Part shown: in pieces, positions 1-64,000 of the stretch
Layout: each line of letters begins with the position of its first letter
Numbering within the stretch: position 1 is the first letter of the stretch
IMG/VR virus record: IMGVR_UViG_3300044825_003205
Coordinates: 62,001 to 126,000 of that record
Direction: 5' to 3' (one strand)
Source: a virus
Length of the DNA stretch: 64,000 bases
Made by a program: the position numbers and the translations under genes
The notes under the pieces: generated by a model
Database searches by the model: none
What the model saw: the letters and a program-made list of their open reading frames with translations, nothing else
What the model was told of the DNA's origin: nothing

Positions 1-1095
1 CACGATTTTGTAATCATCAACTACGATATAATTAAAAACTTTCACGACCCAAAGAAAAAAGGGGAATCTAAGATATTAGAAGGAAAGTTTGATTTGGTAA
101 TAGTTGACGAAGCACATTATATCAAAAATGCTCAAGCTCAAAGAACAAAGTTAATAAATGACATTGTAAAAGATATCGAAAGGGTTTGGTTATTAACAGG
201 AACTCCGATGACATCAAGACCTATAGATTACTTCAACTTATTGAGTTTGGTTGACTCACCTGTTGCAAAAAATTGGATGGCTTATGTTATAAGATATTGT
301 GCGGGATATCAATTCAAAGTTGGCCCGAGAAAAGTGTGGAACGTCATGGGAGCGTCAAACTTAGAAGAATTAAGAGATAGAACAACAAACACAATATTAA
401 GAAGACTCAAAGAAGACGTGCTCGATTTACCTGAAAAAATAATAACACCAATCTATTTGAGATTGAAATCTAAAGAATATGAAAACTTGATGGGTGAGTA
501 TTACGAATGGTATAGAAGTAAGCCCGATGAATCCAATTCTCTCACCGTTCAGTTCACAAAACTTACAAAAGTAAGACAAGTTATAGCCAATGAAAAAACT
601 TTACAAACTATAGAATTGGCCGAGAACATAATTGAACAAGGAAAAAAAGTAATCATTTTTTGTAATTTCACAGAATCCTTAGATTCAATAGTTCAACACT
701 TCGGAAAGTCTGCGGTGAAGGTTAACGGTTCTATGTCCAAAGCTGAAAGACAAAATAGTGTAGACAGATTTCAAGAAGATGAGAAAGTCAAAGTGTTTGT
801 AGGCAACATCAAAGCGGCTGGTGTTGGTATAACTTTGACAGCAGCTGAAGCCGTTATTATGAATGATTTATCTTTCTTACCTTCCGACCACTCTCAGGCA
901 GAAGATAGAGCTTATCGTATTGGACAAAAGAACAATGTTCTTGTTTATTACCCTCTTTTCGAAAATACAATAGAAGGTTTGATTTACGATATTTTGATGG
1001 CAAAAAAACAAGTTATTGCCACGGTCATGGGTGATAATGTTAACAGTGCAGACTTCGTTGAAGAAATTATGAACAGAATCAACAAAGAGGCATAA
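1..1095 (+). CDS. SNF2-type helicase, 5'-truncated by window edge
   Basis: Superfamily 2 helicase/translocase of the SNF2 type. The reading frame is open from base 1, so the N-terminal part, including Walker A, lies outside the window. Visible motifs are the Walker B box DEAH followed by YIKN (nt 106-126), motif III LTGTP (about nt 196-210), the C-terminal helicase domain with motif V-like GVGITLT, and motif VI QAEDRAYRIGQ, which is diagnostic of SNF2 and SMARCAL1-like proteins. Family knowledge suggests an ATP-driven DNA translocase that remodels forks or recombination intermediates, occupying the role UvsW has in T4. It is followed after 32 nt by a late-promoter motif and the neck gene, so it probably belongs to an upstream early or middle transcript. 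The family call is firm; the specific role is inferred. Confidence 0.85.
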   Translation, partial: HDFVIINYDIIKNFHDPKKKGESKILEGKFDLVIVDEAHYIKNAQAQRTKLINDIVKDIERVWLLTGTPMTSRPIDYFNLLSLVDSPVAKNWMAYVIRYCAGYQFKVGPRKVWNVMGASNLEELRDRTTNTILRRLKEDVLDLPEKIITPIYLRLKSKEYENLMGEYYEWYRSKPDESNSLTVQFTKLTKVRQVIANEKTLQTIELAENIIEQGKKVIIFCNFTESLDSIVQHFGKSAVKVNGSMSKAERQNSVDRFQEDEKVKVFVGNIKAAGVGITLTAAEAVIMNDLSFLPSDHSQAEDRAYRIGQKNNVLVYYPLFENTIEGLIYDILMAKKQVIATVMGDNVNSADFVEEIMNRINKEA

Positions 1096-1116
1096 TAACA
1101 ATATTATCTATATAGA

Positions 1117-1123
1117 TATTTAT
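1117..1123 (+). promoter_or_regulatory. Late-promoter motif TATTTAT (neck gene)
   Basis: TATTTAT in the context GATATTTATTG, ending 4 nt before the ATG at 1128. No Shine-Dalgarno sequence is present. If it acts as a -10 element, transcription would start at or next to the ATG. Confidence 0.55.
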
Positions 1124-1127
1124 TGTT

Positions 1128-2249
1128 ATGTCAGTAATTGCAGAACCAGAAAGAAGTAAACTTTATACAAGAATCAAACATCTTTTAGGTGCACCGATAA
1201 GAAGTGTAGAAGTAGAAGATGAAATGATGGATTCATTGCTTGAATTAGCAATTGGAGATTACGAACAATATATATTGGATTGGTTAATTGAATCACAATG
1301 GGTTAACCTTGTTAATTTAGATATGAACAACCAATCAGTTGCCAACGCATTAATTACAAGAACTATGAACTTTGAACAACAGTTTCAATATTCATATTCG
1401 AAAATTGTTGGTCTTCAGACTAATGGTCCGTGGGTTCTGAAAAAAGACTATTTTACTTTAAGTGCAAATACACAAACTTATGAAATACCTGCAGGTCGTG
1501 AAGTGAATGAATTACTATGGTATAGTAATCAACCGTGGGGTCTTTTTGGATTAGCCGGTATGGGATTGGGTTTTGGATATGATGGTGCTGGTTTGGGTGC
1601 AAACCAATCGGGATATGCACAGTTTGGATACCAAGGTTCTTATTTTATGATGTCAGGATTCGACTACTTAGTTAGGGCTCAAGAAGCAAATATCTTGAAT
1701 AGAATTTTAGGTGGTAGTTTAACATACAGAATTACTGCATTACCTGATGGAAAAAAATTAGTTCATTTGATGAATACACCTAATGGTAGATTCAATTGGA
1801 CAAGTTATAGTCAATACGTTGGAAAAAATGTATGGTATTGGTACTACGATACTACAGGTAAAGATAGAAACGATTGTTTGAAGGCTAACCCCGATATTAT
1901 CAAATTACCTTCAGATGTACCTATTGGAGCTTTGGAGTGGGGAGACTTGAACGACCCTGCAAGACAATGGGTCCGTAGATGGTTCACAGCATATGTAAAA
2001 GAAACATTAGCAAGAGTTAGAGGAAAATATAGTGGAAACCTAAAAACTCCAGATTCCGAAATACAAATGGATTATCAAAGTTTGTTAACGGAAGCAAAAG
2101 ATGAAAAGGCTAAATTAGAAGAAGAGTTGAAACTAAGATTAGAAAGACTTAGACCGGAGAAGCAAATGGAGAAAGAAGCATTGATTGCTGAAAATTTGAA
2201 CAAACAACTTAAGTTTCACGCTTTCCCTCGACAGATTTATGTAATATAA
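1128..2249 (+). CDS. T4 gp13-like neck protein
   Basis: Head-completion (neck) protein of 373 aa. The N-terminus (about 1-90) is helical and acidic. The middle (about 130-200) holds a Gly/Tyr/Phe-rich insertion. Near the C-terminus (about 280-340) is the sequence DPARQWVRRWF, then ARVRGKYSG, then a charged helix LLTEAKDEKAKLEEEL; this arrangement resembles gp13 neck proteins of T4-like cyanophages. In T4, gp13 and gp14 join the portal vertex to the tail. Here it lies far from the head block and on the opposite strand, preceded by its own late-promoter motif. The Gly-rich insertion looks unusual for the family. Assignment is from remembered similarity, so moderate. Confidence 0.65.
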   Translation: MSVIAEPERSKLYTRIKHLLGAPIRSVEVEDEMMDSLLELAIGDYEQYILDWLIESQWVNLVNLDMNNQSVANALITRTMNFEQQFQYSYSKIVGLQTNGPWVLKKDYFTLSANTQTYEIPAGREVNELLWYSNQPWGLFGLAGMGLGFGYDGAGLGANQSGYAQFGYQGSYFMMSGFDYLVRAQEANILNRILGGSLTYRITALPDGKKLVHLMNTPNGRFNWTSYSQYVGKNVWYWYYDTTGKDRNDCLKANPDIIKLPSDVPIGALEWGDLNDPARQWVRRWFTAYVKETLARVRGKYSGNLKTPDSEIQMDYQSLLTEAKDEKAKLEEELKLRLERLRPEKQMEKEALIAENLNKQLKFHAFPRQIYVI

Positions 2250-2255
2250 TTTAGT

Positions 2256-2591
2256 ATGGCAATTATTAAAAGTATTCCCTCACAGAAACTTATCCATGGT
2301 AAGTTATTAAAAACTTCAGAAGTTTCAATTGTTTCAGAAAGTGACTATTCAACACAAGGAGAAGATTGTATTATTGTTAAAGCAATACCATTTTCAACAA
2401 TAACTTTAAATTCTCGTACAACTGACCATACGGTAGTGAAAGCACTTACAAATATTATCATCAAACCTGATGTCAATAAAATTGATGAGGAATTTGATGA
2501 AATAGAAATGGGTAGAGGTGCGTGTGTTGAATTTAGATTTTGTGGTAACTCGTGGTATATTTTATCCTCAGACGGTTTAAAACAATCATAA
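2256..2591 (+). CDS. Small hypothetical, probable virion protein
   Basis: 111 aa, beta-rich, no transmembrane segment or signal peptide. It begins 6 nt after the neck gene and is presumably co-transcribed with it. The pattern of short hydrophobic strands and the sequence GACVEFRFCGNSWYILSS resemble small phage decoration or fibre-associated beta-sandwich proteins with a Trp-Tyr end motif, but I do not recognise the family. A strong hairpin terminator follows directly. A head-decoration or neck accessory role is only inferred from position. Confidence 0.6.
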   Translation: MAIIKSIPSQKLIHGKLLKTSEVSIVSESDYSTQGEDCIIVKAIPFSTITLNSRTTDHTVVKALTNIIIKPDVNKIDEEFDEIEMGRGACVEFRFCGNSWYILSSDGLKQS

Positions 2592-2593
2592 AG

Positions 2594-2623
2594 AAAAAGG
2601 AATATGAAAACATATTCCTTTTT
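2594..2623. terminator. Bidirectional hairpin terminator
   Basis: Perfect 13-bp inverted repeat (2594-2606 and 2611-2623) with an AAAA loop. The A/T arms give a U-tract in both directions, so it can end both the plus-strand neck operon and the minus-strand polymerase transcript, whose stop codon is at 2627-2629. Confidence 0.85.
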
Positions 2624-2626
2624 AAT

Positions 2627-5401
2627 TTAAGTTAGTATGGATTCCCACCCTTCTTCTGCAAGTTCGTACATGTAATCAGGTTTGAGACCACGTCTCTCCC
2701 AATAATTTAATTCTTGTTCTGTAACATCTAACACATCTTTTTGTAAATCATCTTGGTCTCCTTCACCTAACGGGTGACCATTGATAAGTTCACATTGTGA
2801 TGTTGTAAAAATACCTCTCTCATGTGGTTCAGAAACAATCAATCCATTTCTAACTTCATCTTTAAAAACGACCAATAGGGGTTCGATTCTTTTATTGAAA
2901 GTAGTAATTGCTCTCGGTACGTTATAGTCTCCGGTCAATTCAGGGTCTTTATCCAAGATATCTTTATCTAACATATAACAATTGACCATTACACCCTCTG
3001 TTATAGGTTTCGATTTTGGGTTATTGTGTAAGTTAATTGCATTTGTATCTTTAATTTGTTTTGCTGTCATTTTCTGCACATCACCTTGAGAAGCCTTTGT
3101 TCCGTTATTAACATACATAATAACGTCACCTAAGTTTACGGTAAGATTATTCTGAATCGCCAACTCCATGTGAGCCATTCTTGACATTGAGTTTCCCGCC
3201 TTGGTCTTTGTTGTCAACCTTTTGATGTAATCATCAACACTGAGTTTTACTTTAGCTCTCTGAGCAATTTTAGACAAAGGGATTTTTTTCTCATATATCT
3301 TAGTCAGATATTCATAATAATATTCTATAAATTCTTTACCCTCACCATGTAACAACATCTTAATTCCTTTATCCAAAAACTCTTCAATATACAGAGGAAG
3401 TTTCTTCGATTTGATGCTATTACCCGTCAATTTTATTTTTCCCTTAGCATCCATTACCGCATAATTCTTTCGAGCTAGATTAATACACGAAGGCCAAACA
3501 CCATCAGTATCTAACGCCATTTCCCCTCTCATGAATATATCATTGTATTCTGCAACGTCCGCCTCAGGACCCTTGTAGACTTTTCCCTTCTTAACTTTCC
3601 AATTCAACCCACGACCAACATATTCTCTTTCATTTGCATCATCAGGACTTGAAAAGTTCACACCATCCGTATCCATCACGAGTGGAACATATCCTTTCGT
3701 CATGAAAAACTTAATCATCTGACGGAGATATTGTCTACCAGTACAAGTAATTTGTTCACCCATATACATGTCACCCCAAGCAAATACCTGTGGTGCCGAC
3801 AACGCACCGAACATGGAGTTGATGAATATTTTGATTGGTAATTGTTTGTTGGAGTACGATTCTGACTTTTTCTTGTCCGTCTCATAAAACTCTTCAGCTA
3901 GTTGTTTGTATTTGATACGAGTGTCTCTGAAATACTTTAACATTCCTTTCATTGCACCCGTCACATCACAGTCAGGAAAAACATCGTGTACGAGCTGAAT
4001 TGAGGGGTATAGAGACGAGAAGTCCAACTTGAGAACATTCTTACTGTATCCGACCTTAAGTAGTCTAGAAAGACCTCCTACGAAGTCTGTCTTACCTTGT
4101 TTAGCTGGTATTGCTAAATTGTTTTTATACGACCAAGCCAACATCAACATTTTCCACAAAGTTGCAGTTCCCATCGTTGAGACTCTTTCGTAGGTTGTTG
4201 GAATCATCGCGGCGAGTAAGAAAGAACCTTGGTTGAACTCTTTATCAACCGCCAAAGTTTCTTCCAAGTCATCGTCAAGATATCTTTCAACAATATCATC
4301 ACCTGTTGTTTTGATATAAACGCCAGGGAATTTAATATCTAAATCCTTATAATCAGCAGCCTTTTTATATTTTCCGTTTTTAACATTCAACCAATATTCT
4401 TCTTTCTCATGGTACATTTTACCAATGTTTGTATGGTCGATATATACACGGTCAGGAGCCTCAGCATTAATAAATGTTGTTATATATTTAAGACCTGCAG
4501 ATTTAATACTTGAGTTAATAGCCTGTGCTCTACGAACCGCATGGATAATATCAATAACGTTGTATCCCCATATTGAAGTTTGAGTGTAGGTTTCTACCTC
4601 ATTCGCCAACTTCAACATATTATCTTTCCTCGTATATGAATGTTCAGGATGCAATGACTTACAAACATTTTTAGCATTAATTCCGAGAATTCTACATCTC
4701 TCAAAAATCCAATGCCAGTCGAAGTTTGCAGAGTTATAACCCCCAATGATACTTGGTTTTATTTCATTGATGATATTAAAGAATTCTATTATGGCTCCCT
4801 TCTCTTGAGACTCGTCCAAGCATTCAATTACCTTATGGTATCCTTTGTTAGTTTTAATTCCAATCATGAATATCCTACCGTCCTTAGGGTCCAAAGCATC
4901 TGTTTCTAAGTCGAATACCAATCGGGTCACTTGTTCATAATCTTCAAACCCTTTGAAAAGTCTTTTTTCTTTGGAAATTAAATATTGCTCTACGGGTGGT
5001 AGAATCAATAACTTATCTTTTGTCTTGTCACCCCAAGGGTCAACACCACCATCTCTGAAGAACTGGACTAACTCTCTATACCCTTTCAAAGACTTAACCA
5101 TAAAAGTTAAACCATTTTTGAGTCTTTCATTATCTTGGGTTTCTAATTTTTCAATCATGATTCCATATTTTGTCATAGCCTCTTTTTGTGCCATTTTGGA
5201 ATCATTATAGAACTTTAAACCTCTGAGGTCTCCAACCCAAGCAAACGGAATAAAGGTATCTTTTCTAATTTCTTTACCCTTACCAGGTATTTCTTTTATT
5301 TTGTAAATGGAGTTAGAAACATAATCGAATTCTATCGCAACAATGAATTCTTCGGGGTCATTTCCATGTAGGAACGACTCAATAACTTCGTTAGATATCA
5401 T
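2627..5401 (-). CDS. Family B DNA polymerase (T4 gp43-like)
   Basis: Replicative DNA polymerase with 3'-5' proofreading, 924 aa, about the length of T4 gp43. Exonuclease motif I is FDLETD (D164, E166) and exo II is GYNSANFDW (about 221-229). In the palm, motif A is LDFSSLYPS (D460), motif B is KIFINSMFG (about 524-531, with Phe in place of the usual Tyr) and motif C is MDTDG (D577, D579), where the usual DTDS reads DTDG. It is a lone minus-strand gene sharing a terminator with the neck operon. Its 5' leader holds a short hairpin that could be an autoregulatory operator, as in T4. Identity is secure. Confidence 0.95.
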   Translation of the reverse strand: MISNEVIESFLHGNDPEEFIVAIEFDYVSNSIYKIKEIPGKGKEIRKDTFIPFAWVGDLRGLKFYNDSKMAQKEAMTKYGIMIEKLETQDNERLKNGLTFMVKSLKGYRELVQFFRDGGVDPWGDKTKDKLLILPPVEQYLISKEKRLFKGFEDYEQVTRLVFDLETDALDPKDGRIFMIGIKTNKGYHKVIECLDESQEKGAIIEFFNIINEIKPSIIGGYNSANFDWHWIFERCRILGINAKNVCKSLHPEHSYTRKDNMLKLANEVETYTQTSIWGYNVIDIIHAVRRAQAINSSIKSAGLKYITTFINAEAPDRVYIDHTNIGKMYHEKEEYWLNVKNGKYKKAADYKDLDIKFPGVYIKTTGDDIVERYLDDDLEETLAVDKEFNQGSFLLAAMIPTTYERVSTMGTATLWKMLMLAWSYKNNLAIPAKQGKTDFVGGLSRLLKVGYSKNVLKLDFSSLYPSIQLVHDVFPDCDVTGAMKGMLKYFRDTRIKYKQLAEEFYETDKKKSESYSNKQLPIKIFINSMFGALSAPQVFAWGDMYMGEQITCTGRQYLRQMIKFFMTKGYVPLVMDTDGVNFSSPDDANEREYVGRGLNWKVKKGKVYKGPEADVAEYNDIFMRGEMALDTDGVWPSCINLARKNYAVMDAKGKIKLTGNSIKSKKLPLYIEEFLDKGIKMLLHGEGKEFIEYYYEYLTKIYEKKIPLSKIAQRAKVKLSVDDYIKRLTTKTKAGNSMSRMAHMELAIQNNLTVNLGDVIMYVNNGTKASQGDVQKMTAKQIKDTNAINLHNNPKSKPITEGVMVNCYMLDKDILDKDPELTGDYNVPRAITTFNKRIEPLLVVFKDEVRNGLIVSEPHERGIFTTSQCELINGHPLGEGDQDDLQKDVLDVTEQELNYWERRGLKPDYMYELAEEGWESILT

Positions 5402-5439
5402 AATTTATATTTTAAGTGACACATTAGCTTCCACTCTGA

Positions 5440-5458
5440 AGTGAAATTTGTCTTCACT
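5440..5458 (-). promoter_or_regulatory. Hairpin in the DNA polymerase mRNA leader
   Basis: A 6-bp perfect stem (AGTGAA pairing with TTCACT) with a 7-nt loop lies 38 nt upstream of the polymerase ATG in the transcript. T4 gp43 represses its own translation through a small hairpin in the same kind of place. The hairpin is seen; regulatory function is analogy only. Confidence 0.3.
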
Positions 5459-5490
5459 GTAAATATAGAAAAAAATATCTACTTACCAAA

Positions 5491-5868
5491 TTAACAACAT
5501 GGTTCGGTCGAAATAAAGCTGTCTTGAACATTGATGTAAAGTTCTTCCCTGAGAGGTAACATCAAATTTCCTTCATCATTCTTCAAGAGGAATTGACCTT
5601 GATACCTACCAACTTGATTAGTATCTCTAGCACTAAATTGGTAATAAATATAATATTCGGGAGTTGCACCGGCAGGTAACGTTAAAGGCACTATACTACA
5701 AGGTGCTGATACAATTTTTGCAATACCTGTTGAGGTGTTAACCATTGAAAAATAAATTGTAGACACCTCTAGACTTTCCATTATTTCAAGGTATCCACTT
5801 CTACCATCCTTAACAACTTGCATTTTAAGAACAGGGAGGGTTGCATTTTTTTTAATAAAAAATTCCAT
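5491..5868 (-). CDS. Small beta-rich virion-like protein
   Basis: 125 aa from the ATG at 5868, chosen because a late-promoter motif ends 4 nt upstream; a longer in-frame start would overlap the next gene. The sequence starts with EFFIKKNATLPVLKMQVV, followed by alternating strands and a double-Cys C-terminus. This resembles the N-terminal beta-sandwich of phage fibre or baseplate-attached proteins (BppU-like fold), so it may be a fibre adaptor or whisker-like part. It ends the first glycan island but has a separate late promoter, which argues for a virion role. Function is inferred. Confidence 0.6.
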   Translation of the reverse strand: MEFFIKKNATLPVLKMQVVKDGRSGYLEIMESLEVSTIYFSMVNTSTGIAKIVSAPCSIVPLTLPAGATPEYYIYYQFSARDTNQVGRYQGQFLLKNDEGNLMLPLREELYINVQDSFISTEPCC

Positions 5869-5872
5869 AACA

Positions 5873-5879
5873 ATAAATA
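5873..5879 (-). promoter_or_regulatory. Late-promoter motif TATTTAT (gene at 5868)
   Basis: Coding-strand ATATTTATTGTT directly precedes the ATG, with a 4-nt gap. The ten bases before the ATG equal those before the neck gene at 1128. Confidence 0.55.
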
Positions 5880-5884
5880 TATTG

Positions 5885-7558
5885 CTAGGATTCTTTACGC
5901 AACTTACCATCGTAATGTTCAAACCTATTGTGTTCAGTCGGTGTTAAAAGAAGTAATCCAGGATTAAACTCATCCTTCTTAATAAGTTGATACATATAAC
6001 TCATCCAAGTTTGTTCAAAAGGATGAGCCCATACTGTTTCTAAAAACATTTTTTTGTTTCCAAGTTTACTAACTATTTGTGGCCAATTACAATAATAAAC
6101 ATCTCCGTTTGTGTATGGTACACCCTTATGAGAAATTATATTTTTATACACCGCTTTTGGGGCGTTAGGGTCCAAACCTATTTCAGGTAATCTGTTTTTT
6201 TCGGGCCAAAATTGTTCTCTTACGTTTTGTGGAACATTATACCAAGCCCACTGTGTACCATTATCACCAAAAAATTCACTATAGTTTAATTTCAGATAAT
6301 CAAAATTTTCTTTTTTTGATATTTCGAGAGAAAGTTGATATAAATTCGGAACAAATCTGTTAAATCCATTTCTACATACACCTGAATTAGGATAAAAAAA
6401 CATGTCATCCTCGAAAAAAAACATGTAATCTAACTCAGTTTCTTCAAAATGTTTTGCAATAAATTGTCTACCTCCACAGATACCCAAATTACCTTCCTCA
6501 GGTATTATATGTTCAAAATCATACTCTTCACAAATACTATTATACTCGTCATATGTAGACTGGTCGGTAGAATTATTTAAAAGATATTTTTTAGGTTTTT
6601 CGATAAAAGTTTTATCATATTTTAACATTGAGTCTATTAAGGTTCTGAATTGTTTTGGAGAATTAAAAGTTATCACATAAAGACCTACCTTATTTATATC
6701 CAAATTATTTACCTTTAAACTTTTGTTTTCTGTTTTAACTAATAGATTGTCATTTTTAAGATTTTCAAAAAAAGTACCAATCAATCCATTATCCTGTATT
6801 TCAAAATAATTTATCAAATCCGAATGTTTGTAGGTCATAATTGTAAAAATTGATTCCTCCGTACCCATGTAACCTTCGTCCAAAGTTGATTTCAATAAAC
6901 CGTAATATATACTATTCATCTCAGAAATGCTGTCTTTTGGCCCTCCAAAAAAACCGGCTCTTGCAACTTTATTCACTTTAGCATTAACAATCTTTGATAA
7001 CTTATCATATTTAAAACCATGAATTTCTGAATTTGTCTCATAAGGAAAACAAATAAATGAAAACTTAGAAATATACTTCTTTAGTTTAGAAAGCACTTTG
7101 TCGTGAGTAAAATATCCAGCATGAACTGTGGAAGTTAAACCGCCGTCAATCCAAAACATATAATCTGAATTAAATTGGTCCATTATTTTTGCATCATGTA
7201 GTAAAAACATTTTCGACATGACTAACGGGTTGTAGTTTTCCAATTTTGCCTGAGTAGACTCTGAAAGCCAACCGACTTGATTATACCAATCAGGATTAGT
7301 TCTAATTTTTTGAATCTTATCAAAAAACTCATTGTTCCTAAACCAATTCAAATCACGAACAATGAATTGAGTGTTTTCAGGATTTCTTCTTTCGAAGACA
7401 AATTTTTTCAGTTCTTCGTCACCGAAAATTATCATATTTTCAGAAACCTTGAGGAGTTGTTCAAACTTATCTAAATAATGACTGAAAGGTCTTGACCAAC
7501 CTTCCGATAAATCTTTTCTACCAATATCCCAAATACCTGTTACTAATGTTATTGACAT
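5885..7558 (-). CDS. HtrL/YibB-like plus GT2-like bifunctional glycosyltransferase
   Basis: 557 aa with two apparent glycosyltransferase modules. Residues about 1-270 resemble the HtrL/YibB (WlaTC) family: an N-terminal LVTGIWDIGR, then SKMFLLHDA and DYMFWIDGGL, a likely nucleotide-sugar/metal site. Residues about 285-557 look like a GT-A fold of the GT2 type, with LYVITFNSP at the start and FFFEDDMFF as the DxD-like site. The joining of an HtrL-like and a GT2-like domain is unusual. The gene ends the minus-strand glycan operon. Donor and acceptor cannot be told from sequence. Confidence 0.75.
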   Translation of the reverse strand: MSITLVTGIWDIGRKDLSEGWSRPFSHYLDKFEQLLKVSENMIIFGDEELKKFVFERRNPENTQFIVRDLNWFRNNEFFDKIQKIRTNPDWYNQVGWLSESTQAKLENYNPLVMSKMFLLHDAKIMDQFNSDYMFWIDGGLTSTVHAGYFTHDKVLSKLKKYISKFSFICFPYETNSEIHGFKYDKLSKIVNAKVNKVARAGFFGGPKDSISEMNSIYYGLLKSTLDEGYMGTEESIFTIMTYKHSDLINYFEIQDNGLIGTFFENLKNDNLLVKTENKSLKVNNLDINKVGLYVITFNSPKQFRTLIDSMLKYDKTFIEKPKKYLLNNSTDQSTYDEYNSICEEYDFEHIIPEEGNLGICGGRQFIAKHFEETELDYMFFFEDDMFFYPNSGVCRNGFNRFVPNLYQLSLEISKKENFDYLKLNYSEFFGDNGTQWAWYNVPQNVREQFWPEKNRLPEIGLDPNAPKAVYKNIISHKGVPYTNGDVYYCNWPQIVSKLGNKKMFLETVWAHPFEQTWMSYMYQLIKKDEFNPGLLLLTPTEHNRFEHYDGKLRKES

Positions 7559-7560
7559 AA

Positions 7561-8196
7561 TTATTTTTTAACTTTACAAACCCAAACTACATTGTCGAAT
7601 ATATCTTTATCATATTCAACCAAATTATTTTTTTCACAACTTTCAACCAAATCAGAATCAGAAATCTCATGCCAATTCCAAACCTTTTTATATATTTTTT
7701 CTTCGAAAACCTCTCTATTTTCTGAATAATCGTGAGCTAATATAAAGTCCCCTTCTTTCAGAAAATCGGACAAAAGATTAAATTCTTTAATTTTGTTCCC
7801 TCCATCACAAAGTACTATAGTAATACCATCTTCCTTTATAAAAGAAATTACTTCATCTTTCAATTTAGTATATTCGTTGTCGAAAATATTTTCAGTTCTG
7901 ATGTCAACGCCTGAATCTCTCATTTCTTGATACCAAGGGTGAGAAATAATATCATAGGATATCAATTTACAATCTAATCCAATTTTTTTAATCGTGTAAT
8001 CTAAAAAACAAGTAAACCCACCAAGTGAAGTTCCAATTTCTAATATTCTTGAGGGTTTAACTTTACAGATGAAATTGTGAAAAACTTCAAAAACGTTCGG
8101 ATTTTGTTGGGCCGCCCATCCATCAAATGTTGAAATACTATCGTTAAATTCTAAATTAGATTTTTTTGTGACTTTATCTTCGAACTGACAATTCAT
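7561..8196 (-). CDS. Class I SAM-dependent methyltransferase (CmcI-like)
   Basis: 211 aa. Motif I is ILEIGTSLGGFT (about 60-71), which binds S-adenosylmethionine. It is followed by an acidic strand end (SYDI), VLCDGGNK and FILAHDYSE, the pattern of the cephalosporin-hydroxylase/CmcI-like and rhamnosyl O-methyltransferase group. Probably O-methylates a sugar in the glycan made by the neighbouring transferases. The start overlaps the stop of the upstream GT10-like gene by 4 nt, so translation is likely coupled. The class is clear; the substrate is inferred. Confidence 0.75.
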   Translation of the reverse strand: MNCQFEDKVTKKSNLEFNDSISTFDGWAAQQNPNVFEVFHNFICKVKPSRILEIGTSLGGFTCFLDYTIKKIGLDCKLISYDIISHPWYQEMRDSGVDIRTENIFDNEYTKLKDEVISFIKEDGITIVLCDGGNKIKEFNLLSDFLKEGDFILAHDYSENREVFEEKIYKKVWNWHEISDSDLVESCEKNNLVEYDKDIFDNVVWVCKVKK

Positions 8197-9053
8197 AGTT
8201 GTATGATTTTTTTTAATGGGTTATATTCTGAAAAATATCTATTTTTAATTTTTCTTAATCCTTCTATTTTTTCTGAATAAATTTTATCAGAATTATCATT
8301 AATGTAAATTAAAAGTTTTTTTATTTCTTTCAAGTCATTAATATCTTCAATTAAAATATACCCATCTTCAGGATAAATTTCTTTTATATTTTTACATCCA
8401 AAATAGATTGGTATGGTATCTGTCAAAATACAATCATAGAATTTTTCACTTATCCAATTTTTTTGATACTCGTTTTCAATTGAAATATTGAACTTGTAAT
8501 CTATTAAAGCATCGTGTCTTTTAGGACTGTTCTTCCAACCACCATAGACTTCAACAAAGTCTAACTCATTAATTAATTCTGCAATAGCATATCTTTCAGG
8601 ATACAAACAATTCTCCCCCAACTTCTGATTCAAGGAAGTTATAGAAGAAGATATATTTTTGTTTTTGGTTGTCTTAAACTTTGATAAATTATCAAATGAC
8701 CAAAATTCTAAAGGGTCCATCCAAGGACCCCTCCCACCATAAAAAGTATGTGCTACAGTTTCAACACATTTTACATTATAAAAGGAAGAATCGAACCCAA
8801 AAACTGTGACATTTTCATTAAAATTTTTTTGATGACTGCCAGAAAAAGTTGGTTCGTGAGGAAATACGTAACCTTTAGCACCGTCTCTAACACTCTGAGT
8901 CATATAATTAAAAAAAACTATGGTATCATAACTTTCGTCAAACACAAACTCTATTTGTGTTAAATCTATGTCAGGTGTTTTGAATTGTTTCAACAATCTA
9001 TCCAAAATGTTTTCAGGGGTATCCCAACCGGCACAAATTTTAATTTTTTTCAT
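8193..9053 (-). CDS. GT10-family-like (fucosyltransferase-type) glycosyltransferase
   Basis: 286 aa. The C-terminal half (about 170-240) carries the GT10 signature: FNISIENEYQ, then ISEKFYDCIL, then TIPIYFGCKNI. The conserved Glu-Asn and the Tyr/Phe-Gly region lie in the GDP-sugar-binding domain of alpha-1,3-fucosyltransferases. The N-terminal half is the variable acceptor domain. It overlaps both neighbours by 4 nt in the minus-strand glycan operon. A second GT10-like gene is at 33835 in the other island. GDP-fucose as the donor is likely from family knowledge but not shown. Confidence 0.75.
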   Translation of the reverse strand: MKKIKICAGWDTPENILDRLLKQFKTPDIDLTQIEFVFDESYDTIVFFNYMTQSVRDGAKGYVFPHEPTFSGSHQKNFNENVTVFGFDSSFYNVKCVETVAHTFYGGRGPWMDPLEFWSFDNLSKFKTTKNKNISSSITSLNQKLGENCLYPERYAIAELINELDFVEVYGGWKNSPKRHDALIDYKFNISIENEYQKNWISEKFYDCILTDTIPIYFGCKNIKEIYPEDGYILIEDINDLKEIKKLLIYINDNSDKIYSEKIEGLRKIKNRYFSEYNPLKKIIQL

Positions 9054-9697
9054 TTAACCTTTTGAATTTTTGATTTTTTATTTTGAAAAACTAAATCCAC
9101 TTGAATTAAATCCTGACCGTAATGTCTATGTAGCTCAATCACTTCATATAATCTGAAATCATTTTTTAAAAATTCGAAAATATTTTCGACCAAACAACCA
9201 CCAATATTATATTCAACTAATGAACATTCTAATTCGATAAACTCAATCTCTTTTAACATATCACCCAATCCCTGCATTATTAAAATCTCCGAACCTTGTG
9301 TGTCTATTTTCAGTAAATCTATTTTAGTTATGTTCTTTTCTGAACAAAGACTTTCTAAAGTTTTTGTAATCCTTTTTTCTTCGATTGTATTATGTGGCAT
9401 ATAGTGCTGAGTATCTTCTTTAAAAATTGAATCCCCTGTACAAAGACCTTCAACTTTCTTGTAGAAAATAATTTCCTCCCCATCTTTGTTGGATAATACT
9501 TCTATGGCACAATCATTAGTATTTGGAAAACACCCGTTTTCATTCCAATCATTTGCATCAATTCCAAGTACAAAAGAGTTATTGAAAACTGATTTTATTG
9601 AACCTGACCATTCTCCCTTACAAGCTCCACAATCCACTATTACATTTGGATTGAATCCTAAATTCTTAATTCTATTATAAACAAATTCTCTACTCAT
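9050..9697 (-). CDS. FkbM-family methyltransferase
   Basis: 215 aa. The SAM-binding motif is VIVDCGACKGEWS (about 19-31), followed by GIDAND. The FkbM-type centre is DLLKIDTQGSE (about 127-137) with EFIELECS after it. FkbM proteins O-methylate sugars or polyketides, and are common in surface-glycan loci. Placed between two glycosyltransferases in the minus-strand operon with a 4-nt overlap downstream, so the likely substrate is a sugar hydroxyl. Family firm, substrate inferred. Confidence 0.85.
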   Translation of the reverse strand: MSREFVYNRIKNLGFNPNVIVDCGACKGEWSGSIKSVFNNSFVLGIDANDWNENGCFPNTNDCAIEVLSNKDGEEIIFYKKVEGLCTGDSIFKEDTQHYMPHNTIEEKRITKTLESLCSEKNITKIDLLKIDTQGSEILIMQGLGDMLKEIEFIELECSLVEYNIGGCLVENIFEFLKNDFRLYEVIELHRHYGQDLIQVDLVFQNKKSKIQKVK

Positions 9698-9703
9698 AAA
9701 ATT

Positions 9704-10447
9704 TTACCTTTTGTTACCATTGAATATGAAACCAAATTGTGTTTGTAGGTCTCCCGAATGTAAGTCAAACATATTATCATACCCCGCAAATTTTGCAGAT
9801 ATACCTATTTCGAAACCATCACCCCAACTACCATTACCACCATTTTGACTTTGCATGATAGAATTTAATTCACTCCATTTATTTGCAAACAATTCTAATT
9901 TTTGTTTATCATATTTGAAAATTAAAAAATGTTCACTTGGTAAACAAGAATCTATAAGTCTATCATTCATATCCCAACTCAAAACACCATATGAATGTAT
10001 TTTGTGACTAAACAAACAACTACCAATGTTTTTTAATTGTGCAATTTCACCTCTCAAAACACAATTAAGTCTAGTTGCAACAGAATCATGAGATTCCATC
10101 AAAGACTTTAACCTTTCGTCAGAGACATCATTCCAAAATGTGTGTTTTATATCCCCATCCACATAAAAAATAACATCATATCCTTCAGGGATGTCTTTGA
10201 ATGCCAAATATTTTAGATTGTAATTAAATTCTGACCCTCCCTTATATAACAAAATTGAATCGGCAGGAACATTATTCCTTACAATCAATCTTTCGTTATT
10301 TATGTCTTCGAAGAAAGAAACATCATTCGTTGTTAACAAAATGTCGTGTTTGGTGTTTGACAATAATTCATTTATCAAATCTTTCGATGCATTCAAATAC
10401 ATTTGTCTATCTGTGGCTAATGATAGTATTGTGAATAATATTTTCAT
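9704..10447 (-). CDS. GT-A-type glycosyltransferase (GT6/GT8-like)
   Basis: 247 aa. Begins with a Rossmann-like strand MKILFTILSLAT and contains a metal-binding VIFYVDGDIKH (about 88-98, DGD as DxD). The C-terminal part has GSWGDGFEIGISAKFAG. The overall plan resembles retaining GT6 or GT8 enzymes, but the subfamily is unsure. It overlaps the upstream GT4-like gene by 4 nt and lies in the minus-strand glycan operon. Confidence 0.6.
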   Translation of the reverse strand: MKILFTILSLATDRQMYLNASKDLINELLSNTKHDILLTTNDVSFFEDINNERLIVRNNVPADSILLYKGGSEFNYNLKYLAFKDIPEGYDVIFYVDGDIKHTFWNDVSDERLKSLMESHDSVATRLNCVLRGEIAQLKNIGSCLFSHKIHSYGVLSWDMNDRLIDSCLPSEHFLIFKYDKQKLELFANKWSELNSIMQSQNGGNGSWGDGFEIGISAKFAGYDNMFDLHSGDLQTQFGFIFNGNKR

Positions 10448-11388
10448 GATAAGAAAACTCTATTGAATTTGTCCATGATTATTTCAGGACTGAATTGTTT
10501 ATATGGTAAATCATAATCTTCATATTTCAAATAACTTTTGAAGTTATTAAAAATATCATAAACTTCATCTGGATTATTGTAAATAATCGCTCTTTCCCCT
10601 AACATCTCAAGATGAGCTCTCTCACCCGAAAGTCCATAAGTAACTACAGGTTTATTTTCTAATGCAAATTCTGATACTGCCAACCCAAAAGTTTCCCCAC
10701 CACTTCTAGCATGTATCATTGCATCGCACGCATTAACAAAAGATGATTTGGTTTCCAAATTCCACGAACCAGGTAAAAATTTTACCTTCGGGTGGTCAAC
10801 AAACTTGTTTATGTTCATGAATATAAATTCTATGTCCTCTCTTTCATTAACTGTTTTTATAATCATTTCTTTTACAAATTCTATATTGAATTCAGTCGAA
10901 CCAGCATAGCAACCGAATACTGTAGAAGTACTTGGTATACCTAATTTATCCCTAAAATTTTCATTCGGAGGGGGTAACTTCTCACAAATATACGGTAATG
11001 AATGTGTCTCAGGAGAATATCCTTGGTCTTTAGCTAACCAATCAGAAATGTAAAAATATTTATGACCATGTGGTTCGTTAAATCTAAACACAGTATGAAT
11101 CAAAGTTGGGATTGTTTCTAAACAGTAACCATCTTGATTTCCCATCTTAGTAAAATACAAGAAGTCAAAATTATTTTCTTTAAGATAAGTTTCATACTCC
11201 CACCAATACTTTATTTGTACTTCAAATCTATTTTGGAATTTTTCTAACGCATCCATATTTGAGTTAGGAAACGTAAAAATTACACTTTTATTACCCAATA
11301 CTTCTTCATTGTATTTGGCATAATTGAACAAACTAACCTCAGTGCCTCTTATACATAATTGATTACTATGGAATGCGATTTTTTTCAT
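10444..11388 (-). CDS. GT4-like glycosyltransferase (GT-B fold)
   Basis: 314 aa from the ATG at 11388; a longer ORF start at 11430 would overlap the preceding gene and adds only a Lys/Asn-rich tail. The N-terminal domain has KIAFHSNQLCIRGTE, which fits a GT-B acceptor domain. The C-terminal donor domain has VFGCYAGSTEFN and ARSGGETFGLAVSEFA, where the two Glu residues form the E-x7-E motif of GT4. Probably transfers a nucleotide sugar in the same glycan pathway as its neighbours. Confidence 0.75.
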   Translation of the reverse strand: MKKIAFHSNQLCIRGTEVSLFNYAKYNEEVLGNKSVIFTFPNSNMDALEKFQNRFEVQIKYWWEYETYLKENNFDFLYFTKMGNQDGYCLETIPTLIHTVFRFNEPHGHKYFYISDWLAKDQGYSPETHSLPYICEKLPPPNENFRDKLGIPSTSTVFGCYAGSTEFNIEFVKEMIIKTVNEREDIEFIFMNINKFVDHPKVKFLPGSWNLETKSSFVNACDAMIHARSGGETFGLAVSEFALENKPVVTYGLSGERAHLEMLGERAIIYNNPDEVYDIFNNFKSYLKYEDYDLPYKQFSPEIIMDKFNRVFLS

Positions 11389-11413
11389 ATTTTGTTTTAT
11401 TTTTTTTTTATTA

Positions 11414-11971
11414 TTAAGGATAAAAAACAAGTCCTGTTCCTGTGATGTGTCCGATATCAGAAATGTCTATTTTTTTTAATTCAATTCCAAGCCAAAAATC
11501 TAACATAGGGGTATTCAAATGAATGTCATCATATAATACTAAACCTTGATAATTGATGTTAATCAAATGTTTATGAAACATATTTTCAAAAGAACCATCA
11601 TGGAACGTATCAAGTAAAATAACCTTTGAATTGTGAATTGTATTGATATGTTTTTCATCTAATACATCGTCAATCAAAAATTCAATGTTTTCAGGAATAG
11701 ATGAAAGGTCTAAGTGATAACCAACATCGATAGAAATAACTCTGTTAGATTGGTTAGTTGAAAAGGCTAGTGCAGAACATCCTTTCAAACTTCCGATGTC
11801 CAAAAATTGCACATTATCATACTTACTCGATATAAACGACAAAAGTCTGTAATGTTCCATACCTGATGGAGAAAGGAAATATCTTTTATACTCATCAGAA
11901 TTAATCAGATTAACGTGAGAATCCAAATTCAATTGGTCTAAGTCTTCATTTTTTATTTCTTCAATATTCAT
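11414..11971 (-). CDS. Class I SAM methyltransferase
   Basis: 185 aa. Motif I is FLDIGSLKGCSA (about 55-66) followed by VISIDVG, and motif IV-like VILLDTFHDGS (about 115-125) with LVLYDDIHLN. This is the same CmcI/Methyltransf_24-like layout as the genes at 7561 and 31763. Probably a glycan O-methyltransferase; the substrate is unknown. Confidence 0.7.
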   Translation of the reverse strand: MNIEEIKNEDLDQLNLDSHVNLINSDEYKRYFLSPSGMEHYRLLSFISSKYDNVQFLDIGSLKGCSALAFSTNQSNRVISIDVGYHLDLSSIPENIEFLIDDVLDEKHINTIHNSKVILLDTFHDGSFENMFHKHLININYQGLVLYDDIHLNTPMLDFWLGIELKKIDISDIGHITGTGLVFYP

Positions 11972-11983
11972 ACAAAAATTTTT

Positions 11984-12685
11984 TTATTTATTTAAAGCAT
12001 CCCAATAACACCTTTCAAGATATTCATCATATTTTTCGAAACATTTCAAATTATCAGAATACCCATCGCGTTGTGTGAACAACATGGGTATTGTTATACC
12101 TACATTAAATAGCCTATTTTCCCTTTTACATAATATTTCGTGTGAACAACAATCATTAAAAAATTCATCGTGTATTACACGGTAATATGGGTCATTGGGG
12201 TCATTGTAGTTTTTTAATGTTTCGTAAAAGTATTCGAGAAAATTTTTTTTATATAGAAACGCTTGGGCACACAGCGCATTGGAAACTTTTCCGAAGTGCT
12301 CGTCTAATCTTTCTATTCTTGCACCTTCCAAAGGTCTAGTACCCATACCAATTAAATCAAAGTATTCGTAGAACCTATCCCACTTTTCAAAAACTTTGTC
12401 GAAGTCGGATTCTTGTGTACCATTCATTACTTTAATATCATCTTCGAATATTATTATCGACTCTAACCCTTCATCAAGTGCTATTTTTGCACAATTCAAA
12501 AACGCTTGAGTTGCACCATAAACTCTCCATTCAGGGTCTTCGTAAATTACACCATCAATATACTCATATCCATCGAATCCGTATTTTTTTAATACAAGTT
12601 CCGTTTCGTATTTTCTATCCATCCTATAAGGTAAATTTATTACAAATCCCTTATCGGCAATTTTCTTTCCTTTATAAGAAACCAT
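11984..12685 (-). CDS. GT25-like glycosyltransferase
   Basis: 233 aa from the ATG at 12685 (an upstream in-frame TTG was not used). The stop of the previous gene overlaps this ATG as TGATG. The start GFVINLPYRMDRK is the typical GT25 (LPS galactosyltransferase) opening, followed by ATQAFLNCAKIAL and IIIFEDDI (about 83-90), the catalytic or metal-binding acidic motif. GT25 enzymes extend LPS or modify collagen-type hydroxylysine; here the nearby collagen-like fibre gene makes a protein target worth considering. Family call is good, target is inference. Confidence 0.75.
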   Translation of the reverse strand: MVSYKGKKIADKGFVINLPYRMDRKYETELVLKKYGFDGYEYIDGVIYEDPEWRVYGATQAFLNCAKIALDEGLESIIIFEDDIKVMNGTQESDFDKVFEKWDRFYEYFDLIGMGTRPLEGARIERLDEHFGKVSNALCAQAFLYKKNFLEYFYETLKNYNDPNDPYYRVIHDEFFNDCCSHEILCKRENRLFNVGITIPMLFTQRDGYSDNLKCFEKYDEYLERCYWDALNK

Positions 12686-13959
12686 CAACTGACAGCATTA
12701 TGATTTAACTGACCTGTTAATCTATCACACCAACCTTTAGATTCTGAGTGAGGCCATACAACCCAATACTTTGGTAATTCTTGTGTTGGGAATTCTCTCC
12801 ATACCTTGCAATATCCATCAGGGTCTCTCATAAATCCTGCAATCTCATTTTTGTCGGCGTCTTTTCTAAAGATAGTTTCATCCTTATCATCGTGGAAGGC
12901 AACAACCCAAAAATCATAATCTTTTTCAGGTACTTGACTGTATGAAACATCAATACAGTGTTTGAATATTTTTGTGAAATCCGCTTTCCATTCCTCTTCT
13001 GTTTCGTAGTTATACGGGTTTGGTGGATAGTTTTTATCCAATGTATATTTTTGAATAGAACGTCTTTCGAATAATATTCCTGAATATTTTTCAAAATCTT
13101 TTAAAGTTCTAACTGAGCCAAAACCGAACTCACCATCGTGACCTTCTTGAGTTAATCCATCCATACCGAATAACTTTCTATTCAAAAGATGTGAATGTTG
13201 GTTTTTCTTAACCCATTCTTTGTCATCATCCCATTGCTTTGTTCTACCCTTTCTTGTATATTCATGATATACAACAGGAACATGTGGATGGAACAAGTCA
13301 TAACCCCAAGTGTAAGCTCTCGCAGCAATTGAAATTTCTTCTCCGTGGAAATAGTATTCAGGATTGTGTTGAACTTCTTTTGAAAACTCACCGAGTGTAA
13401 AACAGAAGTGAGCAGAATAGAATCTCGCAGTTACAGGTTTTTTCAACTCTCTCCATCTTGGAATTGTTTCAGGTAAAAAGAAGATTGCACCTTCAGGAAT
13501 AAATCTATCAAACACCATTCTCCATGGGTCTTTTGCTCTTCCTGCTGGGTCATTATCAGGGTCAAAAGATGGTACATAACCCGTAAGTAGAGGTTTCATA
13601 TATCCATCTTTTTGTAGACCCTTAATCATATTAATTAAAGTTTCATCCCAATTCTTTTCGAATCTCATGTGGGAATCTATTTGCATTGTATATTTTTCAT
13701 CTTTATACAATTGTTGTACTAGATGTCTTGCCCAACATACACCTTTAGCTTCTTGGTATGGTATGTCAAGAATTCTGAATCTTTTATCATCTCTCCATTC
13801 ATCTAAATTATCAAACCCGTCTGTTTCAGCATATTGTCTTGCAATACCTATCACTAAGTTTTTTGGATTTTTTGCATTTGCCAACATATCTTTTATCGTT
13901 GGGACAAGTTGTGGGTCTCTGTAAGACGCAATCTGAATGAATATTTTATTATTTGCCAT
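12685..13959 (-). CDS. GlcNAc-transferase family (PF11397-like) glycosyltransferase
   Basis: 424 aa. Opens with IFIQIASYRDPQLVPTI, the signature of the [Skp1-protein]-hydroxyproline N-acetylglucosaminyltransferase-like family (GT60/PF11397). Further signals are YTMQIDSHMRF (about 92-102, DxH metal site), a substrate loop with SAHFCFTLGEF and FHGEEISIAARA (about 203-214). In eukaryotes this family glycosylates protein hydroxyl groups. It is the first gene of the minus-strand glycan operon, just downstream of the fibre-gene terminator. Family strong, acceptor inferred. Confidence 0.8.
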   Translation of the reverse strand: MANNKIFIQIASYRDPQLVPTIKDMLANAKNPKNLVIGIARQYAETDGFDNLDEWRDDKRFRILDIPYQEAKGVCWARHLVQQLYKDEKYTMQIDSHMRFEKNWDETLINMIKGLQKDGYMKPLLTGYVPSFDPDNDPAGRAKDPWRMVFDRFIPEGAIFFLPETIPRWRELKKPVTARFYSAHFCFTLGEFSKEVQHNPEYYFHGEEISIAARAYTWGYDLFHPHVPVVYHEYTRKGRTKQWDDDKEWVKKNQHSHLLNRKLFGMDGLTQEGHDGEFGFGSVRTLKDFEKYSGILFERRSIQKYTLDKNYPPNPYNYETEEEWKADFTKIFKHCIDVSYSQVPEKDYDFWVVAFHDDKDETIFRKDADKNEIAGFMRDPDGYCKVWREFPTQELPKYWVVWPHSESKGWCDRLTGQLNHNAVS

Positions 13960-13982
13960 GTTCTTTTTTCAGGAAAAATAAA

Positions 13983-14008
13983 AAACCCTCTACAAAAGTA
14001 GAGGGTTT
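13983..14008 (-). terminator. Rho-independent terminator of the collagen-like fibre gene
   Basis: 11-bp stem (AAACCCTCTAC with its complement) with a 4-nt loop. It is followed in the minus-strand direction by a U-rich run, 27 nt past the stop of the collagen-like gene. Confidence 0.85.
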
Positions 14009-14034
14009 ACATAAAATATGTTTTATCTGTTGTT

Positions 14035-16353
14035 TTAATAAATCTTATTCAATACAAAAATGTCAGAATATATCGAGTTGTTATTACTGTTACTACCCCA
14101 CTGAGCGGTAACCGATAACGTATTATTAACTGTTGTGTCAAATGTTGTATTATTAACTGTATTGAATGAAAATCCTTCAACCGTACCATTATTTGTTTTA
14201 CTATAAGTAAATCTTCCCAAAGATACAATATCCGCGACTCCGGCAACTCCAATATTTCTTATGGTAAAGTTTATTGTGAAAGTCCATATGTCGTTGGTTA
14301 TAGTTGTAAGAGCCTGAGCACCACTGTCTAATAAAACAACAGAACCTGTTTTCACTCTAAGTCTCAAAGTTTCATTGTTTCCTGCACTTAGCACGCCACC
14401 AAAGTCTACTCTGAAACTATCTCCAATTTGAAATTGATTAGCAAGAACACTAAGTGTTCCAACACCCCCATCAATAAGTGAGTTCTCAACTGTTGTTGCA
14501 CTTACCACCGTACTATTTCCTGTCTGTGCAAATAATCCGTAAACAACTGGAAGTGGAAATACTGGAGATGTACCACTTGTACCTGATGAACCTGCCGTTC
14601 CTGAACTACCACTTGTACCTGAACTTCCGTCTATTCCACTTGTTCCTGAAGAACCATCTGAACCTGATGTTCCTGAACTTCCGCTAGTTCCTGATGAACC
14701 ACTTGTGCCGGAACTTCCTGATGTACCAGAACTACCACTTGTTCCTGAAGAACCATCTGAACCTGATGTTCCTGAACTTCCGCTTGTACCTGAAGAACCA
14801 TCTGAACCTGATGTTCCTGAACTTCCGCTTGTACCTGAAGAACCACTTGTGCCAGAACTTCCGCTAGTTCCTGAAGAACCACTTGTGCCAGAACTTCCGC
14901 TAGTTCCTGAAGAACCAGAGGTTCCTGAACTACCTGATGTTCCACTCGAACCAGAACTTCCACTTGTTCCTGAAGAACCTGATGTTCCACTAGAACCTGA
15001 AGAACCGCTTGTACCTGAACTTCCATCTATTCCGCTTGTTCCTGAAGAACCAGACGTACCTGAGCTTCCATTACCACCCGCAGCACCTTCCAAATTGATA
15101 GTCCATGCCGAGAATTGACCACCACCAATTATATTTGTAACATCAACCACCATATCACCATTAGAAGAGTTGTAACTAACAACCATTCCTATCATATGAT
15201 TAGATAAATCATATGCAATTATCACATCTTGAGCAATACTGTATCCCAAATTAGTTCCAACCACAAATGTACCAGTACTACCTGTTTGGATAGTTAAAAG
15301 TGTGGATGAAGTCGTTCTATATAAATCACCTGAAAATCCTGAGGTTCCACTTGACCCTGAAGTACCAGAAGAACCACTACTACCGCTAGAACCTGAACTA
15401 CCGTCAGTCCCTGATGAGCCAGATGTTCCACTTGACCCTGAAGTACCAGAAGAACCACTTGTTCCTGAACTACCATCAGTTCCTGATGAGCCAGATGTTC
15501 CACTCGAGCCTGATGTACCAGAACTTCCCGAAGAACCATCCGAACCACTAGTTCCTGAAGAACCTGAACTACCGTCAGTACCTGATGTTCCAGAGCTTCC
15601 TGAAGAACCCGATGTTCCTGAACTACCGTCAGTACCTGATGTTCCAGAGCTTCCTGAAGAACCCGATGTTCCTGAACTACCTGAAGTACCATTAAGAACA
15701 AAAGATACCGCATATGTTTTTCCTAAAGTCCAAAGACCCGCACCATAAACTGCCGGTACACCACTACAAGTAACATTATATTGACCGTTATTTCCGGGGT
15801 CTGTGTAAGTTACAGATGAGATTCTGTATAATCCAATTACACTTGAGTCGTCAACCTGCACAACTTGCAAGTATGGTGTAATTCCATTGGCAATTGCATT
15901 ATTGATTGTATCCCAAAATCCTTCTGAGTTGTTAGCAATGCTTCCATAAGAGAATTTGAAACTTCCCGTATTCAATAAACCAGAATTACAGCATGAGCTA
16001 AAGTACGTAAACCCTGAAGGGTTTGCTCCTGCAGTATCTTGTAATATCCATCGTAATGTTGCTGCTCCATCTATCCCTGATAGTCCACTTGTTCCTGATG
16101 AACCATCACTGCCGCTAGTCCCCGAAGAACCTGAGCTTCCTGATGAACCGTCAGAACCGCTAGTCCCCGAAGAACCCGAACTACCACTTGTACCTGAACT
16201 TCCAGTTCCACCTGAAAACTGTTCAGTCAAAGACGAAAAAAATATTGAGTTTGTGACACCTGATGGGTCTATGTCATAATTCACAATTACCATCAAGGAT
16301 TCAGGTTGTCCTGAAGTTGCTAATGGTAATTGAGATATTGGTAAATTTGGCAT
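14035..16353 (-). CDS. Collagen-like tail fibre/adhesin
   Basis: 772 aa with three blocks of Gly-X-Y triplets, mostly GSS-GTS with occasional Asp or Ile, at about residues 49-96, 222-342 and 428-595. Globular domains separate the blocks (98-221, with Cys-Cys; 343-427) and a beta-rich head ends the protein (596-772). The N-terminus LPISQLPLATS is the type seen at the start of phage fibre proteins. Such triplets fold as a trimeric collagen helix, and the beta-rich C-terminus is probably the trimerising receptor-binding head. The X and Y positions are almost all Ser or Thr and proline is nearly absent, so the stalk is a dense potential O-glycosylation target. A late-promoter motif precedes it and glycosyltransferases follow it. 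Confidence 0.85.
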   Translation of the reverse strand: MPNLPISQLPLATSGQPESLMVIVNYDIDPSGVTNSIFFSSLTEQFSGGTGSSGTSGSSGSSGTSGSDGSSGSSGSSGTSGSDGSSGTSGLSGIDGAATLRWILQDTAGANPSGFTYFSSCCNSGLLNTGSFKFSYGSIANNSEGFWDTINNAIANGITPYLQVVQVDDSSVIGLYRISSVTYTDPGNNGQYNVTCSGVPAVYGAGLWTLGKTYAVSFVLNGTSGSSGTSGSSGSSGTSGTDGSSGTSGSSGSSGTSGTDGSSGSSGTSGSDGSSGSSGTSGSSGTSGSSGTDGSSGTSGSSGTSGSSGTSGSSGTDGSSGSSGSSGSSGTSGSSGTSGFSGDLYRTTSSTLLTIQTGSTGTFVVGTNLGYSIAQDVIIAYDLSNHMIGMVVSYNSSNGDMVVDVTNIIGGGQFSAWTINLEGAAGGNGSSGTSGSSGTSGIDGSSGTSGSSGSSGTSGSSGTSGSSGSSGTSGSSGTSGSSGTSGSSGTSGSSGTSGSSGTSGSSGTSGSSGTSGSDGSSGTSGSSGTSGSDGSSGTSGSSGTSGSSGTSGSSGTSGSSGTSGSDGSSGTSGIDGSSGTSGSSGTAGSSGTSGTSPVFPLPVVYGLFAQTGNSTVVSATTVENSLIDGGVGTLSVLANQFQIGDSFRVDFGGVLSAGNNETLRLRVKTGSVVLLDSGAQALTTITNDIWTFTINFTIRNIGVAGVADIVSLGRFTYSKTNNGTVEGFSFNTVNNTTFDTTVNNTLSVTAQWGSNSNNNSIYSDIFVLNKIY
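14569..15072 (-). repeat. Collagen-like triplet repeat block 3
   Basis: About 56 Gly-X-Y codon triplets, dominated by GSSGTS hexapeptides, within the fibre gene. Synonymous codons vary between copies, so protein sequence rather than DNA sequence is conserved. Confidence 0.9.
15328..15690 (-). repeat. Collagen-like triplet repeat block 2
   Basis: About 40 Gly-X-Y triplets with Asp in some X positions (GSD, GTD). Some near-identical DNA copies of about 60 nt occur around 15560-15690, indicating recent local duplication. Confidence 0.9.
16066..16209 (-). repeat. Collagen-like triplet repeat block 1
   Basis: Shortest block, about 16 Gly-X-Y triplets near the N-terminus of the fibre protein. Confidence 0.9.
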
Positions 16354-16366
16354 TTTCTTTTATTTT

Positions 16367-16373
16367 ATAAATA
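16367..16373 (-). promoter_or_regulatory. Late-promoter motif TATTTAT (collagen-like fibre)
   Basis: Coding-strand ATATTTATAAAA, 13 nt before the ATG at 16353. It lies between the stop of the giant adhesin gene and this gene. Confidence 0.5.
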
Positions 16374-16378
16374 TGTTT

Positions 16379-19300
16379 TTATAGTCCGTATTTGGATTTA
16401 TCTGCATTGAAGTTTTGTAATACTTCCGAACCTGATAATGATTTACTATACATTCTCACAACACCCATTCTACCATTCAACCATTGAGAGAATTGTCCCC
16501 CGTTAAATGAACCCAAATACAAAGGTGATGTTGTGTTTTTAATGCTTGCAAATGAATGTGAATTACTTCCAATCAAATTACCGTTTATGTAAAGTGCGAT
16601 TGAATTACTTGCAACATTTGTCCACACACCTACAACTTGGTACCACGTATTGATACTCAAACCAGTAAGTGGTGATGTTACTGAGGTTACTCCTCCATTA
16701 CCTACTTCCATAAAAGTATTACTATTAGCAACTGTTCTTAAACCGTAACCCCAATCCGCAGAGGCTCCACCATCAGTTTTCGCTATTAGTATTCTGCTTG
16801 CACCCGCAATTACCGAATGATTTACCCAAAACTCAATAGACCAATCACTGCTACCTGGTTCTAATAAAGCATTGTCGGCAACACTTATTTGTGATGACGT
16901 ACCATTAAATGTAAAGTATGGAGATGTAAATGTAATGTTAGACATTGTTCCATTCAAACCATTACTTGATAAATCATTTATCACGGTTCCACTACCAGAA
17001 TAACTTGAAGGGTTACTTGGGTCATAATATAACACAAGGTTACTTGTTACAGGTTGTCCTGGTGTAGAACTTGGTGTTGGTGAAGATGTTGTTGTGTTAG
17101 TTGGAGTATTAGTTGCGGTCACGGTTGGTGTTGAGGTACTTGTTGGAGTTGGTGATATTGTGTTTGTTGGTGTTATTGACGGTGTTGGTGTGATAGTGGG
17201 GGTTTCAGTATTTGTAGGTGTATTAGTTGCAGTCGGTGTCATTTCGATAAAACTTGGAGATAAGAAATCATACATTTGACCTATTTCAGAAAAATTCAAT
17301 TTTCTATTGTAAAAATATAAATTCGCCAAATATCCGAATGATTGTCCTGCCAGAAGGTTATTACCCCACATCACGTGAGTATCTCCTCCGGCTCCAAAAG
17401 CAACAGAACCAACTTGAGTTCCGTTTATGTAAAATACACTTGATGTATTATCTCCGACCACGGCATATTGTACCCAAACATCCTCATCTGCCGTAATATT
17501 ATATCCTGAATCTTGGAATGTGAAATTATAATAACCTAAATCATCAGTTCCAACTTGAACTAAGATTGGAAGATTGTTATTCGTTCTCAACAAGGACCTC
17601 CATCCAGCAGAACTTGGGATTACTTTAGCCCATGTTACATATGTATATCCTGTTGTTGGTAAGGATGGTCCTGTACCAATAACTTGAATTGACTCTGTAC
17701 CCGTACTACAATCAAAACATTTAATTCCATTAAGAGTTGTAAAAGTTGCACCTCCCGATAAAGTGTTATCAAACGAACCTGTTAAATCAAATACGGTAGT
17801 CCCTGACCCAGGGTAACTTTCAGTTTTATTAGCATCCAATTGCATAATAAGTCCTGAAGTTACGATATTAGGTGTCGGAGTTACGGTTGGGGTATTAGTT
17901 GGAGTTTCGGTTATTGTTGGTGTTATAGTTGGTGTAGGTGTTTCTGTTATTGTTGGAGTTAGAGTTGGTGTTTCACTTGGTGTGTTTGTTGGAGTTTCTG
18001 TTATCGTTGGTGTTGTTGTTGGAGTAGGTGTTTCAGTCTCAGTAGGAGTGTTAGTTGGAGTTTCGGTAGGAGTTTCAGTTACACTTGTTGTCGGTGTATT
18101 TGTTAATGTTGGAGTTGGTGTGAGAGTTTCACTTTCTGTTGGAGTCTGTGTAGGAGTTTCAGTTGTTGTTGGTGTAGGAGATGGTGACGAGGCTTGTATT
18201 AAAATACCAAAACCATCCTGTTGTAAAATCATAGAATAATTTTCCTGTAACAAGAAGTTGGAGTCAGGCATCGTTGGAGTTGGAGTTGGGGTATTTGTTG
18301 GTGTTTGTGTTGGAGTTACATTTGGACAAGGAATTATCGAGTCTATATAACCTGTGTTTCCAGTAACAATATAAACGTTTGTTCCATCAGAATAATATCC
18401 ATCAGTAACATAAAAATATGGGTCCAAAGAATAATCTGAGTATATATGGTCTCCTACAACTAAAGATTCACTTGGAGATTGATAATAAGTTGTAGTTGAT
18501 GCCGAACAAGAAGCATTTGGGTCTAAAAAATTATACCCTAACTGAAGAGTAGTTGGGTTATATATTGAAGGGTCAGGACAAGGTCCGACATAAGAATAAC
18601 GACCATCTCCCGATATAATTAACACGCTGTTGTAATCACCGCAAAAGTCATTACTCCAATCTTCGACTCCTGTCATTTGAATAGTGTTACCGGAACAATC
18701 AGTAAATTCGAATGTAGGATTTTGTGGTCCAACATAAATAAAACGTATTATTGAACAAGATTCAAAAATTGTGGTGTGAGATGGTGTCACAGTTGGTGTC
18801 ATAGTTGGTGTTTGAGTATTTGTTGGTGTTTGAGAAACTGGAATTAAAGTACAATCTATCAATCCTCCATTTTCATTCAATATTGCCCAATTATAAACTA
18901 TATCACCATCATAATAACTTATATCAATACCACCTATTGCAATTCTAGTATTTTGAAGTTGACCAATAAATAATACCCCTGTTGAAGAAATAATGCCATT
19001 ATCGAAAGTATTATCGAAACTACCATTCGAATTCAATCTAATTATCTTATAAGAAGATACTCCCGAATAAGAAGTGAATTGTCCTGCCGCAAGTATTTTA
19101 CCATCAGTCTGTAAACCAATCGATAAAACTTGAGCATTAAATCCTGTTCCGTAGTTGAATGTGTTGTCAATTGTGGCGTCAACATTCAACCTTATAATTC
19201 TATTTGCAGAAACACCTGAATATGTTGTAAATTGTGCACCTGCACAAATAATTTTACCATCAGGTTGTATTGCTAATTCACTGACTGTATTGTTGAATCC

Positions 19301-21910
19301 GTTTGTTGTATTGAATGTGTTGTCGTAGCTACCGTTAGAATTAATTCTTACAATATGTTCCGCAACATTACCGTTATAATTTGTAAACGAACCTGCAACA
19401 ATCAATTTACCATCAGATTGTCGTGCAATAGAGAAAACCGAATTATCAGGTAATCCATTCAAGAATGAATTATCTAAAGTTCCATTACTGTTTAATCTAC
19501 AGAAATAATTTACAGGATTTCCATCATAATTTGAAAACTGACCACCTACTAATATTTTATCATCAGGAAGTACGAGTAACGATGTAATTGTACCATCAAA
19601 TCCTGTACCTGTAATGAATGTTGCATCATAAGAACCGTTTGTATTCAATCTCACAATTCTTCCTGTTGGATTTCCGTCAAAAGAAGTGAAATTTCCACCA
19701 TAAACGAATTTACCATTGGATTGAGCTTCAAAATATGTTGGGTGTCCCCCAACAAATCCCGTACCCAAATTATAACTTGTATCTATATCTCCATTCAAGA
19801 AAAGTCTTACTAAACCTGGAGAGCTAGTACCACTAAAAGTATTGAAAGAACCTGCGACATATAGTCTATCACCATATTGGTCAATGTGGTTCACATTACC
19901 ATCGTTTGGTCCGTATTCTACACAAGCTTGAGAAGTACTTGGAGTAATAGTTACGGTAGGTGTAAATGTTGGTGTAATTGAAGTTGTTGGTGTAATTGTA
20001 GGTGTAGGTGTGACCGTTGGTGTTGGAGTAGGTGTTGCTGTTGCGGGTACTGGTGGTTCTTCACATTTTAAACAGAATGGGTCTAATAACCCGTATCTAT
20101 TTTTCAAGAGTCTGAAGTTGTGTCTAACTTGACCAGCGTTCAATGGTTCAGAATACATTCTAAATGCGCTAATATCACCAATGAAACTACCACCAAAAAA
20201 CTTTTCCAAACGAATGTGAGTTGTCAAGCCCGAATATTCAGTTTCATCTAAAATTTCTGTTGTTAAACACTCAGGGTCTTGTTGATAGGTCATGCCCGTT
20301 AAAGTCACGGGACAACCTGAAAGTGTTAAGTTATCGTGTAATCCTTGTGTTCCCCCACCCAAAGAAATATTATATGCAACACCCACTTGTGTTTCACGAG
20401 CGGTGTTTAGAGGTCTTGGTATAATTTCTTCGAAGTTTTCAACAACCAAAAATAATTTACCATTGACGTAAAATCTAAAAGAACCTAATCTATCATTTTT
20501 TTCATCTACCCATCTTTCAGTGATATTAACGACTTCGACTGTCGCTGGGTCATAAGGTATTTCTTGTGTTATTGGTGGTTCAATAAGACTAACACTATTG
20601 TGAGCTGATGACGCAGTGAATACTGTTTTGACTATTTCACCCAACCCACCTTTATAAAGTAAGTCACAATCATCCCAATAGGTATATCTTTGGAAGACTG
20701 CATCAATCTGAACCCATCTTTCTTCTTGACTATAAGTTGTTCCTGAACAATCATCAAAAATTCCTCTTGTTGAACACCATTCAGTTACACTTGTTCCGGT
20801 AGTGTAAGTTATTCCTGTAGAACAAACTCCGGTAGTTTCACAACCACCAGTTATTCTATAAGTTTTTACACACAACCTTGGACTACCTGTATCACCACTG
20901 AGTCTCAAAGATAAAGCATTCGAAACACCATCATATAACGGGTTTAACTCAGGGATGGATGCATATGTAGTACAATTACAAGGACAATTTCCACAGGCAC
21001 AATTCTGAGAAGTAACTCCAGATTGTTGATAAACATATCCACATGTTGATGCGGTATACCCTGTTTGAGAACAACCGCAAGTTTGTAGACAATTTAATCC
21101 TTCTGTTACTCTTGTATAACCCGAATCAGTTATCGGTGAACCATTTGCATAATGATAAAATTTGTTTTCTGCTCTAGTTCCATAATAGAAGAAAATACCT
21201 TTGTTGTCAGGATACCTTTCATTCAAACCTACGCTCGTATCACCTGTCCATCTGTATCTTAACATGAACTCTGATGACCAACCTAAATTAAATCTTTCAG
21301 GTAAAACTTCATAATCATAACCAAATGACTTGTAAAATCCTTGGTAAAATCCTCCGTCGAATTTTATATAATTTCCGACAGCATTTGCATCATTATCAAT
21401 TGATAAATTATATGTGTAAGAATCGTCGTTATATATTCTATCAGAAGTAGTTGTGAACCCTGTGATTGGGTGCATCTTAAATCTTCTATCGTATTTGTAT
21501 CTTGAAAATTTATCCGCAGTAGAAGTATATAATCCTGTATTTAATTCTATCGTTTCGCCTGAAAATCTTTTTACCAAACCATTATCCATCCCTGTCAGAC
21601 CAACATCACACAATTCAGTTTTTGCAGAACAAACCAACAAATCGATTCCTAAAGGGTTCCAATAATTTTCTGAAACAATTACGTCACTATCAAAGTTACC
21701 ACAATTGATACAATTAATAGTGTTTGGACTATTGATGTCAAAATTTAACGGCATCCTATTGCCGTCATCTTCACCTATTAAAAATGGTGAAAAAATAACT
21801 TCTTCATCGTAATCACGTTCATCCGATGCCAATGAGATATCGGTAATTTCATTTAGAGGTTTAAGATATAACCTCTTGAACACATATTGATTTATATTCT
21901 GATATGACAT
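16379..21910 (-). CDS. Giant modular adhesin: LamG-like domains, beta-propeller, Thr-Pro linkers
   Basis: 1843 aa. In order: an N-terminal region with a Cys-rich patch (about 270-315) and a LamG/concanavalin-like fold ending [21 protein letters not shown] (about 580-600); a Thr-Pro linker; a delta-60/DUF5122-type beta-propeller with about six repeats of the type '[11 protein letters not shown]...GF' alternating with '[10 protein letters not shown]' (about 670-1010); a Thr-Pro linker; a Cys-containing domain (about 1050-1190); a long Thr-Pro/Thr-Glu linker; and two more LamG-like domains, each starting LxxYYD or LIMQLDA and ending with a 'YxRxLxxxEI' helix (about 1380-1575 and 1640-1843). Such domains bind carbohydrates or proteins, so this is a multivalent host-surface adhesin on the tail or capsid. 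The gene has a late promoter divergent from that of 21958. Confidence 0.8.
17066..17244 (-). repeat. Thr-Pro linker repeat
   Basis: Codons for alternating Thr-Pro with Ser, Ile and Val (TPTPS, NTPT) between the last two LamG-like domains of the giant adhesin. Confidence 0.85.
17874..18186 (-). repeat. Long Thr-Pro/Glu linker repeat
   Basis: About 100 residues of TETPT and TNTPT type repeats in the giant adhesin. This is the longest linker and probably an extended, possibly glycosylated stalk. Confidence 0.85.
19936..20046 (-). repeat. Thr-Pro linker before the beta-propeller
   Basis: About 37 residues of TPTPT/TITPT separating the N-terminal LamG-like part from the propeller. Shorter copies occur near 18772-18838 and 18265-18318. 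Confidence 0.85.
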
Positions 21911-21920
21911 AATCTATAGA

Positions 21921-21927
21921 ATAAATA
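21921..21927 (-). promoter_or_regulatory. Late-promoter motif TATTTAT (giant adhesin)
   Basis: Coding-strand GTATTTATTC, 10 nt before the adhesin ATG at 21910. It is back to back with the plus-strand copy at 21941, only 13 bp away. Confidence 0.6.
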
Positions 21928-21940
21928 CACTTTGTGTGTG

Positions 21941-21947
21941 TATTTAT
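21941..21947 (+). promoter_or_regulatory. Late-promoter motif TATTTAT (gene at 21958)
   Basis: GTATTTATAG, 10 nt before the ATG at 21958. It is the divergent partner of the motif at 21921. Confidence 0.6.
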
Positions 21948-21957
21948 AGTAAAAAAG

Positions 21958-22767
21958 ATGATTAGTATAGATAAAGAATATTTTTCAAACCCTTACTATT
22001 TTTTGCTAAGGGAGAAAGGAGAACACTATTCACTTTATTTCTCTTCAGAAAAAACATTGACTGAAGCAAGGAAAAAGGATAAAGTGATTAAAATACCAAA
22101 AGATAAGTTGAAGAAGGTTGAGAAATATTTGGAAAAATTACTGAAACAGGATGAAAAAAAATCTACCGAAGAAATGAATGGTGAGATTGAAGAGTTGGTA
22201 AATGCTGACGGTAACATGATGAATTCAAAAATTCCAATTTTAGACCCAAGATTACATCCGAGAAAAACTATGGACCAATCAATTGCAATGGCAAGACAAA
22301 CAAATGACCCTGTAATTAGAGGTTATAGAAATTATTATGGTTACGGTATGGGTGAAGCGGATATGTCTAAAGCATTTGGGTATGAGGAAACAAAAGATTT
22401 AGATGGTGAGGAGACTTATGAATATTATAAAGATGAATTAGAAATGGAACCAGAAGAAGCAAAAGAAAGAACAAAACAACAAGGAAAAGACCCTTCAGGT
22501 AAAAAAGACGAAAAATCACCATACTACGATGAGAAAGGATTTGTTACGAAGGCAACAATATCTGAAATTCAAAAACAAAAAATGATTAAAGTTTTAGAAG
22601 ACATGCTCACAAGAAAAAAAGATACAGGTAAAAGTGATTTGTCAACAAAAGAAAATGAAGAAGAACTTCCTCTTTTGGTTAGAAGAAATTTAAAATCACT
22701 TTTGAAGAATATTGATAAACACGGGATTTCAAAGGAGCAAATTATAAAACAAATAAAGGGTGAATAA
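21958..22767 (+). CDS. Charged helical probable virion protein
   Basis: 269 aa from the ATG at 21958; an upstream GTG at 21934 is in frame but would run through the promoter motif. It is rich in Lys and Glu. A short beta-rich N-terminus (1-60) is followed by a middle segment ILDPRLHPRKTMDQSIAMARQ and a YYGYG stretch, and by C-terminal coiled-coil-like helices (190-269). There is no signal peptide or membrane segment. First gene of a five-gene plus-strand late operon. I do not recognise the family; an internal head or tail role is inferred from the promoter and the adjacent fibre gene. Confidence 0.6.
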   Translation: MISIDKEYFSNPYYFLLREKGEHYSLYFSSEKTLTEARKKDKVIKIPKDKLKKVEKYLEKLLKQDEKKSTEEMNGEIEELVNADGNMMNSKIPILDPRLHPRKTMDQSIAMARQTNDPVIRGYRNYYGYGMGEADMSKAFGYEETKDLDGEETYEYYKDELEMEPEEAKERTKQQGKDPSGKKDEKSPYYDEKGFVTKATISEIQKQKMIKVLEDMLTRKKDTGKSDLSTKENEEELPLLVRRNLKSLLKNIDKHGISKEQIIKQIKGE

Positions 22768-23236
22768 GGATTTATATAATAGTGCTAGTGGTATTGTGGA
22801 ATTCCCAAAAGAAATGAGGGAACACATGACAATTTGTTTCAAGAAAGCAAATTGTCAAGATGAAAGTTTAGAAGGGTTCAAAAGAAACAAAGAACTACAA
22901 TCTCAAAAAACTATAGATTATAAACAACTAAAAAGGATTAAAAATTTCTTTGATAACTTCCAAGGAAAACAAGAAGATTTACCATTCATTCTTAATGGTG
23001 AGTTTAAAATGAAAACATGGGTTGATAATCAACTTAGAAGAATGAGAGAGGGTATTCATCAAACCAAACAAAATAAAATGGATACTGGTATGGAAAATCA
23101 ATTTATGGACCCACATCAAAAAGATAAACTTGTTGATGTTAGAAAATCAAAAGAACATAAAAATACTTTATCAAAATACGACGTTGAAGTCACAGAATCC
23201 CTAAGAAGGATAAATCAACTAATCTCAAAAATTTAA
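22760..23236 (+). CDS. Hypothetical protein, late operon
   Basis: 158 aa, starting at a GTG that overlaps the end of the preceding gene by 8 nt; an ATG at 22814 would give a shorter form. Highly charged and helical, with a motif KRIKNFFDNFQGKQEDLPFIL in the middle. No recognisable domain. The overlap suggests translational coupling in the late operon that starts at 21958. Confidence 0.55.
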   Translation: MNKDLYNSASGIVEFPKEMREHMTICFKKANCQDESLEGFKRNKELQSQKTIDYKQLKRIKNFFDNFQGKQEDLPFILNGEFKMKTWVDNQLRRMREGIHQTKQNKMDTGMENQFMDPHQKDKLVDVRKSKEHKNTLSKYDVEVTESLRRINQLISKI

Positions 23237-23240
23237 AAAT

Positions 23241-23540
23241 ATGGCAAACGAACTTACTTTAGATTTATCACAAGATGTCCCTAATGCTCTTACTGCTATT
23301 GCAGACCAAGAAAGAGCAAAATTAATACCTAAAAACGATTATAATGCCGTTGGTAATGAATACTCTTCAGTAAACAGAGACGCAGTTGCTGATGGTGATA
23401 ATAAAGGTAGAGGTACTGGAGTTTATTTAGACGTATACAACCAAAGTGCTGGTGATAAAACAGACATCGCAGAAAGACAAAACGAAATCAAAATCAACAA
23501 ATTTAACGCACAAAAACCCTATCCTAACTTCCAGTTATGA
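23241..23540 (+). CDS. Hypothetical small protein, late operon
   Basis: 99 aa, Asn/Asp/Ala-rich and probably poorly structured. The segment GRGTGVYLDVYNQSAGDKTDIAERQ is the most conserved-looking part. Separated by 4 nt from the previous gene and overlapping the next by 4 nt. Possibly a minor virion or assembly protein; no family recognised. Confidence 0.55.
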   Translation: MANELTLDLSQDVPNALTAIADQERAKLIPKNDYNAVGNEYSSVNRDAVADGDNKGRGTGVYLDVYNQSAGDKTDIAERQNEIKINKFNAQKPYPNFQL

Positions 23541-23917
23541 GACTAAACACAACACTTAAGAATTTAATTGTTGAAATCGCCTCAATCGAGAGCGTAGTTG
23601 ATTGCATCAAAAACAAAAAGAAATGCATTATCTACTACGATGGTGATGAACCTGGTGGACGTGGTCTGAGGGAAATAGAACCTGTTTGTTTAGGAACAAG
23701 TAAAGCAGGTAACAAAGTATTAAGAGCTTGGGACGAAGAAGGTGCGTCACACACAGGATATAAAGGGGAACAACCCCTCCCGGGTTGGAGGTTATTTAGA
23801 TTGGACAAAATACTTTCACTGAAACCAACTGGTGAAAATTTTTCAGAAATGAAACCAAATTTTAATCCAAATGGTGACAAAAGCATGACAAATGTTATTA
23901 TTGTAGCAAAATTTTAA
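23537..23917 (+). CDS. WYL-like small protein
   Basis: 126 aa. The core IIYYDGDEPGGRGLREIEPVCLGTSKAGNKVLRAW, split here as IIYYDGDEPGG, REIEPVCLG and GNKVLRAW, followed by WRLFRLDKI, has the strand order and the Arg-Glu-Ile-Glu-Pro pattern of WYL-domain proteins. WYL domains sense ligands or nucleic acids in bacterial regulators, and short stand-alone versions occur in phages. It sits in a late operon, so a regulatory or virion-associated role are both possible. Domain call moderate. Confidence 0.55.
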   Translation: MRLNTTLKNLIVEIASIESVVDCIKNKKKCIIYYDGDEPGGRGLREIEPVCLGTSKAGNKVLRAWDEEGASHTGYKGEQPLPGWRLFRLDKILSLKPTGENFSEMKPNFNPNGDKSMTNVIIVAKF

Positions 23918-23919
23918 TT

Positions 23920-24483
23920 ATGGAACAATTAATGCAAAAACTTATGGTATCAAAAGCAATAATGGATAAAACCAATAATATTGCTAGAGGTGCAACACAA
24001 GGGGTTTCACTCCCTTCAACAGAATTACAAAGTTTTCAACCAACTGACGCAAAATATAATATTCCACAAGAGTTTCTTGGGGAAGCACCAATCTCTCGAC
24101 CAACTAAAAATCCTTCAGTCCCAACTGTTGATGCAATCAAGAATTCTAAGTTACCTGATGCAATTAAAAAGTTGATGATTGAACATCCCATAGTTCCACC
24201 ACAAATGCAGACAGGTCCAACTCTTTCTAATGAACTTGTGGAAAAAGCATCAAGGTTAATGAAAGATTCAAAACAAAATAATATTACACCAACAACATCA
24301 CAACAACAAATTCCTTCTAATATACCTAACCTCGAAAAGATGGTTGAAAATGCTGTCAGAAAAGTTTTAAAAGAAGAAGGACTTTTAACAGAATCAGAGG
24401 AAAAAACTAGTGAGGTTTTTAGTTTCAAAGTAGGGAAACACATTTTTGAAGGAAAAGTTACCAAAATCAAAAAACTACAGTAA
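23920..24483 (+). CDS. Probable virion protein with an LKE cleavage-like site
   Basis: 187 aa. The N-terminal two thirds are Pro/Gln/Thr-rich and low in structure. A helix MVENAVRKVLKEEGLL lies at about 140-156 and a small beta-rich tail FSFKVGKHIFEGKVTKI at the end. The helix is like those in the products of 45547 and 46711 (VSRVLKEQ, IKKVLKEN) and includes Leu-Lys-Glu, which fits the T4 prohead protease consensus. Last gene of the 21958 operon. Probably an internal head or neck protein; not a recognised family. Confidence 0.55.
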   Translation: MEQLMQKLMVSKAIMDKTNNIARGATQGVSLPSTELQSFQPTDAKYNIPQEFLGEAPISRPTKNPSVPTVDAIKNSKLPDAIKKLMIEHPIVPPQMQTGPTLSNELVEKASRLMKDSKQNNITPTTSQQQIPSNIPNLEKMVENAVRKVLKEEGLLTESEEKTSEVFSFKVGKHIFEGKVTKIKKLQ

Positions 24484-24536
24484 GACTTTTTTTATTGAGA
24501 AAACAAAACTATATTTTGACATAGAAATAAAATAAT

Positions 24537-25748
24537 ATGTCAAAAATTAAAGTTTTATGTTTACCGTCCGACCGAACAGGTGTCGGAAAATTTAGGTCTG
24601 TTGACCCTCATATTGCATTACAAAATCAATATCCTGATGATTTTCACGTAGATATCGTATATGACCCCCCAATGGAAGACGATAACTTTTGGAAAGGTTA
24701 TGATATTATTTCCTACCACAGAAGTATCGGTACCGACTTCGATTTAGGTAATTTAATGATTAAAAAACTAAACAGTATGGGTATACCTACTGTTTGCGAT
24801 ATTGATGATTATTGGATGCCAGGTAAAGAACACCCAATTCATGACATAATCAGGGTAAATAAAATCAACGAAAAGATTGTTAACAATATACGTGATTCAA
24901 AATATGTCACAACAACGACAACTTTATTTGCAGACGAAATAAAGAAGACAAATAAGAATGTTACAATTTTTCCCAATGGGATAAATCCAAACGAAGCCCA
25001 ATTTAAAGAACCCACACCTGAATCTGATAGAATCAGAGTTGGGTGGTTAGGTGGTTCTTCACATCTTCATGATTTACAACTTTTGGAACAATCGTTCAGT
25101 AAATTGATTCCTTTGAAAGATAAAGTTCAATATGTTCTTTGTGGTTTTGATACCAGAGGAAGTGTTACTGAAATTAATAAGGAAACAGGAGAACAAAAAA
25201 GAAGAGATATTAAACCTGAGGAAACTGTGTGGGCAACTTATGAAAAAATATTCACTCAAAATTTTCAGATTATATCAGAAGACTACAAAAAACATCTTTT
25301 GAATTATAACCAAGATGAATACTCTGACATGGTAAATGAATCGTATAGGAGAGTATGGACTCAACCCGTGACATCTTATGCAAAAAATTATTCCAAATTT
25401 GATATTTCTTTGGCTCCGCTAAAAAATCATATGTTTAACAGAATGAAATCTCAATTGAAAGTAATTGAATCAGGTTTCTATAAAAAAGCATTAATTGCAT
25501 CAAATTTAGGTCCTTACACAATAGATTTGAAACATTGTTTAAAAAATGGTAACTTTGTCGACGGTAATGCTTTATTAGTAGATGAAAACCGTAACCACTC
25601 TGATTGGGCTAAGTATATCGAAAAACTTGTGAAAAACCCTAACTTAATCAAAGATATGGGTGAAAGATTGTATGAGACAGTTAAAGATATCTATGACCTT
25701 AAAGTTATTACCAAAAACAGAGCAGAATTCTATAAATCTATTATATGA
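24537..25748 (+). CDS. GT4-like glycosyltransferase
   Basis: 403 aa with a GT-B layout: N-terminal domain beginning KVLCLPSDRTGVGKF, a linker VTIFPNGINPN (about 143-153) typical of GT4 enzymes, then the donor domain RVGWLGGSSHLHDL and LAPLKNHMFNRMKSQLKVIE, with the Lys and Glu residues expected at the nucleotide-sugar site. It opens the second glycan island. The 54-nt gap upstream holds ATATTTTGACATAG, a weak match to a Bacteroidota promoter. Substrate unknown. Confidence 0.75.
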   Translation: MSKIKVLCLPSDRTGVGKFRSVDPHIALQNQYPDDFHVDIVYDPPMEDDNFWKGYDIISYHRSIGTDFDLGNLMIKKLNSMGIPTVCDIDDYWMPGKEHPIHDIIRVNKINEKIVNNIRDSKYVTTTTTLFADEIKKTNKNVTIFPNGINPNEAQFKEPTPESDRIRVGWLGGSSHLHDLQLLEQSFSKLIPLKDKVQYVLCGFDTRGSVTEINKETGEQKRRDIKPEETVWATYEKIFTQNFQIISEDYKKHLLNYNQDEYSDMVNESYRRVWTQPVTSYAKNYSKFDISLAPLKNHMFNRMKSQLKVIESGFYKKALIASNLGPYTIDLKHCLKNGNFVDGNALLVDENRNHSDWAKYIEKLVKNPNLIKDMGERLYETVKDIYDLKVITKNRAEFYKSII

Positions 25749-26446
25749 TAAATTTACCCGTAGAGAAACTTTTGTTCATTGATATTGAAACAGTTGGATG
25801 TGCATCGACTTTATCTGATTTGAAAAAAAATGATGAAAAGTTATATTCACTGTTTGAACATTACGAGTCTTGGTTTAAAAAAAGGTTCCCTGAAGATTCC
25901 AATTTAACCTTGGAGGAACTATTCATTTCAAGAAGTGCATTAGTTCCTGAGTTCAACAGAATTGTCTGTGTATGTTTAGGACTTGTAGATATGAAAGGAA
26001 ACTTTAAGACAACCGTTATTTCAAATATCGATGAAAAGAAATTACTTGAGGATACTAAAAAAACATTGGTAAAGTGTGGCGAAATGGGATATTGGTTGTG
26101 TGGTCATAACGTTAAGAATTTTGATATTCCAGTATTAGGTAAGAGGATGGTTATCAACGGTTTGATGCCTCCTAAAATTTTGCCTTCATTTGATACTAAA
26201 CCATGGGAAGTTAAAGCTGTAGATACAAGAGACGTATGGCAATTTGGGCAATATGCCTCGATATCCACTTTGGACTTAATGTGTGGTGTGATGGGTGTAG
26301 AATCTTCAAAATCAGAAGATATGGATGGTTCTAAAGTCCACGACAACTTTTGGAATAAAAAAGATTATAGTAAAATAAACGAATACTGCGAGAAAGACGT
26401 TCAAGTTTTATATAACGTAGTTTCAAAATTTATAAATTTAAAATAA
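25745..26446 (+). CDS. DEDDy 3'-5' exonuclease (DnaQ-like)
   Basis: 233 aa. Exo I is LLFIDIETVG (about 9-18, with D and E), exo II is CGHNVKNFDIP (about 119-129), and exo III is YCEKDVQVLY (about 216-225), with Tyr four residues before Asp as in the DEDDy class. It resembles the stand-alone PolB-type exonucleases (predicted 3'-5' exonuclease, PF10108-like). Likely processes DNA or RNA ends during replication or repair. The start overlaps the previous stop as ATGA, and dUTPase follows immediately, making a small nucleotide/DNA module inside the glycan island. Confidence 0.85.
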   Translation: MINLPVEKLLFIDIETVGCASTLSDLKKNDEKLYSLFEHYESWFKKRFPEDSNLTLEELFISRSALVPEFNRIVCVCLGLVDMKGNFKTTVISNIDEKKLLEDTKKTLVKCGEMGYWLCGHNVKNFDIPVLGKRMVINGLMPPKILPSFDTKPWEVKAVDTRDVWQFGQYASISTLDLMCGVMGVESSKSEDMDGSKVHDNFWNKKDYSKINEYCEKDVQVLYNVVSKFINLK

Positions 26447-27048
26447 TGGATAAAGAATTATTCAATTTAGTACAAAAAGAATTCGATAGACTCAAAAAAA
26501 ATTATGGTATCGGTGATGCAGAACTCAGAGAAGAAGACATTGAAAACATATTAGGTATTTCTGTAGATGAGCTCGAGAAGGAGTATGCATCAAATAGTCA
26601 TAAACATATATTAGAGATAGAATCAATTCATCCCGATAGTGTTATGCCAACCTACGCGTTTGAGTCTGACTCAGGTTTCGACCTTTGTTCTGTCGAAGAA
26701 ATTACAATTCCCCCAATGGGTAGAGCATTAGTTCCCACTGGACTCAAATTTGGAATTCCTGAAGCAACTGAAATTCAAATAAGACCCAAAAGTGGTTTGG
26801 CAATAAACCAAGGAATTACTGTATTAAACACACCAGGAACTGTCGATTCAGGATATAACGGAGAAATTAAAGTTATTATTTTCAATAGTTCTTCAAACAC
26901 CTGTACCATTAAAAAAGGAATGAAAGTTGCCCAAGCGGTTCTATGTCCTGTTTTTTCGGGTAAGTTTGTAACATTAGAAAAAGTTGATAAAATCGGGGAG
27001 AAAGACAGAGGAGAAAATGGATTTGGGAGTACTGGTTTAAATTTATAA
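26446..27048 (+). CDS. dut: dUTP pyrophosphatase
   Basis: 200 aa, trimeric-type dUTPase that hydrolyses dUTP to dUMP, keeping uracil out of DNA and supplying dUMP. All five motifs are present: SDSGFDL (about 74-80), RPKSGLA (113-119), GTVDSGYNGEI (131-141), KGMKVAQAV (157-165) and NGFGSTG (191-197). The first 55 residues are an extra helical extension relative to the minimal enzyme of about 145 aa. Directly follows the exonuclease gene (TAATG junction). Secure. Confidence 0.95.
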   Translation: MDKELFNLVQKEFDRLKKNYGIGDAELREEDIENILGISVDELEKEYASNSHKHILEIESIHPDSVMPTYAFESDSGFDLCSVEEITIPPMGRALVPTGLKFGIPEATEIQIRPKSGLAINQGITVLNTPGTVDSGYNGEIKVIIFNSSSNTCTIKKGMKVAQAVLCPVFSGKFVTLEKVDKIGEKDRGENGFGSTGLNL

Positions 27049-27052
27049 TTTT

Positions 27053-28690
27053 ATGTCACTAACAATTGGATTTTCAACAAGAAGGAAGAACCCTGAATTT
27101 GTGGAGTATTTAAAACAAAGTTCAGGATTTAAAAAAATTCAAGTAATTGAAAAAATTAACAACGGTGAAAAATCCCTCAGTCAAGTATATAACGAAATAC
27201 TTTCTGAGTCGGAAAATGATATAGTTGTTCTTTGTCACGATGACATATATTTTGACACACCGTCTTGGTACTACAAGATTATCAAACATTTCACAAAAAC
27301 AGATTTTGGTATATTAGGTGTTGCAGGAACAACAGATTTATCAGAAACTGGACAATGGTGGGTAACGAACAAAAGAAGGAACATGGTCGGGATTGTCAAT
27401 CATGAAAATGAAGGAAAGAAATGGGAATCGAAATATTCTGAAAATTCAAATAATTCAATAATTCCAACAGTCATAGTTGATGGTTTATTTATTGCAGTAA
27501 ACAAAAAAAGATTAAACTCAGGATTTATCGAAGAATTTGAAGGATTTCACTTTTATGATTTATCATTTTGTTTAGAAAACTTTTTAAAAGGAACCAAAGT
27601 AGGAGTTATAACAAATATTAGAATTACACACAAATCTATTGGGATGACCAATGACCAATGGGAACAAAATAGAATTAAGTTTGTTCAAAAATACAAAAAT
27701 AACCTACCAACAAAAGTTCCATTTAATGTTAATAAAAAAATAAAAGTTTTAATAGGATGTTTATTTTTCCGAAATTTTACAGGTTCCGAACTGTATGTCT
27801 ATGAGTTAGCCAAAAACTTAATTACATTAAATTGCGACGTAACAATAATCTCGCAAATAGGGGGGCCTCTAACAGATATGGCAAAAAGATTAGGAATAAA
27901 ATGTGTGTCTTTTGAACAGGCTCCAGGATTCAAATTAGGAGACGGTAAGTGGGAATTTAATGGTCCAAATGGAATTGAAAAATCAAAACCAAATGTGATG
28001 TATAAGGTATCGGATGTAAATTTTGATTTGATTCATATACAACACCGACCAGTTGCGGAAAGGTTGTGTGAATTTTATCCTGATATTGACAAAATCTACA
28101 CAATACACTCAGAAATAATAGAACTGGAACACCCAATCAAACATGAGTCAATAAAAAAATATATTGCTATCAGACCTGAAATAAAAAATTACATAGTCAA
28201 TGATTTTGAAATTCCTGAAGAAATGGTCGAAGTTATATATAATCCCGTCGATAATGAAAAATTCAAACCTAAACAGGGTCAGATTAAACCTTCTTTACTC
28301 TTTGTTGGGACTATAGACTATTTGAGAAGAGAAACCATTATGGATTTATTAGATTATACCAAACAAAATGATAAGGAACTTTGGTTGATGGGGGAAGATA
28401 AAAGTAATTATCTTTCTATTCTACAGGAACAACCAAATGTTAAATATTTCAAACCGTCATGGAATGTTGAATCTTTGATTAATCAATGTGAAGAAACTGC
28501 AGGTATCCAATTAGGGAGAACAACTATTGAAAGTTGGATGTGCGGTAAACCAAGTTGGATATACAAAGTTAATTCATTTGGTGTGGTAGAATCAAAAGAA
28601 AAATTCGAACCTCCACAGGATTTGGAAAAATATCATTCATTGAATGTGTCAAAAAAAATTAAAGAAAAATACTTAGAAATATTATTATAA
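27053..28690 (+). CDS. Bifunctional GT2-like/GT4-like glycosyltransferase
   Basis: 545 aa with two modules. Residues about 1-215 are GT2-like (GT-A): an N-terminal strand, VVLCHDDIYFD (about 60-70) as the DxD region, and GFHFYDLSFCLE (about 165-176), like the acceptor helix of rhamnosyl/galactofuranosyl-type enzymes. Residues about 225-545 are GT4-like (GT-B): KVLIGCLFFRNFTGSELYVYEL split by a linker, VIYNPVDNEKF (about 395-405), LLFVGTIDYLRR, and RTTIESWMCGKPSW near the end. Two linkages made by one polypeptide is inferred. Second fused transferase in the window after 5885. Confidence 0.75.
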   Translation: MSLTIGFSTRRKNPEFVEYLKQSSGFKKIQVIEKINNGEKSLSQVYNEILSESENDIVVLCHDDIYFDTPSWYYKIIKHFTKTDFGILGVAGTTDLSETGQWWVTNKRRNMVGIVNHENEGKKWESKYSENSNNSIIPTVIVDGLFIAVNKKRLNSGFIEEFEGFHFYDLSFCLENFLKGTKVGVITNIRITHKSIGMTNDQWEQNRIKFVQKYKNNLPTKVPFNVNKKIKVLIGCLFFRNFTGSELYVYELAKNLITLNCDVTIISQIGGPLTDMAKRLGIKCVSFEQAPGFKLGDGKWEFNGPNGIEKSKPNVMYKVSDVNFDLIHIQHRPVAERLCEFYPDIDKIYTIHSEIIELEHPIKHESIKKYIAIRPEIKNYIVNDFEIPEEMVEVIYNPVDNEKFKPKQGQIKPSLLFVGTIDYLRRETIMDLLDYTKQNDKELWLMGEDKSNYLSILQEQPNVKYFKPSWNVESLINQCEETAGIQLGRTTIESWMCGKPSWIYKVNSFGVVESKEKFEPPQDLEKYHSLNVSKKIKEKYLEILL

Positions 28691-28692
28691 AA

Positions 28693-29475
28693 ATGAAATT
28701 ATACAATAAATTTATTATAATAGTTCCAGTTTATAATGCAAAAAATTTGATTGTTGACTGTTTATCATCAATATTCACACAATCATTTGAAGATTTGGGT
28801 GTAATAATTAGAGATGATTGTTCTACTGACGGTACTGATATTGAAATAAAAAAATTTTTAGGAGTTGACGGTGATGAAGTAATTTCTAAGTTTAATAACA
28901 AAGACTTTATTTTTATCAAGAATCAAAAAAAACTATACCCTGTCGGAAATACGTATGAAAGTGTCATCAACTTTGTTGATAATCAAGAATCAATAATAGG
29001 CGTTGTTGATGGAGATGACAAACTCTATGTAAGAACCGCAGTTTCCAAAATAAATAAAGTTTATGAAAACGAAAATAAATGGATGGTATGGTCACAACAC
29101 CAAAATTCCAGTGGTGGAATAGGGTCATCAAAACCATTACCTGAAAATGACATAATTTATTCGAGTAGAAATTATTGGTCTGTTACTCATTTCAGGACTT
29201 CCAAGTGTTTCTTATTCCACAAATTAAACAAAGAGGATTTGATGGACCCTTTTGATAAAGACACATACTTCAAGTTTTGTGGTGACGCATCTTTTTTATA
29301 TCCATTCTGCGAAATGTGTGGAAACGAAAAATCATTCTTCTTAAATGAAATTTTATACTACTACAATAATACACTTCCAACCAATGAGCATAATAAAAAC
29401 TTCAACATGGCAGTCAAGTATGGATTACACGTAAAATCCAATGGAAAAAAATATACTAAATTATTTATTTCATAA
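28693..29475 (+). CDS. GT2 glycosyltransferase
   Basis: 260 aa. Classic GT2 start IIVPVYNAKNLIVDCLSSIF (about 8-27), DDCSTDGTD (about 43-51) and the metal-binding VDGDD (about 99-103). The C-terminal half contains FCGDASFLYPF, the acceptor-side acidic motif. Gap of 2 nt from the preceding gene. Adds one sugar to the glycan; linkage unknown. Confidence 0.85.
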   Translation: MKLYNKFIIIVPVYNAKNLIVDCLSSIFTQSFEDLGVIIRDDCSTDGTDIEIKKFLGVDGDEVISKFNNKDFIFIKNQKKLYPVGNTYESVINFVDNQESIIGVVDGDDKLYVRTAVSKINKVYENENKWMVWSQHQNSSGGIGSSKPLPENDIIYSSRNYWSVTHFRTSKCFLFHKLNKEDLMDPFDKDTYFKFCGDASFLYPFCEMCGNEKSFFLNEILYYYNNTLPTNEHNKNFNMAVKYGLHVKSNGKKYTKLFIS

Positions 29476-29499
29476 AATTTGGTTTTAAAATAAAATAAA

Positions 29500-30162
29500 A
29501 TGAATGAAGTTACAGTTGTTTTCACATCATGTGGAAGATTTGGTTTTTTAAAAGAAACTGTCGATTCTTTTTTATCTCAAAACACTTATCCTATTAAAGA
29601 GTATATTGTAATTGAAAATTCGGGAAATTCTCAATCCTTTTTCGAACTCAGTAATATTTTCAAAAACATAGAAAACGTCAAGATTATCATTAATGAGCAA
29701 AACATAGGACAAGTTTCTAGTATTGATAAAGCCTATGAATTCGTAGAAACGGATTATATTTTTCATTGTGAAGACGATTGGAAATTTATTAATTCAGGAT
29801 TCATCGAAAAATCTTTGGATATTTTGATTGAAGTTCCTAACATTAGTAATGTGAATATTAGGAGAAGGAATGACAACTCCAAAGGTAGTTTTCATCCTAT
29901 AGTGGGTCCATTTAAATTGAAAGACCAATCAAAATACTACATTTATCAACAAAATTATCTTGGGGAGTGGCACGGATTCTCGTGGAACCCAGGTTTAAGG
30001 AGAAATAAAGAGTATCAATTAGTGAAGCCATATAAGCAATATACAAATGAACAAGGTGTAAATCAAAAAATGAAAGAGCTTGGTTTCTTTTCCGCTTGTT
30101 TAGAGGATTCTTATTGTATTCACATAGGAGAAAATAGTTCAACATTTAAAGCAAATATGTAA
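29500..30162 (+). CDS. GT2 glycosyltransferase
   Basis: 220 aa. Starts VVFTSCGRFGFLKETVDSFL, with a nucleotide-binding IENSGNSQ and the metal site FHCEDDW (about 87-93). Shorter than many GT2 proteins, so probably only the catalytic domain. The 24-nt upstream gap is A/T-only near the ATG. A TATTTAT occurs 31 nt upstream inside the previous gene but may be chance. Confidence 0.8.
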   Translation: MNEVTVVFTSCGRFGFLKETVDSFLSQNTYPIKEYIVIENSGNSQSFFELSNIFKNIENVKIIINEQNIGQVSSIDKAYEFVETDYIFHCEDDWKFINSGFIEKSLDILIEVPNISNVNIRRRNDNSKGSFHPIVGPFKLKDQSKYYIYQQNYLGEWHGFSWNPGLRRNKEYQLVKPYKQYTNEQGVNQKMKELGFFSACLEDSYCIHIGENSSTFKANM

Positions 30163-31109
30163 TGAAAAAAATTCTAATCACAGGAGGAAGTGGTTTTTTA
30201 GGAAGGAACTTAGCCTTAAGACTAAAAAACGACTATGAAGTATTTCTTGCTTCAAGAAATAACAAACAAAATTTTAGTTCAGGTAACTTTACAGGATGTA
30301 AGGTTTTACCTATGGACGTATCAAGCATAGAATCTGTCAGAGATGTCTTTTCTGAAGTTAAACCAGATATCGTTATTCACGCAGCCGCAACTAAATTTGT
30401 TGATTTGTGTGAGAGGTTTCCAATGGAAACTATAGATGTTAATGTTATCGGTTCTCAAAATGTCGCAAGAGTTGCAATCGAAAAAAATGTTGAAATTGTA
30501 GTTGGTATATCAACAGATAAAGCAGCACCACCTATTCGAAATATATACGGGTTGAGTAAATCTACAATGGAAAAACTTTTTTGTTCCATGAACGAAAAAT
30601 CTAAAACAAAGTTTACCTGTGTTAGATATGGTAATGTTGTTTGGTCCACAGGCTCTGCATTTCCGATATGGAAAACTATGTTAGAAAAAGATGGCATAAT
30701 AAAATCAACCGGACCTGAAATGAGGAGGTTTTTCTTCACAGTTGAACAAGCGGTTCAGTTAGTCATAGATGCAATAAACAATATAGACAAAATAAAAGGA
30801 AAAGTTTTATCAAGAGAAATGAAGTCCGCTCAAATTAGTGACATACTTGATGTATGGGTAGAACTTTATGGCGGAAGGTGGGAGCAATCTGAAGGTAGAC
30901 CAGGAGAAAGAAATGATGAATATTTGGTCGGAGAGATTGAATTAGAATACTCTACAAAAGAAGATATAAATGATGTTTCCCACTACATTATAAGTCCAAA
31001 CACTAAATCTAATGAAAAGTTAACACAAGTATTTCATTCAGGTAACTCTCCAAGATTGACTAAAGAAGAAATAATTAATTTGATTTTAGCAAAACCTGAT
31101 GTTTTATAA
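30162..31109 (+). CDS. Nucleotide-sugar dehydratase/epimerase (CapD/PseB-like SDR)
   Basis: 315 aa extended short-chain dehydrogenase. NAD(P)-binding ITGGSGFLGRNLA (about 5-17), HAAATKFVDLCE (about 70-81), the diagnostic GISTDKAA (about 107-114) in place of the usual Ser-Thr-Ser, and YGLSKSTME (about 121-129) with the catalytic Tyr-x3-Lys. This is the polysaccharide-biosynthesis group (UDP-GlcNAc 4,6-dehydratase or 5-epimerase: PseB, FnlA, CapE). Predicted to start synthesis of a deoxy-amino sugar. Overlaps the GT2 gene upstream and the nucleotidyltransferase downstream by one base each. Confidence 0.85.
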   Translation: MKKILITGGSGFLGRNLALRLKNDYEVFLASRNNKQNFSSGNFTGCKVLPMDVSSIESVRDVFSEVKPDIVIHAAATKFVDLCERFPMETIDVNVIGSQNVARVAIEKNVEIVVGISTDKAAPPIRNIYGLSKSTMEKLFCSMNEKSKTKFTCVRYGNVVWSTGSAFPIWKTMLEKDGIIKSTGPEMRRFFFTVEQAVQLVIDAINNIDKIKGKVLSREMKSAQISDILDVWVELYGGRWEQSEGRPGERNDEYLVGEIELEYSTKEDINDVSHYIISPNTKSNEKLTQVFHSGNSPRLTKEEIINLILAKPDVL

Positions 31110-31756
31110 TGTTTGAAAATTCAGTTATTATTGCGGGAGGTGTCGGTTCAAGAATGAGACCTTTGACAAATTATATTCCCAAGGCGGTTGTAGAAATAAA
31201 TGGAACTCCTTTGATTCACAATTCTATCGAATTGTTGTCCACATATAATATTAATATATACGTAACCTACAATTATCTTCCTAACTTTATTTTCGAAAAA
31301 GTGAATTCGAGAGTTAAAGGATTTATAAATACAATAAATCAAGATAACTCTTACTTCCTTTTCAACAGCTTTATTAAAAATTTAAACGAACCAATTATTG
31401 TTCTCCCTTGTGATATAAAAATAGAGATAGACTTGAATCAAGTTTATAATGATTACTTTGAAAAAGGGGAACCAGCGATTATGATTATTGCTACAACTCC
31501 TGTGAATGGAGTTGATGGTGATTACATAGAGGAAGATGAAAATAACAATATTACTTCACTCAGTCGAACAATGGAAACAAAAAAATATTGTAGCGGTGTC
31601 CAAATAATAAACCCATACAAAGTTAATCAACTATCAGAATCCCATAATAATTTTTACAGTGTTTGGGAATCGTTGATTGAAAAAAAGGAACTAAAATTAA
31701 GTAGTATTTTACCTAATTCTTGGAACTCTTATGATGAAATAAAACAGATAAATTAA
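31109..31756 (+). CDS. Sugar-nucleotide nucleotidyltransferase
   Basis: 215 aa, NTP_transferase family. VIIAGGVGSRMRPLT (about 6-20) is the nucleotide-binding and catalytic loop, PKAVVEINGTPLI follows (Lys is the sugar-phosphate contact), and PCDIKI holds the metal-binding Asp. At 215 aa it lacks the C-terminal beta-helix of RmlA/GlmU enzymes. It would activate a sugar-1-phosphate for the transferases around it. Pairs with the dehydratase directly upstream. Confidence 0.85.
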   Translation: MFENSVIIAGGVGSRMRPLTNYIPKAVVEINGTPLIHNSIELLSTYNINIYVTYNYLPNFIFEKVNSRVKGFINTINQDNSYFLFNSFIKNLNEPIIVLPCDIKIEIDLNQVYNDYFEKGEPAIMIIATTPVNGVDGDYIEEDENNNITSLSRTMETKKYCSGVQIINPYKVNQLSESHNNFYSVWESLIEKKELKLSSILPNSWNSYDEIKQIN

Positions 31757-31762
31757 CAAACT

Positions 31763-32362
31763 ATGAATTTAGATTTTATATTAGAAAAAACACTAAATGG
31801 ACAAGGTGACTCTGATAGGCATTTGATTACATTATTTAGTATTGTGGTTGGTTCCAAAGCAAAAAATATATTGGAGCTTGGAGTCCGTAACGGAGATACT
31901 ACATTACCATTTTTATTAGCAGCAAAATTAAATCAAGGTAAGGTCTATTCTGTTGATATAGATGATACTAATTTTGTTGTTCCCGATGAACTGCAACCAT
32001 ATTGGCAATTTACAAAGATTGATGCAATACAATATTTGGAAAATTGGGACAGTTCTCAAAGTTTGGACATAGTTTACATTGATGATTGGCACTCGTACGA
32101 CCATGTGAAAAAAGAGTTATCTATTTTAGATAAATTAGTTTCCCCGTCAACAGTAATTTTAATACATGACTTAATGTACGGTGGAACTTGGCCCTTTTAT
32201 CATTCAGATATTACTTTGAAAGATGGTCAGTGGGCAAACGGTGGACCTTACAGAGCTGTTGCGGAACTAGACCCCCAATTTTGGGAATTCTCAACCTTAC
32301 CATGGAATAACGGTCTCACAATCTTAAGAAAAAAATATTCTAATAAATTTAAACAAAGATAA
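31763..32362 (+). CDS. Class I SAM methyltransferase (Methyltransf_24/CmcI-like)
   Basis: 199 aa. Motif I ILELGVRNGDTT (about 35-46), VYSVDIDDT, then DIVYIDDWHSYDHV (about 102-115) and ILIHDLMYGG (about 132-141), where His and Asp are metal ligands in this family. Likely O-methylates a sugar in the glycan. Same general type as the products of 7561 and 11414. Confidence 0.75.
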   Translation: MNLDFILEKTLNGQGDSDRHLITLFSIVVGSKAKNILELGVRNGDTTLPFLLAAKLNQGKVYSVDIDDTNFVVPDELQPYWQFTKIDAIQYLENWDSSQSLDIVYIDDWHSYDHVKKELSILDKLVSPSTVILIHDLMYGGTWPFYHSDITLKDGQWANGGPYRAVAELDPQFWEFSTLPWNNGLTILRKKYSNKFKQR

Positions 32363-32366
32363 CACA

Positions 32367-33056
32367 ATGAAAAAAGAAAAAATATTAATCATACTTCCCA
32401 CTAAACAAAGATTGAACGATTTCGAAACGTTCGCAGAATCATGGATGACTACGACAAAAGGAAAAAGTGACGTTTTGGTTGCAATAGATTTAGAGGATAA
32501 AACATATGATACTGTTAAGGAAAAATACCCATTTATTTATGAAAAAGTGGAACCCTCAAGTGTATTAGAAATACTCAATCAAATGGCCGTAAAATATTCT
32601 AAAGAATATAAATTTATTTCTTTTATGGAAGATGATTGTGTCTTTGTTACTGAAAATTGGGAAGACTCATTTATAAATAAATTAAATGAAATTGGTGACT
32701 ATGGTATAGTTTGGGGTAACGATTTAATTAACCGACATCAGATTGTAGGTTTACCATTTTTAGACTCTAAAATAGTCGATGTCCTTGGTTATATGTCTCC
32801 ACCTGAATTAAAATACCTTTGGGTTGATTATTTTTGGAAACAACTTGGAGCGGATTTAGGGACTTTATTTTATTTCCCTGAAATAATTGTTGAGCATAGG
32901 CATTATTCATCAGGAAAAAGACAAAAAGATGAAATTAGTGATGTAGTTGATAGTCATGGTTTAATTGATATGAAATCATACCATGAAAATTACCTGAAAA
33001 ATAGGTATCGTTCAGATTTACAAAAATTAATTAATCAGAGACAACGAAATAGTTGA
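32367..33056 (+). CDS. GT-A glycosyltransferase
   Basis: 229 aa. Begins KILIILPTKQRLNDFETF, with VAIDLEDKTYD and the acidic FMEDDC (about 87-92) as the probable metal site. The C-terminal part has VEHRHYSSGKRQKDE, like the GT2-type enzymes that modify phage or surface glycans. No separate promoter. The stop overlaps the next ATG. Confidence 0.7.
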   Translation: MKKEKILIILPTKQRLNDFETFAESWMTTTKGKSDVLVAIDLEDKTYDTVKEKYPFIYEKVEPSSVLEILNQMAVKYSKEYKFISFMEDDCVFVTENWEDSFINKLNEIGDYGIVWGNDLINRHQIVGLPFLDSKIVDVLGYMSPPELKYLWVDYFWKQLGADLGTLFYFPEIIVEHRHYSSGKRQKDEISDVVDSHGLIDMKSYHENYLKNRYRSDLQKLINQRQRNS

Positions 33057-33838
33057 TGATGAAAAACAGAGATTTATGGATACCCAACCCATCTTTGGGA
33101 ACAGATTTTTTTAGAGTCTGTAGTGAAATAATTAGTAAGGAAGATTTGTTTAAAACTTTTAAGAGGAATCCTAGATTTTGTAATATAATCGGTAATGATG
33201 TCAGGTCAAAATCAATTTCTGATGTTTTATTTGACAGATTAATTCTAAGTGACTCAGATATTATATATAATATTGAAAAATTTAAAACTAATGACCTTTA
33301 CGGTGACCCCTACATGTATCATTATCCCAAAATTGGTTCTATTTCCCCAGGCACACTTTATTTTATCGACATTTTAAGACAGATTATTAATCATTTTGGG
33401 AACATAAATCGTTTCAATATAGTAGAAATAGGAAGTGGATATGGTGGACAAGCAAAAATAATTTTAGACCAAGGTGTCAATTCATACACTTGTATTGATG
33501 TAAAAGAACCATTATTTTTATGTAAAAAATATCTATCACTTTTCAATTATGATAATGTTCAATATCAAGAATGGAATAGCATTAAATCATCAGAATATAA
33601 CTTAGTAATTTCAAATTGGTGTTTGAGCGAGTTCAACGAAGAAGGTATTAATTATTATGTTGAAAGTGTTATCAAAAAATGTAATTTTGGTTTTTTTTTA
33701 ATGAATGTTTGGGACACTGATGAGAGAAAAAAATACATTATTAACAAATTAAAAGAAATTTTCAATACTGTGGAAATATTACCAGAAGAACCCAAAACTC
33801 ATCAAAATAATAATTTTTTATTAATCGGAAAAAAATGA
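33056..33838 (+). CDS. Putative sugar O-methyltransferase
   Basis: 260 aa from the ATG at 33056, which overlaps the preceding TGA; the TTG one codon earlier was rejected. The SAM motif is NIVEIGSGYGGQA (about 121-133), followed by CIDVKEP. Upstream is YPKIGSISPGTLYF, and LVISNWCLSEFN comes after. This fits the putative sugar O-methyltransferase family found in surface-polysaccharide loci. The substrate is inferred from neighbours. Confidence 0.7.
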   Translation: MMKNRDLWIPNPSLGTDFFRVCSEIISKEDLFKTFKRNPRFCNIIGNDVRSKSISDVLFDRLILSDSDIIYNIEKFKTNDLYGDPYMYHYPKIGSISPGTLYFIDILRQIINHFGNINRFNIVEIGSGYGGQAKIILDQGVNSYTCIDVKEPLFLCKKYLSLFNYDNVQYQEWNSIKSSEYNLVISNWCLSEFNEEGINYYVESVIKKCNFGFFLMNVWDTDERKKYIINKLKEIFNTVEILPEEPKTHQNNNFLLIGKK

Positions 33839-34662
33839 TAGAAGTTAATTTATTCGACATGGAATTTATACATACTGAAAGTATGTTAGGGTACATTACA
33901 TGTTCTGATTTACTGAAACCCAAAAAAATTAAATGGGTTAACGGTAAAATGGTATTTGATGGCATCACAGTTTTTACTGACAGATATATCGACTACGATT
34001 TTGATAAAGTAAAATCATCCATAAAAATCTTTTGGTTGTTAGAACCAAGAGCAGTAAGACCTGATGGATATTCTAAAATAATAAAATTAGAAGATAAGTT
34101 TGACTATATTTTAACTTATGACTCAGAATTACTAAAAAGAAATAAAAAATATGTAAAATATATTGTTGGACAATCTAGAGTTTATGAACCCAAGATATGT
34201 GATAAAAAAAAGATGTTCAGTATGATAGCTTCAAATAAAAGAATGACTCAGGGACATAGATTTAGACACGATATATCCGAATCATTATCACTAAAACATA
34301 AAATTGATATGTGGGGTTCAGGATATAAATCATTCAGTTCGAAAATTGACCCACTATCCGAATATTATTTTAGTATTTCAGTTATGAATAGTAAAATTGA
34401 TAATTTTTTCACAGAAGTTCTTCTTGATAATTTTATGTTAGGAACTATCCCAATTTTTTGGGGATGTCCAAATATAAACGAATATTTTGATGATAGGGGT
34501 ATCATAAGTTTTGATACCATATCCGAACTAGATGAAATATTATCAAATTTGACAATTAGAGATTATTATGATAGAATGGAGTATGTGAAGAAAAATTTAG
34601 AATTAGCTAAAAATTATGTATCAACTGATGACATAATTGCGGATATATTACAAAAACTTTAA
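33835..34662 (+). CDS. GT10-like (fucosyltransferase-type) glycosyltransferase
   Basis: 275 aa. The donor-binding half has FSMIASNKRMTQGHRFRH (about 123-140), then YYFSISVMNSKIDNFFTEVLLDNF in the place of the GT10 signature, and GTIPIFWGCPNINEYF (about 202-217). In this copy the usual Glu-Asn after the Ser strand reads Met-Asn. Overlaps the previous gene as ATGA. A second GT10-like gene is at 8193, so each island has one. Confidence 0.75.
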   Translation: MIEVNLFDMEFIHTESMLGYITCSDLLKPKKIKWVNGKMVFDGITVFTDRYIDYDFDKVKSSIKIFWLLEPRAVRPDGYSKIIKLEDKFDYILTYDSELLKRNKKYVKYIVGQSRVYEPKICDKKKMFSMIASNKRMTQGHRFRHDISESLSLKHKIDMWGSGYKSFSSKIDPLSEYYFSISVMNSKIDNFFTEVLLDNFMLGTIPIFWGCPNINEYFDDRGIISFDTISELDEILSNLTIRDYYDRMEYVKKNLELAKNYVSTDDIIADILQKL

Positions 34663-34664
34663 TT

Positions 34665-35480
34665 ATGAAAATACTTGTTTTAGGTTCTTCGGGGCAGATA
34701 GGGATACCCTTAGTAAAATTTTTAAGAAAAAGAAATCATGAAGTTATAGAATTTGACATCGTAAAAGACGTGAACGAAGATTTAAGAGTTCCTTCTGTTT
34801 TAGATAAAATACTCCCTTCAATCGATTTTGTTTTTTTCCTCGCTTTTGATGTTGGAGGGTCTAAATACCTAGAAAAATATCAAGGCACATATGAATTTTT
34901 AGATAATAACATCAAAATAATGGAATACACTTTTGATAGTTTGAAGAAGTATAATAAGAAATTTATCTTCACTTCGACTCAAATGTCAAATATGATTTAT
35001 TCCCCATATGGTTTGTCCAAAAGAATCGGTGAATTATATACTGAATCCTTGGGGGGTATAGTGGCCAAACTTTGGAATGTTTATGGATATGAACATGATT
35101 TTGAAAAATCTCATGTAATCACGGACTTCGTTCTGATGTCTAAAAGGAACAACAAAATCGAGATGAGAACAAACGGTGAAGAAGAAAGACAGTTTCTTTA
35201 TTCGGAAGATTGTTGTGAATGTTTAAATATTTTAATGGAGAAATATGATTACATTGATAAAAAACAATATTTTGAGCTTTCGAGTTTTGAATGGAGTAAA
35301 GTAATTGATGTGGCGAATATTATCAAGGACATTAATCCTGATTGTGAAGTCATACCAAACAATTTAAAAGATACTGTACAATTAGATAAAAAAAATGAAC
35401 CAAATAATTACGTATTAAATTACTGGAAACCAAAAGTATCTTTAAAAGATGGTATAAGAAAAATCTATGAAATGTATTAA
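34665..35480 (+). CDS. NAD-dependent epimerase/dehydratase (SDR)
   Basis: 271 aa. Opens KILVLGSSGQIGIPL with the Gly-x2-Gly-x2-Gly dinucleotide motif, an acidic strand end (FDIV), FTSTQMS (catalytic Ser/Thr) and YGLSKRIGE (about 118-126) with Tyr-x3-Lys. Typical of sugar-nucleotide 4-epimerases and reductases. With the dehydratase at 30162 and nucleotidyltransferase at 31109 it could complete a dedicated nucleotide-sugar pathway. Product unknown. Confidence 0.8.
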   Translation: MKILVLGSSGQIGIPLVKFLRKRNHEVIEFDIVKDVNEDLRVPSVLDKILPSIDFVFFLAFDVGGSKYLEKYQGTYEFLDNNIKIMEYTFDSLKKYNKKFIFTSTQMSNMIYSPYGLSKRIGELYTESLGGIVAKLWNVYGYEHDFEKSHVITDFVLMSKRNNKIEMRTNGEEERQFLYSEDCCECLNILMEKYDYIDKKQYFELSSFEWSKVIDVANIIKDINPDCEVIPNNLKDTVQLDKKNEPNNYVLNYWKPKVSLKDGIRKIYEMY

Positions 35481-35535
35481 TATCTTAATATTCATTTATT
35501 TAATATTATTTTACAGTTAGTTTTAAACAAAAAAA

Positions 35536-36264
35536 ATGGCAAAAAACGTTAGGAAAAGTGAGAACCAATTTACAGAACAGCCCTTAATTAAAACGAAGAA
35601 GGATTTGATTTGTAGTATTTTAAGAAAAAAAACCAAACAAAAATTTTTATCAGAAAATCAACGAGTATACTATGAAAAACTGGAAAAAAATCAAATAACA
35701 ATTTGTTCAGGACCTGCAGGTGTTGGTAAAAGTTATATTTCAATGAAATGTGCAATAGATTTATTGTCCGACCCAACAACACCATATGAAAAAATTATTA
35801 TTGTTAGACCCGCGGTAGAAGCTGAAGAAAAATTAGGTAGTTTACCTGGTAATGTTGAAGAAAAATTAGACCCTTACATATTTCCATCCTACTATCTTTT
35901 AAATAAAATAATAGGTAAGGAAACGAGGGAAAAACTCAAAGAAATTGAGGCGATTGAAGTTTTTGCTTTGGCATATATGAGAGGTATGAACATTGATAAT
36001 TCCATCCTCATATTTGAGGAAGCTCAAAACTCGACACCGAATCAAATGAAACTTCTCATGACAAGAATTGGGTTTAACTCGAAATTCTTTATTTCAGGTG
36101 ACTTAGAACAAACTGATAGATATAAAGATAAAACTCAAACAGGGCTTTATGATGCGATTAAAAGATTTGGGGGTGTGAATGACATATCTATTCATGAATT
36201 TGAATCCAAAGATGTTGTCAGAAATTCCCTTATCTCTGAAATTTTGAAAAAATATGATGAATGA
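35536..36264 (+). CDS. phoH: PhoH-family ATPase
   Basis: 242 aa. Walker A GPAGVGKS (59-66), IIIVRPAVEAEEKLG (about 87-101), Walker B ILIFEEAQN (157-165) and FISGDLEQTD, the sensor region. PhoH proteins are common in T4-like phages of aquatic bacteria; related enzymes are RNA helicase/ATPases, but the phage role is unsettled. Preceded by a 55-nt A/T-rich gap, so it may have its own promoter, and overlaps the next gene by 4 nt. Confidence 0.95.
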   Translation: MAKNVRKSENQFTEQPLIKTKKDLICSILRKKTKQKFLSENQRVYYEKLEKNQITICSGPAGVGKSYISMKCAIDLLSDPTTPYEKIIIVRPAVEAEEKLGSLPGNVEEKLDPYIFPSYYLLNKIIGKETREKLKEIEAIEVFALAYMRGMNIDNSILIFEEAQNSTPNQMKLLMTRIGFNSKFFISGDLEQTDRYKDKTQTGLYDAIKRFGGVNDISIHEFESKDVVRNSLISEILKKYDE

Positions 36265-36851
36265 AAATAGGTATTGATGTTAATAATGTTCTCAGGGATA
36301 CCCTCACGAAAATAGAACAAGTTTATGAAAGATGGTTTATTGAGAACCATGATGAGGAAGATGATTTTAAATATGAAATTAAATCTCCTGTAACTTCATT
36401 AGACTTAATGAATCATTTATCTTTCAAAGATAAAGACCATCTTTATGATTTCTTATATAAGGATTTTACCATGGAAATATTTGGTCACGCCGGTTCTGTC
36501 GAAATGACAACGATGAATGACCTAAATGATTTCTACCATAATTTGAGGGAGTATCATGATATCATAATTGTTTCGGATGAGATTGGTAAATCGAAACCCG
36601 CAACTTTATTTTTTATTTCTAAATTTGGTTGTTTGATTGAAACTATTAAATTTTATTCTGAACAAACAAAAAAACAGATGTGGAAATCTGTAGATATTTT
36701 ACTTACTGCAAATCCTGAACTACTTTTGAATAAACCATCGAAAAAAATGGTTATAAAATACGAAACCTCTTTTAATAAACACATTCACACAGAACACACA
36801 ATAACAAATTTGAAAGAACTCGAAAATAAAATAAAAGAAATTTATGGTTAA
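36261..36851 (+). CDS. HAD-like protein with altered catalytic motifs
   Basis: 196 aa resembling 5'(3')-deoxyribonucleotidase-type HAD proteins. The N-terminus MKIGIDVNNVLRDT is motif I, but the second Asp of DxD reads Asn (DVN). Motif II is IIIVSDEIGKSKPA with the Ser, and the motif III region is VDILLTANPELL, lacking the expected acidic pair. The second acid/base Asp is needed for phosphatase activity in the family, so it may be a binding protein, or have another activity. Sits between PhoH and a small gene in one tight operon. Confidence 0.65.
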   Translation: MKIGIDVNNVLRDTLTKIEQVYERWFIENHDEEDDFKYEIKSPVTSLDLMNHLSFKDKDHLYDFLYKDFTMEIFGHAGSVEMTTMNDLNDFYHNLREYHDIIIVSDEIGKSKPATLFFISKFGCLIETIKFYSEQTKKQMWKSVDILLTANPELLLNKPSKKMVIKYETSFNKHIHTEHTITNLKELENKIKEIYG

Positions 36852-37125
36852 CGTTTTGGGCGAAAATTATTTTATTGACTTGGACGCTGTCGAAGATTAC
36901 TTAGATATGAGTTTGGAACCATCAGTTGAAAATTCAGGAGTAACTGAAACTAAAGTAAATTTGATTAAATTTGAAATGGTCAAAATGTTACTAGAAGTTA
37001 TATTATCTGAAGATGTTGAAATGGATGATAAATTGGGTATCAAATCATCAAATAGTTCAACTTCAATCCCATTCAAAATTGCATTCAATACTCTGTTAAA
37101 TAAAAAATTAATTAACTATTATTAA
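36844..37125 (+). CDS. Hypothetical small acidic protein
   Basis: 93 aa, acidic, helical at the C-terminus (IKFEMVKMLLEVIL). Overlaps the HAD-like gene by 8 nt and lies 3 nt before a glycosyltransferase gene. No family recognised; possibly a regulator or partner of the HAD-like protein. Confidence 0.55.
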   Translation: MVNVLGENYFIDLDAVEDYLDMSLEPSVENSGVTETKVNLIKFEMVKMLLEVILSEDVEMDDKLGIKSSNSSTSIPFKIAFNTLLNKKLINYY

Positions 37126-37128
37126 AAA

Positions 37129-38184
37129 ATGGAAAATAACTTAAAAGAAAAGGTTCAACAATCTATAGAGAACTTAAAAAATAAGTCCTCGAGGATTTAC
37201 TTCATGGTTCAAGACACCAAAGGAAATGCTAAAGCTTCTGTTAGATATATCTATCAAGTTGCTATGTCATTGAAAGAAGCAGGTTACAATGCAATAATTC
37301 TACACGAAAAAAACGACTACACTGGAGTAGGTGGATGGATGGGTCCTGAATATATGGAAAACATTCCACATAAGTCTATTGAAAAACAAAACTTAGAAAT
37401 TGCACCTGAAGACTTTATTGTCATACCTGAATTATTTGGTTATGTTATGGAACAAATCAAAAATATCCCATGTGGAAAAATAGTTATGACACAGTCTTAC
37501 AAATACATGTTAGAAACCTTACAACCTGGACAAACATGGCAACAATTTGGTTTTTTTAAATGTTTAACAACCACCCAAAAACAAAAGGAATATATTGAGG
37601 GCATCATGAAAAATGTGAGTGTTGATATACTAACTCCATACATTTCGGATGTTTTTGAAAAAAGAGAGTTACCTCCGATGCCAATTATTGGTATCCATTC
37701 AAGGGAACAATCCGATACAATTAATTTGATAAAAACTTTTTATCTAAAGTTTCCACAATTTAGATGGTTCACTTTTAGAGATTTGAGAGGTCTCAGTGAA
37801 AAAGAATTTGCGAACTCTTTAAAAGAATGTTTTTTATCTGTTTGGATTGATAGAGAGAGTGGTTTTGGGACTTATCCTTTAGAATCAATGGCCTGTGGTG
37901 TTCCTGTTATGGGACTTATTCCTGATATGTTACCTGAATGGATGGTGGAAGAAAACGGAATTTGGGTTGATGACATTACTATGTTGCCAGATTTTATTGC
38001 CGATTTTACACAAAACTGGTTAGAAGATAATATCAAACCAGAACTATATTCTGGTATTGATGCAACCTCAGCAAAATATAAAAATAGAGATGAATTTAAC
38101 AGTAAGAATTTAGAACTTTTCGATTCTTACATAAAAACAAGAGTTGAGTCTTTAGAATCACAAATTTCAAAATTAGAAGATTAA
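37129..38184 (+). CDS. GT-B glycosyltransferase (GT4-like)
   Basis: 351 aa. After about 20 lead residues, RIYFMVQDTKGNAKASVRYIYQVAM (split by the Gly-Asn turn) forms the first Rossmann domain. The donor domain has IGIHSREQSDTI and SVWIDRESGFGTYPLESMACG, where two Glu residues seven apart fit the GT4 E-x7-E motif. Ends LESQISKLED, a short coiled coil. Second GT-B gene of the plus-strand island not fused to GT2. Confidence 0.7.
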   Translation: MENNLKEKVQQSIENLKNKSSRIYFMVQDTKGNAKASVRYIYQVAMSLKEAGYNAIILHEKNDYTGVGGWMGPEYMENIPHKSIEKQNLEIAPEDFIVIPELFGYVMEQIKNIPCGKIVMTQSYKYMLETLQPGQTWQQFGFFKCLTTTQKQKEYIEGIMKNVSVDILTPYISDVFEKRELPPMPIIGIHSREQSDTINLIKTFYLKFPQFRWFTFRDLRGLSEKEFANSLKECFLSVWIDRESGFGTYPLESMACGVPVMGLIPDMLPEWMVEENGIWVDDITMLPDFIADFTQNWLEDNIKPELYSGIDATSAKYKNRDEFNSKNLELFDSYIKTRVESLESQISKLED

Positions 38185-38185
38185 T

Positions 38186-38992
38186 ATGAAAAATAAATTA
38201 CCAATTTCAGTAATTCTGCCAATAAAATCTGCAATAGTAAAAGACTTTGAAGATTATTTTGACAAAGCAATAAAGTCTATAATATCGAATGATGTAATTC
38301 CTTCTGAGCTAGTAATTGTTCATACACAAGAAGAAAAGTTAGTTAACTTTTTGAATGAGTATAATTTCGAGGAATTGAACGTAAAAAAAATAAAATTTGA
38401 AGAATCTCCAAATTATTGTTCACAAGTTAATTTTGGTATAAAAAGTAGCGAATACGAATGGGTTTCAATATTTGAATTCGATGATGAATATTCATCTATA
38501 TGGTTCCGAAATGTGAAAAAATACATGGACGCATATCCGACCGCTCAGGTTTTACTACCTGTCGTTGTTGATACTGATTCGAAAGGAATGTTTGCAGGAT
38601 TTACAAATGAAGCAGTCTTTGCAGCAAACTTCACACAAGAATTAGGATATCTAACGAATGAAACTTTACAAAATTATCAGAATTTTCAGACCGCAGGTTC
38701 AGTTATAAAAAAACAAGTTTTCGAAGATTTTGGTTATTTCAAGTCATCAATCAAGTTAACATTCGTATATGAATTTCTTTTGAGATTAACATATAACTCA
38801 GTGAACATAATGACTATTCCAAAACTTGGTTATAAACATTTGAACATGAGAGAAGGTTCAATATTTTGGTCTTACAAAAACTCATCAGAGAAAATGCTCG
38901 AGGATGAAGTTAAATTTTGGTTGGCAACAGCAAAAAAAGAATACTTTTTTGTTGAGGATAGAACCATAAAATATGAACCCCAAGAATCCTAA
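38186..38992 (+). CDS. GT2 glycosyltransferase
   Basis: 268 aa. ISVILPIKSAIVKDFEDYF at the start, then FEFDDEYSS (about 92-100) as the metal-binding site, and FQTAGSVIKKQVFEDFGYF (about 171-189) on the acceptor side. Last glycosyltransferase of the plus-strand island. Its TAA overlaps the ATG of the sigma factor gene (TAATG), so the sigma may be made from the same transcript. Confidence 0.8.
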   Translation: MKNKLPISVILPIKSAIVKDFEDYFDKAIKSIISNDVIPSELVIVHTQEEKLVNFLNEYNFEELNVKKIKFEESPNYCSQVNFGIKSSEYEWVSIFEFDDEYSSIWFRNVKKYMDAYPTAQVLLPVVVDTDSKGMFAGFTNEAVFAANFTQELGYLTNETLQNYQNFQTAGSVIKKQVFEDFGYFKSSIKLTFVYEFLLRLTYNSVNIMTIPKLGYKHLNMREGSIFWSYKNSSEKMLEDEVKFWLATAKKEYFFVEDRTIKYEPQES

Positions 38993-39741
38993 TGAACTTA
39001 ACTCTGTCCGCAATAACAGAGGATGTTGTAACAAAAAAAAGAGGTAGAAAAGCTCAAAAAGAAAACTACTTTGATATAAGAGAAGAAGAAGCGGTAAAAC
39101 GATTCTTAATAGCAAAAACGTCCGAAGAAAAAAACAAAATCTATAATGAGTTCTTAAGAGCTCCTTTGGATAAGATGATATCTTCAATAATTAGAAGATA
39201 TAAGTTATATAGAAAAGATATGGATTTTCAAGAAATTCATGTTGATACACATTCTTTTCTAATGACAAAAGTGGATAAATTTAAACCTTCCAAAAACAAA
39301 AAGGCGTATTCATATTTTGGTACGATATGCAAAAACTATTTGATGGGTCAAATTATAAAAGACCAAAAAGAAACAAATAGAAAAATATCGTATGAGGATG
39401 TATCCTCCGCTTTAGAAGAAAGAGCTGATATGATTTATACAATAGACGACGACACTTTGGGTGTTGAAGTTGTAATTTCTGTTTACATAAAAGAGCTAAA
39501 AGATTTTATAGATAATGAATCTTTAAGTGATAATGAAAAAAAATTGGGGTTTGCATTAGTAGACCTATTTGATAATTACGAAACAATATTTTCTTCAACA
39601 GACAATAACAAATTCAATAAAAATATAATCTTATTGTCTCTCAGAGAAATGACAAACTTGTCTACCAAAGAAATAAGGACATCTATAAAAAAATTCAAGA
39701 AACTATATCTTGGGATTCAAAGTAAATTAAAAAATTACTAA
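38992..39741 (+). CDS. Late sigma factor-like protein (T4 gp55-like)
   Basis: 249 aa. Residues about 55-130 resemble sigma region 2: a helix with APLDKMISSIIRRY, then MDFQEIHVDTHSFL and, most tellingly, AYSYFGTICKNYLMGQIIKD, the aromatic-rich helix that in sigma factors binds the melted -10 strand. The C-terminus (about 205-249) is a helical basic tail with TKEIRTSIKKFKKLY. T4 gp55 is a similarly small sigma that directs host RNA polymerase to late promoters. Its gene ends 16 nt before the first late operon with a TATTTAT motif. Probable reader of that motif; that link is inference. Confidence 0.75.
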   Translation: MNLTLSAITEDVVTKKRGRKAQKENYFDIREEEAVKRFLIAKTSEEKNKIYNEFLRAPLDKMISSIIRRYKLYRKDMDFQEIHVDTHSFLMTKVDKFKPSKNKKAYSYFGTICKNYLMGQIIKDQKETNRKISYEDVSSALEERADMIYTIDDDTLGVEVVISVYIKELKDFIDNESLSDNEKKLGFALVDLFDNYETIFSSTDNNKFNKNIILLSLREMTNLSTKEIRTSIKKFKKLYLGIQSKLKNY

Positions 39742-39746
39742 AAAAG

Positions 39747-39753
39747 TATTTAT
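39747..39753 (+). promoter_or_regulatory. Late-promoter motif TATTTAT (baseplate operon)
   Basis: GTATTTATAG, ending 4 nt before the ATG at 39758 and only 5 nt after the sigma factor stop codon. Starts the 39758-44028 operon. Confidence 0.6.
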
Positions 39754-39757
39754 AGAT

Positions 39758-40120
39758 ATGCCGAGACCTCAAAAAAAAGAAATTAATTTCACTAAAGAGA
39801 GTATTTTATCTCTCATGCAAGAAATATATAATGAGTTAGTTGAACAAAGAAATACCGCAATCAGAATTCAAAATAAAATGTTGACGATGATGAAAGACCC
39901 TGAAGATATGACAATGATTGGTCCTGTAATTGAAAAACAACAAAAAATTATCAATGATTGTGTCGAAAAAAAAATAAACCTCTCCAAAATACAATCAAGT
40001 ATTTGGGAGAAATCTAACTCTTCACAGGAATCATTCTCGCTAGCAGATTTGGATGATGATTTGATTCAAAATTTGATTGAAAAGGATGTATCTAAAGATG
40101 AAGAGTCATATAGAATTTAA
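39758..40120 (+). CDS. Hypothetical helical protein, baseplate operon
   Basis: 120 aa, almost all helix, with a coiled-coil-like middle (QEIYNELVEQRNTAIRIQN) and an acidic C-terminus. First gene of a late operon encoding a gp5-like spike. Small helical proteins here could be tail chaperones or baseplate assembly factors, but no family is recognised. Confidence 0.55.
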   Translation: MPRPQKKEINFTKESILSLMQEIYNELVEQRNTAIRIQNKMLTMMKDPEDMTMIGPVIEKQQKIINDCVEKKINLSKIQSSIWEKSNSSQESFSLADLDDDLIQNLIEKDVSKDEESYRI

Positions 40121-40125
40121 AATTT

Positions 40126-42309
40126 ATGGCTCTTTCTTTACCACAACAACAATCTCAGATTGAAAACAGACTGACGGCACTGAAAACTTATAATGAGGTT
40201 TCGGATGCACAAAAGAAAATTCTTTCTAAAGCAGGTAATTCTTTTTCAAATGTTGGAAATAAGTTTTCCTCTCAATTAAATAAAATTTCGGAGCAACAAA
40301 AACGATTCCAAAGAGATGCCCCTACATCGATGGATAGGGTACTGAATCTTTTGAATATCACTAATGGTGCTGGACCTGAAAGTTTCAGGTTTTTAAGGAG
40401 GGCATTAATTCAAACATTAGTTGAAATTGGTCCTCAAATTAACAAGATACTTGCTGAAGAAACAATAAAGGCTTTAGGATGTTCACAAGAACAAACTTAT
40501 ACTGGAATTAATGTTGGTGAGGTACAAGTACCGAGTCTTGCATTACTTCCATCAAATCAAGGTATCTATGTTCCTTTAAAAAATATTGATTTATCGGGTA
40601 GTTTGAAAATTCCAACCCCCGAAGAAAGTGGTGTAAAGGAAAATCTATCAGACGTAAACCCTACCGATGTATTATTCAATTTTCAATCAACCTTGAAAGG
40701 ATGGTTGGGTAAAATATACTACGAAAAAGAAATACCTTCTAAGTCTGACAAATTTGTGCCATATGGAGGTGCGGTAAAATATCCTATGTTAAAAGCGTTG
40801 AGACAAAGGACTCAATCCCAAGGTCAAACCTACGAAAATAACTATGGTGCATACTATAATGGTAAATCGGGTGATTATTTATTCGACTTAGTTTATACAA
40901 ACCAAGGTGGTTTAGGGGAAAGTGGTGATTTTCTGAGAGTCTTTCTTTTAGATAGAGAAGGAGCACCTAAAAATCCTTCAGGATTCTCGATGAACAATGT
41001 GACAGAATTCGTTCAGGATTACTATTCAACGATTGAAACTTTTGCATTACCTCAAGTATTAGCAACTACAATAAATTATCTAACAAATTTTGCAGATATA
41101 AAGGCGAGGGTTGGTTTTGCACAAATGGAGGCACAAAATAAGTTTGCATTACTTTTGAATAGAATTTTAGGACTTTGCTTTGACGACAGAGAAGAAATCG
41201 ATGTTAGTGGTAATGCAAAAGTTGGGGAACTCGATGGGGTGGATGATGCTTTTTTTGAATTTACTGAAGTAGATTTGAGAAACATCGAATTCAATATTGC
41301 TGACGCTCAACAAGGTGTTGTAACCTTTATAGATTGCGACAATGTCAAGCTACCCGTAGATGCTGACTCAATTGCGACACAAATTGTAGAATTTTCAGAC
41401 AATTTACCCACACAAACAAAGGCGGAGCAAGTTGATGCAATAGAAAAAATAATTGATTCAATTACTAAGGACCCGAAGTGGAAACTTTTATACCCGAATA
41501 CCGCGGGTATCGACGTATCTATTAGTAAAAATTTTATCAAACAACTTCCTGTGGCCTTAGCTTCTTCCATACTAAATCCAAAGGTGTTATTACCTCTCAT
41601 GACTATGTTTAAAGTATTGGAAAAAAATGTAACCGATGATGCAAACGATATTATCAGACAACAGAATGAACTGATATCATCAGCAAATACAATATTAAAA
41701 TCAGGTACAACAATCGGTCAACAAGTTTCTAAAGAGATAAATGATGGTGTGGACTTCGTAAAAAAGAATAAGACGTTTGTCATTGCTTTAGTATCAAGAA
41801 TTTCTGCAATATTCATCGAAACTCTTTTCGAAATTTTAAAAAGGGAAATCTTTGTTTTACTTGAAGTTATAATAAGAGACATTAATAAGTCTGCAACCCT
41901 AAAAAAATATGCAATCATTCTGAGGTTAGTTCAATTGGCGTATGTAATCGGTAGATTTGTTAGGGATTATAGGAAATGTAAATCTCTATTGGATGAAATT
42001 GCAATGTTGTTACAAATGATAAGTAATTCAGTTGGGGCAATAAGACTTCCAGCATTTCTCAATTTATTTGCGGCTCTTCTACCAGGATTTTCACCCGAAA
42101 GAGCAACATTGAATGTTATTGAGGAGCTTCAAAAACTTGGAATACCTACCGGTCCAGGGCCAGACGGTTCTGACAATTTAATGAATCAGTTTGTTAAATC
42201 AGTTATATCTGGTATGGATTCCGAAGAAAGTCAAAACGGTAAAGTACAAACATCTGTAGCATTAGCTCCTCCAATCGGATTAATAAGCACATACGGAAAA
42301 AAAATGTAA
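40126..42309 (+). CDS. Large virion protein, probably baseplate hub/wedge or tape-like
   Basis: 727 aa. The N-terminal 90 residues are heptad-like helices; about 110-330 is mixed with Tyr/Gly-rich segments; about 510-640 is a long helical region with strongly hydrophobic stretches (FVIALVSRISAIFIETLF and IFVLLEVIIRDINKS) that could insert in membranes or pack as a helical bundle. No signal peptide. It is the gene before the gp5-like spike, a place where T4-like phages often have baseplate hub genes. I do not recognise a family; the virion role is supported by the late operon. Confidence 0.6.
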   Translation: MALSLPQQQSQIENRLTALKTYNEVSDAQKKILSKAGNSFSNVGNKFSSQLNKISEQQKRFQRDAPTSMDRVLNLLNITNGAGPESFRFLRRALIQTLVEIGPQINKILAEETIKALGCSQEQTYTGINVGEVQVPSLALLPSNQGIYVPLKNIDLSGSLKIPTPEESGVKENLSDVNPTDVLFNFQSTLKGWLGKIYYEKEIPSKSDKFVPYGGAVKYPMLKALRQRTQSQGQTYENNYGAYYNGKSGDYLFDLVYTNQGGLGESGDFLRVFLLDREGAPKNPSGFSMNNVTEFVQDYYSTIETFALPQVLATTINYLTNFADIKARVGFAQMEAQNKFALLLNRILGLCFDDREEIDVSGNAKVGELDGVDDAFFEFTEVDLRNIEFNIADAQQGVVTFIDCDNVKLPVDADSIATQIVEFSDNLPTQTKAEQVDAIEKIIDSITKDPKWKLLYPNTAGIDVSISKNFIKQLPVALASSILNPKVLLPLMTMFKVLEKNVTDDANDIIRQQNELISSANTILKSGTTIGQQVSKEINDGVDFVKKNKTFVIALVSRISAIFIETLFEILKREIFVLLEVIIRDINKSATLKKYAIILRLVQLAYVIGRFVRDYRKCKSLLDEIAMLLQMISNSVGAIRLPAFLNLFAALLPGFSPERATLNVIEELQKLGIPTGPGPDGSDNLMNQFVKSVISGMDSEESQNGKVQTSVALAPPIGLISTYGKKM

Positions 42310-42310
42310 A

Positions 42311-42514
42311 ATGACAAAAGAAGAATTAGATGAAATAATTGATTCGCAAAAGGATTTGAAAAATATACCAAATTCGACTTTGATTTCACAGATGGATTTA
42401 TTGACTCAAGATTTTGACGATACCAAAGAAAAAATAATAAGCATGACTTATTATTTAGATAAAGTGGAAGAATTATATAATAATATATTATCAGAATATC
42501 AAAATAGAGTATAA
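42311..42514 (+). CDS. Hypothetical small helical protein
   Basis: 67 aa, acidic, two predicted helices. One nucleotide after the 727-aa gene and overlapping the first base of the spike gene, so almost certainly translated with them. Could be a chaperone or plug for the baseplate hub; no homology seen. Confidence 0.5.
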   Translation: MTKEELDEIIDSQKDLKNIPNSTLISQMDLLTQDFDDTKEKIISMTYYLDKVEELYNNILSEYQNRV

Positions 42515-44028
42515 TGTCTAAACAACTATTTTTTCAATGCGAAGTCTTGAATAATCAAGACCCTCTTATGCTCGGAAGAGTAAGGGCTAGATTAATTTCG
42601 GATAACTATCAGGACATGATTAAGTCTTTTGATAGACCACCATGGAATGAACAGAAAGACCCATGGACCGAAAGAGACCCATTCGTATTTAATCCATTAT
42701 TACCCTATTTCATCTATCAAGTCCCTCAAGTTGGAGAATTAATTAATGTCCTGTATTACAATTCAGATTTTCAATATAGAAATCAATATTATGTACAAGC
42801 TACTTACTCAACACCCACAACATCAAATTTTGAATATTATGTAGGTGGACTAAAATTCAATGGGTGGGGTGTACAGTTTACCAACCCTAAACCAATAAAA
42901 AACGCCGATGGAAGTTATGAGAATAATACTTCAAAAGGCGTATTCCCAGAACCTGGTGATAATTCAATTTTAGGAAGAGGAAATTCTGACGTTGTTGTAA
43001 AACCAAACGGAGTATTAATTCGTTCAAATAAGTATAAAGGAGAGCTCATTCCGAATGTATTACCTGTTGCAAATAACAAAGGTGGTTTCTTACATTTAGA
43101 AAAATTTGATTTTACCAAAACAAAAGATAAAAAGAAGACCTATACTGAACTTATTGAAGACATTGTCGTTTGTAAATATTTGATTGAATATTCTATAATA
43201 AATCCCGAGAATGAACAAAATAGTTACACTGGTTTTGTGTTTCTTTATAAATTGAGACCTGACCAAAAAGTTAACTCTCAGGAATTGAAAGTTGATTCAA
43301 ATGTTGATAATTTAAAATCTTTGATAATTTCAGAACCATTCAGAGCATTGACACTCGACCAAACTGCTGAATTTATAAATGGGTTTATAAATGAAATAAA
43401 TTCAAAAAATAAGTTTAAAGGTAGAGAATTATTTACTGATGAATCAGTCAATAAGTTCCCTATTTTCTATAGACCCACGCCTGACTTTTACAATCTAATT
43501 TCATCCAATCCATCCCCAACAACTGCAAACATAAGTTATCTATTTGCAAACAAACTTTATAATAGAATAAAATTAAACGTTGAGTCTCCAAATAGTGGGT
43601 ATGGTTTGATATACGCCCAAAATAAAGTAGGATTACCATTCAAATTGAATAGAACTAATATTCAAAGTTACAAATACCCCAACAACCCCCAAACATTCGG
43701 AAGCTTTGCGGCAGACAAAGTTTTTTTACTTTCACAGGTTTCTTCAATTCCAGGTAAAGGAGTTATCAACTTTGACGGCACAGTTTATGGTATTTCTGCG
43801 GATAAATACATCAAAGAAATTATACCTAAAACTTCAAGTTCAGTCAGGGGAGAAGAACTTATGGAACTATTAAACTTAATAGTTAGTTTTTTACTTACAC
43901 ATACACACAACTATCCTATGTTACCTCCAAACCCAAAATCTTATGCCGGTGTTACGGCTGAAGATGTATTGACAGAGATACAAAATGCAACAAATAAAAT
44001 TCTTAATGCCAATATAAGACTGAATTGA
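42514..44028 (+). CDS. gp5-like baseplate spike/hub protein (OB-fold)
   Basis: 504 aa. The N-terminal OB-fold of T4 gp5-type proteins is recognisable: FQCEVLNNQDPLMLGRVRARL (split at DPL; about 8-28), then DPFVFNPLLPYFIYQVPQVGELINVLY, the usual 'Pro-x-Pro-Gly-x-Gly/Glu' loop region here as QVPQVGE. The rest (about 110-460) is beta-rich. The C-terminus has FLLTHTHNYPMLPPNP, a His-Thr-His metal-binding-like motif seen near the ends of spike proteins. There is no lysozyme domain as in T4 gp5, so another protein must cut peptidoglycan. Confidence 0.75.
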   Translation: MSKQLFFQCEVLNNQDPLMLGRVRARLISDNYQDMIKSFDRPPWNEQKDPWTERDPFVFNPLLPYFIYQVPQVGELINVLYYNSDFQYRNQYYVQATYSTPTTSNFEYYVGGLKFNGWGVQFTNPKPIKNADGSYENNTSKGVFPEPGDNSILGRGNSDVVVKPNGVLIRSNKYKGELIPNVLPVANNKGGFLHLEKFDFTKTKDKKKTYTELIEDIVVCKYLIEYSIINPENEQNSYTGFVFLYKLRPDQKVNSQELKVDSNVDNLKSLIISEPFRALTLDQTAEFINGFINEINSKNKFKGRELFTDESVNKFPIFYRPTPDFYNLISSNPSPTTANISYLFANKLYNRIKLNVESPNSGYGLIYAQNKVGLPFKLNRTNIQSYKYPNNPQTFGSFAADKVFLLSQVSSIPGKGVINFDGTVYGISADKYIKEIIPKTSSSVRGEELMELLNLIVSFLLTHTHNYPMLPPNPKSYAGVTAEDVLTEIQNATNKILNANIRLN

Positions 44029-44035
44029 TATTTAT
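44029..44035 (+). promoter_or_regulatory. Late-promoter motif TATTTAT (gene at 44048)
   Basis: GATATTTATGT, 12 nt before the ATG at 44048, starting right after the spike gene stop. Confidence 0.5.
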
Positions 44036-44047
44036 GTAAAAAGATAA

Positions 44048-45550
44048 ATGTCAATACTTAGGTCATACGTTAATAGAAATAACACAATAATTTCAGATTC
44101 ATATGCAAACACGGCAAGAAATCCCGTGATGCAATTGAATTTTGGTTCTTCGGATTTAATTGCTCCAAGTTACGGTTATACCAGATTTATATTTGATTTG
44201 GATTTAGATTATTTGAGACAACAAATACAAAGCGGATATATTTCAACAGGTTGTACGACTGGTATGACCCATATTTTTCAAATGACAAATACATCATCTT
44301 TCGATGAGGATTTGATTAACGAAGATATGAGTGATGGTAAAAGAAGAGCATCTTCTTTCGATTTGATTTTGTTCAGAATACCTAAAACCTCGGGAACAAC
44401 CGGAAACATCCAGCCTTGGGACGAGGGAGTAGGTTACGATTATACAGAATCGAATAAAAACCAAAATGGTTTGATGGGTGGATTATATCCAATAACATAT
44501 GTAGACCCAAGGTCGTATTCAGACAGACCTTCAAATTGGTATTTAACTACAAATGTATCTGAGTGGTCTCAAGAGGGAATATACAACAACAGAAATTTGG
44601 GGATTGTAAATTATTCCGCACTTACAATTGTAGATAGACAACACTTCGAATTCGGTAATGAAGATATCAATTTTGATATGAGTGATGAAATCAACAATAT
44701 CTTGTTTGGAAATTTAACAGGTGTTACAGGATGGGGTATCGCGTATCTACCTGATGTCGAAAACATAAGCGGATTGACAATTTCATACAGTGTGGGATTC
44801 TTTACCAGACACACACAAACTTTTTATCAACCATTTTTACAGACAACATACAACGACTTAATCGAAGATGACAGAAATATTTTTGTCAAAAATCAAACTA
44901 ATAATTTATACTTATACATTTATCAAAATGGAGTACCAGTAAATTTAGATAATTTACCAACAGTCAGAATCGAGGATAGATTAGGTGACCCTGTTTCAGG
45001 TATGACATCATTATCCACATGTTTAAGAACAAAAGGGGTTTATGAGGTTACAGTTCCAAACGGTTTTACGGGATACTCATCACCTTGTGAATTTTATGAT
45101 ATATGGTCAGGATTAACTCTGAACGGACAACCTTTATCGAACGTTCAAAATCAATTTGTCCTTCAAGATTATTCTGCTAGAGTACAAATTGGTACAAACA
45201 CTAAAGAGCCTGAAAAATTCGGATTCGACTTTTATGGAATATTACAAAATGAAAAAATATTAAATACCGATATCAGAAAAGTTGGTGTAACTATTAAAAA
45301 GTCCTACAGCACACAACAACTATTACAGAACTTAGAATCCTTTTATCGTATCTACGTTAGAGAAGGGAATACTGAAGTTCAAGTACAAGATTGGACCCCA
45401 ATCAATAGAACACCAAATGAATATTATTTCATGTTCGATACAAGAGATAAAATTCCTAACCAATACTATGTCGATATCAAAGTCAACATAAGTGGTGATG
45501 TAGATACTTATAAGAAACAATTAACATTTCAAATTGTTAACAAAAAATGA
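44048..45550 (+). CDS. Virion protein, probable baseplate or tail component
   Basis: 500 aa, beta-rich, no signal peptide. Features: a Tyr/Asn-rich N-terminus, FIFDLDLDYLRQQI (about 47-60), a region NLGIVNYSALTIVDRQHFEFGNEDIN, written here in parts as NLGIVNYSALT and HFEFGNEDIN, and several Ig-like strands toward the C-terminus (IKKSYSTQQLL, YVDIKVNISGDVDTYKKQL). These suggest an elongated multidomain virion protein such as a baseplate wedge or fibre-connector. Own late promoter. Family not recognised. Confidence 0.6.
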   Translation: MSILRSYVNRNNTIISDSYANTARNPVMQLNFGSSDLIAPSYGYTRFIFDLDLDYLRQQIQSGYISTGCTTGMTHIFQMTNTSSFDEDLINEDMSDGKRRASSFDLILFRIPKTSGTTGNIQPWDEGVGYDYTESNKNQNGLMGGLYPITYVDPRSYSDRPSNWYLTTNVSEWSQEGIYNNRNLGIVNYSALTIVDRQHFEFGNEDINFDMSDEINNILFGNLTGVTGWGIAYLPDVENISGLTISYSVGFFTRHTQTFYQPFLQTTYNDLIEDDRNIFVKNQTNNLYLYIYQNGVPVNLDNLPTVRIEDRLGDPVSGMTSLSTCLRTKGVYEVTVPNGFTGYSSPCEFYDIWSGLTLNGQPLSNVQNQFVLQDYSARVQIGTNTKEPEKFGFDFYGILQNEKILNTDIRKVGVTIKKSYSTQQLLQNLESFYRIYVREGNTEVQVQDWTPINRTPNEYYFMFDTRDKIPNQYYVDIKVNISGDVDTYKKQLTFQIVNKK

Positions 45551-46299
45551 TAAAGAAATTGAATGAACAAGTTAAAGCTCAAGCTAGCCCTAACAAAAAT
45601 GTAATTATAAATGGACAGGAGTATAAGTTAGAAGTAAAGAAAGGATTTGGGTGGATGGGAGTAAATGTTGATAAACTTGTTCCAACTAAGGACGGGTGGC
45701 AAGTTACAGCAAGTAAATTAGGAATGAGTCAGACAGACTTAGTCCCTCAAGATACAATAAATTTAGTAGTAAAAAACATAGGACAACCCATGATAGATTT
45801 AGGAGGTAAAACACCAAAAAGATTGGTTAAGGTAAACGAAAATAAAGTTGTAAAGTTTACAGAAAAAGATTTAACTAATCTTGTTAGTAGAGTGCTAAAA
45901 GAACAGAAAGAGAATTATATGTTCTTCTCTAATTTGATGCAAATTAGAAGACAATGTGATATGATGCTAAAAATGGACCATGAGCAAATCGACCAAATTA
46001 TACAAGATGGTCATGATTGGGCGGATGACCATGTTAGTGAGGCTAAAACAAACTTAGACCAAGTTTTTGATTTCTTTATGAACGAGACAAGGAAAAGAGA
46101 AAGTTATGCAGAATTTGAAGAACTAAGTGAAGGAAAGAAAAAAACAGGAAGTAAATTATGTTCTCGAGGTAAAGCCGCTGCTAAGTCTAAGTTTAAAGTA
46201 TATCCTTCAGCTTATGCAAATGGATATGCCGTACAAGTTTGTAAAGGAAAAATTAAAGGATTGGACGGAAAAAAACAATGCTCAGGTACCTATTGTTAA
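45547..46299 (+). CDS. Virion protein with basic Cys-containing C-terminal domain
   Basis: 250 aa. N-terminal beta-rich part (1-100), a helix LTNLVSRVLKEQKEN (about 110-125), a helical acidic middle and a basic tail beginning after EELSE (about 191-195): GKKKTGSKLCSRGKAAAKSKF, then KVYPSAYANGYAVQVCKG and two more Cys. The KVYPSAYAN module recurs in large phages and its Lys/Cys content suggests nucleic-acid binding or a Zn/disulfide knot. The LSE before it and LKE in the helix fit the prohead protease consensus, so the tail may be freed by cleavage and packed with DNA. The start overlaps the preceding stop. Confidence 0.6.
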   Translation: MIKKLNEQVKAQASPNKNVIINGQEYKLEVKKGFGWMGVNVDKLVPTKDGWQVTASKLGMSQTDLVPQDTINLVVKNIGQPMIDLGGKTPKRLVKVNENKVVKFTEKDLTNLVSRVLKEQKENYMFFSNLMQIRRQCDMMLKMDHEQIDQIIQDGHDWADDHVSEAKTNLDQVFDFFMNETRKRESYAEFEELSEGKKKTGSKLCSRGKAAAKSKFKVYPSAYANGYAVQVCKGKIKGLDGKKQCSGTYC

Positions 46300-46326
46300 T
46301 TCAATTGAAATTATTATATTTTCAAA

Positions 46327-46734
46327 ATGAAGGTCAATAAACCATTAGGATTACTTTTTAGGGTTTATCTTCATCTTAGAGATAAATTCAATCCAAAACC
46401 AATAATCTCAGAAGAAGAAAAATATGCAATATCTATTGCAAAAAATCTAATTGTTATTCCAACAACAAAACTTTTGTTTGCTCCAATCTCTAACAAAAGA
46501 TTTATACATAATGATGAAAAAAACATCTACATTGTAGGTGAAGCTAGAAACTTAACAATCATTAATCACACGTATAGTTATAGCATTTATATAGAAAGTG
46601 ATGAACTATATGAGTCTTTCGTTAATGAATTTAACGAAGAAATGGAAACAAGAAGACTAATTTTAGAAAACGAAATAAAAAATAATATTAAGTATTCACT
46701 CAAAAATATATTAGATACTGTTTCGTCTTCTTAA
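46327..46734 (+). CDS. Hypothetical protein
   Basis: 135 aa, mixed alpha/beta, charged C-terminal helix. Middle segment VIPTTKLLFAPISNKRFIHN and IYIVGEARNLTIINHTYSYSIYIE. No signal peptide or membrane segment. Its 3' end overlaps the convergent gene at 46711 by 24 nt. Not recognised. Confidence 0.55.
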   Translation: MKVNKPLGLLFRVYLHLRDKFNPKPIISEEEKYAISIAKNLIVIPTTKLLFAPISNKRFIHNDEKNIYIVGEARNLTIINHTYSYSIYIESDELYESFVNEFNEEMETRRLILENEIKNNIKYSLKNILDTVSSS

Positions 46735-47412
46735 ATTTTCTTTCAATACTTTTTTTATCAATTCTCTTACTGATTCATTTTTCTTTTTTGGTTTGTAAGA
46801 AACCATTTTTGGTTTGTTTCCCGTACCTGATTTAGGATTTGTTTTTTCTGCCTTCCTTTTTTGAGCACACGCCGATTTTTTTTGTGAATCGGTCATTTTT
46901 GATGCAACACTTCTAGCCCTACATTTTGGGTATCCCTTACTTTCTGCTTCTGACCTACCACACGGGGGATGACCACCGCCTTCTTTTTTTCTACAAATAT
47001 TAACCCATGGACCTTGAGGTTGAGAACTACCTTTCTTCTTTTTCTTAGTGCCGAACCATACAGCCAAATCTTCTTTTAGAAAATTGATTTCTTTAGGAGG
47101 TAAACCTGATGATGTAGGATTCAAACCACTTCCTTCTTCGTCATTCTGACCTGTATAAAATTTTTTTAGATACATAGTTGCATTTGATAATTTTTTAGTT
47201 TTTCTTTCGATGGACGCCCTTTTTTCGGGTGACTCTTTAAAATCTCCATCCGCCTCTTCATATGCCAACTCAGCATTAGAATAAGTGTAAACTGGTTCTA
47301 TAAAAGGACCTAATTGGTCGTCCTCCCATTTTTGTGGTACTAATACTATTGGTACTTTAAATTTACCTGAACTTCCTGAGCTTGTAGCTTCACTGATTCC
47401 ATTTTTTTTCAT
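46711..47412 (-). CDS. Basic virion protein with DUF5872-like domain
   Basis: 233 aa, strongly basic (pI high from Lys/Arg content). Starts KKNGISEATSSGSSGKF: Ile-Ser-Glu-Ala near the N-terminus fits a prohead protease site. The C-terminal half has GPWVNICRKKEGGGHPPCGRSE, split as WVNICRKKEGGG and PPCGR, then YPKCRARSVASKM and KKSACAQKRKAE. This Cys/Lys pattern matches DUF5872-type domains found in giant phages and viruses. The last 20 residues form a helix IKKVLKENLRRR. Probably a DNA-binding head protein. Late promoter directly upstream. Confidence 0.65.
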   Translation of the reverse strand: MKKNGISEATSSGSSGKFKVPIVLVPQKWEDDQLGPFIEPVYTYSNAELAYEEADGDFKESPEKRASIERKTKKLSNATMYLKKFYTGQNDEEGSGLNPTSSGLPPKEINFLKEDLAVWFGTKKKKKGSSQPQGPWVNICRKKEGGGHPPCGRSEAESKGYPKCRARSVASKMTDSQKKSACAQKRKAEKTNPKSGTGNKPKMVSYKPKKKNESVRELIKKVLKENLRRRNSI

Positions 47413-47417
47413 ATATT

Positions 47418-47424
47418 ATAAATA
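47418..47424 (-). promoter_or_regulatory. Late-promoter motif TATTTAT (gene at 47412)
   Basis: Coding-strand GATATTTATAATAT, ending 5 nt before the ATG. Confidence 0.55.
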
Positions 47425-47439
47425 TCTTAATTAAGAAGT

Positions 47440-47703
47440 ATGGAAAAAGAACAACCTCAAGGTTTTTTATTTGATAGTATTGCTTTTTATTCTGAAGAGT
47501 CTGTCGAAAATATGATTAATAATTTAGACAAAAAAACGGTATACTACGTCCTGACTCAAGCATTGGCTTATGCCCATACAAAAAATGTCTTTTCACTAAC
47601 AGAATCAGAAATAATTTCCAAGTCTTTGAGGATACTTAATAAAGAAATATATTCTTATGATGACACAACAGGACAAAGCGCAAGTAATATCGAGAATAAT
47701 TGA
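47440..47703 (+). CDS. Hypothetical small protein
   Basis: 87 aa, acidic, helical, with SEESVENMINNLDKKTVYYVLTQAL in the middle (here VENMINNLDKK and VYYVLTQALAY). Divergent from 46711 and overlapping the next gene by 47 nt. The pattern of a helical domain with ESEIISKSLRIL resembles small phage regulators, but no family is recognised. Confidence 0.55.
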   Translation: MEKEQPQGFLFDSIAFYSEESVENMINNLDKKTVYYVLTQALAYAHTKNVFSLTESEIISKSLRILNKEIYSYDDTTGQSASNIENN

Positions 47704-47872
47704 ATTAGAATTAGAAATCACTCGTGCTGTGATAGGTGGACACAAACCAAGTGGTAATGATAAATTCGAAGATAAAAGACAGGAGTTAACTCTACTACGT
47801 TGTTTGTATTTTGGATATCGAACAAAATTTTGTAATATAAAAAAGGGGTTTCATGGAACCCCTTTTTCTTAG
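47657..47872 (+). CDS. Hypothetical small protein whose 3' end encodes a terminator
   Basis: 71 aa beginning at an ATG inside the previous gene (47-nt overlap, different frame). N-terminal helix VISRIIELELEITRAVIGG, then a basic end. The last 11 codons lie in the terminator hairpin at 47840-47867, so coding sequence and terminator coincide. Plausible but the overlap on both sides lowers certainty. Confidence 0.5.
   Translation: MMTQQDKAQVISRIIELELEITRAVIGGHKPSGNDKFEDKRQELTLLRCLYFGYRTKFCNIKKGFHGTPFS
47840..47867 (+). terminator. Hairpin terminator, partly coding
   Basis: 11-bp stem (AAAAAGGGGTT with its complement), 6-nt loop, followed by a T-rich run. Ends the 47440-47872 pair. Confidence 0.85.
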
Positions 47873-47914
47873 AATAATTTTCAGAAAAAAATAGGTTAAT
47901 TATTTTTTAATTTT

Positions 47915-47922
47915 TATTTTTG
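47915..47922 (+). promoter_or_regulatory. Host-type -7 element TATTTTTG
   Basis: Exact match to the Bacteroidota -7 consensus TAnnTTTG, 14 nt before the ATG at 47937. No clear -33 TTG was found at the ideal spacing. Confidence 0.45.
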
Positions 47923-47936
47923 CTGAAAGAATTTAT

Positions 47937-48314
47937 ATGATTAAATGGATAATCCTTTTATTTTGGATTTCAAACCCCTTTTTTACCCGTTCTCAGTCGA
48001 TTGAATACGTTGGTCCAATCAATGAGGAAATAACCAAAATAATGACACCTGGTGAGCTTGTATTGTATTCTGAGTGTATTGTTGCTATAGGTAAAGAACG
48101 AGAGCACCTAAAATGGGTCGATACTAAAACACAGATTTCTTTTCTAAAGAATCAAAAAAAATTTAATCACCTTTCTGTTTCAATAAATTCTACTGACAAA
48201 GTTACTCAACTAAAATACTTTAAAGGTGTACAAAAGCTTGGTGAAGAAAAAGTCCTTTTGTCTTTGAATAGAAAAGTAAATCAGAGTTTTATCGAGGTTT
48301 TTCTTTTTTATTGA
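47937..48314 (+). CDS. Small secreted or periplasmic protein
   Basis: 125 aa with a classical signal peptide: IKWIILLFWISNPFF (about 2-16) then TRSQS with a probable cleavage after Ser or Gln. The mature part is basic and beta-rich, with IVAIGKEREHLKW. No family recognised. Preceded by a host-type -7 element rather than a late motif, so probably expressed early. Convergent with and overlapping by 7 nt the secreted OmpA-like gene. Possible roles: superinfection exclusion, envelope stress or lysis helper, none proven. Confidence 0.6.
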   Translation: MIKWIILLFWISNPFFTRSQSIEYVGPINEEITKIMTPGELVLYSECIVAIGKEREHLKWVDTKTQISFLKNQKKFNHLSVSINSTDKVTQLKYFKGVQKLGEEKVLLSLNRKVNQSFIEVFLFY

Positions 48315-49606
48315 GGAGTAACCTTCAACAAATTTTGAAGATTCTCTAAATCTTTTTTTGTCACTTTGTAGTCCCTAACAAAATCTTTCCATGGTAATCC
48401 TTGAAATCTTTTGAATCGTCTAAATTCTGATAATTTATCAGAGGGAAAATTAAACGAACCATTTTCAACAAACTTGTAAAGTTGAAGTAAAGTTTTAGGG
48501 TCAATACCCTCTTCATTATATTTTATATCAAAAATGGGAGTTGATTTGAAAATTGGTGATTGAACCTTTTTTTCAGAATCGTAAATTGATGTGACTTCCC
48601 CACACTTATTCATCTTGAGAAGTTCAATAGGTTGCTCTGTATTTTTCAAACTTTTCCCTGCTGTTATGAAAGTGGGTTCTAATAACACATCACCGTTTGT
48701 ATTGATAATTGTTATGTGGGCAGGGTCACTGTGACACTTGGTCAATGCACACCCAAAAGTTAACGTAATTTCATCAGGGTTCTTGGATAGTATATTTTTT
48801 TTCTGTTCTTCTGAAACAAACAATTTGACCTCTACTGAAGGACCACTTGTTTCTTTACCTGTCCCATTATTCAAATTTATACTCGAGTCTCCATTTTCAG
48901 TGGTTAGTTGAATTCCATTTGCCCACATATAAAAAACTGCCTCGTTACATTTATGACATCTACTTTCATCAACATCAGGTTTACACCATTCCTTTTTATA
49001 ATCAACAATAATGTAAAAACCTAAATCACAGAATTCTTCTTCCTTTTCTGCTGATGTCAAAATATTGAATGACACATATTGCCAACGTGTATACCTATCC
49101 TGTGATGCTAACGCCTTGATTTGTTCTGTTGTTGCTTTCTCAGGTGGGTTCCAATCGGGACCTTGTGCACCTAAATCTTTCAAAACAATTTTAACATTCT
49201 GAGGTAATTTTCCTTTGAGGTATTTTTCCATTTGTTCACCTCTTTTTTTAGAAAGTTCACCTGTTTTCAAACTCACGCCACTGTTAGGGACTTTAGATTC
49301 AGATGACTCAATTTCGACTTCAATTTTTTGATTCTTCGGAAATTCTTTGAGATACTCATTCATCTGACCTACAACCTCATCTACAGCTTCTTTATTGAAA
49401 TTAACATAATCACCACTTACAAAAGTATTATTTGGTAAAGTAAATCTTTTTGGTTCTGATTTTACAGTTTTTAATGTTTGTTCATTCAGTAAGTAATGTC
49501 TTTTAGTTGCAGACTTATGGATTTCTAGAATTCTATTGTATTCTTGAGCATTTATATTGAATAACGAGTTGAACATTGTGATAAAATATATTATAATAAG
49601 TATCAT
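48308..49606 (-). CDS. Secreted OmpA-like domain protein
   Basis: 432 aa from the ATG at 49606, which gives a well-formed signal peptide: ILIIIYFITMFNSLFNINAQ, with cleavage expected after Ala-Gln, as in flavobacterial exported proteins. Residues about 70-190 resemble the OmpA C-terminal peptidoglycan-binding domain: IEVEIESSES, GELSKKRGEQMEKYLKGKL (equivalent to the LSxxRAxxVxxYL helix) and RWQYVSFNI. The rest has paired Cys residues (FCDLG, CHKCNEA, CGALTKCH-like). Late promoter upstream, right after the capsid-gene terminator. May bind the cell wall during lysis or be on the virion; role inferred. Confidence 0.65.
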   Translation of the reverse strand: MILIIIYFITMFNSLFNINAQEYNRILEIHKSATKRHYLLNEQTLKTVKSEPKRFTLPNNTFVSGDYVNFNKEAVDEVVGQMNEYLKEFPKNQKIEVEIESSESKVPNSGVSLKTGELSKKRGEQMEKYLKGKLPQNVKIVLKDLGAQGPDWNPPEKATTEQIKALASQDRYTRWQYVSFNILTSAEKEEEFCDLGFYIIVDYKKEWCKPDVDESRCHKCNEAVFYMWANGIQLTTENGDSSINLNNGTGKETSGPSVEVKLFVSEEQKKNILSKNPDEITLTFGCALTKCHSDPAHITIINTNGDVLLEPTFITAGKSLKNTEQPIELLKMNKCGEVTSIYDSEKKVQSPIFKSTPIFDIKYNEEGIDPKTLLQLYKFVENGSFNFPSDKLSEFRRFKRFQGLPWKDFVRDYKVTKKDLENLQNLLKVTPQ

Positions 49607-49617
49607 TATTTTATAAT

Positions 49618-49624
49618 ATAAATA
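49618..49624 (-). promoter_or_regulatory. Late-promoter motif TATTTAT (OmpA-like gene)
   Basis: Coding-strand TTATTTATATT, 11 nt before the ATG at 49606. It is placed directly in the T-run side of the capsid-gene terminator. Confidence 0.5.
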
Positions 49625-49627
49625 AAA

Positions 49628-49655
49628 AAAGGGGACAATAAACATTGTCCCCTTT
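49628..49655 (-). terminator. Terminator after the major capsid gene
   Basis: 12-bp stem (GGGGACAAT plus flanking AAA/TTT) with a 4-nt loop, then a T-run in the minus direction. Lies 21 nt after the gp23-like stop codon. Confidence 0.85.
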
Positions 49656-49675
49656 GTATTTTGGTTCAGACCATA

Positions 49676-51475
49676 TTATCTCAACTCTTTCAAATCGAAT
49701 GTTCTAACGCCATCAACTGTGATTCTACCATAGAATCTGTTGTTCACCATTTTCTTAGCGTATCTAGTCATGATACCTTTGATTGGTGTAAAGTTGAATG
49801 GATTATACATTGTTGGTGTAAGTTGTAAAGGAACATATGGTGCGTAGATGTAACCAGTGTCTAATAGAGACGTTCCTTTGTGACCAAGAAGAACTTGGTT
49901 AGCTGGGAAGTAAGGGTCTCTATAAACTTGATAACGTCCTGCAAGAGTACCAACTCTTTCAATACCCATGTTATATTGGTCTTGCTCAGGAGCTGCGTTT
50001 GAAACGTGGAAATACTCCAAGTCATCAAAAATCGCAGAAATTTCTGAAGATACTACAATCCAGTTAGCACCACCTCTAAGAGTTGATTTGTGGATTTGTG
50101 CAGAAATTTGGTTGATTGCTGTGATAAGAGTTTGGTTCCAGTCTTTCTGAGTATAAGGAACAGCGTTAGTTCCCAATCTCTTCCAACCGTTGTAATCCCA
50201 TCTTAAGTTCCAAGCCGCACCTTTTCTAAGGTCTCTCAAGATTTCTCTATCGATTTCAGCCGCAACTTGCTCAGACAATAAAGCTGTCAATTCAGCTTCA
50301 GCGTCGATGTTGTGGAAAGCCGCAACGTCTTGTGCCATTTCTGGTGACCATTGAGCTCTTAATTTTCTTTCAGTCACAGAAACTGTTACTGATTGAAGGT
50401 CAAATGAAACCTCACCAATTCTATCTTCAAATTCCAAGTTTTTGTAGATTCTATAAACAGGAACAAACGCATTGTTGTTTCCATTTGTAGACACAAAAGT
50501 AGAACCTGAATAACCATCAAGTGAGTTTTGTCCGACAGTACAAGGAACTTGTAAGTCAACCTCCAAGTAGATGTCACCATTTACATCACAAAGGTTGTCA
50601 TATTGACCACCACCTGTTCTAGAGTTAGGGAACGCTAAATTTGCATTGTTGTTACCATACTGAACAATACCTTTACCATATCTTTGAGTTACAACTCTGA
50701 AAAGATAAGGATTAGATGTATTAGCTGATGTGAAAACGTTATCTACAGAACCGTAAATAGTCAAATCAGACAAGAAAGATTCGTTATCAATTGGGTTACC
50801 GTCTGGACCGATTAATTTACCAGCAGCATCTGACGCAAAACCTGACATGATAATCAATACTTTTCTGTATGTATTTTCTGTATATGCAGCTGGTTCTAAA
50901 TTCAATGTTGTAGAATTCCAAGCTGCAGTAACTGCAGTACCTGTAACAGCAGAAAACTGACCTTTTGAATAATCAAACAAACCTGGTGGGTCTAATGCTG
51001 GTTCATTACCTTCGTAAAATCTATCATAAAGGTCTCTACCTTGATTATAGTTATAACCTTCATTTGGTGTTTGGTCTGCCTCCATATTTGGAGAACCGTA
51101 AGGTGCATAGTGTCTGTTAGGTACACCTGTGTCTACGTAATTTTGAATTTGAGGTACAAAATAGAACAATTTACCGATAGGTAAGTTCATTGCTTGTACA
51201 GATACGATGTCGTTAGCCAATAACTTAGAGAATACTCTTCTGATTATTGGAAATACAACTGTTTCGAAAGAACCTGAGTCAGAAGTTGTTGAAGCTTCGT
51301 TTATCAAGTGTGAAGCTTGGTTTTCATACAACTGAGCTACGTTCTCTTTCATGTGACCCTTAAGTCCTTCTAGGAAACCTAAGTTGTCCCATTTGTTAAT
51401 TGTGTCTTCTTTGATAACTTTAAGGTGCTTAAGACCAATATTACCAACAAGACCTGATTCTAATAAAGCTCCCAT
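49676..51475 (-). CDS. Major capsid protein (T4 gp23-like)
   Basis: 599 aa, HK97-fold major capsid precursor. After an N-terminal helical propeptide, HLINE-ASTTSDSGSF occurs at residues 56-70; Ile-Asn-Glu60/Ala61 matches the T4 protease (I/L)-x-E site and position (T4 cuts after Glu65). It is followed by FPIIRRVFSKLLANDIVSVQAMN (in parts PIIRRVFSKLLAND and VSVQAMNLPIGKLF), the equivalent of the gp23 segment 'VxQPMxxPxG'. The C-terminus ends GIMTRYAKKMVNNRFYGRI. Gene follows gp22 with 30 nt and no late motif of its own, and ends at a strong terminator. Confidence 0.9.
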   Translation of the reverse strand: MGALLESGLVGNIGLKHLKVIKEDTINKWDNLGFLEGLKGHMKENVAQLYENQASHLINEASTTSDSGSFETVVFPIIRRVFSKLLANDIVSVQAMNLPIGKLFYFVPQIQNYVDTGVPNRHYAPYGSPNMEADQTPNEGYNYNQGRDLYDRFYEGNEPALDPPGLFDYSKGQFSAVTGTAVTAAWNSTTLNLEPAAYTENTYRKVLIIMSGFASDAAGKLIGPDGNPIDNESFLSDLTIYGSVDNVFTSANTSNPYLFRVVTQRYGKGIVQYGNNNANLAFPNSRTGGGQYDNLCDVNGDIYLEVDLQVPCTVGQNSLDGYSGSTFVSTNGNNNAFVPVYRIYKNLEFEDRIGEVSFDLQSVTVSVTERKLRAQWSPEMAQDVAAFHNIDAEAELTALLSEQVAAEIDREILRDLRKGAAWNLRWDYNGWKRLGTNAVPYTQKDWNQTLITAINQISAQIHKSTLRGGANWIVVSSEISAIFDDLEYFHVSNAAPEQDQYNMGIERVGTLAGRYQVYRDPYFPANQVLLGHKGTSLLDTGYIYAPYVPLQLTPTMYNPFNFTPIKGIMTRYAKKMVNNRFYGRITVDGVRTFDLKELR

Positions 51476-51505
51476 TTTTGTGAATTTTATTTTTCTTGTT
51501 TATTT

Positions 51506-53074
51506 TTATTTTAGTTTACTCATTAAGTCCTTTATTCTTAAGAATTGAGGAGCTTCGTAAGTTTTGTTTTCAATAAGTGTTGTTGAAGACCCTGTCTGTA
51601 CATTTTGTACTAACTTATTCTCAACTGTCTCATTGATTGATTTTGTTTCAGTCTGAGTCAACTCATCTTTAACCGCTCTGTAGAGAGACTTTGATTCTTT
51701 TAAAGATTGAACGTTATCAAACCTTCTCAAAATATTTATCTTTTCCTTTTTAGTTGTTGAGTGTTCAGTAAAGATTCTAGTTGCATATGCTAAATTAGAG
51801 TTGAATATTGCCACTTCGTTCAATTTTTCTCTGAAGACATTTAGAGCCTTTCTATATTCTTCATTCTTCTCTCTCAAAGCAACAACTTCAGTTTCTAAAG
51901 ATTCGTTCTTTAAATTCCTATTGTTAGTAATTCCTTTTCTCAAACCTTTAGGTCCAAATGCATAACCTCTAGCAGCTTCTTTAGTTTCAACCTTTTTTAC
52001 TACTTTGGATTTTGCTTCCATGTTTTCACCTTTCTTGTATTCGAACTTAGCTTTTCCAGTCCCCATTGTTTTAGGACCTTCTTTTTTGTCTTCTTTAAAT
52101 CCACCTGAAACTTTGTTCTTATAAGTGAATTTAGGACCAGAGCCAATTCCAACACCTTTAGGTTTTATGGATTTTTTACCTTCTTTCGTTTCTTTTTTCT
52201 TAGCCTTTTTGTGACTATATGATTCCATCATTTCATCTTCATCATCAGATTCCATCATTTCGTCTTCATCATCAGATTCCATCATTTCATCTTCATCATC
52301 AGATTCCATCATTTCATCTTCATCATCAGATTCCATCATTTCATCTTCATTATCAGATTCCATCATTTCATCTTCATCATCAGATTCCATCATTTCATCT
52401 TCATCATCAGATGACATGTCTAAGTCAACATCAGATTCCATCATTTCGTCTTCATCTTCTTCATTAAATTCAATTTCATAAACAACTTCTTCATCATCAA
52501 CATCCATTTCAACATCAGATTCTAAATCTGACATGTTTGGTTCGTCAGAGAAAATAGCGTCAATTACGTCTTGAACTTTATCATCAGATACTTCTTCGTT
52601 ATATTCCATAGTTTCGTGGTTTTCTTCATAGGATTCTCCTAATTTTATAAGATACTCTGCATCTTGTTCGTTGTCTTTGAGATGAACCATTTCATCATCT
52701 TTTTTTACAATGATTCCATCGTCTTCACCCATAGCTTTAAATACTCTAAGTATTTCTTCGTCAGATGCAGATGTCAAATCAATTGGTTCTTCCATGTCAG
52801 AATCTCCACTTGCGTCAAAATCAACTTCAACATCTTCTTCACCCTCTTCATCATCGGATGACATGTCTAAGTCAACATCAACTTCCTCCTCGGAATCAAC
52901 ATTGTCAGTGTCTAACTCATCTTCGTCTTGTTCAGATAAAGACTCTTTTACTAATTGGCTGATTTCTTCCTTCATAGTAGAAGCAAGTATTCCTTTTGCA
53001 TTTTCGGCAATAACATCTTCAACATTTTTCATTTGGATGAGTGCCTCTTCAACAAGATTTTTGTTTTCTTGCAT
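51506..53074 (-). CDS. Prohead core scaffold (T4 gp22-like)
   Basis: 522 aa from the ATG at 53074; an upstream TTG is in frame. Very acidic N-terminal half (Asp/Glu runs, about 50-290) with seven perfect 9-aa repeats ESDDEDEMM, then a basic middle (KKAKKKETKEGKKS, about 285-390) and a helical C-terminus (LRKGITNNRNLKNE, then a long coiled coil to 522) that ends IKDLMSKLK. Position between the protease and the major capsid gene matches T4 gp22, a highly charged scaffold degraded by gp21. Homology is inferred from order and composition, not motif. Confidence 0.75.
   Translation of the reverse strand: MQENKNLVEEALIQMKNVEDVIAENAKGILASTMKEEISQLVKESLSEQDEDELDTDNVDSEEEVDVDLDMSSDDEEGEEDVEVDFDASGDSDMEEPIDLTSASDEEILRVFKAMGEDDGIIVKKDDEMVHLKDNEQDAEYLIKLGESYEENHETMEYNEEVSDDKVQDVIDAIFSDEPNMSDLESDVEMDVDDEEVVYEIEFNEEDEDEMMESDVDLDMSSDDEDEMMESDDEDEMMESDNEDEMMESDDEDEMMESDDEDEMMESDDEDEMMESDDEDEMMESYSHKKAKKKETKEGKKSIKPKGVGIGSGPKFTYKNKVSGGFKEDKKEGPKTMGTGKAKFEYKKGENMEAKSKVVKKVETKEAARGYAFGPKGLRKGITNNRNLKNESLETEVVALREKNEEYRKALNVFREKLNEVAIFNSNLAYATRIFTEHSTTKKEKINILRRFDNVQSLKESKSLYRAVKDELTQTETKSINETVENKLVQNVQTGSSTTLIENKTYEAPQFLRIKDLMSKLK
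52224..52412 (-). repeat. Seven 27-bp tandem repeats
   Basis: Units start at 52224, 52251, 52278, 52305, 52332, 52359 and 52386 and are near-identical; one has a single base difference (Asp to Asn). Encodes ESDDEDEMM in the scaffold. A degenerate further copy is near 52434. Confidence 0.95.
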
Positions 53075-53094
53075 AATTTTGATAATTTTATTCA

Positions 53095-53101
53095 ATAAAT
53101 A
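53095..53101 (-). promoter_or_regulatory. Late-promoter motif TATTTAT (scaffold)
   Basis: Coding-strand CTATTTATTG, 20 nt before the scaffold ATG at 53074. Probably also drives the capsid gene. Confidence 0.55.
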
Positions 53102-53167
53102 GTATCAAATAGAAAAAAAGTTTTGATTATCTATCAGAAATTCAAACTTTTATGTTTATGCAAAAAA

Positions 53168-53191
53168 AAAGTGGTCGAATTTGACCACTTT
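53168..53191. terminator. Hairpin terminator
   Basis: 9-bp stem (AAAGTGGTC with its complement), 6-nt loop, A/T tracts both sides. Ends the transcript of the DUF4494-like gene on the minus strand, 10 nt past its stop. Confidence 0.8.
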
Positions 53192-53200
53192 AAAATTTTT

Positions 53201-53413
53201 TTAATCTTCTACAACCTCGTCTATTTTACTTTCGGAAACTGAAGTTATTCTCCAATCGTATGAAAAATTTTTATAAAGTTTTGTAACCTTAGCTTCAATA
53301 TCAGTGACAGTATATCCTTTCACTAATTTTTCTTCTCTGATTTTTTTAATTTTACCACTATTCTCATCAGGTAAATCATAAGTGACTTTTGCCACAAAAT
53401 ATTTTTCGTTCAT
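53201..53413 (-). CDS. DUF4494-like small protein
   Basis: 70 aa. KYFVAKVTYD at the start followed by EKLVKGYTVTDIEAKVTKL (in parts LVKGYTVTDIEA) is the DUF4494 pattern, a family I know mainly from Bacteroidota and their phages. Function unknown. Sits between protease and scaffold, with its own late motif and a terminator. Its presence supports a Bacteroidota host. Confidence 0.7.
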   Translation of the reverse strand: MNEKYFVAKVTYDLPDENSGKIKKIREEKLVKGYTVTDIEAKVTKLYKNFSYDWRITSVSESKIDEVVED

Positions 53414-53419
53414 GTTTAA

Positions 53420-54142
53420 TTATTTTGATAAATAATCGGATAATTTTTTCATTAAATCAATAGACTGGTTTACACTTGGAGCCGAAGCAATTTTATTCTT
53501 TTTTTCCTCCTCCAAATTTTCTTCATACTTTTCTCTCTCAGTTACGTCGTCAAAGAGGTAAGCTCCTGGTGTGGAAGGTGATGAAACCAAATCGAAACAA
53601 ATTAATTCAAAATCTTCTTGCACTTCATTTCTTTCACCTACTTTTTTTAAAGACCCTACTCCTCTTGAGGAAATTCCTAAAGTCACCCCTTGTCTTAATA
53701 GATTTGCTGCAATGTCTCCTTTGGTTGTTACTACACCTCTTTCATGAAACCCTGGTGAAGTAAGTAATTTTAGTTTACCCATTAGGATATTTCTATCCCA
53801 CCATATGTCTGTGATTAAATGCGATACTCTATCTAAGTCTATCAAAGAAGATTCAGGATGATTAAGTTCAGAAGTTGAAAGTCCTTTCTTAATTATTTGT
53901 TTATACTTCTCGGCTTCTCTTTTGAGTATTGGTTCAGGATATGTTCTACCATTTCTATTTGGTGTATTATATTTCTGTAATACTGCATAAAATTCAAAAG
54001 GGTTTCTATAATCTACATTCTTAGACTCATTCATAAACTTGAGGTTTATATCATCCAACGGAGATATATAACCTGCGTCCATTTCAACCAAAATTCCAAA
54101 CCCTTGTTCGTGTGCTTCTAATATTCTGAGTTTTTTTTCCAT
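53420..54142 (-). CDS. Prohead protease (T4 gp21-like)
   Basis: 240 aa serine protease that matures the prohead by cutting scaffold and capsid propeptides after (L/I)-x-Glu. FYAVLQKYNTPNRNGRTYP (about 51-69) is the substrate-loop signature of the family. The likely catalytic residues are His95 in SELNHPES and Ser158 or Ser159 in GISSRG; DLVSSPSTPGAYL follows. Position and motifs agree with T4 gp21. Late motif 12 nt upstream. Confidence 0.9.
   Translation of the reverse strand: MEKKLRILEAHEQGFGILVEMDAGYISPLDDINLKFMNESKNVDYRNPFEFYAVLQKYNTPNRNGRTYPEPILKREAEKYKQIIKKGLSTSELNHPESSLIDLDRVSHLITDIWWDRNILMGKLKLLTSPGFHERGVVTTKGDIAANLLRQGVTLGISSRGVGSLKKVGERNEVQEDFELICFDLVSSPSTPGAYLFDDVTEREKYEENLEEEKKNKIASAPSVNQSIDLMKKLSDYLSK
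53428..53434 (-). promoter_or_regulatory. Late-promoter motif TATTTAT (DUF4494-like gene)
   Basis: Coding-strand TTATTTATC, 14 nt before the ATG at 53413; overlaps the 3' end of the protease gene. Confidence 0.45.
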
Positions 54143-54154
54143 TAACTTTTTTAA

Positions 54155-54161
54155 ATAAATA
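54155..54161 (-). promoter_or_regulatory. Late-promoter motif TATTTAT (prohead protease)
   Basis: Coding-strand ATATTTATTT, 12 nt before the ATG at 54142. Confidence 0.55.
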
Positions 54162-54178
54162 TTTGTTTTAAGTAATAC

Positions 54179-54607
54179 TTACTTTTTCGTCAAAGAAAAA
54201 TCGAAATACTGATTGTCCAAGATATTAGTTTTTTGAATGCTACGAACAATTCTTTTTACAGAATCTTTGATTTCATTAGACTTAAAATCAAGTTCTTTAT
54301 CCAAATAAAGATTAATTTCTAAATTGAAAAATGACTTTTTACCCGAAAAAATACCACTTGTTCTTAAGTCTAAATCTACAATTGAATTTTTACTAAATAA
54401 ATTCGTATTGATTGAATCGAATACTGTGTGTTTGAGTTCTCTACTTAAATTGCCAACAACTCTATTCCAATTTTCTAAGTCTTGTTTGGGTGAAACCCAT
54501 GATTGTATGTTAATGTAAAGTGATTTTAAGTTTTTGGAGTCTACCGTGCCATATGAAGATTTGAACGAGTTTGATAAATTCATCTTCACATTTTTTCCTT
54601 TTTTCAT
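54179..54607 (-). CDS. Hypothetical protein, head block
   Basis: 142 aa, basic, mixed alpha/beta with INIQSWVSPKQDLENWNRVV (as INIQSWVSP and ENWNRVVG) and a repeated FxLxINLYLD segment. It holds the place of gp67/gp68 between portal and protease in T4 order, so a prohead core component is possible, but sequence similarity is not visible. No late motif found upstream; the sequence TAAACTTTGG near the start is close to, but not, a host -7 element. Confidence 0.55.
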   Translation of the reverse strand: MKKGKNVKMNLSNSFKSSYGTVDSKNLKSLYINIQSWVSPKQDLENWNRVVGNLSRELKHTVFDSINTNLFSKNSIVDLDLRTSGIFSGKKSFFNLEINLYLDKELDFKSNEIKDSVKRIVRSIQKTNILDNQYFDFSLTKK

Positions 54608-54687
54608 CTATGAACCATATTTCCAAAGTTTATTTTTAAAAAGATAACATATAACTTTATCTATGTCAAAATTTTAAGAATAAACTA

Positions 54688-54695
54688 TATATTTG
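54688..54695 (+). promoter_or_regulatory. Host-type -7 element TATATTTG
   Basis: Exact TAnnTTTG match ending 6 nt before the bS21 ATG at 54702. With a start 4 to 7 nt downstream, the bS21 mRNA would be leaderless or nearly so. Confidence 0.5.
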
Positions 54696-54701
54696 TAATA
54701 T

Positions 54702-54887
54702 ATGTTGATAATAGAAATTAAAAATAATGGAGGGATAGAAAAAGCCCTGAAAACTTTGAAGTCCAAAGTAATTAAGACGAAGCAACAAAAATTACTCACG
54801 GAGAGAAAGGAGTATACTAAAAAGTCAGTCAAAGAAAGAAGTGAAAGACTCAAAGCGATATATGTTCAGAAAAAAAGAAACAATTAA
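54702..54887 (+). CDS. rpsU: Ribosomal protein bS21
   Basis: 61 aa, basic. Pattern fits bS21: LIIEIKNNGGIEKALKTLK (opening beta strand, then 'GxxIExALxxxK'), KTKQQKLLTERKEYTKKSVKERSERLKAIY (in parts LLTERKEYTKKS and ERSERLKAIYVQKK). It is closest in feel to Bacteroidota bS21. Tyr54 in AIYVQKK is at the position of the Tyr that, in the Flavobacterium ribosome as I recall it, packs on the hidden anti-Shine-Dalgarno end of 16S rRNA. Phage-borne bS21 would join host 30S subunits. It is the only plus-strand gene between portal and protease, has a host-type -7 element, and ends 4 nt into the convergent neighbour. Confidence 0.85.
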   Translation: MLIIEIKNNGGIEKALKTLKSKVIKTKQQKLLTERKEYTKKSVKERSERLKAIYVQKKRNN

Positions 54888-55588
54888 ATTGATTCTTCAA
54901 GTTTTTTCAATCTCAAAAAATTAATTTGATTGAACTTGTCATTCTGGATTTTGTCTATTGTTTCTTGAATCTTTTGTTTAGTCTCCAAATCTGTCTCGTT
55001 TTCTAAAACAGGGGAAAGTTTTTGTAAAGTTTTTTCTTTTAATGAATTGAACCTACTTTCTAAAGATTCACTATCTTCTTTGATTAATTCAAAAAATTCC
55101 TTTTTTGTATTTTCATCTAAAGATTCAATGTAATTTTGTACTGTTTGATTAGCAACTCTAACCATCGTACTCAAAGGGATGTTGATTGGTTTCTGATTTT
55201 TAATCTCGGATTCGCTGAGTGTTTTGTAAAGTTTTTTCTTCAAATTAACTCTTTCAGTTAAGTCTATTTTCTTATTCAAATATACTAAGTCATCAATATC
55301 CTGATACCTATTTTGAATTTTGGTTTCGGTCATCAACTTAGGTAGTTTAATATGTTGTAGAAGTGATTGTATCATTTGTATTCCTTCGTTCACAAATTCT
55401 TTAGCGTCTTGTTCATTCAAACCTTTTGGATTCGACAACTCGTCATATAAAGAATATACTTTGGACAAATCTTTATTATTGAGAATATTCTGTTTGAATT
55501 CCATCAAACTTTTCTTGAAAGATTTTTCATCTTTATAAGATTCTATCAAACTATTTTCTATTACCGATTTAATGAGCCCAAAAGTCAT
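54884..55588 (-). CDS. Helical protein downstream of portal
   Basis: 234 aa, almost fully helical and charged, with segments KGLNEQDAKEFVNEGIQM and ESLESRFNSLKEKTLQKL suggestive of coiled coils. Position after the portal corresponds to the prohead core genes 67/68 in T4. Contains TLSES (Leu-Ser-Glu), a possible protease site. Late motif 17 nt upstream of the ATG. Core/scaffold role inferred from order. Confidence 0.6.
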   Translation of the reverse strand: MTFGLIKSVIENSLIESYKDEKSFKKSLMEFKQNILNNKDLSKVYSLYDELSNPKGLNEQDAKEFVNEGIQMIQSLLQHIKLPKLMTETKIQNRYQDIDDLVYLNKKIDLTERVNLKKKLYKTLSESEIKNQKPINIPLSTMVRVANQTVQNYIESLDENTKKEFFELIKEDSESLESRFNSLKEKTLQKLSPVLENETDLETKQKIQETIDKIQNDKFNQINFLRLKKLEESI

Positions 55589-55605
55589 ATATTTGTGATT
55601 TGAAT

Positions 55606-55612
55606 ATAAATA
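55606..55612 (-). promoter_or_regulatory. Late-promoter motif TATTTAT (gene at 55588)
   Basis: Coding-strand ATATTTATATTC, 17 nt before the ATG at 55588. Overlaps the stop region of the portal gene. Confidence 0.45.
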
Positions 55613-57442
55613 TTACGAATTTAATAACTTATCTAATTCTTTTTCGATTTCACCTAAAGAATCTTGTCCTTGGTTAAGTTCAAGGTAAGTATCACCCTTG
55701 AAAATGTTATTTTCTACTAAAATATTCATTCTCTCATCTTGTCCCTCAGGTGTCACCCCAGCAGGAGCGGTAATCTCGCCTTCAGGTTGTGGTTCAGGTG
55801 CTGGTGGTATAGTTGGTTCTTCCGTTCCCGCAAATGCCCCACCTAATTCAGGTGCCGCACCTGCAGTTGCCGCGGTTGATGTATTTCCACTTGATTGTGA
55901 ATACAACTTATCAATAGTGTCAAATAATCCAGTTTTACTTATTACTGTTGGTGTTTGTTTGAGTTCTTCACCAATAGCTCTTTCCAATCTTTGTTGCATC
56001 AAATCTACTTTGATTTCTTCGTCAGACCAACCAAATATATGTTTTTTTGCCCATGTACTAGATGTTGGCTGAATTCCATTTCCTGGGTCTAAAACCAAGT
56101 CTTTATACAAAAGAACTTTTTCTTTCCAAACATCTATCTTTAATAAATCAGCTTGTGTAGAAGGATTAGTCAATCCAAGTGTAAAATTAGAAATTTCATC
56201 TTCGAACCCCAAAAGAAACAAATGAATGATTGCAATCTTGTTCAATTCCTGAATCATGCATTTTTGAATTCTGTTGATTGTTCTTGCAAAACGAATGTCT
56301 TGAAGTGACAAGTTTTTACCATCACCCACTACTTGTTCAAATCCCAAGAAAGCCTTTGGAACACGAAGAGCTGTCAAAAGTTTTTTCTGAATATATTCAA
56401 TATCGGCAATTTCTGACAGGTTTTGTGCACCAGCCAAAGTTTCAATTGGACTTGGGGATGCAGGGTCTCTTACAGGGACAAAATAATCTTGGTCTACCGC
56501 CATTTGATTAAACCTTAAATCTACGTTACCTGTTTTGGAATCAACGATTTGTTGTCTTTTGAATTTATCAGCAACACGATTTACATATGCCTCAACATCA
56601 TTATCATCCATATTTCCCACAAAAATCTTAAAAATTCTTCTTTCAGGTGCTCGTGATGTTCTATAAATCATCATTGCGTCTTCAGATAAAAGCAGTTGTT
56701 TCCAAATTCTCCTAGCCTTCTCTAACATCGATGTTCCGTAGGGAAGTTTCCTATCATCACCAAGTAATCTAAAGTGACCAACTTCCCACGTTTGAAAAAC
56801 CATATTTTTAGATTTCCATTCAAAAGTCAAAGCTTTCTTTGCTTCGGACTTTCCTAAATTGACAGCATTTTTATCGGTAACCCCGATTTCATGTCTTTCA
56901 ATTTCTATGTTTGGTAATTGTTGACATCCTACAATACCCTTTTCAGGGTCTAATTTAAGATAAATAAAATTATCACCGAACTTACAAGTATTTCTTGTCC
57001 ACATCGGTAAATTTGTGTTGATATCGAGTGTATTATTGAACAAATCTGCCAAAACCGCTTTTATTCTTTTCGATTCAGAATAAATTTGTAACATAAACCC
57101 ATCTTCATTTACCGTAGTAGATTCCTCGGCATATATGTCCAAAGCCGCAGATATTTCTGGCGTATACTCCATGGACTCATAATCATACGTAGCCGAAAGT
57201 CTTGAAGGTTCGTAAAATATTGCTTGAGTATATAGATTGTTTTCAACTTTAGCCCATTGATTTGCAATATAATAAGTTTGTTGAGCTTGTAGTTTTTCTC
57301 TTTCGTATTCTCCTCTATCTTGTGTTCTTAATAATTCTTTTTTGTCGAATTTAAAAGTTGGGTAATCCTGGCCCAAAAGAGAATTTGGACCAAACGCTTT
57401 ACCTAATCTTTGCCAAATCGTCAGATTGTTATTTTCCGCCAT
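55613..57442 (-). CDS. Portal protein (T4 gp20-like)
   Basis: 609 aa, dodecameric DNA entry ring at the unique capsid vertex. Recognisable T4-like segments: EYTPEISAALDIYAEEST (about 92-109), WTRNTCKFGDNFIYLKLD (about 147-164), YGTSMLEKARRIWKQLLLSEDAMMIYR (in parts GTSMLEKARRIWKQL and EDAMMIYRTSRAPERR) and KKLLTALRVPKAFLGFE (about 355-371). The C-terminal 70 residues are a Pro/Ala/Gly-rich linker and an acidic tail. Follows the terminase gene after 40 nt with its own late motif. Confidence 0.93.
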   Translation of the reverse strand: MAENNNLTIWQRLGKAFGPNSLLGQDYPTFKFDKKELLRTQDRGEYEREKLQAQQTYYIANQWAKVENNLYTQAIFYEPSRLSATYDYESMEYTPEISAALDIYAEESTTVNEDGFMLQIYSESKRIKAVLADLFNNTLDINTNLPMWTRNTCKFGDNFIYLKLDPEKGIVGCQQLPNIEIERHEIGVTDKNAVNLGKSEAKKALTFEWKSKNMVFQTWEVGHFRLLGDDRKLPYGTSMLEKARRIWKQLLLSEDAMMIYRTSRAPERRIFKIFVGNMDDNDVEAYVNRVADKFKRQQIVDSKTGNVDLRFNQMAVDQDYFVPVRDPASPSPIETLAGAQNLSEIADIEYIQKKLLTALRVPKAFLGFEQVVGDGKNLSLQDIRFARTINRIQKCMIQELNKIAIIHLFLLGFEDEISNFTLGLTNPSTQADLLKIDVWKEKVLLYKDLVLDPGNGIQPTSSTWAKKHIFGWSDEEIKVDLMQQRLERAIGEELKQTPTVISKTGLFDTIDKLYSQSSGNTSTAATAGAAPELGGAFAGTEEPTIPPAPEPQPEGEITAPAGVTPEGQDERMNILVENNIFKGDTYLELNQGQDSLGEIEKELDKLLNS

Positions 57443-57472
57443 TTTACAATTTTAGTTTTACCTATTGATAAT

Positions 57473-57479
57473 ATAAATA
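57473..57479 (-). promoter_or_regulatory. Late-promoter motif TATTTAT (portal)
   Basis: Coding-strand CTATTTATATT, 30 nt before the portal ATG; the longest spacing of the set. Confidence 0.4.
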
Positions 57480-57482
57480 GTT

Positions 57483-59240
57483 CTAATTAGTAAACAACCA
57501 TCTATATTTCTCATAGTCATCTCTCGACGGTCCTTGGTTTGGAAAATGTTGTCTTTTTTGGTCTGTTTGAGGCATCATTGGATTGAAAAATTGTGATGAG
57601 TTTTTGTTCTCATTTATCGAAGTTGCCCAAGAATCAATCATTGCCTTTGTATGATTCAAATTTTTTGTAAGTTTTTGAAAAGATTTTTCTGCAACATATG
57701 TTGCCATAGATATGCCCATAATACAATCGTCATGATGTCCCTTTTGATGGTCAGGTCTTCCATTAATATAAACAAAAGTATTCATTTCGTTATATAATCT
57801 GTGAGACCTAACTTTAAATCCATGTCGAACATTTTCTTCGAATGACGCAATAATTTGTACTCTTTTACTATTGAAATTTATTCCAGGAATTTTCTCATTT
57901 ATCTTTGGGTCCCATTTCCACTTGTTTGCGGTATCCACCGTATCAACATACAGTCCTTTGTAGTTCAATTCTTGTAATTTTCTTGCCGTTGCCACTCCCA
58001 TACCACCTGTAAGGTCAACAACACAAAATGCGTCATACATGGTTCCCCACTTATACGCTATTTCAGCAACAACATCTGGTGGTACTTTAGCAACGTATTC
58101 TAAAACTTGTTCATTCTCATCAAAATCGATAATTTCTATACAAGAAAAATCTTCTGAGTCCCCTCTCGATACATCTACACCCATAATGTACTTGTGTCCG
58201 ACAACAGGTTCTTTCCAAATCCATAGAGCTCCACCCATCAGTTTAGCTCCGGGTTCTTGGAGTGTATTTTGTGCAATATTTTGAAGTATTTCAGATTCAA
58301 AGACGTTATCACCTGAACCCAAAAAGTTACACTCTAATTCCTGAGCAACTTTTCTTCTATCATACTTCAATTTTTTTACCATCCCCTCAAACCAAGAAGA
58401 ACATGGTTTATATCCTTGTTTAATGTAATCTGTGACAACAGAATGGTCACGTTCATAAGGGTTTGCAACTGAAAGACTTATGACAGCATCTGTTGAATAT
58501 TCTTCTTTGTTTAGTAAAAAATGAACCAAATCATTCGTTTTGACCATGTACAAATCTTTTGTATACCTTGGGTCACGATACCAAAACATCTCAGATATTT
58601 TGAAATCGTTCATACTTCTCAAGGCTTGGTCATATATTTCATAGTAAATCGGGTCATACCCGTTTGGTGTAGAAACAACAATAACTTTACCACCTGTAGA
58701 AAGTGATGCCATACATGCCGACCAAAAATCACCGTCAGCGTCTATGAACGCAGCTTCATCAAAAATAAGAATTGTTGGAGTATAACCTCTTAAAGCATCC
58801 TTTGATGTTGCGACCGCTTTTACCTCACAATCATTTGTTAGTTTGAAATGTCTTTGAGAATTTTTTTCTTGTGAAAAACCAACACCAACCCAATTAGGCC
58901 ACTGTTCTGTAAATGACCTAATTTTGTTAGCCATTTCCATAGAAGTATCCAACTTGTTTGCAATTATGAGAACCTTTTCAGGTTTTTGTTTTTTTGCAAA
59001 AACTAATTTTTTTGATGCCCAAGCAGCAGTAACTGTAGAAACGCCTGCCTGTCTATATTTGAGGGCAATGTTTTCGTTAAAATTTTCGTAGTCTTCTATT
59101 AATGAAACTTGGTCAGGAAATAAATCTAAAGGGACATACTTAGAAACCGTGTTATCATAGGTTTGTAAGTATGTCCTTAATGCGTATGGCGTATTTCTGA
59201 TACATTTAGTAACCTCAATAATTAATTGTTCTTTGGTCAC
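57483..59240 (-). CDS. Terminase large subunit (T4 gp17-like)
   Basis: 585 aa DNA-packaging motor. ATPase: Walker A-like YRQAGVST (62-69), in which the usual catalytic Lys is replaced by Val; Walker B ILIFDEAAF (157-165); coupling motif VVSTPNG (188-194). Nuclease: GVDVSRGDSEDFS (354-366, Asp356), VVDLTGG, and HHDDCIMGIS near the C-terminus. It starts at GTG, with no ATG nearby. Gene is 10 nt after the 434-aa gene and before portal, as T4 gene 17 precedes 20. Confidence 0.93.
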   Translation of the reverse strand: MTKEQLIIEVTKCIRNTPYALRTYLQTYDNTVSKYVPLDLFPDQVSLIEDYENFNENIALKYRQAGVSTVTAAWASKKLVFAKKQKPEKVLIIANKLDTSMEMANKIRSFTEQWPNWVGVGFSQEKNSQRHFKLTNDCEVKAVATSKDALRGYTPTILIFDEAAFIDADGDFWSACMASLSTGGKVIVVSTPNGYDPIYYEIYDQALRSMNDFKISEMFWYRDPRYTKDLYMVKTNDLVHFLLNKEEYSTDAVISLSVANPYERDHSVVTDYIKQGYKPCSSWFEGMVKKLKYDRRKVAQELECNFLGSGDNVFESEILQNIAQNTLQEPGAKLMGGALWIWKEPVVGHKYIMGVDVSRGDSEDFSCIEIIDFDENEQVLEYVAKVPPDVVAEIAYKWGTMYDAFCVVDLTGGMGVATARKLQELNYKGLYVDTVDTANKWKWDPKINEKIPGINFNSKRVQIIASFEENVRHGFKVRSHRLYNEMNTFVYINGRPDHQKGHHDDCIMGISMATYVAEKSFQKLTKNLNHTKAMIDSWATSINENKNSSQFFNPMMPQTDQKRQHFPNQGPSRDDYEKYRWLFTN

Positions 59241-59249
59241 AATTTTTTT

Positions 59250-60554
59250 TTAAGTTAGGGATATTCCCAATCCACCCAAGAAATCTTTTAAGTCGTCATC
59301 GTCAACGTCATCAGAGTTAGGTTCTTCTCCCTTACTTTTTTTATAAGAATCATACTCTTCTTTCATTTTCATAGCCTCTTTCATCAACTCTTCAAATCTT
59401 CTTGTGGCTTTTTTATTTTTTGATTCATCAGCAGAAATTACGTCACCAATTAAATTCAAGAATTCCTTAGCATTTATTTTGTATAATTCTACCTTGAACC
59501 AATTTATTAATCCTTTATTTGAATCATTGAACATCTCATCAGGTAACACCATTCTAAGTTTTTCAACTATTTCTGGACCTATCCTGAGTTGCATTGGTTC
59601 GTTCGATAATAAATCTGTCTGACCCATTACTTTTTGTGCCAACTCGGTATCTTGAGGTAAACCATGTCTTCCTGCAGACTCTTCAATACCTTTGATAATC
59701 TCATGACAAAGAATAGGGAAAATTAAACCATCTGCAACAATTTTTGTATCAGGTTTTTCCTCACCTTCATCACCACCGCCTTCTTCATCATCTGAATCAT
59801 TGTCTTGTAGTTCAACTTTACCAGCAACACCATTTCCAGTTTGGCTCATCATTTCAATCATTTGTTCCATAGTGAAATAAAGGAAATCATTGATTGCCAT
59901 AATACCCAAATAAGCAGGATATAATCTTGTATCAATTCTATCTAATTCTGCTCTTATTTCAGGTTTTTGAAATATATAATGACCTTTTTTAGCTGCTCCT
60001 TGGATGATGGCATTTATTATATTTCTTTTGTGTTTTTCTAATTCAAATATTTCTTCGTCTGTCAAATCCTCAACCTCAAATGAAGGAATTTGTAATTTAT
60101 TTTCTTCATCATCATCTTCATCTTCCTTTTCTTCTTCAGGTTGGTATCTGAAGTTAGAAACATCAATTGGTTGCCTATTCAACCTTGCAACTATCTCATA
60201 CCAATCACTTGGGACTTCAGTTTCTTCTAAACACGCCTCTATCGCCAAGTTTTCCAATTCTTCCCTATGTCTGCCCTCAATTTGCATTATCGTTGGTACT
60301 TTAGACATCATCTCTCTATAAATCATTGCTTGGACCTGTTGCGAACTAATATTTTGATTTCCTGTAACCTCTTTCAACTTATCAGCAACTTTACCAAATC
60401 TTGAACTTACTAATCTTTGTACATCATCGGAACCCTTTTTGAATGAAGGATTGTCCGAATAAATGTTTTCACCTGACCTCAACTTTCTTTCTAAATTAGG
60501 GTCCATTCTTTCAGGTCTATTTCCGTAATCTATTTGTTCTTTTATTTTAGCCAT
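59250..60554 (-). CDS. Hypothetical acidic virion/packaging protein
   Basis: 434 aa, acidic, mainly helical. N-terminus PERMDPNLERKLRSGEN and SQQVQAMIYREMMSKVP; a Glu/Asp-rich middle (EEEKEDEDDDEEN); IINAIIQGAAKKGHYIFQ (about 185-202), a conserved-looking helical segment like that of T4-like phage proteins of unknown function encoded next to terminase; acidic C-terminus. I do not assign a function; it may be a small-terminase analogue or a prohead protein. Confidence 0.6.
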   Translation of the reverse strand: MAKIKEQIDYGNRPERMDPNLERKLRSGENIYSDNPSFKKGSDDVQRLVSSRFGKVADKLKEVTGNQNISSQQVQAMIYREMMSKVPTIMQIEGRHREELENLAIEACLEETEVPSDWYEIVARLNRQPIDVSNFRYQPEEEKEDEDDDEENKLQIPSFEVEDLTDEEIFELEKHKRNIINAIIQGAAKKGHYIFQKPEIRAELDRIDTRLYPAYLGIMAINDFLYFTMEQMIEMMSQTGNGVAGKVELQDNDSDDEEGGGDEGEEKPDTKIVADGLIFPILCHEIIKGIEESAGRHGLPQDTELAQKVMGQTDLLSNEPMQLRIGPEIVEKLRMVLPDEMFNDSNKGLINWFKVELYKINAKEFLNLIGDVISADESKNKKATRRFEELMKEAMKMKEEYDSYKKSKGEEPNSDDVDDDDLKDFLGGLGISLT

Positions 60555-61374
60555 TTTTCAAAATTTTTACTATAGCATCTATCACTGCAGATTTAGCTTC
60601 CTCAGGATTTTTAGCCTTTGGAGCAGGATTAACTTTTGGATTAGGATTTCTGCCTGGGTGACCAGGTTTTATTTTTGGTGGATTTTTGGTGCCAGGTTTG
60701 GGTTCCTTAACACCTGGTTTTGGCGCGACTTTTGGTTCCGCTTCAACCAAATAGTTCATCAAATCCTTCTTTGTAATTTTAGGTGGTAAGTGAGATTCTA
60801 CAAGTTTCATAATTTTTTCCTCCAAGAACAAAGATACGGGATTTTTTCCTTCTCCTAATTGTTTTTTTACTTGCTTAACACATCTTTCCCATTTTCTCGA
60901 TTTTTTTGGTCCCACTTGAGAATGACAAATAGCCCATGCATTATTTTCTTTTTTTGATTCTGTCATACCAACAGAACTCAAATTTTTGTTTTTCTCGTTA
61001 GTATCGTCATCCATACCATCATTAGCTTCGTCGCTTTGGTCTTCGGGTGGCAATTGACCATTAACTTTTTGAGTCAAATCTTGTTGTACCAAATCATCAT
61101 CGTCATCTTCATTTACTTCTTCAGTTGGAGTAGCCTTAATTCCTGTTGCTGTTTTTTGTATTGATAACTTTTTTCCTGCTTCCGTGGGTGGTAATGTTAC
61201 ACCTTTCTCGGCATCTGCCGTCGGAATATTATAAGAAGTTGTTGTTGTTTGTGTAATCGCTTCTCCTAATAATTTTGAATGTAAAATAGAAATTTGCCCT
61301 TCATTAAGTTTTGAAACTGTTTTGGAGGACAACCCTTTTTCAATTAGTTCTAAGGCTTTTTTATTAACTTTCAT
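60547..61374 (-). CDS. Head-associated protein with AWAIC motif and LGE-Ala site
   Basis: 275 aa from the ATG at 61374, which overlaps the preceding gene by 11 nt; an upstream TTG was rejected. N-terminal basic helix ends KLLGE-AITQTTTTS (Glu38/Ala39), matching the prohead protease consensus. The middle (about 140-175) has NAWAICHSQVG, KSRKWERCVKQVKK, a Cys/Trp module shared by large phages. The C-terminal 60 residues are Pro/Lys-rich (GVKEPKPGTKNPPK), likely disordered. Probably a DNA-associated internal head protein; function unknown. Confidence 0.6.
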   Translation of the reverse strand: MKVNKKALELIEKGLSSKTVSKLNEGQISILHSKLLGEAITQTTTTSYNIPTADAEKGVTLPPTEAGKKLSIQKTATGIKATPTEEVNEDDDDDLVQQDLTQKVNGQLPPEDQSDEANDGMDDDTNEKNKNLSSVGMTESKKENNAWAICHSQVGPKKSRKWERCVKQVKKQLGEGKNPVSLFLEEKIMKLVESHLPPKITKKDLMNYLVEAEPKVAPKPGVKEPKPGTKNPPKIKPGHPGRNPNPKVNPAPKAKNPEEAKSAVIDAIVKILKNG

Positions 61375-61759
61375 ATACAACCTTTTTTTCAAACTCGAGA
61401 ATTAAATCATTCTCGTATAATTTATCTTTGATATCTTTTTCGGTTTCTCCGAAACGAAACACTAGTCTTTTTTTGTGAGTTTCATCTTCCTTTTCCCAAG
61501 CCATTGCAACAACATCGTCCATTGCATCGACCATCGAAAAATAATCGGAGTTCTGAATCAACTCCAATTTTAACTCGGTGTTTTTCAGAACTCCTACTCT
61601 TTTAATATATTTCAACTCAGGTGGATGTGGATATGAATTTGATGGTTTACTTTCCCAAGATTCTCCCCAAACATCCGTAGTATCAGAAAAAATAAATTCG
61701 TATAAATTATCTCCTTTATAATCAGGACCAAGTCCATTTATAAAAATTAAATAACTCAT
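61364..61759 (-). CDS. Hypothetical protein, head block
   Basis: 131 aa. Compact alpha/beta sequence, MSYLIFINGLGPDYKGDNLYEFIFSD (in parts IFINGLGPDYKG and YEFIFSDT) with Trp/Glu-rich WGESWES following. Start codon overlaps the stop of the upstream gene as ATGA. Resembles small phage virion-assembly proteins with 'FING' starts, but no function is known. Confidence 0.6.
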   Translation of the reverse strand: MSYLIFINGLGPDYKGDNLYEFIFSDTTDVWGESWESKPSNSYPHPPELKYIKRVGVLKNTELKLELIQNSDYFSMVDAMDDVVAMAWEKEDETHKKRLVFRFGETEKDIKDKLYENDLILEFEKKVVYES

Positions 61760-62985
61760 ATAACAAATCCCTCAGGAGAAATTTTCACTTGTCCTGATTT
61801 ATTTTCAAATACTAAGTTTTTCTTGTTAGTTTTACCTAAGAAAATATATGATTTATTTTCTTGTAAAAATTTTTTAGAAGAAAGTTCTTGTTCTATTGTT
61901 TCACTTAAGTTCTCAATTGATTTAACTTTCTTGGCAAACTCAGATTTTCTTTTAATTTCTTCATTTACCATCTTTTCTTTTTTGTCTTTCTTTTCAGAAT
62001 CAGACATTTCGAAATACTTTGAAATAACCTTGTCGATTTTTGATTCACTGAAGATACTATCTAAAATTGTATCATGAATAGATGATTCACCCATTTCTTG
62101 GTCGACTGCAACATCCATATCTGCTTGTACATCTTCTACTTCAGAATCTCCCGTGATATCTTCTGAACCCATATCTTCCATGTCCATATCCATTTCATCA
62201 CTTTCCTCATCACTTTCAAACTTAGAAAGAACGTCTTCTTTATCTTCATCACTGAGTTGGTTCAAATCAACAGCAGAAATTACCATGTTCAAAACATATT
62301 TGATATTTTCCGAAGTCAAACCTTTTTCTTGTTCATACTCTCTGATTTTCTGAGTTAACTTTCCTGTCAATTTTTGAATTGATTTAAAAGTTATAATATC
62401 AGCGTTCTCAGACCCTTGACCCATATCATCCGCAGGCATTTCTTCAGCACTCATGTCATCTGCCGGCATTTCTTCTGCCGGTAAACCAGCATCATCAGAT
62501 GGTGGTAAAGCTTCGGGTGAATCTGGAAGTTGTGGTTCAGGAACTGCAGGTGGTTCCGCTGGTGGGGCCGCTGGCTCATCCATCATCGGTTCATCCATTG
62601 CTGGTTGTGGTGTTTTCAAAACAAACTTTTTTTGTTCACCAAAAAGACTAATCTCTTCATCCTGTCCGTTCAATCTATTTGATTCTTTGATAATTAAGTT
62701 TAGTCTTTTCAGAGCTTGAGAATATGAATTATAATATTTTCTATTTCTCATCGGTTCAATATAATCAACCTCTGATTCTGAAATATTTTTTTTGATAACA
62801 TATCCCATTTTCTCCTTAACAATTTGATACTCATTACCATCAGATACATTTATTGAATATTCTGTAGTACTGAAAGTATTTGTTTCTGATTTAGGAACTT
62901 CATTATATCTGGCAATCTCCATAATTCTGTTCAACTTCTCTTGTCCAGTCAATTTTTCACTTCCTAACGGTTTTAATTTTCCCAT
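61756..62985 (-). CDS. Acidic probable virion-assembly protein
   Basis: 409 aa. N-terminal about 120 residues are structured (SINVSDGNEYQIVKEKMGYVIKK, in parts YSINVSDGNEYQIV), then a Pro/Ala/Glu/Met-rich low-complexity region (about 130-200), a helical segment, an acidic Asp/Glu/Met-rich stretch and a C-terminal helix KFLQENK (Leu-Gln-Glu, a possible protease site) followed by a small beta domain. It looks like scaffold-type or internal-head proteins of T4-like phages. No clear late motif upstream of its ATG. Confidence 0.55.
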   Translation of the reverse strand: MGKLKPLGSEKLTGQEKLNRIMEIARYNEVPKSETNTFSTTEYSINVSDGNEYQIVKEKMGYVIKKNISESEVDYIEPMRNRKYYNSYSQALKRLNLIIKESNRLNGQDEEISLFGEQKKFVLKTPQPAMDEPMMDEPAAPPAEPPAVPEPQLPDSPEALPPSDDAGLPAEEMPADDMSAEEMPADDMGQGSENADIITFKSIQKLTGKLTQKIREYEQEKGLTSENIKYVLNMVISAVDLNQLSDEDKEDVLSKFESDEESDEMDMDMEDMGSEDITGDSEVEDVQADMDVAVDQEMGESSIHDTILDSIFSESKIDKVISKYFEMSDSEKKDKKEKMVNEEIKRKSEFAKKVKSIENLSETIEQELSSKKFLQENKSYIFLGKTNKKNLVFENKSGQVKISPEGFVI

Positions 62986-63010
62986 TTTATAGTGTTATTT
63001 TTTTTTATTT

Positions 63011-63919
63011 TTAGTTATTTAATCCGTTAAATCCTCCCAATTTTACCGCACTTAAATCAATTACCCAACCTCTTGTTCCTTCAACATAAGCTTGAGGATG
63101 TGGAACATCTCCCAAACTCGCATCCCATGTACCACCGCTAAAACTACCTTCCATCTGATTTGTATATTCATACTGTACGTTAACGTAGGTTGTACCTATA
63201 CTAGTTTGGGATGGGGTTATCGTTGGTGTTGGTGTGGGTGATGATGTTTTGGTTGGAGTAATACTTGGTGTTATTGTGGGTGTGGCAGTTCTTGTCGGTG
63301 TTATTGTGGGTGTGGCAGTTCTTGTCGGTGTTATTGTGGGTGTGGCAGTTATCGTTGGTGTTACTGTTCTTGTTGGAGTGATACTTGGTGTAATTGTAGG
63401 TGTTGCAGTTATTGTAGGTGTCACTGTTCTTGTTGGTGTTATACTTGGTGTAGGGGTAAGTGTTCTTGTTGGTGTTATACTTGGTGTAGGGGTAAGTGTT
63501 CTTGTTGGTGTTATACTTGGTGTTATACTTGGTGTAGGAGTTACTGTTCTTGTTGGAGTTATACTCGGTGTTGGTGTGCGAGTTGTAGTTACAGTGGGTG
63601 TTGGAGTTCTTGTTGTCGTAGGAGTAACCGTAGGAGTTACTGTCGGAGTTATTGTTGGAGTAGGAGTAGGAGTAGGTGTTGGATTTGCACTCAAACATGT
63701 TTGACAGTCTCCATAATTAGTACCCAAAGGACCTGAAACTTGGTCAACACCTGTTGCAGGTTCTGCTGAATCCACAATTTCATAACAACCCCTAGCAGTT
63801 GCACCTGTGAAAATAAGATAATAATTCCCCCCAACCACAGGTAACGTGGTTGAACTGAATTCAACATTCAATGCTGACCCTCCAGCACACGGGGCTACGA
63901 GATATGTGACTAAAGCCAT
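63011..63919 (-). CDS. Thr-Pro repeat adhesin/fibre-like protein
   Basis: 302 aa. N-terminal Cys-containing beta domain (1-79; four Cys, CAGGSALNVEFSS and CQTC), a Thr-Pro-Ile/Val repeat stalk (about 80-238) and a C-terminal domain (239-302) with TTYVNVQYEYTNQMEGSF and WVIDLSAVKLGGFNGLN. The same Thr-Pro stalk type links domains of the 1843-aa adhesin. Probably a minor capsid or tail decoration fibre; late motif upstream. Family not recognised. Confidence 0.65.
   Translation of the reverse strand: MALVTYLVAPCAGGSALNVEFSSTTLPVVGGNYYLIFTGATARGCYEIVDSAEPATGVDQVSGPLGTNYGDCQTCLSANPTPTPTPTPTITPTVTPTVTPTTTRTPTPTVTTTRTPTPSITPTRTVTPTPSITPSITPTRTLTPTPSITPTRTLTPTPSITPTRTVTPTITATPTITPSITPTRTVTPTITATPTITPTRTATPTITPTRTATPTITPSITPTKTSSPTPTPTITPSQTSIGTTYVNVQYEYTNQMEGSFSGGTWDASLGDVPHPQAYVEGTRGWVIDLSAVKLGGFNGLNN
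63206..63682 (-). repeat. Thr-Pro repeat array
   Basis: About 159 residues of TPTIT, TPSIT, TRTVTPT type units. DNA units of 24 to 48 bp recur with few changes, so the array is likely to expand and contract. Confidence 0.9.
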
Positions 63920-63933
63920 TTAATTTTTTCTTT

Positions 63934-63940
63934 ATAAATA
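63934..63940 (-). promoter_or_regulatory. Late-promoter motif TATTTAT (Thr-Pro protein)
   Basis: Coding-strand ATATTTATAAAG, 14 nt before the ATG at 63919. Confidence 0.5.
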
Positions 63941-64000
63941 TACGAAACCACGAAATAAGTAGAAAATATTATGCAAGATTCGAAGAACCTAACTTAGATT

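Follow-up and report, generated by a model that had tools for sequence, protein, structure and literature searches.

Bacteriophage bS21 and its surroundings

The stretch of DNA analysed here (64,000 nucleotides, hereafter the window) corresponds to bases 62001-126000 of a 134,630-base virus record. A gene for ribosomal protein bS21 lies on its plus strand between two minus-strand genes, within a block that encodes the large terminase, portal protein, prohead protease, and major capsid protein (Table 1), in agreement with the antisense position inside a head block described in an earlier note on this DNA. The predicted protein matched positions 2-54 of the 55 in the Ribosomal_S21 profile PF01165 with a score of 36 bits against a cut-off of 27. 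Its best sequence match in the PDB was bS21 of Flavobacterium johnsoniae (7jil chain z), to which residues 1-59 aligned without gaps and with Tyr54 opposite Tyr54. The profile match and this alignment, which is the comparison with Bacteroidota bS21 that the earlier note had proposed, bear out the identification of a 61-residue bS21 with tyrosine at position 54 and support its assignment to the Bacteroidota type. The phage protein is very probably a ribosome component. A second match to PF01165 was absent across the 134,630-base record, in which bS21 is present as one copy. No family matching the window bS21 was found in PHROGs, and a search of annotated phages for bS21 returned only five huge uncultured phages.

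Table 1 Features of the bS21 locus and related genes (positions in the window)
Feature	Position	Strand	Details
Phage bS21 coding sequence	54702-54887	+	61 aa, ATG start, Tyr54; PF01165 E=5.5e-9; 7jil chain z ungapped; 81 homologues
Predicted transcription start region and AUG of bS21	54697-54704	+	SD-free; predicted from T4 box geometry
TATTTGT, late-promoter-like box of bS21	54690-54696	+	5 nt before ATG; overlaps TATATTTG (54688-54695)
TTTGAC-N17-TTAT, promoter-like, of divergent gene	54644-54670	-	overlaps bS21 upstream region
Divergent neighbour, conserved	54179-54607	-	142 aa; no known family, no match in Pfam or PHROGs
Convergent neighbour	54884-55588	-	234 aa; stop overlaps bS21 stop by 4 nt
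Prohead protease (Peptidase_S77)	53420-54142	-	E=1.7e-22
Major capsid protein (Gp23)	49676-51475	-	E=3.5e-72
Portal protein (Gp20)	55613-57442	-	E=3.8e-74
Large terminase (TerL)	57483-59240	-	E=1.6e-12
Sigma-like protein, conserved, candidate late sigma factor	38992-39741	+	249 aa

The 80 viral relatives of the bS21 gene were reduced to 39 distinct sequences, with the window copy counted in. These sequences have been under purifying selection (median pairwise dN/dS of 0.14), and in a tree based on 58 columns only, the 39 phage proteins fell on one side of a branch with support of 100/99 and 22 host copies on the other. Eighteen protein columns, including the KVIKT stretch at residues 22-26, were invariant among 28 aligned phage proteins; KVIKT was absent from host copies. 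In the 81 phage proteins, residue 54 was always Y (77) or H (4), and it was Y in all 80 host proteins of the Flavobacteriaceae type. Across the phylum Bacteroidota, in a sample picked by best profile score, 25 of 30 hosts instead had R in this column, so that the aromatic residue of the window protein points to a host of the Tyr54 type, such as a member of Flavobacteriaceae. An extended Shine-Dalgarno (SD) sequence was often still present before the Arg54 genes of these 30 phylum-wide loci. A GGAGG within codons 10-12 of the phage gene was considered as a signal and dismissed, being present in only 6 of 81 copies.

Chen et al. (2022) described 47 Bacteroidetes phage genomes with a reversed bS21 gene in the same block, situated between two hypothetical genes among those for TerL, portal, protease, and capsid and encoding an aromatic residue 54; they reported late expression and put forward a takeover hypothesis (PMC9723584). 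All of the following were thus known from close phages: a bS21 gene that is reversed within the head block, Tyr54 in its product, Bacteroidota as hosts, and the idea of takeover. The window phage is a further member of this group. Phage bS21 as a ribosome component and the notion of takeover are also touched on elsewhere (PMC6375957, PMC9976891). The available part of the report of Chen et al. does not describe the promoter, the leader, the SD state, or a nested clade that has lost bS21 with both neighbours in place.

In 38 of the 39 distinct relatives, 81-100 nt separate the start of the divergent neighbour from the bS21 ATG. An AlphaFold2 model of its product was confident (pLDDT of 88.7), and a fold search with this model gave no convincing structural match. 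The promoter-like sequence of this gene shows TTAT or TTAC 17 nt past TTTGAC in 34 of the 39 relatives and is also kept in a clade that lacks bS21 (see below), which indicates that it serves the divergent gene. We rejected the complementary GTCAAA as a -33 element of bS21, given that its spacing to the bS21 box varies, that its spacing to the opposite-strand TTAT is fixed at 17 nt, and that it outlives the loss of bS21. A general promoter class of the form TTTGAC-N17-TTAT was likewise rejected, as the window contains just one further match, within a gene. Elsewhere in the block, acidic repeats of the DEDEMMES type are encoded at 52219-52467 on the minus strand, within the gene at 51506-53074 that is upstream of that for the capsid.

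The stop codons of bS21 and the convergent gene overlap by 4-9 nt in almost all relatives. The 4-nt overlap in the window leaves no room for a terminator at this junction, and a search there for one found none. In the available part of the report of Chen et al., expression was counted as bases per gene with the strand unstated (PMC9723584). Given such counts and the structure of the junction, antisense readthrough could add to the published bS21 signal, and it could also contribute to the likeness of that signal to the signal of the opposite-strand neighbour. The late expression reported for phage bS21 needs to be confirmed in a strand-specific manner.

At ten loci, the divergent neighbour (approximately 75% identity) and the convergent neighbour are both present and bS21 is absent. 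A tree of the neighbour gene placed these loci inside a clade of bS21 phages with support of 100/99, a nesting that indicates secondary loss of bS21. The gene thus appears to be dispensable in some phages, and the divergent neighbour, which persists where bS21 has been lost, was rejected as its strict partner. The former place of bS21 in this clade is occupied by a hairpin resembling an intrinsic terminator (-13.5 kcal/mol, z of -5.9). No other copy of bS21 was found in the records of the clade, which are incomplete fragments. These phages provide a natural comparison for those with bS21.

The box upstream of bS21 and a sigma-like protein

As the earlier note had described, an exact TAnnTTTG element precedes the bS21 gene: TATATTTG at 54688-54695 is followed by TAATAT and then by the ATG, giving a gap of 6 nt. 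The -7 element of the host, TAHHTTTG, sits at -12 to -5 (PMC6847099). The box might thus be an ordinary host sigma-A promoter, with bS21 expressed early or constitutively; the consensus is exact in the window, and the start-site spacing would likewise yield a leader of 1-2 nt (PMC6847099). The distribution of the motif and its form in relatives argue against this reading. TAHHTTTG has 88 matches in the window, only 3 of which lie within 40 nt upstream of a start, compared with approximately 1.8 expected by arithmetic from the counts, and the motif is not enriched before genes of this phage. Among relatives, the box is conserved in position as TATTT[G/A/C]T; in most of them it reads TATTTAT or GATATTTG, and the TA at -12/-11 is missing.

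TATTTAT, by comparison, is enriched upstream of genes. It precedes 14 genes in the window, compared with a mean of 0.8 and a maximum of 5 in 2000 random draws, and it was found in 124 of 215 unique upstream regions of related blocks, where 5.1 were expected (24-fold). Over the whole record, with the longest non-overlapping open reading frames taken as gene calls for this analysis, TATTT[AG]T preceded 27 of 55 starts of transcription units but only 1 of 52 operon-internal genes (p=5e-9), and in reverse orientation it was present at 7 of the 55 starts. Variants of the box lie 4-9 nt before the bS21 ATG in 37 of the 39 distinct relatives, closer than in other genes (p=3.5e-19). We read the bS21 box as a variant of this phage late-promoter motif in preference to a sigma-A element, and we consider the host promoter interpretation to be distinctly unlikely. 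Copies of TATTTAT before structural genes include those at 53095-53101, 54155-54161, 55606-55612, and 57473-57479 on the minus strand, in addition to other sites. Two back-to-back TATTTAT boxes form an inverted repeat (TAAATACAC...GTGTATTTA) between divergent genes at 21911-21957, which is likely a bidirectional late promoter.

A protein that may read such boxes is encoded in the window. The top PDB sequence match of the 249-residue protein was T4 gp55 (7d7c_F), a weak match with E=0.06. Its leading Foldseek matches were sigma factors, none of them at E<=0.001 and all obtained with a low-confidence model (pLDDT of 66.9), and no match was found in Pfam or PHROGs. The protein has at least 571 viral relatives. 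We regard it as a candidate sigma factor for the TATTTAT boxes, the pairing of the two being inferred. The arrangement resembles late transcription in T4, which depends on gp55, in that the late box is short, AT-rich, and free of any evident partner element and in that the phage encodes a sigma-like protein. It differs from the T4 system in that late promoters of the TATAAATA type are lacking in the window phage and TATTTAT is enriched instead, and in that kinship to gp55 consists of a weak sequence match and fold-level matches.

Leader length and Shine-Dalgarno pairing

The late box of T4, TATAAATA, occupies -13 to -6 (PMC1524935). With this geometry, transcription of bS21 would start at the AUG or a few nucleotides away from it, and the leader is predicted from the position of the box to be approximately 0-2 nt in the window and 0-4 nt across relatives. 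As a control, the same approach was applied to host rpsU, for which the -7 box ends approximately 29 nt before the ATG and yields a leader of 25 nt, as published for F. johnsoniae (PMC9976891). The earlier note had referred to apparently leaderless late messages, and this description fits a minority of genes: approximately ten in the whole record, including bS21, start within 6 nt of a box. It does not apply to late genes in general, given that the distance from box to ATG was 11-39 nt in 123 of 124 cases in related blocks, so that short leaders are the rule. Depleted 61S ribosomes of E. coli that lack bS1, uS2, and bS21 translate leaderless mRNA (PMC4929434).

The energy of SD pairing, computed against an assumed 16S tail, AUCACCUCCUUUCU, was -1.4 kcal/mol for the window bS21 gene compared with a host median of -19.8 kcal/mol. 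The values for the 39 distinct phage genes (-3.7 to +1.7 kcal/mol) did not overlap with those for 80 rpsU genes of Flavobacteriaceae-type hosts (-17.6 to -23.3 kcal/mol), and none of the 39 has the extended SD of autoregulated Bacteroidota rpsU. In F. johnsoniae, bS21 is autoregulated through this extended SD: when bS21 is missing from ribosomes, their anti-SD is exposed and rpsU is translated by means of the extended SD, whereas bS21-replete ribosomes translate it poorly (McNutt et al. 2023, PMC9976891). The host and phage proteins are ungapped homologues, and host Tyr54 stacks on A1534 and helps to hide the anti-SD (7JIL, PMC9976891). The genes differ in their control: that of the host is autoregulated and has a leader of 25 nt with an extended SD, whereas the phage gene is SD-free with a predicted leader of 0-4 nt. 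The absence of an extended SD would place phage bS21 outside the host autoregulation loop.

Two further observations bear on this bypass. For all 111 genes called in the record, the 22 nt before the start contained neither GGAGG nor AGGAG. Given that every gene of the window phage is SD-less, the missing SD of bS21 need not be an evolved bypass and may reflect ordinary wiring. The bypass is also not universal, in that an SD has been kept before bS21 of a distant huge phage (LR756501.1, 735 kb; 1421-1500 of the locus), where the strong sequence AAAGGAGGATAAATG pairs with -12.1 kcal/mol.

Possible roles of phage bS21

The earlier note had suggested that replacement of host bS21 could tune initiation toward non-SD mRNAs. 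This idea loses its force, given that Bacteroidota ribosomes with their own bS21 already initiate in this manner (PMC9976891) and that Tyr54 makes the phage protein similar. The distinguishing feature of the phage gene is rather its SD-free, near-leaderless message. What seems to be new is a phage bS21 message that lacks the host feedback signal and that seemingly starts at its first codon. We propose that phage bS21 is functional and would be made late from its own phage late promoter on such a message. The product would join the host 30S subunit and occlude the anti-SD as host bS21 does, and its output would persist when that of the host copy would be turned down, so that ribosomes would stay competent on the SD-less late mRNAs of the phage, to its possible benefit. 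Ribosomes filled by phage bS21 may in turn cause the same loop to repress host rpsU, with consequent displacement of the host protein. We judge the chances of this model as a whole, with loop bypass and host bS21 displacement included, to be about even. Displacement through the switching off of rpsU is a plausible extension of late, SD-free bS21 production; as an outright hijack of feedback, in which host autoregulation shuts off rpsU and thereby swaps in the phage version, it is on balance doubtful. Repression of rpsU by phage bS21, if true, would mean that a virus exploits a feedback loop governing ribosome composition. Exchange of host bS21 by phages was speculated upon by McNutt et al. (PMC9976891).

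The main rival explanation, which would use the same anatomy, is that host rpsU output falls late in infection and phage bS21 simply tops up the ribosomes and keeps them competent on SD-less mRNAs, with neither selectivity nor displacement. In F. johnsoniae, initiation on SD-less mRNAs is poor when the ribosomes lack the C-terminus of bS21 (PMC9976891), genes throughout the window phage are SD-less, and Tyr54 and the ungapped alignment suit a like-for-like substitute. The formation of one divergent group by the phage copies, with an invariant KVIKT that hosts lack, exceeds what a plain spare part would need, and we consider this explanation somewhat unlikely.

Phage and host bS21 show a consistent difference at residues 21-28 (PMC9723584), which are phage-specific also in comparison with the F. 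johnsoniae protein. This difference is in keeping with the hypothesis of Chen et al. (2022) that N-terminal changes in phage bS21 cause ribosomes to prefer phage transcripts. We identified no translation signal that is specific to phage mRNAs; the motifs seen were the promoter box and A-rich leaders like those of the host. No test of selectivity was found in the literature searched, and selective takeover of this kind is in our estimation quite improbable.

Incorporation of a phage bS21 into 70S ribosomes has been demonstrated in E. coli for the protein of Pelagibacter phage HTVC008M (Mizuno et al. 2019, PMC6375957), which differs from the window protein in host lineage and in having been acquired independently. 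The E. coli ribosomes with pelagiphage bS21 retained approximately 5% activity (PMC6375957), as might be expected if phage bS21 served to poison host ribosomes and shut off host translation. E. coli is a mismatched host for this protein, and a late block would also halt synthesis of virion proteins. We therefore regard such a shut-off as highly improbable. Among host genomes, some from Bacteroidota (six noted here) contain two or three bS21 matches.
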